From: Clostridia bacterium
GTDB taxonomy: Bacteria; Bacillota_A; Clostridia; Christensenellales; Aristaeellaceae
Length of the DNA: 16,436 nt
Reading direction: 5' to 3'
Assembly: GCA_017938645.1 (NCBI GenBank)
Contig: JAGBBE010000006.1
Coordinates: 1-16,436 of the forward strand
Shown here: piece after piece, positions 1-16,436 of the stretch
Layout of the letters: each line of letters starts with the position of its first letter
How positions within the stretch are numbered: position 1 is the stretch's first letter
Notes under the pieces: model-generated
Databases searched by the model: none
What the model was told of the DNA's origin: nothing
The model's input: the letters and a program-made list of their open reading frames with translations, nothing else
Translations under genes and position numbers: made by a program

Positions 1-120
1 CTGTCCGTAAATGGTGTCGGCATTACCGCCACGAGCGGTACGCAACAACAACGAGCCACTACCGCAAGTAGGGTCATACACTGACTTCAAGCGAGTCTTG
101 CCCGTAACGACAATCTCCGG
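1..120 (-). pseudogene. hsdM: hsdM fragment (type I restriction-modification methyltransferase), lacking its N-terminal part
   Basis: On the minus strand the first 120 bases read as an uninterrupted peptide containing KTRLKSVYDPTCGSGSLLLR and ending in IYGQ at the window edge. DPTCGSGSLLL is the S-adenosylmethionine-binding motif I of HsdM N6-adenine methyltransferases, and the spacing to IYGQ fits the family. Upstream of about position 120 the homology stops. The same frame runs a few codons into a dispersed repeat and meets a TGA at 148-150, with no ATG, GTG or TTG and no ribosome binding site in between. The N-terminal helical domain, which normally precedes this motif, is therefore missing. 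The gene continues left beyond the window, so the C-terminal state is unknown. I infer a 5'-truncated remnant. A contig-assembly junction is the alternative. Confidence in the family is high, in pseudogene status moderate. Confidence 0.75.
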
Positions 121-195
121 TGGGTGACGGTGTTTGGACTTGCATATTCAGACTGCCGGTCGGCGTAGGGCCTCCCGGCTCGCTTGTGCGATCGG
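121..195 (+). repeat. Dispersed modular repeat, partial copy A
   Basis: This stretch shares TGGGTGACGG, then a TTCAGAC/TGCCGG-type block, a variable G+C-rich hairpin, and a right end GGCTCGCTTG followed by GATCGG with copies at 1239-1380, 7117-7244 and (reversed) 7279-7394. Only the right half is present. The left half, with the AGGGGC hairpin, is replaced by the hsdM fragment. No coding potential is visible. Confidence 0.7.
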
Positions 196-206
196 ATATC
201 GACATT

Positions 207-243
207 AAAAACCCGGCGTGTTTATCATACACGCCGGGTTTTT
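207..243. terminator. Bidirectional intrinsic terminator after popT
   Basis: A perfect 15-bp stem (207-221 with 229-243) with a 7-nt loop. The G+C core ACCCGGCGTGT is flanked by A5 on one side and T5 on the other, so it can terminate in either direction. It lies 14 bases beyond the stop codon of the minus-strand DUF368 gene. Confidence 0.9.
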
Positions 244-256
244 GAATGGTTTGAAA

Positions 257-1171
257 TCAGTCTTTGCTGCCCAGGAGCATAGCCGCAGCGCAGCCCGCGC
301 CGAAGCACACGGCATAAATCACCCAGTTGAGGAAGCTCATGCCGAAGGTATAGCCAGGAGTGATGAGGAGCTTCACAGGCGGCAGGATCACGATGGTGGA
401 GGCCAGAACGATGCCGACCACCGCATGCATGAAGATGGAGTACCACTTCTTCAGGCAGATGTTGACGAACTTGGAGACCAGCAGGATGCACAACACCAGG
501 CAGCCCAGCATCGGAATCAGCACGCCGAAGTCCAGAGAGCCGATGGCCGCATACATGGGCGTAGCGAGACCAAGGAAGAAGAACAGGTTGGAGGGGCTCA
601 TGCCGGGCACGATGATGCCCAGACCCCACAGCACGCCGCACACGCACCACCAGAAGAAATTGGGGGTAACGGTGGCCTGTCCGCCCAGAGACATGGGAAT
701 CATCCACGCCAGCATCGCCGCCAGCGCCGCGACCAGAGCAATCCAGCTGCCCTTGCTCACGCCTTCCTGACGGGCTTCCTTGAGCAGTCCGGGCAGGGTG
801 CCCAGAATCAGACCGATGAACACAAACAGCGCTTCGGTTTCCCAGCGTTCAAGCACGCTGCCCAGAAGCTTCGAAATGCCCAGCGCGCCCACAACCACGC
901 CCACGCCGATGGGCCAGAAGAAAGAAAAATACTTCTTGAACAGGTCGAAGGGATCGCCCTCAGGCTTGAGCTTGGGCCAAATCTTGCCCAGCACGCCGCC
1001 AGCCGTGCGGGTTACCACCTGCACGATTTCGCCCAGCAGTTCCATCATCGGCTTATAAATGCCCATGATCACGCACAGCGCGCCGCCGCTGATGCCCGGA
1101 AGCAGAGCGCCGATGGAGATGACCGCGCCCTTGATGATGCGCGCAATCACATTATCGTTGTTTTTTTTCAT
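257..1171 (-). CDS. popT: DUF368 family polyprenyl-phosphate translocase (PopT-like)
   Basis: A 304-residue integral membrane protein. The start reads MKKNNDNVIARIIKGAVISI, with AAAGGA about 11 bases upstream of the ATG. The N-terminal segment GALLPGISGGALCVIMGIY and the internal GIIVPGMSPSNLFFFLGL are the paired PG(I/M)S(G/P) repeats typical of DUF368, suggesting an internally duplicated transporter fold. About eight hydrophobic segments are visible. Known for the family: DUF368/PopT proteins have been shown to recycle undecaprenyl phosphate to the cytoplasmic face, alongside DedA-family UptA. Inferred here: envelope lipid-carrier recycling. It is monocistronic, with its own promoter (1210-1238) and terminator (207-243). 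Length and motifs are normal. Family assignment is confident, substrate by analogy. Confidence 0.9.
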   Translation of the reverse strand: MKKNNDNVIARIIKGAVISIGALLPGISGGALCVIMGIYKPMMELLGEIVQVVTRTAGGVLGKIWPKLKPEGDPFDLFKKYFSFFWPIGVGVVVGALGISKLLGSVLERWETEALFVFIGLILGTLPGLLKEARQEGVSKGSWIALVAALAAMLAWMIPMSLGGQATVTPNFFWWCVCGVLWGLGIIVPGMSPSNLFFFLGLATPMYAAIGSLDFGVLIPMLGCLVLCILLVSKFVNICLKKWYSIFMHAVVGIVLASTIVILPPVKLLITPGYTFGMSFLNWVIYAVCFGAGCAAAMLLGSKD

Positions 1172-1192
1172 TTGGGTTTCTTTCCTTTCATC

Positions 1193-1212
1193 AATGGGAA
1201 TACCTACCCATT
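1193..1212. promoter_or_regulatory. Inverted repeat at popT transcription start
   Basis: AATGGG and CCCATT are separated by 8 nt. The repeat overlaps the downstream edge of the popT -10 hexamer and the expected start of transcription. It could be an operator or a short leader hairpin. Arms are only 6 bp, so chance is possible. Confidence 0.35.
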
Positions 1213-1238
1213 ATACCACACCCTCCGCCAAATCACAA
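1210..1238 (-). promoter_or_regulatory. Promoter of popT
   Basis: Minus-strand TTGTGA (1233-1238), 17-bp spacer, TATAAT (1210-1215). This gives a leader of roughly 30 bases before the ATG at 1171. The -35 box directly abuts the left end of repeat copy B at 1239. Confidence 0.75.
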
Positions 1239-1380
1239 CCAGGGGCGGTGCCCCTGGACCCCGGACAAGGGCTTCGCCCTTGACCCGTGGACCGCTTCGC
1301 GGGGCTTGGCGGACGGCGTTTGGCCTTGCATGTTCAGACCGCCCCTCCACGGAGGGTGTCGGGGCTCGCTTGTTTGCTCG
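1239..1380 (+). repeat. Dispersed modular repeat, copy B (longest)
   Basis: Module order: hairpin CCAGGGGCGGTGCCCCTGG; ACCCCGGA; hairpin CAAGGGCTTCGCCCTTG; GACCGCTTCGCGGGG; a GACGGCGTTTGGCCTTGCA block; TTCAGACCGCC; hairpin CCCTCCACGGAGGG; GGCTCGCTTGTTTG. From TTCAGACC through GGCTCGC it is identical over 37 bases to the reverse complement of copy D. It sits immediately upstream of the popT promoter. No protein reading frame here resembles a real gene. Confidence 0.8.
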
Positions 1381-1447
1381 TTTCCATCATCACTCCAACC
1401 ATGCCTGCAGCCCGAAAGAAAGATACACCCAAGCGGCGGGTACGACC

Positions 1448-1624
1448 GGCGACATCAGGAGCGCAGGGAAATCCCCTCGCCCGGTTTGGAAACGGATCAG
1501 GCGCGCGCTCGCGGCAAAATCAATAAAGTAAGAAACCAGAGCCAAACACCCAAGTCAAGCCGAATTGCGCGCCCCGTTTCCAAGCCGGGCAATCAAGGGG
1601 ATTTCCCGAAGCGACGCCGTCGCC
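1448..1624. repeat. 177-bp imperfect palindrome (MITE-like or structured RNA element)
   Basis: The outer arms start GGCGAC (1448) and end GTCGCC (1624). The main arms are GGGAAATCCCCT..GCCCGG.TTGGAAACGG (1466-1495) and its complement (1574-1607), with a few mismatches and a 4-base insertion. Inner arms GGCGCGC (1500-1506) and GCGCGCC (1568-1574) continue the pairing, leaving a loop of about 60 bases. No transposase gene or clear target-site duplication is seen. Part of the 1172-1764 gene-free stretch. Confidence 0.65.
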
Positions 1625-1633
1625 AGCTTTTTG

Positions 1634-1657
1634 CCTACTTTTTCTGGAAAAAGTAGG
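1634..1657. repeat. Perfect hairpin CCTACTTTTT / AAAAAGTAGG
   Basis: An 11-bp inverted repeat, CCTACTTTTTC and GAAAAAGTAGG, with a 2-nt gap lies beside the 177-bp palindrome. It has no T-tract beyond the stem, so it is not a standard terminator. It may be the edge of the same intergenic element. Confidence 0.5.
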
Positions 1658-1714
1658 ACCCGTTCCTCGTGGGCACGAGTATCATGCACCGCGCGCATCC
1701 GCGCAAAACTGCGC

Positions 1715-1754
1715 AAAAAGAGGAGCCTCTGCCATCCGGCATCAGCTCCTCTTT
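1715..1754 (-). terminator. Intrinsic terminator of the mazF-yitT operon
   Basis: Stem AAAGAGGAGC (1717-1726) with GCTCCTCTTT (1745-1754). On the minus strand it is followed by a run of five T. It lies directly beyond the yitT stop codon (1765). A smaller GCCGGATGGC hairpin sits in the loop. Confidence 0.85.
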
Positions 1755-1764
1755 CTTTTCACTA

Positions 1765-2622
1765 TCACTCCGCAAGCTTGCGGAACCCCTCGCCCAACAC
1801 TTCATGTGCATCCGAGATAAACACAAACGCCGTCTCGTCCGCCGTGCGCACAATGGCCTTCACACGACCAACCTCCTGCGCGCTGAGGACGCACAGAAGC
1901 ACCGGCCTCTGCTGACCGCTCCAGCCGCCCTCGGCATGCAAAACCGTTACGCCGCGCTCAAGCTTGATCATAATCTCCTGCTTGATGGCCTCATAATGAT
2001 TGGAAATGATGTAGCATGCCTTTTCATGCGTCACGCCGGTCATGACCATGTCGACAACCTTGTCGGAGATGTAAATGCAGATGAGCGCATACAGTGCGTA
2101 TTCCACCTCGATGCTGATGCCGGCCATGAGCACGGACACGCAGTCGATGGCAAACAGAATCGTACCCACGCTGATATGCTGGAACTTCTTGTGAAGCATT
2201 CTGGCAGCCATGTCGGTACCGCCGGTGGTGGCGCCGCCGCGCAGGATCAGACCCAGGCCAACGCCGAGAATCACGCCGCCGAACACCGCGCCCAGCAGTG
2301 GATTCATCGTGGCCACAGGCAGCGGGATGATATCGATCAACAGCGAAAACAGGAGCGCCGCAATCAGCGAACGGAACACAAACACCCTGCCCATGGCGCG
2401 GAAACCGATTATGAACAGAGGCACGTTCATCAGAAGGCTCGTGGTGCCGACCGGCGCTCCGAACAGGTAGTTGAACACCATGGCAATACCCGTTAGTCCG
2501 CCGGGAGAGATGTGGTTGGGCGTCAGGAACAGCGGATAGGCCGCTGCGCCCAGCACGCATCCGAAGACGATCTGAGTGTAGGCAAGCACCTGTTCGTTTT
2601 TGAGAATGGACAGTTTTTTCAT
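1765..2622 (-). CDS. YitT family membrane protein (DUF161 plus C-terminal DUF2179)
   Basis: A 285-residue protein. Residues about 12-170 form five or six hydrophobic segments, including YPLFLTPNHISPGGLTGIAM and the GGVILGVGLGLILRGGATTGGTDMAAR region, whose P-N-x-I-x-x-G-G and G-x-x-T-G-G-T-D patterns are hallmarks of the YitT family. The C-terminal 90 residues are soluble and match the DUF2179 layout, with HYEAIKQEIMIKLERGVTVL and a final VFISDAHEVLGEGF. The molecular function of the family is not established; membrane transport is usually presumed. AAAGGAG lies 6 bases before the ATG. It follows mazF by 36 bases on the same strand without a terminator, so the two are probably co-transcribed. 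Length is normal. Confidence 0.9.
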   Translation of the reverse strand: MKKLSILKNEQVLAYTQIVFGCVLGAAAYPLFLTPNHISPGGLTGIAMVFNYLFGAPVGTTSLLMNVPLFIIGFRAMGRVFVFRSLIAALLFSLLIDIIPLPVATMNPLLGAVFGGVILGVGLGLILRGGATTGGTDMAARMLHKKFQHISVGTILFAIDCVSVLMAGISIEVEYALYALICIYISDKVVDMVMTGVTHEKACYIISNHYEAIKQEIMIKLERGVTVLHAEGGWSGQQRPVLLCVLSAQEVGRVKAIVRTADETAFVFISDAHEVLGEGFRKLAE

Positions 2623-2658
2623 ACGCGCTCCTTTGGCGGCTGCCGGGCAGCCGCTTCT

Positions 2659-3018
2659 TCAGTAGTGTTCCCCGCTTTGGCATGCAATATCCATCGAAAC
2701 CCTGAGCGCACGGTCGATGCGGCGCAGCGTGGACGCTTCCAGCGCGCCCAGACGCCGGATCAGCCGCGTCTTTTCCAGTGTGCGCACCTGTTCGCACAGT
2801 GCGGTGGATGCACGCCACAGCCCGCCTTCGCCTTCATCGATTTCCACGTGGGTTGGAAGCGGGGGCTTCTGGGTACTGCCGGTGAGCGGCACGGCGATGA
2901 CGGTGGGTGCATGCAGGTTTCCGATATCGTTCTGGATGATGACAACCGGCCTCGTTCCGCCCTGTTCACTGCCGATCACAGGGTCCAGCGCGGCCAGATA
3001 GACGTCGCCTCTTTTCAT
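2659..3018 (-). CDS. mazF: MazF/PemK (EndoA) family endoribonuclease toxin
   Basis: A 119-residue protein of normal size for MazF/NdoA. It begins MKRGDVYLAALDPVIGSEQG and continues RPVVIIQNDIGN and TVIAVPLTGS. Arg23 in GTRPVVIIQN and Thr46 in AVPLT correspond to the catalytic Arg/Thr pair described for Bacillus subtilis EndoA. Known role: sequence-specific mRNA cleavage, normally held in check by a MazE-type antitoxin encoded upstream. Here only about 150 bases separate its start from psuG, and that space is taken by two terminators and a palindrome, leaving no room for an antitoxin gene. The start uses a modest GGAG 9 bases upstream. The downstream neighbour is yitT. The antitoxin is either elsewhere or absent. 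Confidence 0.9.
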   Translation of the reverse strand: MKRGDVYLAALDPVIGSEQGGTRPVVIIQNDIGNLHAPTVIAVPLTGSTQKPPLPTHVEIDEGEGGLWRASTALCEQVRTLEKTRLIRRLGALEASTLRRIDRALRVSMDIACQSGEHY

Positions 3019-3049
3019 TTTTTCACGCTCCGGAGGCGGTCTGCATACA

Positions 3050-3084
3050 GTGATATGATATCACGAAATGGTTCCTTTGGCAAA
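3050..3084 (-). promoter_or_regulatory. Candidate mazF promoter with 15-bp palindromic operator
   Basis: A perfect palindrome, GTGATATGATATCAC (3050-3064), overlaps a possible minus-strand -10 TATCAT (3055-3060). An 18-bp spacer leads to a weak -35 TTTGCC (3079-3084). The -35 lies inside a second inverted repeat, TTCCTTT-GGC-AAAGGAA (3073-3089). The palindrome is convincing, the promoter call is weaker. Confidence 0.45.
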
Positions 3085-3089
3085 GGAAA

Positions 3090-3124
3090 AGACCGCCCAC
3101 ATCAGCATATGTGACGGGCGGTCT
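3090..3124 (-). terminator. Second (distal) terminator of psuK-psuG
   Basis: Stem AGACCGCCC (3090-3098) with GGGCGGTCT (3116-3124). On the minus strand it is followed by TTTTCC. An inner ACAT/ATGT pairing closes the loop. It follows the stronger terminator at 3137-3165. Confidence 0.65.
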
Positions 3125-3136
3125 GCGGGTGTAAAA

Positions 3137-3165
3137 AAGACCGTCCGGAACAATCGGACGGTCTT
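3137..3165 (-). terminator. Main intrinsic terminator of psuK-psuG
   Basis: An 11-bp perfect stem, AAGACCGTCCG (3137-3147) with CGGACGGTCTT (3155-3165), and a 7-nt loop. On the minus strand it runs into TTTTTT. It starts 6 bases beyond the psuG stop codon. Confidence 0.9.
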
Positions 3166-3170
3166 CTTCA

Positions 3171-4088
3171 TTACTTCACCAGTTCGGTGGCGATGGCAGC
3201 GCCCAGGCGGGCGTTGTTGAACACCAGCTGAATGTTGCTCTTCAGGCTGTCGCCTCCGGTGAGCTTCTGGATCTTGTCCAGCAGGAACGGAGTGGTCTCC
3301 TTGCCGTGGATGCCCAGACGGTTGCACTCGTCGATGGCGTCGGCAATGTTCTTGCTGATGTACTCGGGATCCATCGAGTATTCCTCGGGAATGGGGTTGG
3401 TGACCAGCATGCCGCCCACCAAGCCCATGTCCAGCTTCACACGGAACGCATCGGCGATCTCCTTGGCGGTATCCATGCGGTAGTCCACCTTGAAGCCGGA
3501 GGTGCGGGTGTAGAAAGCGGGCAGTTCTTCGGTCTGATAGCCGATGACGGGCACGCCCTTGGTTTCGAGGTACTCGAGGGTGAGGCCGAGGTCGAGGATG
3601 CTCTTTGCGCCTGCGCAGATGACCATCACGGGAGTCTGGGCGAGCTCTTCGAGGTCAGCGGAGATGTCCATGGTGGTCTCCGCACCGCGGTGCACACCGC
3701 CGATGCCGCCTGTGGCGAACACGCGAACGCCCGCCAGAGCAGCGCCGATCATGGTGGTGGTCACGGTGGTCGCGCCGTCCTCGCCGCGTGCAAGCAGCAC
3801 GGGCAGGTCGCGGCGGCTGGCCTTGATGACATTGAGTCCCTTCTTGCCCAGGTATTCGATCTCCTCAGGCGTGAGACCCACGGTGATCTTGCCCTTGATA
3901 ATGGCGATGGTCGCAGGCACAGCGCCGGCATCGCGGATGATCTTTTCCACGCTGAGGGCGGTCTCTACGTTCTGGGGGTAGGGCATGCCGTGAGAGATGA
4001 TGGTGGATTCCAGCGCAACAACCGGCTTGCCGGCGGCGATGGCTTCTTCAACCTCGGGGGAAACGCTCAGATACTTGCGAAGATCCAT
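3171..4088 (-). CDS. psuG: Pseudouridine-5'-phosphate glycosidase
   Basis: A 305-residue protein matching PsuG (YeiN/IndA family) along its length. It opens with VSPEVEEAIAAGKPVVALES, followed by TIISHGMPYPQN, where Glu27 is the conserved acidic catalytic residue. It continues with GKITVGLTPEEIEYLG and VIKASRRDLP (Lys), GATTVTTTM, ATGGIGGVHRGAE and CAGAKSILDLGLTLEYLETK. Known reaction: reversible cleavage of the C-C glycosidic bond of pseudouridine 5'-phosphate to uracil and ribose 5-phosphate, in a cytoplasmic Mn-dependent trimer. AGGAGG sits 9 bases before the ATG, inside the end of psuK. The two genes are 4 bases apart, so they form an operon with translational proximity. All recognisable family motifs are present. 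Confidence 0.95.
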   Translation of the reverse strand: MDLRKYLSVSPEVEEAIAAGKPVVALESTIISHGMPYPQNVETALSVEKIIRDAGAVPATIAIIKGKITVGLTPEEIEYLGKKGLNVIKASRRDLPVLLARGEDGATTVTTTMIGAALAGVRVFATGGIGGVHRGAETTMDISADLEELAQTPVMVICAGAKSILDLGLTLEYLETKGVPVIGYQTEELPAFYTRTSGFKVDYRMDTAKEIADAFRVKLDMGLVGGMLVTNPIPEEYSMDPEYISKNIADAIDECNRLGIHGKETTPFLLDKIQKLTGGDSLKSNIQLVFNNARLGAAIATELVK

Positions 4089-4092
4089 GGTT

Positions 4093-5181
4093 TCAGTCCT
4101 CCTTGTTTTCCAAAACGTTGTTCAGAGCTTCCGCGCTCATCATGGGGCTGACCGCGCTTTCGGACTGCGCGCAGATATGTGAAGCAGCCAGGCCGCGCAA
4201 AGCACACTCACGGAGGCTGCATCCCTCTAAAAGTCCTTCAGCCGCAGCGGCCAAAAATGCATCGCCGCAGCCGTTGGTATTGATAATGGAGCCCGGGATA
4301 CAGGAAAGGATACCCCGATCGCTCCCGTCGTCGTAATACACGCCCTCGCCGCCCAGAGAAATAAACACGTTCTTCACGCCCTTTTCGAAGAACGCCTGCG
4401 CTGCAAGCGGCAGGTCCTGATGCGAGTGGATGGCCACGCCGCTCAGAAGGCTCGCTTCCGCGCGGTTGGGCTTGAGGGCACTCAGAAAGGGCAGCGCGCC
4501 GGAAAGATGCGGCGCTTTTTTCACCGACACCGGGTCGGCCACGAGCGGAACCGTTACATGCTGGCTAAGCCAGGAAAGCGTTTCCGCACTCAGATTCCCG
4601 TCCGCGATCACCAGCGCGGCGCGGTTCAATACCTCAAGTTTCGTGCTCAGATACTGGGGGGTGAGGGCTTCATAAATGCCCATATCGCTCACTGCGCCCA
4701 CAATCTCGCCCGTTTCATCGTTGAGGCAGAGGTAGGTGGAGGTGCGTCCGCCGCTCACAGTCAGGCTGTGGCTCAGGTCGATACCCACCTCACGGCAGTT
4801 GTGCCGGACCATTTCTGCGTTGGCGTCCTCGCCAAGGGCCGTGATCATGACCACACGCCGGCCGAGGCGGCAAAGATTCTCGGCAATATTGCGGCCTACG
4901 CCGCCCATGGTCATGCGCACATGGCCGGGATTGCTGTCTCCGGGCAGATAGGCCGTGTCCGGCGTGCCGCTGATGTCAACATTCACAGCGCCCACAACCA
5001 CCACATAGCCTTCGCCCGCCAGCAGATAGCCCCGCCCGCGGATGAGCCCCTTGCGCATCAAATTGGCGATATGCACGCCCACGGAAGAACGCGTGATCCC
5101 TGCGCGCAGCGCCAGCTCCTGCTGCGAAATAAGCGGGTCTTCACGAATCCAGCCAAGGATTTGTTCCTCACGTTGAGTCAT
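4093..5181 (-). CDS. psuK: Pseudouridine kinase with N-terminal winged-helix domain (PfkB family)
   Basis: A 362-residue two-part protein. Residues 1-55 (MTQREEQILGWIREDPLIS, QQELALRAGITRSSVGVHI, LMRKGLIRGRGYLL) form a winged helix-turn-helix. Residues about 58-355 are a PfkB ribokinase-type domain, with signature GGVGRNIAENLCRLG (93-107) and anion-hole/catalytic segment NTNGCGD (301-307, Asp307 as base). Known for this architecture next to psuG: phosphorylation of pseudouridine to pseudouridine 5'-phosphate, the substrate of PsuG. The fused DNA-binding domain suggests self-regulation of the operon (inference). GAGGTGA lies 6 bases before the ATG, and a consensus promoter is at 5216-5244. The signature residue Cys in GCGD replaces the more common Ala. 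No nucleoside transporter is adjacent. Confidence 0.92.
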   Translation of the reverse strand: MTQREEQILGWIREDPLISQQELALRAGITRSSVGVHIANLMRKGLIRGRGYLLAGEGYVVVVGAVNVDISGTPDTAYLPGDSNPGHVRMTMGGVGRNIAENLCRLGRRVVMITALGEDANAEMVRHNCREVGIDLSHSLTVSGGRTSTYLCLNDETGEIVGAVSDMGIYEALTPQYLSTKLEVLNRAALVIADGNLSAETLSWLSQHVTVPLVADPVSVKKAPHLSGALPFLSALKPNRAEASLLSGVAIHSHQDLPLAAQAFFEKGVKNVFISLGGEGVYYDDGSDRGILSCIPGSIINTNGCGDAFLAAAAEGLLEGCSLRECALRGLAASHICAQSESAVSPMMSAEALNNVLENKED

Positions 5182-5202
5182 CTGGGTTCACCTCACTTGG
5201 TT

Positions 5203-5216
5203 TAAGCACAAGCTTA
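5203..5216. promoter_or_regulatory. Candidate operator for psuK-psuG
   Basis: The inverted repeat TAAGC-ACAA-GCTTA lies just downstream of the psuK -10 box, at the expected transcription start. A further GCTTAT occurs at 5232-5237 inside the promoter spacer. This placement suits repression by the winged-helix domain of PsuK, but the binding partner is inferred. Confidence 0.4.
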
Positions 5217-5244
5217 TTATATTCGTCTTTTGCTTATATGTCAA
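5216..5244 (-). promoter_or_regulatory. Consensus sigma-A promoter of psuK-psuG
   Basis: Minus-strand TTGACA (5239-5244), exactly 17-bp spacer, TATAAT (5216-5221). Both hexamers are perfect, so the promoter should be strong unless repressed. Confidence 0.9.
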
Positions 5245-5299
5245 CAGCAAAATGAAAGTTCTGTCAAAAGTTCCTCAAGCGGCTCCGGCTGGATTTTCA

Positions 5300-5328
5300 T
5301 TGCATATTATTGATAAATGGTATATAAT
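5300..5328 (+). promoter_or_regulatory. Promoter of the phospho-sugar mutase gene
   Basis: A perfect TATAAT (5323-5328) lies 17 bases after a weak TTGCAT (5300-5305), in an A+T-rich stretch between the divergent psuK and mutase genes. The transcript leader would be about 55 bases. Confidence 0.7.
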
Positions 5329-5390
5329 GTTTGGTGGGTATTTTCCCATGAGACACAAAAATGCATAGCATAATGAAAGAGGTGCTTCCC

Positions 5391-7118
5391 ATGGCCTATC
5401 GTGAGAATTACGAAGCTTGGCTGAAGGATTTTGCCAACGACGAAGTTACCATGAACGATCTGCGCTCCATCGCTGGTGATGAGAAGGAAATCGAGGATCG
5501 CTTCTACCGCAACCTCAGCTTCGGCACCGCCGGTATGCGCGGCGTGCTGGGCGCCGGCATGAACCGCATGAATATCTATACCGTGCGCCGTGCCACCCAG
5601 GGCCTGGCTGACTACCTCATCGAGGACAATGCCGAGAACAAGGAACGCGGCGTGGTCATCGGCTACGACAGCCGCCGCATGTCCACCGAGTTCGCGCTGG
5701 AGACCGCTCTGGTTCTGTGCGCCAACGGCATCAAGACCTATCTGTTTGATGCGCTGCGCCCCGTGGCTCTGCTCTCCTTCGGCGTCCGTCACCTGGGCGC
5801 CAAGGCCGGCGTGGTCATCACCGCCAGCCACAACCCGCCCCAGTACAACGGCTACAAGGTATACGGCGAAGACGGCGCCCAGCTCGGACCCGAAGCAGCT
5901 TCCGCTGTGACCGGCAAGATCAACGCCCTCACCTTCACCGAAGCCAAGCTCATGACCGAGGAAGAAGCCAAGGCTTCCGGCCTGCTGAAGATCATCGGCG
6001 ACAAGGAAGTCGATGACGATTACATCGCGCTGGTCAAGACCCTGTCCATCAACCCCGAAATCGTGGCTGAGGCCGGCAAGAACCTCAAGATCGTCTACAC
6101 GCCCATCCACGGCAGCGGCAACGTGCCGGTGCGCCGCATCCTCAAGGAAATCGGCATCACCAACGTCAGCGTCGTTAAGGAACAGGAAGCGCCCGACCCC
6201 AACTTCTCCACCGTTAAGGTGCCCAACCCCGAAGATCCCGCCGCCTTCACCCTGGCCATCAAGCTGGCCAACGAAGTGGGCGCCGACGCCATCTTCGGCA
6301 CCGACCCCGACTGCGACCGTCTGGGCGTGGCCGTGCGTGAGAAGGACGGCTCCTTCAAGCTCCTCACCGGAAACCAGATCGGCTGCCTCATGCTCTACTA
6401 CATCCTCTCCAGCCTCGAAAAGCAGGGCAAGCTGCCCAAGAACGGCGCGGCTGTGAAGTCCATCGTGTCCACCGAGCTGGCCCACGCCATCTGCGACGCC
6501 TTCGGCATGTCCATCTATGACACGCTGACCGGCTTCAAGTTCATCGGCGAAAAGATCCAGCAGTTCCAGGATACCGGCGACCACACCTTCCTGTTTGGCT
6601 TCGAAGAGAGCTATGGCTTCCTCTCCAGCACCTTCGTGCGCGACAAGGACGGCGTCAACGCCTCCCTGCTCATCGCTGAGGCCGCCGCTTACTACTCCAC
6701 CCAGGGCAAGACCCTCACCGACGTCATGGCCGAGATCTTCGAGAAGTACGGCTACTATCTGGAGCATGTGGAATCCACCACCCTGCCCGGCATCGACGGC
6801 CTGAAGGTCATGGGCGAGATCATGACCCGCATCCGCAACAATCCGCCCACCGAAATCGGCGGCGTGAAGGTCAAGCGCGTGCTCGATATCCAGCGCGGCA
6901 CCGAGACCATTGTTGCCACCGGCGAAGTCAAGAAGCTTGACTATCCCGAAAGCGACGTGCTCTACTTCGCCATGGAAGGCGGCCACTTCGTCTGCGTCCG
7001 TCCCAGCGGCACCGAGCCCAAGATCAAGCTCTACGTCAACGTAAACGACAAGGAAGAAGCCAAGGCCAAGGAACTCCTTGCCACCCTGACCGCTTCCGCC
7101 CAAAACCTCCTCAAGTAA
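5391..7118 (+). CDS. Phospho-sugar mutase (phosphoglucomutase/phosphomannomutase)
   Basis: A 575-residue cytoplasmic enzyme of the alpha-D-phosphohexomutase superfamily, which interconverts hexose 1- and 6-phosphates through a phosphoserine. The motifs are all in order: TASHNPPQYNGYK with the phospho-accepting Ser146; Mg-binding DPDCDR at 305-310; sugar-specificity loop GFEESYG; phosphate-binding RPSGTEPKIKLY near the C-terminus. The length fits the long PGM2/YbbT-like class. The ATG at 5391 is chosen because AGAGGTG lies about 6-7 bases upstream. An ATG at 5361 in the same frame lacks a ribosome binding site. Strong C-ending codon bias suggests high expression. It is a single gene, divergent from psuK. 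Exact sugar preference (glucose or mannose) is not decidable here. Confidence 0.93.
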   Translation: MAYRENYEAWLKDFANDEVTMNDLRSIAGDEKEIEDRFYRNLSFGTAGMRGVLGAGMNRMNIYTVRRATQGLADYLIEDNAENKERGVVIGYDSRRMSTEFALETALVLCANGIKTYLFDALRPVALLSFGVRHLGAKAGVVITASHNPPQYNGYKVYGEDGAQLGPEAASAVTGKINALTFTEAKLMTEEEAKASGLLKIIGDKEVDDDYIALVKTLSINPEIVAEAGKNLKIVYTPIHGSGNVPVRRILKEIGITNVSVVKEQEAPDPNFSTVKVPNPEDPAAFTLAIKLANEVGADAIFGTDPDCDRLGVAVREKDGSFKLLTGNQIGCLMLYYILSSLEKQGKLPKNGAAVKSIVSTELAHAICDAFGMSIYDTLTGFKFIGEKIQQFQDTGDHTFLFGFEESYGFLSSTFVRDKDGVNASLLIAEAAAYYSTQGKTLTDVMAEIFEKYGYYLEHVESTTLPGIDGLKVMGEIMTRIRNNPPTEIGGVKVKRVLDIQRGTETIVATGEVKKLDYPESDVLYFAMEGGHFVCVRPSGTEPKIKLYVNVNDKEEAKAKELLATLTASAQNLLK

Positions 7119-7244
7119 GGGGCTGAGCCCCTTAACCCCGGACTGCGCGCCCATAGGGCGCGCAGGGCTTGGGTGACGGAGTTTCAAATTGTATAATCAG
7201 ACCGCCGGGGCACATACAGGTGCCCCGGCTCGCTTGTTTGATCG
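7117..7244 (+). repeat. Dispersed modular repeat, copy C
   Basis: The repeat starts inside the mutase stop codon with hairpin AAGGGGCTGAGCCCCTT, then ACCCCGGAC, hairpin TGCGCGCCCATAGGGCGCGCA, GGGCTTGGGTGACGG, an AATCAGACCGCC block, hairpin CCGGGGCAC..GTGCCCCGG and right end GGCTCGCTTGTTTGATCG. The module order matches copy B, but both internal hairpins differ in sequence while remaining self-complementary. The leading hairpin may also help end mutase transcription, although no T-run follows. Confidence 0.8.
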
Positions 7245-7276
7245 GGTCATATGTGAAAATCGGGTCATATGTGAAA
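7241..7276 (+). repeat. Perfect 18-bp tandem duplication
   Basis: ATCGGGTCATATGTGAAA occurs twice in direct succession (7241-7258 and 7259-7276). It forms the spacer between the oppositely oriented repeat copies C and D. Each unit holds a CATATG palindrome. Confidence 0.9.
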
Positions 7277-7278
7277 AA

Positions 7279-7394
7279 CGATCAAATATGCGAGCCCCGA
7301 CACCCTCCGTGGAGGGGCGGTCTGAAGAGGCAAGGCCAAACTCCGGCCACTACCCCCCGCGAAGCGGTCCGGGGTCCAGGGGCTCAGCCCCTGG
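7279..7394 (-). repeat. Dispersed modular repeat, copy D (reverse orientation)
   Basis: The reverse complement reads hairpin CCAGGGGCTGAGCCCCTGG, ACCCCGGACCGCTTCGCGGG, GGAGTTTGGCCTTGC, TTCAGACCGCC, hairpin CCCTCCACGGAGGG, GGGGCTCGC, TTTGATCG. It lacks the second hairpin module of copy B. Together with copy C and the tandem duplication it fills the roughly 330-base gene-free stretch before the next operon. Its AGGGGC hairpin end lies next to that operon's promoter region. Confidence 0.8.
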
Positions 7395-7396
7395 GC

Positions 7397-7425
7397 TTTT
7401 CTATTTTTGCATGTTGTGGTATGAT
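7397..7425 (+). promoter_or_regulatory. Tentative promoter of the 7453-11397 operon
   Basis: TATGAT (7420-7425) with a weak TTTTCT (7397-7402) 17 bases upstream. The leader would be only about 20 bases, followed by AAAGGAGG (7437-7444) before the first gene. The -10 is good, the -35 poor. Confidence 0.45.
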
Positions 7426-7452
7426 GGAGGGTAGCGAAAGGAGGCTTGCGGC

Positions 7453-7902
7453 ATGAAGAATGCAAATGTGCTCGTGCTGGTGATTGTGTTTGCGCTGATT
7501 GTGCTGGTGGCTGGCGCGGGACTGATTGTTTCTGCTGTGCAGCCAAAGGATGCGCCGCCGGTCGTGAGCGAACGGGTGTCCATCACTCCAAACATTCCGG
7601 AAAAGACGGATGATACGCAGGCTTATCTGCGCGTGCAGGTGGGCGACGAAATATGGCCGTTGATTCCTCTGACGGATGGCGGCGAGTACACCGTGACCCA
7701 GTCTGACACCGGCGCGAGGAATGTGATTCGCACCACGGTCGAGAGCGCTGTGATGCATTTTTCCACCTGCGACAATCAGAACTGCGTGCAGCAGGGCGAG
7801 GTTGCGCTCAGCAACCGCGAGCTTCGCGTCATGGGCAATCTCATCGTGTGTCTGCCCAACGAGGTTGTGCTGGAACTGCTGGAACCCGGGGAGGTAAAGT
7901 GA
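7453..7902 (+). CDS. NusG domain II-containing small membrane-anchored protein
   Basis: A 149-residue protein. Residues about 5-29 are a single hydrophobic anchor (NVLVLVIVFALIVLVAGAGL), followed by a proline-rich linker and an extracytoplasmic beta domain from about residue 55. The C-terminal half carries STCDNQNCVQQGEV and NLIVCLPNEVVLEL, the Cys-containing pattern of stand-alone NusG_II proteins common in Clostridia. Their function is not established. They often sit beside Gx transporter genes and FMN-transferase or Rnf-related genes, which suggests a link to electron transport or quinone/isoprenoid metabolism (inference). AAAGGAGG lies 8 bases before the ATG. It is the first gene of the operon, and the stop codon is one base from the next start. 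Confidence 0.85.
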   Translation: MKNANVLVLVIVFALIVLVAGAGLIVSAVQPKDAPPVVSERVSITPNIPEKTDDTQAYLRVQVGDEIWPLIPLTDGGEYTVTQSDTGARNVIRTTVESAVMHFSTCDNQNCVQQGEVALSNRELRVMGNLIVCLPNEVVLELLEPGEVK

Positions 7903-7903
7903 T

Positions 7904-8416
7904 ATGAAAATTCAGAAACAGGCGCAGCGCGTGGCGCTGTGCGGCATGCTTTTGGCGCTGATGCTGGTGCTGGGCTTTGTGGAAAGTCAGATTCCCGTAG
8001 CCGCCGGTATTCCCGGCGTGAAGCTGGGTCTGAGCAACGGCGTGCTGATCTTTGCGGTCTATATGCTGGGCGTGCCCACGTCCTATCTGCTCATGGGCCT
8101 GAAGGTGCTTTTGAGCGGCATGCTCTTCGGCAGCCCCAGCGCCATGATGTACGCCTTTGCAGGCGGCGTTGTGAGCCTGACGCTGATGTGCGTTTTGAGC
8201 CGCGTAAAGGGACTGAGCCCCATCGTGGTCAGCATGGTGGGCGGCGTAGGTCATAACGTGGGTCAGGTTGCGCTGGCCATGATCGTGCTCGGCACTCCCA
8301 AACTGATGTATTACATGGCCATCCTCATGGTGGTGGGTCTCATCACCGGCTGCGCCACAGGCGTGGCAGCCAACGGCATCATCCGCCGCTTCCAGAAGGA
8401 GAAGAAGATCGTATGA
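7904..8416 (+). CDS. Gx transporter family protein (heptaprenyl diphosphate synthase component I-like)
   Basis: A 170-residue membrane protein with about five hydrophobic segments. The family pattern is visible: RVALCGMLLALMLVLGFVES at the N-terminus, then PGVKLGLSNGVLIFAVYMLG, LLSGMLFGSPSAMMYAFAGG and GGVGHNVGQVALAMIVLGT. The family (Hpre_diP_synt_I) was named for heptaprenyl diphosphate synthase subunit I but resembles ECF transporter substrate-binding S components, so uptake of a small metabolite is equally plausible. GGGGAGG lies 9 bases before the ATG, inside the preceding gene. Its stop codon overlaps the glycosyltransferase start (ATGA). No polyprenyl synthase or ECF energising genes are adjacent. 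The specific substrate is unknown. Confidence 0.85.
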   Translation: MKIQKQAQRVALCGMLLALMLVLGFVESQIPVAAGIPGVKLGLSNGVLIFAVYMLGVPTSYLLMGLKVLLSGMLFGSPSAMMYAFAGGVVSLTLMCVLSRVKGLSPIVVSMVGGVGHNVGQVALAMIVLGTPKLMYYMAILMVVGLITGCATGVAANGIIRRFQKEKKIV

Positions 8417-9399
8417 GCCAAAAACCGCTGGTGAGCATCTGCTGCACCACCTTCAACCACACCCGCTATCTGAGGCAGACGCTGGACAGCTTCCTGAGCC
8501 AGAAGTGCGATTTTCCCTTTGAGATTCTCGTGCATGACGACGTATCCACCGACGGCACCATCGAGATTCTCAAGGAGTATGCCGCAAAGTATCCGGAAAT
8601 CGTCAAGCCCCTGTTTGAAGAGGAGAACCAGTATTCGAAGGGCGTTCCGATCAACGAAACGTTCAATTTTCCGCGCGCCGAAGGCAAGTACATCGCCCTT
8701 TGCGAAGGCGACGACTACTGGTGCGACGAAACCAAGCTCCAGCGCCAGATTGCGCACATGGAGTCCGATCCGGGCTGCACCTTTTCCTTCACCAACGGCT
8801 ACATTCACGACGAAAACGGCGTCGAGCCCGACCGCGAGTTCCTGCCGCGCCACGAGTCCGACCGTCCGCACTACACGGGCAAAAGCGCCTGCTACAGCCT
8901 CGATCAGATTGCGCGGCTGAGTTTCATCCCCACGGCGAGCATCGTCTTCCGCGTGGATGCGCTGCGCGCCCTGCCGGATACCTTTTACAAGGAATGCCAG
9001 CACGGCGATCTGCGCATGAAGCTGTTTCTGACCGCCGCCGGTCATGCGTGGTACGAGCATCTCTTCGGCTGTGTTTACCGTGAAAACGTCTCCGGCTCCG
9101 CCATGCAGATCTGGAAAAAAGAAAAGCGCGACCAGCTGTATCACCGCTGTCAGACGGTGGTGGACATGGTGGAGGACGTCAATCAGTACTCCAAGGGAAC
9201 GGCGCAGGAAGGCCTGTACACCGTGCGCGACCATTATCTGTGGGTGATGGTTCACAACGCGCCCGATCTCAAGGCGCTCACCACCGGGCTTGTGGGACAC
9301 CGCTGGCGCAGGCTTCCTCTGAAGGAACGCCTCCGCTGCGCCGTGAGGCTGATGCTGCCCGCATCCATCGCGCAGAAGCTGGCAGGGAGGCATGCATGA
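8413..9399 (+). CDS. Family 2 glycosyltransferase (GT-A fold)
   Basis: A 328-residue soluble protein without membrane segments. The N-terminal GT2 domain starts PLVSICCTTFNHTRYLRQTL and carries the nucleotide-binding EILVHDDVSTDGT (Asp42/Asp43) and the metal/acceptor motif CEGDDYWCDETK (residues 97-108). About 100 C-terminal residues are basic and helical, with no recognisable domain. Known role of the family: transfer of a sugar from a nucleotide-sugar donor to a glycan or lipid acceptor. Here it probably acts in surface or exopolysaccharide assembly, judging from the acyltransferase two genes downstream (inference). AAGGAG lies 11 bases before the ATG. It overlaps both neighbours by 4 bases, indicating translational coupling. 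Donor and acceptor cannot be told. Confidence 0.9.
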   Translation: MSQKPLVSICCTTFNHTRYLRQTLDSFLSQKCDFPFEILVHDDVSTDGTIEILKEYAAKYPEIVKPLFEEENQYSKGVPINETFNFPRAEGKYIALCEGDDYWCDETKLQRQIAHMESDPGCTFSFTNGYIHDENGVEPDREFLPRHESDRPHYTGKSACYSLDQIARLSFIPTASIVFRVDALRALPDTFYKECQHGDLRMKLFLTAAGHAWYEHLFGCVYRENVSGSAMQIWKKEKRDQLYHRCQTVVDMVEDVNQYSKGTAQEGLYTVRDHYLWVMVHNAPDLKALTTGLVGHRWRRLPLKERLRCAVRLMLPASIAQKLAGRHA

Positions 9400-10316
9400 T
9401 GAAGCTCGAAACCTTCGGCGCAACGCCTCTGTACCTGCTGGATACCGATGACAGCGGCAATCAGTTCTTCATCAAGCGCGAAGACATGCTGCCCTATTCC
9501 TTCGGCGGCAACAAGGCGCGCATCGGCGCGGAGTATCTCGCCGACATGCTGGAAAGCGGATGCAATCACATGGTCGCCTATGGCAACGCGCGCTCCAACC
9601 TCTGCCGGGTGCTGTCCAACCTGTGCGCAGGCGAGAGACTGCCCATTACCATCATCACGCCCGCCGACGACGACGGCGAGCGCCGCGAAGCCTTCAACGG
9701 AAAGCTCTGCGAGCTGTTCGGCGCGAACATCGTGCCCTGCTTCAAAACCAACGTGGCCGAAACGGTGGATCAGGTGCTGGACGCCATCCGTCAGAAAGGC
9801 GGCAAACCCTACTACATCTACGGCGACCGTACCGGTCAGGGCAACCGCGCCGTGCCCGTTCGTGCCTATCAGAAGGCATGGGCGGAGATCCGCGCACAGG
9901 GAACGTTTGACAAGATCGTGCTGGCGCTCGGCACCGGCATGACGCAGGCAGGTCTTCTGTGCGGCATGAAGGACGACGAACACAAGCCCGAAGTGATGGG
10001 TATTTCCATCGCCCGTGACGAAGAAAGCGCGCGCAGGCACATTCTCTCCTACATCACTGCCTGCGCAGGCGAAGACATCGGCGCTGATATCCGCATCTGC
10101 GACCGCTTCCGCGCGGGATACGGAGTCTACGGCGACGCCATCACGGACTGCATCCATCAGGTAATGGTGAAGTACGGCATCCCGCTGGACGGCACCTACA
10201 CAGCCAAAGCCTTCCATGGCATGATGACCCTTGCCAAAGAAGAGAACTGGCAGGGTCAGAAGGTCCTGTTCATCCACACCGGCGGCACGCCGCTGTTTTT
10301 TGACAGCCAGAGATAA
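9396..10316 (+). CDS. PLP-dependent enzyme, D-cysteine desulfhydrase/ACC deaminase family
   Basis: A 306-residue fold-type II PLP enzyme. IKREDMLPYSFGGNKAR places the PLP lysine at Lys40 (GGNK, as in ACC deaminase and D-cysteine desulfhydrase). GNARSNLCR is the conserved Ser-Asn segment, and ALGTGMTQAGLLCG is the phosphate-binding glycine loop. FIHTGGTPLFFD is the C-terminal signature. Known activities are deamination or desulfhydration of small amino acids. Substrate cannot be predicted. Start ATG at 9396: it overlaps the previous stop (ATGA), with AGGGAGG 5 bases upstream. A longer frame from 9240 lies over the glycosyltransferase and lacks a ribosome binding site. It is slightly shorter than typical relatives. 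Its place inside a glycan-type operon suggests modification of an amino-acid or amino-sugar substituent (inference). Confidence 0.85.
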   Translation: MMKLETFGATPLYLLDTDDSGNQFFIKREDMLPYSFGGNKARIGAEYLADMLESGCNHMVAYGNARSNLCRVLSNLCAGERLPITIITPADDDGERREAFNGKLCELFGANIVPCFKTNVAETVDQVLDAIRQKGGKPYYIYGDRTGQGNRAVPVRAYQKAWAEIRAQGTFDKIVLALGTGMTQAGLLCGMKDDEHKPEVMGISIARDEESARRHILSYITACAGEDIGADIRICDRFRAGYGVYGDAITDCIHQVMVKYGIPLDGTYTAKAFHGMMTLAKEENWQGQKVLFIHTGGTPLFFDSQR

Positions 10317-10329
10317 AGGAGCGAAGGGT

Positions 10330-11397
10330 ATGCAGAATACGCCTGCGAAGCGCAATTACGCGCTGGACGCCATCAAAGTGGTGGCGACAATTGCCATTCT
10401 GTTCCATCACCATCAGCAGGTATCCGGTGCAGTGTTCACAAATCATCCCAACTTTTGGGGCAGCGCTCATTTCAACTGGGCACTGATGGTGGAACTGTTC
10501 TTCATGATCTCAGGCTTTTTCGCCTATCGGTCGTTGTTAGAATGCAAGGAGCCGTTTGGCCCGTACATCGGCAAAAAGGCAGGCCGTCTGCTTCCGACAG
10601 CTGCAGTAAGCGCATGTGCCTATTTTGCTCTTTCCTCCCTTTATTATTTTCTGAACGGAAAACCGTGGTATTTCAAATACGTTCCTGATTTTTTCGGGCT
10701 GATTGTCACCTGTCTGGGTCTGCAGAGAGGATTTGGGTTTGACGGATCCAAAATCAACTATCCAGCATGGTTTATCAGCGTGCTTCTGATCTGCTACGCC
10801 TGTTTTTATCTTTTGGCGAAGCTTTGCAAAAAGAAGAGCTGGCGGTTGGAATGGGTGATGCTGCTTGCCGTTATCATTACGCAGAATCTGCATCAGCGTA
10901 TCAACACGCTGCCGTTTTTCAACAGCGAGGCACTCCGTGGCTATCAGGCCTTTCCTCTTGGCGTACTGATCGCATCGTTCATTTCCTCCTATCGCATCAA
11001 CAAGCCAATTGTCGGACTATGCATTGCCAGCGTTGCCTCCAGCGCAGCTTTTATCATCTTTGCACCCGCTTTTATTGATTCCTCTGCGGCGTTCATCTTC
11101 CTGATCGCACCCGCTCTGATCATCCTTGCGCAAACCGAAACCGCGCAAAAACTGTTCCGCCATTCATTCTGGAGCCATCTGAGCGCAATCTCCTTCAACA
11201 CCTATGTCTGGCAGTCCACCCTGCAGGTGCTGCTGGGGCTCATCGCTCCCGGCATCGTCTTTTCCCAGACCGTCGGCGGCATGTATCTGTTTACGCTGCT
11301 CGCATGGATCGTGGGCGCCCTGTCCCACTACCTGATCGAACGTCCATTAGCCAAATATCTGCCCCAGTTCTGGAACTGCATCTTTGTCCGCAAATAA
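10330..11397 (+). CDS. Acyltransferase family 3 membrane protein (OafA/YrhL-like)
   Basis: A 355-residue polytopic membrane protein with roughly ten hydrophobic segments. The N-terminus NYALDAIKVVATIAILFHHH matches the start of acyl_transf_3 proteins, except that the usual Arg before the first membrane helix is Lys. MVELFFMISGFFAYRS is the second family signature (F-F-x-x-S-G-F). Known role: O-acetylation or O-acylation of surface polysaccharides or peptidoglycan. The ATG at 10330 follows AAAGGAG by 8 bases. The frame extends further upstream, but that part overlaps the PLP enzyme. It is the last gene of the operon, 13 bases after its neighbour, and ends before a strong terminator. Base composition is visibly more A+T rich, with less biased codons than the preceding four genes, hinting at separate acquisition. 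Confidence 0.88.
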   Translation: MQNTPAKRNYALDAIKVVATIAILFHHHQQVSGAVFTNHPNFWGSAHFNWALMVELFFMISGFFAYRSLLECKEPFGPYIGKKAGRLLPTAAVSACAYFALSSLYYFLNGKPWYFKYVPDFFGLIVTCLGLQRGFGFDGSKINYPAWFISVLLICYACFYLLAKLCKKKSWRLEWVMLLAVIITQNLHQRINTLPFFNSEALRGYQAFPLGVLIASFISSYRINKPIVGLCIASVASSAAFIIFAPAFIDSSAAFIFLIAPALIILAQTETAQKLFRHSFWSHLSAISFNTYVWQSTLQVLLGLIAPGIVFSQTVGGMYLFTLLAWIVGALSHYLIERPLAKYLPQFWNCIFVRK

Positions 11398-11419
11398 CGC
11401 AGTTTTCTTCGGGGAGAGC

Positions 11420-11461
11420 GCGAGAGGGGATCTTCTTTTTCAAAAGAAGATCCCCTCTCGC
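11420..11461. terminator. Strong bidirectional terminator between convergent genes
   Basis: A perfect 20-bp inverted repeat, GCGAGAGGGGATCTTCTTTT (11420-11439) and its complement (11442-11461), with a 2-nt gap. In practice this is a long stem with a 4-base loop, and ATTTTCC follows on the plus strand. It separates the acyltransferase (ends 11397) from the convergent metallophosphoesterase (ends 11469). Confidence 0.85.
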
Positions 11462-11468
11462 ATTTTCC

Positions 11469-12551
11469 TTACTGAATCGCTCCCGTAAACTTCAGAAGCG
11501 TTGCCGTCGGGCTGTTGAACATGCGCCCTTTCAGCGGATGTGTCTCGCTCGCGCCGAGGCCGGGAGAGACGTACTGGTTGATGCTGTTGATGCGCTGCAT
11601 GCCGATCAGGCCGCTGTCGCCGGGGAACCAGCCCATATCCGGCATAAAGATGGGGCCGACGCCGGGCAGACGCCACTGTCCTGCACAGACGTGACCGCAC
11701 AGAAGCAGGCTGATGCGGCGGAAGTTGAACACCTGCGTCTGATCCGCCCATTCTAGGCTGGTGCGGATGTAGGACGGCGTGAGCGGCGAATGGTTGACGG
11801 CAATCTGCAAATCGGTATCGAGCATGGCCTTCTGCGCGTCAAGGGTGCGCTGCATGGCGTCGAGGCGGTAGCACAGCGCGCGGTAGGACGCGCCTCCCTC
11901 GGCCTCGTACTGCTGGCCGGAGGCCTCCATATCGCTCTTCTGGTTGGTAAGGCTCATCACCATACCCTCAGCGTCCACGTCGTAGAGATACTCAGGCACA
12001 AACCACACGGTACGCTTGCCCACCTTCTGTGCAACGGGCGCATCCAGATAGGTCGCGCCCATCTGCACGGCGGCTCGCACCCAGTTGGCCAGGGGTTCCG
12101 GGGTACCCTGCGCGGTGGTGATCACGGGCGCGGGATCGTCGTCGCCGGAAATCAGGTAGATGGGAACGTCCGCCTTGATGCTGCGCAGCGTGTGGATCAG
12201 GCTCAGGAGCGGTTCATAATCATTGCCGGATCCCACCATGTCTCCGCTCATGACCACGGCATGAAAGCTCTTGCCGTAGAGTAGTTTCTTCCATGCATCG
12301 ATGTTGCTGCCCAGATCGGCGGCGTGCATGTCGCTCAGGTGGAGCACGGTAAAACCTTCAAAGGCCTTGTCCAGCGCCATGACCGACACCTTTTCTTCGC
12401 TCAGGCGCACGCGGCCGTTGGAGACGTGGTTCATCAGAAGCGCGAGCGCGCCCAGCGCCACCACGGCCAGAAGCACCAGCCACACCCAGCCTGAGCCGCC
12501 CCGCTTACGGTCCGGAACGAAAATATAAGTAGACTTGTGCCTTCTGCGCAT
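11469..12551 (-). CDS. Membrane-anchored metallophosphoesterase with degenerate active-site motifs
   Basis: A 360-residue protein. A basic N-terminus (MRRRHK) precedes one membrane segment (about residues 21-40), then a calcineurin-like phosphoesterase domain facing outward. Motif I HLSDMHAADLG (Asp74, His76) and motif II MSGDMVGSG (Asp104) are intact, as is NHSP (His254). Motif III, normally GNH(D/E), reads GDDD (136-139). Motif V, normally GHTHGGQ, reads GHVCAGQ (286-292). The presumed catalytic His and the last metal-ligand His are therefore replaced by Asp and Cys. It may be a weak, altered or non-catalytic relative of YkuE-type enzymes. The ATG at 12551 is preceded by GGGGGTG. A possible ATG at 12581 falls inside the -10 box and cannot be used from that promoter. 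It is transcribed alone. Confidence 0.85.
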   Translation of the reverse strand: MRRRHKSTYIFVPDRKRGGSGWVWLVLLAVVALGALALLMNHVSNGRVRLSEEKVSVMALDKAFEGFTVLHLSDMHAADLGSNIDAWKKLLYGKSFHAVVMSGDMVGSGNDYEPLLSLIHTLRSIKADVPIYLISGDDDPAPVITTAQGTPEPLANWVRAAVQMGATYLDAPVAQKVGKRTVWFVPEYLYDVDAEGMVMSLTNQKSDMEASGQQYEAEGGASYRALCYRLDAMQRTLDAQKAMLDTDLQIAVNHSPLTPSYIRTSLEWADQTQVFNFRRISLLLCGHVCAGQWRLPGVGPIFMPDMGWFPGDSGLIGMQRINSINQYVSPGLGASETHPLKGRMFNSPTATLLKFTGAIQ

Positions 12552-12556
12552 TGGAA

Positions 12557-12601
12557 CACCCCCGTCATTTCTCCCTATCATGATAGGTGAGGACGGGGGT
12601 G
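12557..12601. promoter_or_regulatory. Nested palindromes at the metallophosphoesterase promoter
   Basis: Outer perfect 10-bp arms CACCCCCGTC (12557-12566) and GACGGGGGTG (12592-12601) enclose a perfect 14-bp palindrome CCTATCATGATAGG (12574-12587). The inner palindrome covers the -10 hexamer, one outer arm lies in the promoter spacer, and the other overlaps the ribosome binding site. This looks like a protein-binding operator. Confidence 0.6.
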
Positions 12602-12609
12602 CAAGTCAA
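12580..12609 (-). promoter_or_regulatory. Promoter of the metallophosphoesterase gene
   Basis: Minus-strand TTGACT (12604-12609), 18-bp spacer, TATCAT (12580-12585). Transcription would begin near 12573, leaving a leader of about 20 bases before the ATG at 12551. Confidence 0.7.
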
Positions 12610-12633
12610 CGGTTTAATTCTAAGAAAAGGATG

Positions 12634-12685
12634 ACGCTTTTCGCCTGAAAGGTCGCAAAATCGGCATAAAACCGCGAAAGAGCGT
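12634..12685 (-). terminator. Possible weak terminator of the Na/Pi transporter gene
   Basis: On the minus strand ACGCT-C-TTTCGC pairs with GCGAAA-AGCGT, with one bulged base and a loop of about 29 bases. CATCCTTTTC follows. This is the best hairpin in the gap but is not a strong terminator. Confidence 0.35.
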
Positions 12686-12711
12686 TACGAATGATTTACA
12701 GTTGTGACGCT

Positions 12712-14352
12712 TTACCACAGAATGCGTCCGCTCTGCTGGGTGTGATCGACGGAAGAGGCAAGGTTGTCGGCGTGGTCGGCGATGCGTTCGAGGTTGTTGA
12801 GCATATCAAGGTAGAGCATGCCGTTTTTGGGCGTGCACTTCTTGTTCTTTACGCGCTCGACGTGATGGTCGGCCAGCGCCTCGGACATATCGTCAACCTG
12901 CGCTTCCAGCGCGATTACCTCGGCAATGATCTCGGCGTCGGTGATCTGCTTGCGCACGATGTGGACGCTCTTTTCCAGCATGGCGGTCACGATATCGCTG
13001 AGCTCTTCAATTTCGTGCTCAGCCTTGGCAGAGAAAACGATTTTCTCATCACGGCGCTTCTGGCCGATTTCCACGATGTTGGTGGCGTGGTCGCCGATGC
13101 GCTCAAGGTCGTTGACGACGTGGAACAGGGAGCCCAGCAGATGCACGTCGCTCTGGTTGAGGCTCAGGCCCTCGGCTTCGATCAGATTCTGGGTGATCTC
13201 GCTGTTGAGGTAGTCGATGACCTCCTCGCGGTTGTTGAAGTCATCCAGCGGCACATCCTTGGGCGAAAAATACGCCTGCATGGCAAAGCGGTAGTTGGTT
13301 CCAACCAGCTCCGCCATGCGCAGCACCTCGCGGAAGAGCTGCTGCACGGCCACAGGAGGCGTGGTGAAGAGCAGCTTGTCGAAGTACATCAGGCGCATGG
13401 GCTCGCTCTCGGGCGCATCGTGACCGGGCACAAGACGCACGGCCAGCATTTCCAGCACGCCGGACAGCGGCAGAAGCACCGCGGTGGTGGTCAGGTTAAA
13501 CAGGATGTGGCTTACGGCAATCTGCAGCCTCAGGTTGTCGCCGGCAATCATGCGAATCCAGTCCGCCAGCGGCAGAAGGAGTGCGATCGCCACAAACATC
13601 AGGGTACCGAGAACATTGAAGAGCAGATGCACCACAGCGGCGCGCTTGCCGGTGTGGCTTGCGCCCGTGGAGGCCAGCATGGCCGTTACGCAGGTACCGA
13701 TGTTCTGACCGAAGAGGATAAACAGCGACGCTTCCAGCGTGATGGCGCCGCTTCCGGCCAGCGCCTGCAGGATACCGACGCTCGCGGAGGACGACTGCAG
13801 AATCGCCGTTACGCCCGCGCCCACCAGCACGCCCACGATGGGGTTGGTGGCGGTGGCCATCATGTTGCGGAAGGTCTCCCAGTCGCGCAGAGGACGCATG
13901 GCGTCAGTCATGGTGTCCATGCCGATAAACAATACGCCAAGGCCCATGGCGATCTGGCCGAAGGTCTTGATGCCCTGCCTGGCAGGAATCAGCTGGCACA
14001 GCGCACCGATGGCGGTGAAGATGATGGCAAAGTCAATTTCCACCGACAGCATCAGAGACGTGACGGTGGTACCGATGTTGGCGCCCATGATGACGCCGAT
14101 GGCGCGGCTGAGGTTCAAAAGCCCCGCGTTCACAAAGCCCACGACCATAACCGTGGTGGCGCTGGAGGATTGAATAATGCCCGTGACCAGCGCGCCGACC
14201 AGCACGGCCAGCAGCTTGTTGCGGGTGAGCACCTCCAGCAGCTTTTTCATTTTGGAGCCGGCAGCCTGCTCAAGGCCGTCGCCCATGGCGTTGATGCCAT
14301 ACAAAAACAGTCCCAGACCGCCTAGGAGAGAGAATACCATTGTTGCATTCAT
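12712..14352 (-). CDS. Na+/phosphate cotransporter family protein with C-terminal PhoU-like domain
   Basis: A 546-residue protein. The N-terminal 310 or so residues form a duplicated Na/Pi cotransporter membrane domain. The repeat signatures IIQSSSATT (60-67) and ILQSSSASV (185-193) are the paired QSSSA motifs that bind substrate. GGLGLFLYGINAMGDGLEQA at the N-terminus is also typical. Residues about 330-546 are two PhoU-like helical repeats, with LNSEITQNLIEAEGL, HVVNDLERIGDHATNI and MLNNLERIADHADNL; the E-R-I-(G/A)-D-H-A signature appears twice. Known role: sodium-driven phosphate uptake with a regulatory tail. Start: the ATG at 14352 has AGGAGG 8 bases upstream. A TTG at 14358 would leave only 2 bases. 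It is a single gene, divergent from clpB, with a promoter at 14421-14449. Confidence 0.93.
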   Translation of the reverse strand: MNATMVFSLLGGLGLFLYGINAMGDGLEQAAGSKMKKLLEVLTRNKLLAVLVGALVTGIIQSSSATTVMVVGFVNAGLLNLSRAIGVIMGANIGTTVTSLMLSVEIDFAIIFTAIGALCQLIPARQGIKTFGQIAMGLGVLFIGMDTMTDAMRPLRDWETFRNMMATATNPIVGVLVGAGVTAILQSSSASVGILQALAGSGAITLEASLFILFGQNIGTCVTAMLASTGASHTGKRAAVVHLLFNVLGTLMFVAIALLLPLADWIRMIAGDNLRLQIAVSHILFNLTTTAVLLPLSGVLEMLAVRLVPGHDAPESEPMRLMYFDKLLFTTPPVAVQQLFREVLRMAELVGTNYRFAMQAYFSPKDVPLDDFNNREEVIDYLNSEITQNLIEAEGLSLNQSDVHLLGSLFHVVNDLERIGDHATNIVEIGQKRRDEKIVFSAKAEHEIEELSDIVTAMLEKSVHIVRKQITDAEIIAEVIALEAQVDDMSEALADHHVERVKNKKCTPKNGMLYLDMLNNLERIADHADNLASSVDHTQQSGRILW

Positions 14353-14375
14353 GCGCAATTCCTCCTGTGCATGTT

Positions 14376-14393
14376 CGTGTACACCTGTACACG
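14376..14393. promoter_or_regulatory. 18-bp palindrome CGTGTACA-CC-TGTACACG in the Na/Pi transporter leader
   Basis: Perfect 8-bp arms with a 2-base centre. The core TACACCTGTA fits TACANNTGTA, the pattern described for CopY/BlaI/MecI-family repressor operators. It lies about 20-40 bases after the predicted transcription start and about 25 bases before the ATG. It could be a repressor site or an mRNA hairpin. The regulator is not in the window. Confidence 0.6.
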
Positions 14394-14420
14394 CCGATTC
14401 TAACCCATTGTAACAATTTC

Positions 14421-14449
14421 ATCATAGCATACCCAGGCCTGATTGTCCA
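14421..14449 (-). promoter_or_regulatory. Promoter of the Na/Pi transporter gene
   Basis: Minus-strand TGGACA (14444-14449), 17-bp spacer, extended -10 TGCTATGAT (TATGAT at 14421-14426). Leader length is about 60 bases. Confidence 0.75.
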
Positions 14450-14492
14450 GCAAACAACCCCGGGCCCCGACAGAAAACAGCAAAAATACCGC

Positions 14493-14520
14493 TTGACTTT
14501 TCCCGCAGACATGCTATACT
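14493..14520 (+). promoter_or_regulatory. Promoter of clpB
   Basis: TTGACT (14493-14498), 16-bp spacer, extended -10 TGCTATACT (TATACT at 14515-14520). The CtsR operator begins 10 bases downstream, over the expected transcription start. Confidence 0.85.
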
Positions 14521-14529
14521 GTTTTCGAA

Positions 14530-14546
14530 GGTCAAAGATAGTCAAA
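14530..14546 (+). promoter_or_regulatory. CtsR operator
   Basis: GGTCAAA-GAT-AGTCAAA is an exact match to the CtsR heptad repeat (A/G)GTCAAA-NAN-(A/G)GTCAAA. Placed over the start of transcription, it should block clpB expression until heat or protein stress inactivates CtsR. ctsR itself is not in the window. Confidence 0.93.
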
Positions 14547-14579
14547 GTTGGTTTGATCTTCTGTCCTTTGTTTTTTGAT

Positions 14580-14586
14580 AAGGAGG
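14580..14586 (+). promoter_or_regulatory. Ribosome binding site deciding the clpB start
   Basis: AAGGAGG ends immediately before an in-frame ATG (14587), which is too close to be used. The TTG at 14596 lies 9 bases away, an ideal distance, and starts the protein at the usual ClpB N-terminus. Confidence 0.8.
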
Positions 14587-14595
14587 ATGAAGTAT

Positions 14596-16436
14596 TTGAA
14601 CAATCAGCAATTCACTGAAAAAAGCCGTCAGGCGCTTACGTATGCGCAGCAGCTCACGGTGGAATATCATAATCAGGAGGTTTCCCAGGAGCATTTGGCA
14701 TATGCGCTTTTATCGGATCCGCAGGGGCTGATCCCCCAGCTTCTGACCAAAATGGGCAAAGCGCCGCAGGAGATCGCCTCCCGGCTGGAAACCATGATCG
14801 CGCGCATGCCCAAGGTGATGGGCTCCGGACGTGAAGCGGATAAAATCTACATCAACACCGATGTGGAACGTGCCCTTGTGGCCGCCCGCGAGCGCGCCCA
14901 GCAGATGAAGGACGAGTACCTGAGCGTGGAGCATCTCTTCCTGGGGCTGCTGGACAAGCCCAGCCGCAGCATGGCCGAGGTCTGGAAGGGCTACGCCATC
15001 GAGGAAAAGACCTTCCTGCCGGCGCTTCAGAGCGTGCGCGGCAACACCCGCGTCACCGGCGAAACCCCGGAGGAAACCTATGACGCGCTCACCAAGTACG
15101 GCACCGATCTGACCCAGGCCGCAAGGAATCAGAAGCTTGATCCTGTGATCGGGCGCGACAACGAAATCCGTTCGGTCATCCGGATTCTGACCCGCAAAAC
15201 CAAGAACAATCCCGTGCTCATCGGTGAACCGGGCGTTGGCAAGACGGCCATCGCCGAGGGTCTTGCGCAGCGCATCGTGCGCGGCGACGTGCCGGAGAGC
15301 CTCAAGGACCGCACAGTGTTCTGCCTTGACATGGGCAGCCTGATCGCGGGCGCGAAATACCGCGGCGAGTTTGAGGAACGCCTCAAGGCTGTGCTTGCCG
15401 AAATCAAAAAGAGCGAGGGCAAAATCCTGCTCTTTATCGACGAACTGCATACCATCGTCGGCGCAGGAAAGACCGAAGGCTCCATGGACGCAGGCAACCT
15501 CCTAAAGCCCATGCTTGCCAGAGGCGAATTGCATTTGATCGGCGCAACCACGCTGGACGAGTACCGCAAGTACATCGAAAAGGACGCAGCCCTCGAACGC
15601 CGCTTCCAGCCTGTGCTCGTTACCGAGCCCACCGTGGCCGATACCATTTCCATTCTGCGCGGCCTCAAGGAGCGCTATGAGGTGTTCCACGGCGTCAAGA
15701 TCACCGACGCATCGCTCATCGCCGCAGCGACGCTTTCCAACCGCTACATCACCGACCGTTTCCTGCCCGACAAGGCCATCGACCTCGTGGACGAGGCCTG
15801 CGCCATGATCCGCACCGAGATCGACTCCATGCCCGCCGAGCTGGACGAAGTGAGCCGCCGCATCATGCAGCTGGAAATTGAGCAGGCGGCGCTCAGGAAG
15901 GAAGACGACGAAGGCAGCCGCCGCCGTCTGGAATCGCTGGAGGAAGAGCTGGCGCATCAGCGCGAACAGTTCAGCGCCATGAAAGCCCGCTGGGAAAACG
16001 AAAAGAACGCCATCCAGAAGGTGCAGAAGCTGCGCGAGGAAATCGAGCAGGTCAACGCCGAAATTGCGCAGGCCGAGCGCGCCTACGATCTGGGCCGAGC
16101 CGCCGAGCTCAAATACGGCAGGCTGCCCGATCTGCAGGGCAAGCTGGCCATGGAGGAGGAAAACGCAGAGCGCGCCGAAAACGACGAAAGCCTCCTGCGC
16201 GACAAGGTGACCGACGACGAAATCGCACGTATTGTCAGCCGCTGGACGGGCATTCCCGTGACCAAGCTCAAGGAAGGCGAGCGCGAGAAGCTGCTGCAGC
16301 TGCCTGAGGAGCTTCACCGCCGCGTGATCGGTCAGGACGAGGCCGTTCAGAAGGTCTCCGAGGCCATCCTCCGCTCCCGCGCAGGCATTTCGGACGAAAA
16401 CCGTCCCATCGGCTCGTTCCTCTTCCTCGGCCCCAC
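14596..16436 (+). CDS. clpB: ATP-dependent chaperone ClpB (3' end beyond the window)
   Basis: The first 613 residues of an AAA+ disaggregase of normally about 860. Order: Clp N-domain repeats (about 1-145, [20 protein letters not shown] and [11 protein letters not shown]); first AAA+ module with Walker A GEPGVGKT (about 210-217), Walker [23 protein letters not shown] pore-loop region and sensor [15 protein letters not shown]; a long coiled-coil M domain (about 400-520) that separates ClpB from ClpC; and the start of the second module ([17 protein letters not shown]), cut just before its Walker A. Known role: rescue of aggregated proteins with DnaK. TTG start chosen from the spacing to AAGGAGG. 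CtsR-type control is visible upstream. No frameshift seen in the part present. Confidence 0.96.

Follow-up and report, generated by a model that had tools for sequence, protein, structure and literature searches.

The window analysed here, the whole stretch of 16,436 nucleotides, carries several intergenic copies of a modular repeat whose hairpins change in sequence from copy to copy while their arms continue to pair. This raises the question of what keeps the arms matched, and of whether the repeat is an RNA structure, a folded DNA structure or the product of a mutational process. A first-pass annotation of the window had favoured selection on an RNA or cruciform structure rather than simple copying.

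The presence of four copies (A to D), their positions and their common module order were confirmed by sequence comparison and by a covariance model (R2), which scored A at 60.2, B at 64, C at 58.9 and D at 54.5 bits; all four are among the 61 rows on which R2 was trained. Copy A (121..194, plus strand) had been described as partial, and is specifically a 5'-truncated copy without hairpins 1 and 2. Its core occupies positions 150-186, and its third hairpin (hp3) forms a stem-loop of the GCCGG-TC-GGC/GCC-TC-CCGGC type at 155-179. Copy B (1239..1380, plus strand) is a whole element between two minus-strand genes, flanked by the start of the one, which encodes a PF04018 membrane protein, and by the end of the other, of the YitT family. 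It is comprised of hairpin 1 (CCAGGGGC..GCCCCTGG, 1239..1257), an extra hairpin (CAAGGGC..GCCCTTG, 1266..1282) that is not found in C or D, hairpin 2 (CCGC..GCGG, 1292..1302) with no T-run behind it, and a core (AGACCGCC..GGCTCGCTTG, 1336..1372) whose hp3 stem-loop (1341-1365) contains a TC/TC internal loop; all of these are on the plus strand.

Copy C (7116..7244, plus strand) also is a whole element. It lies directly 3' of a phosphosugar mutase gene, and the stop codon of that gene, TAA, is part of the stem of hairpin 1 (TAAGGGGC..GCCCCTTA, 7116..7134). Hairpin 2 of this copy (CTGCGCGCCC..GGGCGCGCAG, 7143..7165) has no T-run behind it, and the core (7199..7236) holds an hp3 at 7204-7229 with a 10-bp stem, GCCGGGGCAC/GTGCCCCGGC, which is the same hp3 as in one copy from a related genome, G115. 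These features of C are on the plus strand. Copy D (7279..7394, minus strand) is inverted and lies tail-to-tail with C. Its hairpin 1 (CCAGGGGC..GCCCCTGG, 7376..7394) faces the start of the gene at 7453 and is followed directly by the CCGC..GCGG hairpin 2 (7357..7367). The D core (AGACCGCC..GGCTCGCATA, 7287..7323) carries an hp3 (7294-7318) with a TC/TC internal loop, identical to that of B; these too are minus-strand features. Over 118 nt, B and D show 84% complementarity.

Some details of the original description required revision. The CCGC/GCGG hairpin assigned to both B and D is present in both, whereas the AAGGGC/GCCCTT hairpin assigned to the same two copies occurs in B only, and the tail of D is GGCTCGCATATTTGATCG, not GGCTCGCTTG. 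The last hairpin of B and D had been paired as CCCTCC/GGAGGG. The family alignment instead supports GCCCC-TC-CAC/GTG-TC-GGGGC, in which the TC/TC internal loop is one common to other stems of the family; when B is folded by energy on its own, the preferred pairing resembles the one originally proposed. Folding of single copies was uneven, with z-scores of -5.89 (C), -2.15 (D), -0.78 (B) and -0.24 (A).

Other features of the window also were noted. At 1-111 on the minus strand there is a fragment resembling an N-6 DNA methylase (PF02384, scoring 20.7 bits where the cut-off is 20.4), possibly HsdM, which stops on its N-terminal side exactly where the truncated copy A starts; this junction may have arisen by insertion, as a scar of recombination or as a chimera at the contig end. 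The tails of C and D are separated by a stretch (7244-7277) that holds a direct repeat, CGGGTCATATGTGAAAA, in two copies. The intergenic sequence at 1413-1674 matches G001 C154:56652-56911 at 76%, beside a CTACTTTTTC/GAAAAAGTAG palindrome, and possibly is a second dispersed repeat. A strong 27-nt inverted repeat at 11413-11468 (89% complementary), located between two convergent genes, is probably a bidirectional terminator. The minus strand at 2659-3018 encodes a MazF/PemK-like toxin (PF02452).

The phosphosugar mutase gene of the window is 91% identical in DNA sequence to that of G116 and 90% identical to that of G001, a related MAG of 3.0 Mb. The genus of these relatives comprises 17 species, including G005 (Candidatus Limiplasma stercoravium), and is probably Limiplasma. 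R2 was used to score the best candidates from each genome (150 in the genus, 50 in the family and 17 in the order), and the resulting counts may be low. At least 96 modules were found in G001, at least 70 in G116 and at least 24 in a third species, with 12, 10, 5, 3 and 2 in five others, giving 8 of the 17 species. Three further species had one marginal match each, bringing those with matches to 11 of 17, and the remaining six had no R2 match among the best 150 candidates per genome. The repeat therefore is not confined to the copies in the window.

The exact core motif was absent from 397 other genomes sampled from the phylum, compared with 62 occurrences in G001, and the hairpin 1 pattern was found once each in three of those 397. 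Among 100 genomes of the family, R2 matches were obtained only in G001 and G099 (best 50 candidates per genome), and among 297 genomes of the order only in G001 (best 17); since only the best candidates were scored, absence at the family and order levels is weak evidence. The exact pattern with the window's own tail had no match in viral or genome contigs, and this tail was not seen among the printed copies of the relatives. Phage and plasmid records gave no match. Two viral-contig matches of a generalised core lacked the stem by eye, scored 16.6 and 12.9 bits with R2, and were counted as chance. An Rfam search of the window returned 13 matches at E <= 10, none of which reached the gathering score of its family. 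Copying was evident, in that 17 modules carry one and the same hp3 sequence and eight hp3 sequences are each present in two genomes. The element is multi-copy and patchily spread within the genus.

Across the family, the order of modules from 5' to 3' is hairpin 1, ACCC, hairpin 2, often a T-rich stretch, GTTTG...TGCA, the core AGACC-GCC[hp3]GGC-TCGCTTG, and a tail that differs between species. Hairpin 1 (AGGGGC..GCCCCT) often begins at or overlaps a stop codon. It also exists without hp3: the pattern was found in 12 of the 17 species of the genus, and G004 has 22 hairpin 1 copies and no hp3 match (R2, best 150 candidates). There were 52 distinct hairpin 2 sequences among 62 G001 copies, the pairing of which is not separate evidence because the script sought paired stems. 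Hairpin 2 was followed by at least five T in the next 8 nt in G001 (43/62), G116 (17/39), G115 (11/14) and G099 (1/1); by the same measure there was no T-run in G003 (0/2), G117 (0/9), G011 (0/5) or the window (0/3). Hairpins 1 and 2 form a gene-end cassette that in three species often is shaped like an intrinsic terminator with a T tail.

hp3 is a 10-bp hairpin between the constant feet AGACC and TCGCTTG (consensus of G001, G116, G115 and G117), and the feet are kept although they are unpaired. A second core is present in 22 of the 66 G001 elements. Tandem cores lie 37 nt apart in 21 of 23 pairs, and the linker is conserved; the core grouping joined same-strand cores only, so that double-core elements are direct by construction. 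Inverted neighbouring elements were seen in the window (C and D) and at L230. Five G011 elements are arranged in tandem, head-to-tail and approximately 135 nt apart (L276:1554-2164), and this array sits behind a gene whose G001 orthologue (L136) has a single element.

Pairing within hp3 was assessed using an alignment (A2) of 61 motif-chosen rows, from which a 62nd row (L149:1053), lying inside a gene and without a stem, was left out. Of the 610 cells, 89.8% pair. Double-change cells numbered 82, compared with 19.1 +/- 3.4 in shuffled alignments (0/500 as high), and the covariation score was 0.374, compared with 0.089 when shuffled (0/500) and 0.07-0.13 for slid structures. Two of the five measures failed to exceed the shuffles, namely, the count of pairs with at least one two-sided change (6 versus 5.2; 197/500 as high) and the number of further pair types (12 versus 13.7; 470/500 as high). 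With no pairing filter applied, at least 7 of the 10 pairs were Watson-Crick in 153 of 154 motif-selected hp3 matches. Unfiltered sets gave an excess of double changes in sources other than G001 (32 unique hp3; 65 double-change cells versus 14.7 +/- 2.9, 0/1000) and in G116 alone (17 unique hp3; 36 versus 11.7 +/- 2.3, 0/1000). A minimum spanning tree of 37 distinct stems, which had passed an outer-six pairing filter (at least 5/6) and probably include one coding core, contained 38-40 two-sided and 14-16 one-sided pair changes, depending on how ties were handled.

The sample bears on how these counts are to be read. A motif and length rule reduced 172 filtered cores to 165, the filter having dropped the broken core of L145. 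Two of the 165 are probably coding: L251-640, which was removed from the position counts, and L120-1314, which is still in the context, pair-type and tree counts. The G001 loci were recovered in part through their similarity to C and other loci mainly by R2, the score of which includes the stem, so the sample leans somewhat to paired copies. Double-change cells are not independent events, because related rows share history, and since hp3 types are common to several sites, the independent paired changes are fewer than the cell counts suggest. The L145 core (L145:278-346, G001), one of the 154 unfiltered matches, has a broken stem and combines the 5' arm of one hp3 type with the 3' arm of another; this could reflect recombination between types or an assembly error.

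Many copies were found in the relatives rather than only those of the window, and the hp3 stems covary against shuffled controls in a larger alignment, which supports a constraint at the level of structure. This part of the first-pass interpretation stood. Its contrast with simple copying did not, since the element also is copied and dispersed. The inner letters of hp3 are free to vary provided that the pairing or the TC/TC loop is kept.

In order to place the elements relative to genes, we used a script of our own that calls genes from codon usage, with 13 genes as the training set. It placed a gene upstream of 133 of the 141 elements; in 108 of these cases the gene is on the same strand and the element follows its 3' end, and in the other 25 the element lies behind the 5' end of a divergent gene. 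The 141 regions comprised 44 tandem same-sense, 17 tandem antisense, 42 convergent and 1 divergent, together with 37 in which one neighbour was missing. Counting one element per upstream gene edge gave 40, 17, 42 and 1, respectively, and an earlier run with one more, doubtful element gave 2 divergent. A count based on the longest ORF (80 "opposite" and 54 "same" upstream) was rejected because it frequently took a frame on the antisense strand, as at L111, where an in-frame TAA precedes the element. The tandem same-sense bias is mainly from G001 (19 same-sense versus 4 antisense, compared with 13 versus 10 in G116), and five of the 44 same-sense tandem elements belong to the one G011 array. The usual position of the element is behind a stop codon, and it is almost never found between divergent genes.

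Downstream of the phosphosugar mutase gene, the window, G001 and G116 each carry the element, and by eye all three hairpins differ in sequence or loop. Also by eye, an ordinary terminator-like hairpin is found there instead in G115, G114, G118 and G005, and palindromes of the hairpin 1/2 kind without hp3 are found in G004, G099 and G032. No clean empty/filled pair with exact borders or a target duplication was obtained, and the gene order downstream of the mutase varies between species. A comparison of the 66 G001 elements with the 40 from G116 found three upstream genes in common on the same side, where a rough reckoning would expect about one, and in at least two further intergenic regions the elements are oppositely oriented (L148/L228 and L220/L246); most sampled sites thus are not common to both genomes. 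At a site common to both G001 and G011 (L136 and L276), the arms of hairpin 2 hardly differ but hp3 is of another type, which suggests that hp3 is exchangeable as a block. Flanking proteins gave 56 same-genome matches; only 11 of these linked different loci, and in ten of the 11 the identity was 24-51%. L215 and L217 (G001; C161 start and C168 end) have elements at contig ends followed by 98% identical protein stretches, from either a duplication or one region assembled twice.

We give about an even chance to the reading that this is a genus-restricted, multi-copy, non-autonomous REP/BIME-like element whose folded hp3 DNA is read by a trans-acting protein. Such a putative protein would recognise the DNA hairpin via its feet and shape and would spread or maintain the copies. 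The built-in terminator would make insertion behind a gene harmless, and template switching probably would help to keep the arms matched. A different account, which we regard as unlikely, is that the whole unit is a 3' UTR, in which hairpin 1 and the terminator protect the mRNA end, hp3 is a protein-binding or processing stem, and the compensation serves RNA folding. The bias to gene 3' ends (108/133), the T-tailed hairpin 2 of G001, G116 and G115, and the 52 hairpin 2 sequences in 62 G001 copies are all consistent with an RNA element. So are the pairs in the hairpin 1 and 2 stems, where 15 G.T cells compare with 3 A.C cells (not de-duplicated); this fits RNA terminators, which hairpins 1 and 2 look more like. 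hp3 shows the opposite: in 60 unique hp3 sequences, with the TC/TC loop excluded, the 574 cells comprised 555 Watson-Crick, 8 A.C, 2 G.T and 9 others. An RNA helix is expected to tolerate G.U above A.C, so these pair types, which are small in number and include some A.C rows that are close kin, lean toward hp3 being a DNA hairpin rather than RNA. Moreover, hp3 lies behind the T-tailed hairpin 2 and thus in many copies probably is outside the transcript. The divergent gene start upstream of 25 of the 133 elements, the lack of an Rfam match above the gathering score in the window and the patchy copy numbers, which resemble dispersal, also argue against an RNA element.

It also seems unlikely to us that mutation rather than selection accounts for the stems, with template-switch correction of quasi-palindromes copying arm onto arm so that stems remain matched while their letters drift. 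Replication template switching is a mutational mechanism that yields matched double changes and has been published for RNA hairpins (PMC8794818). Because double changes are possible in one step, it is a good partner mechanism for the REP/BIME-like reading, and it could also by itself produce matched arms. The excess of two-sided over one-sided changes, C-G to G-C swaps included, and the rarity of G.T intermediates are as it predicts. Loop inversion, considered as a mark of template switching, gave a weak signal in hairpin 2 only: pairs with inverse loops and identical inner arms numbered six in hairpin 2 (controls, 3 and 3), two in hairpin 1 (controls, 2 and 1) and zero in hp3. However, the TC/TC 2x2 internal loop, which correction should erase, is kept in 13 of the 60 unique hp3 while the neighbouring pairs on both sides change, and occurs with all other pairs intact in 58 of 164 modules; this argues for recognition of shape and against template switching as the sole cause. 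The conservation of the unpaired feet also counts against a purely mutational account. In E. coli, REP hairpins likewise have a conserved mismatch bulge, which is described as needed by their transposase (PMC8266576). A duplex DNA dyad for a sequence-reading protein, such as a supercoiling or nucleoid site, would account for a palindromic hp3 with constant flanking feet, but a sequence-reading dimer would fix the letters of the arms, and the 37 distinct stems make this very improbable. We find it scarcely credible that hp3 is an attC-kind folded single-strand recombination site read by a tyrosine recombinase: constant feet with a free stem also are an attC trait, but the feet here form no attC box pair, and the elements are scattered, with few flanking-protein matches between loci. 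Likewise unlikely in our view, and offered tentatively, is the proposal that Limiplasma-like gut Clostridia harbour a mobile or recombining element of a new class, for which a putative enzyme that is neither a Y1 transposase nor an integron integrase would read the folded DNA strand by its feet and shape (a perfect 10-bp stem or the TC/TC loop), and the element's own terminator would let it settle behind genes.

The REP/BIME-like reading calls for a mover. PF01797 was found in 7 of the 17 species of the genus, and Y1_Tnp gave no match at E <= 1e-5 in G116, G115, G117 or G011, four of the five element-richest species. A Y1 transposase was rejected as the mover, as there was no correlation with element number across the 17 species, and R2 found no match in 12 loci around the Y1 matches (L278-L289). 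A RAYT-like gene was present in one of the 17 species, G001 (L288:665-1210; NF047646, 73 bits against a cut-off of 80), with no R2 match within its 2.7-kb locus. Behind this gene are GGGCGCAC/GTGCGCCC hairpins, which are unlike hp3. The MAGs are incomplete, and absence of a transposase therefore is weak evidence.

The family provides a natural experiment on hairpin evolution, with 37 distinct stems in one genus, many of them a single matched pair apart. Its stems have almost no wobble pairs, and one subtype keeps a mismatch. The family could serve to separate selection on folded DNA from template-switch correction. These findings add uncultured gut Clostridia to the bacteria with REP-like repeats that are probably recognised by shape, here bearing other tags and lacking an obvious transposase; the family also offers a route to the missing enzyme.

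In the open-access literature, at the level of titles and abstracts, we found no description of the element or name for the family. With regard to MITE features, the consensus has no common terminal inverted repeat, and no exact empty site was recovered. The BOX element of Streptococcus pneumoniae, as described in PMC3049150, is similarly intergenic and modular; it folds into stem-loops, and its inner module is optional and may be repeated. Its mobilisation is argued there from IS-like terminal inverted repeats, unlike the consensus here, and the two are likened by description only. Intrinsic terminators resemble hairpin 2 and its T-run, which in many copies from G001, G115 and G116 are found a short way after a stop codon. 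Unlike a terminator, however, the element continues with hp3 and its constant feet, and hairpin 2 in the window, G117 and G011 has no T-run. Integron attC sites are recognised as a folded strand and have constant feet, RYYYAAC/GTTRRRY boxes and a free stem sequence; inspected by eye in the consensus, the AGACC/TCGCTTG feet do not give such a RYYYAAC/GTTRRRY pair.

The closest likeness is to REP and BIME. REP tags are GTAG or CGTC tetranucleotides at the foot of the stem, GTAG REPs have subfamilies with alternative complementary stems, and CGTC REPs likewise have no dedicated transposase (PMC3733652). The foot here, AGACC/TCGCTTG in the consensus of G001, G116, G115 and G117, is neither GTAG nor CGTC, and no association with a RAYT/Y1 gene was seen, which the gaps in the MAGs make weak evidence; having failed on both tag and transposase, the element is not filed as a REP. 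It also differs in being joined to a two-hairpin gene-end cassette, in having tandem cores of the same orientation within an element (the grouping joined same-strand cores only), and in an hp3 nearly without the G.T pairing often seen among the REPs of PMC3733652. What it has in common with REP/BIME, as these are described in PMC8266576 and PMC3733652, is a high-copy, mostly extragenic palindrome (at least 96 modules in G001 and at least 70 in G116) with alternative complementary stems above a constant foot tag, stems that are perfect in some types and retain a bulge in others, and a mosaic of palindromic units with fixed linkers (two cores in 22/66 elements, 37-nt gap in 21/23 pairs). Among the systems compared, the element works most like REP/BIME palindromes.
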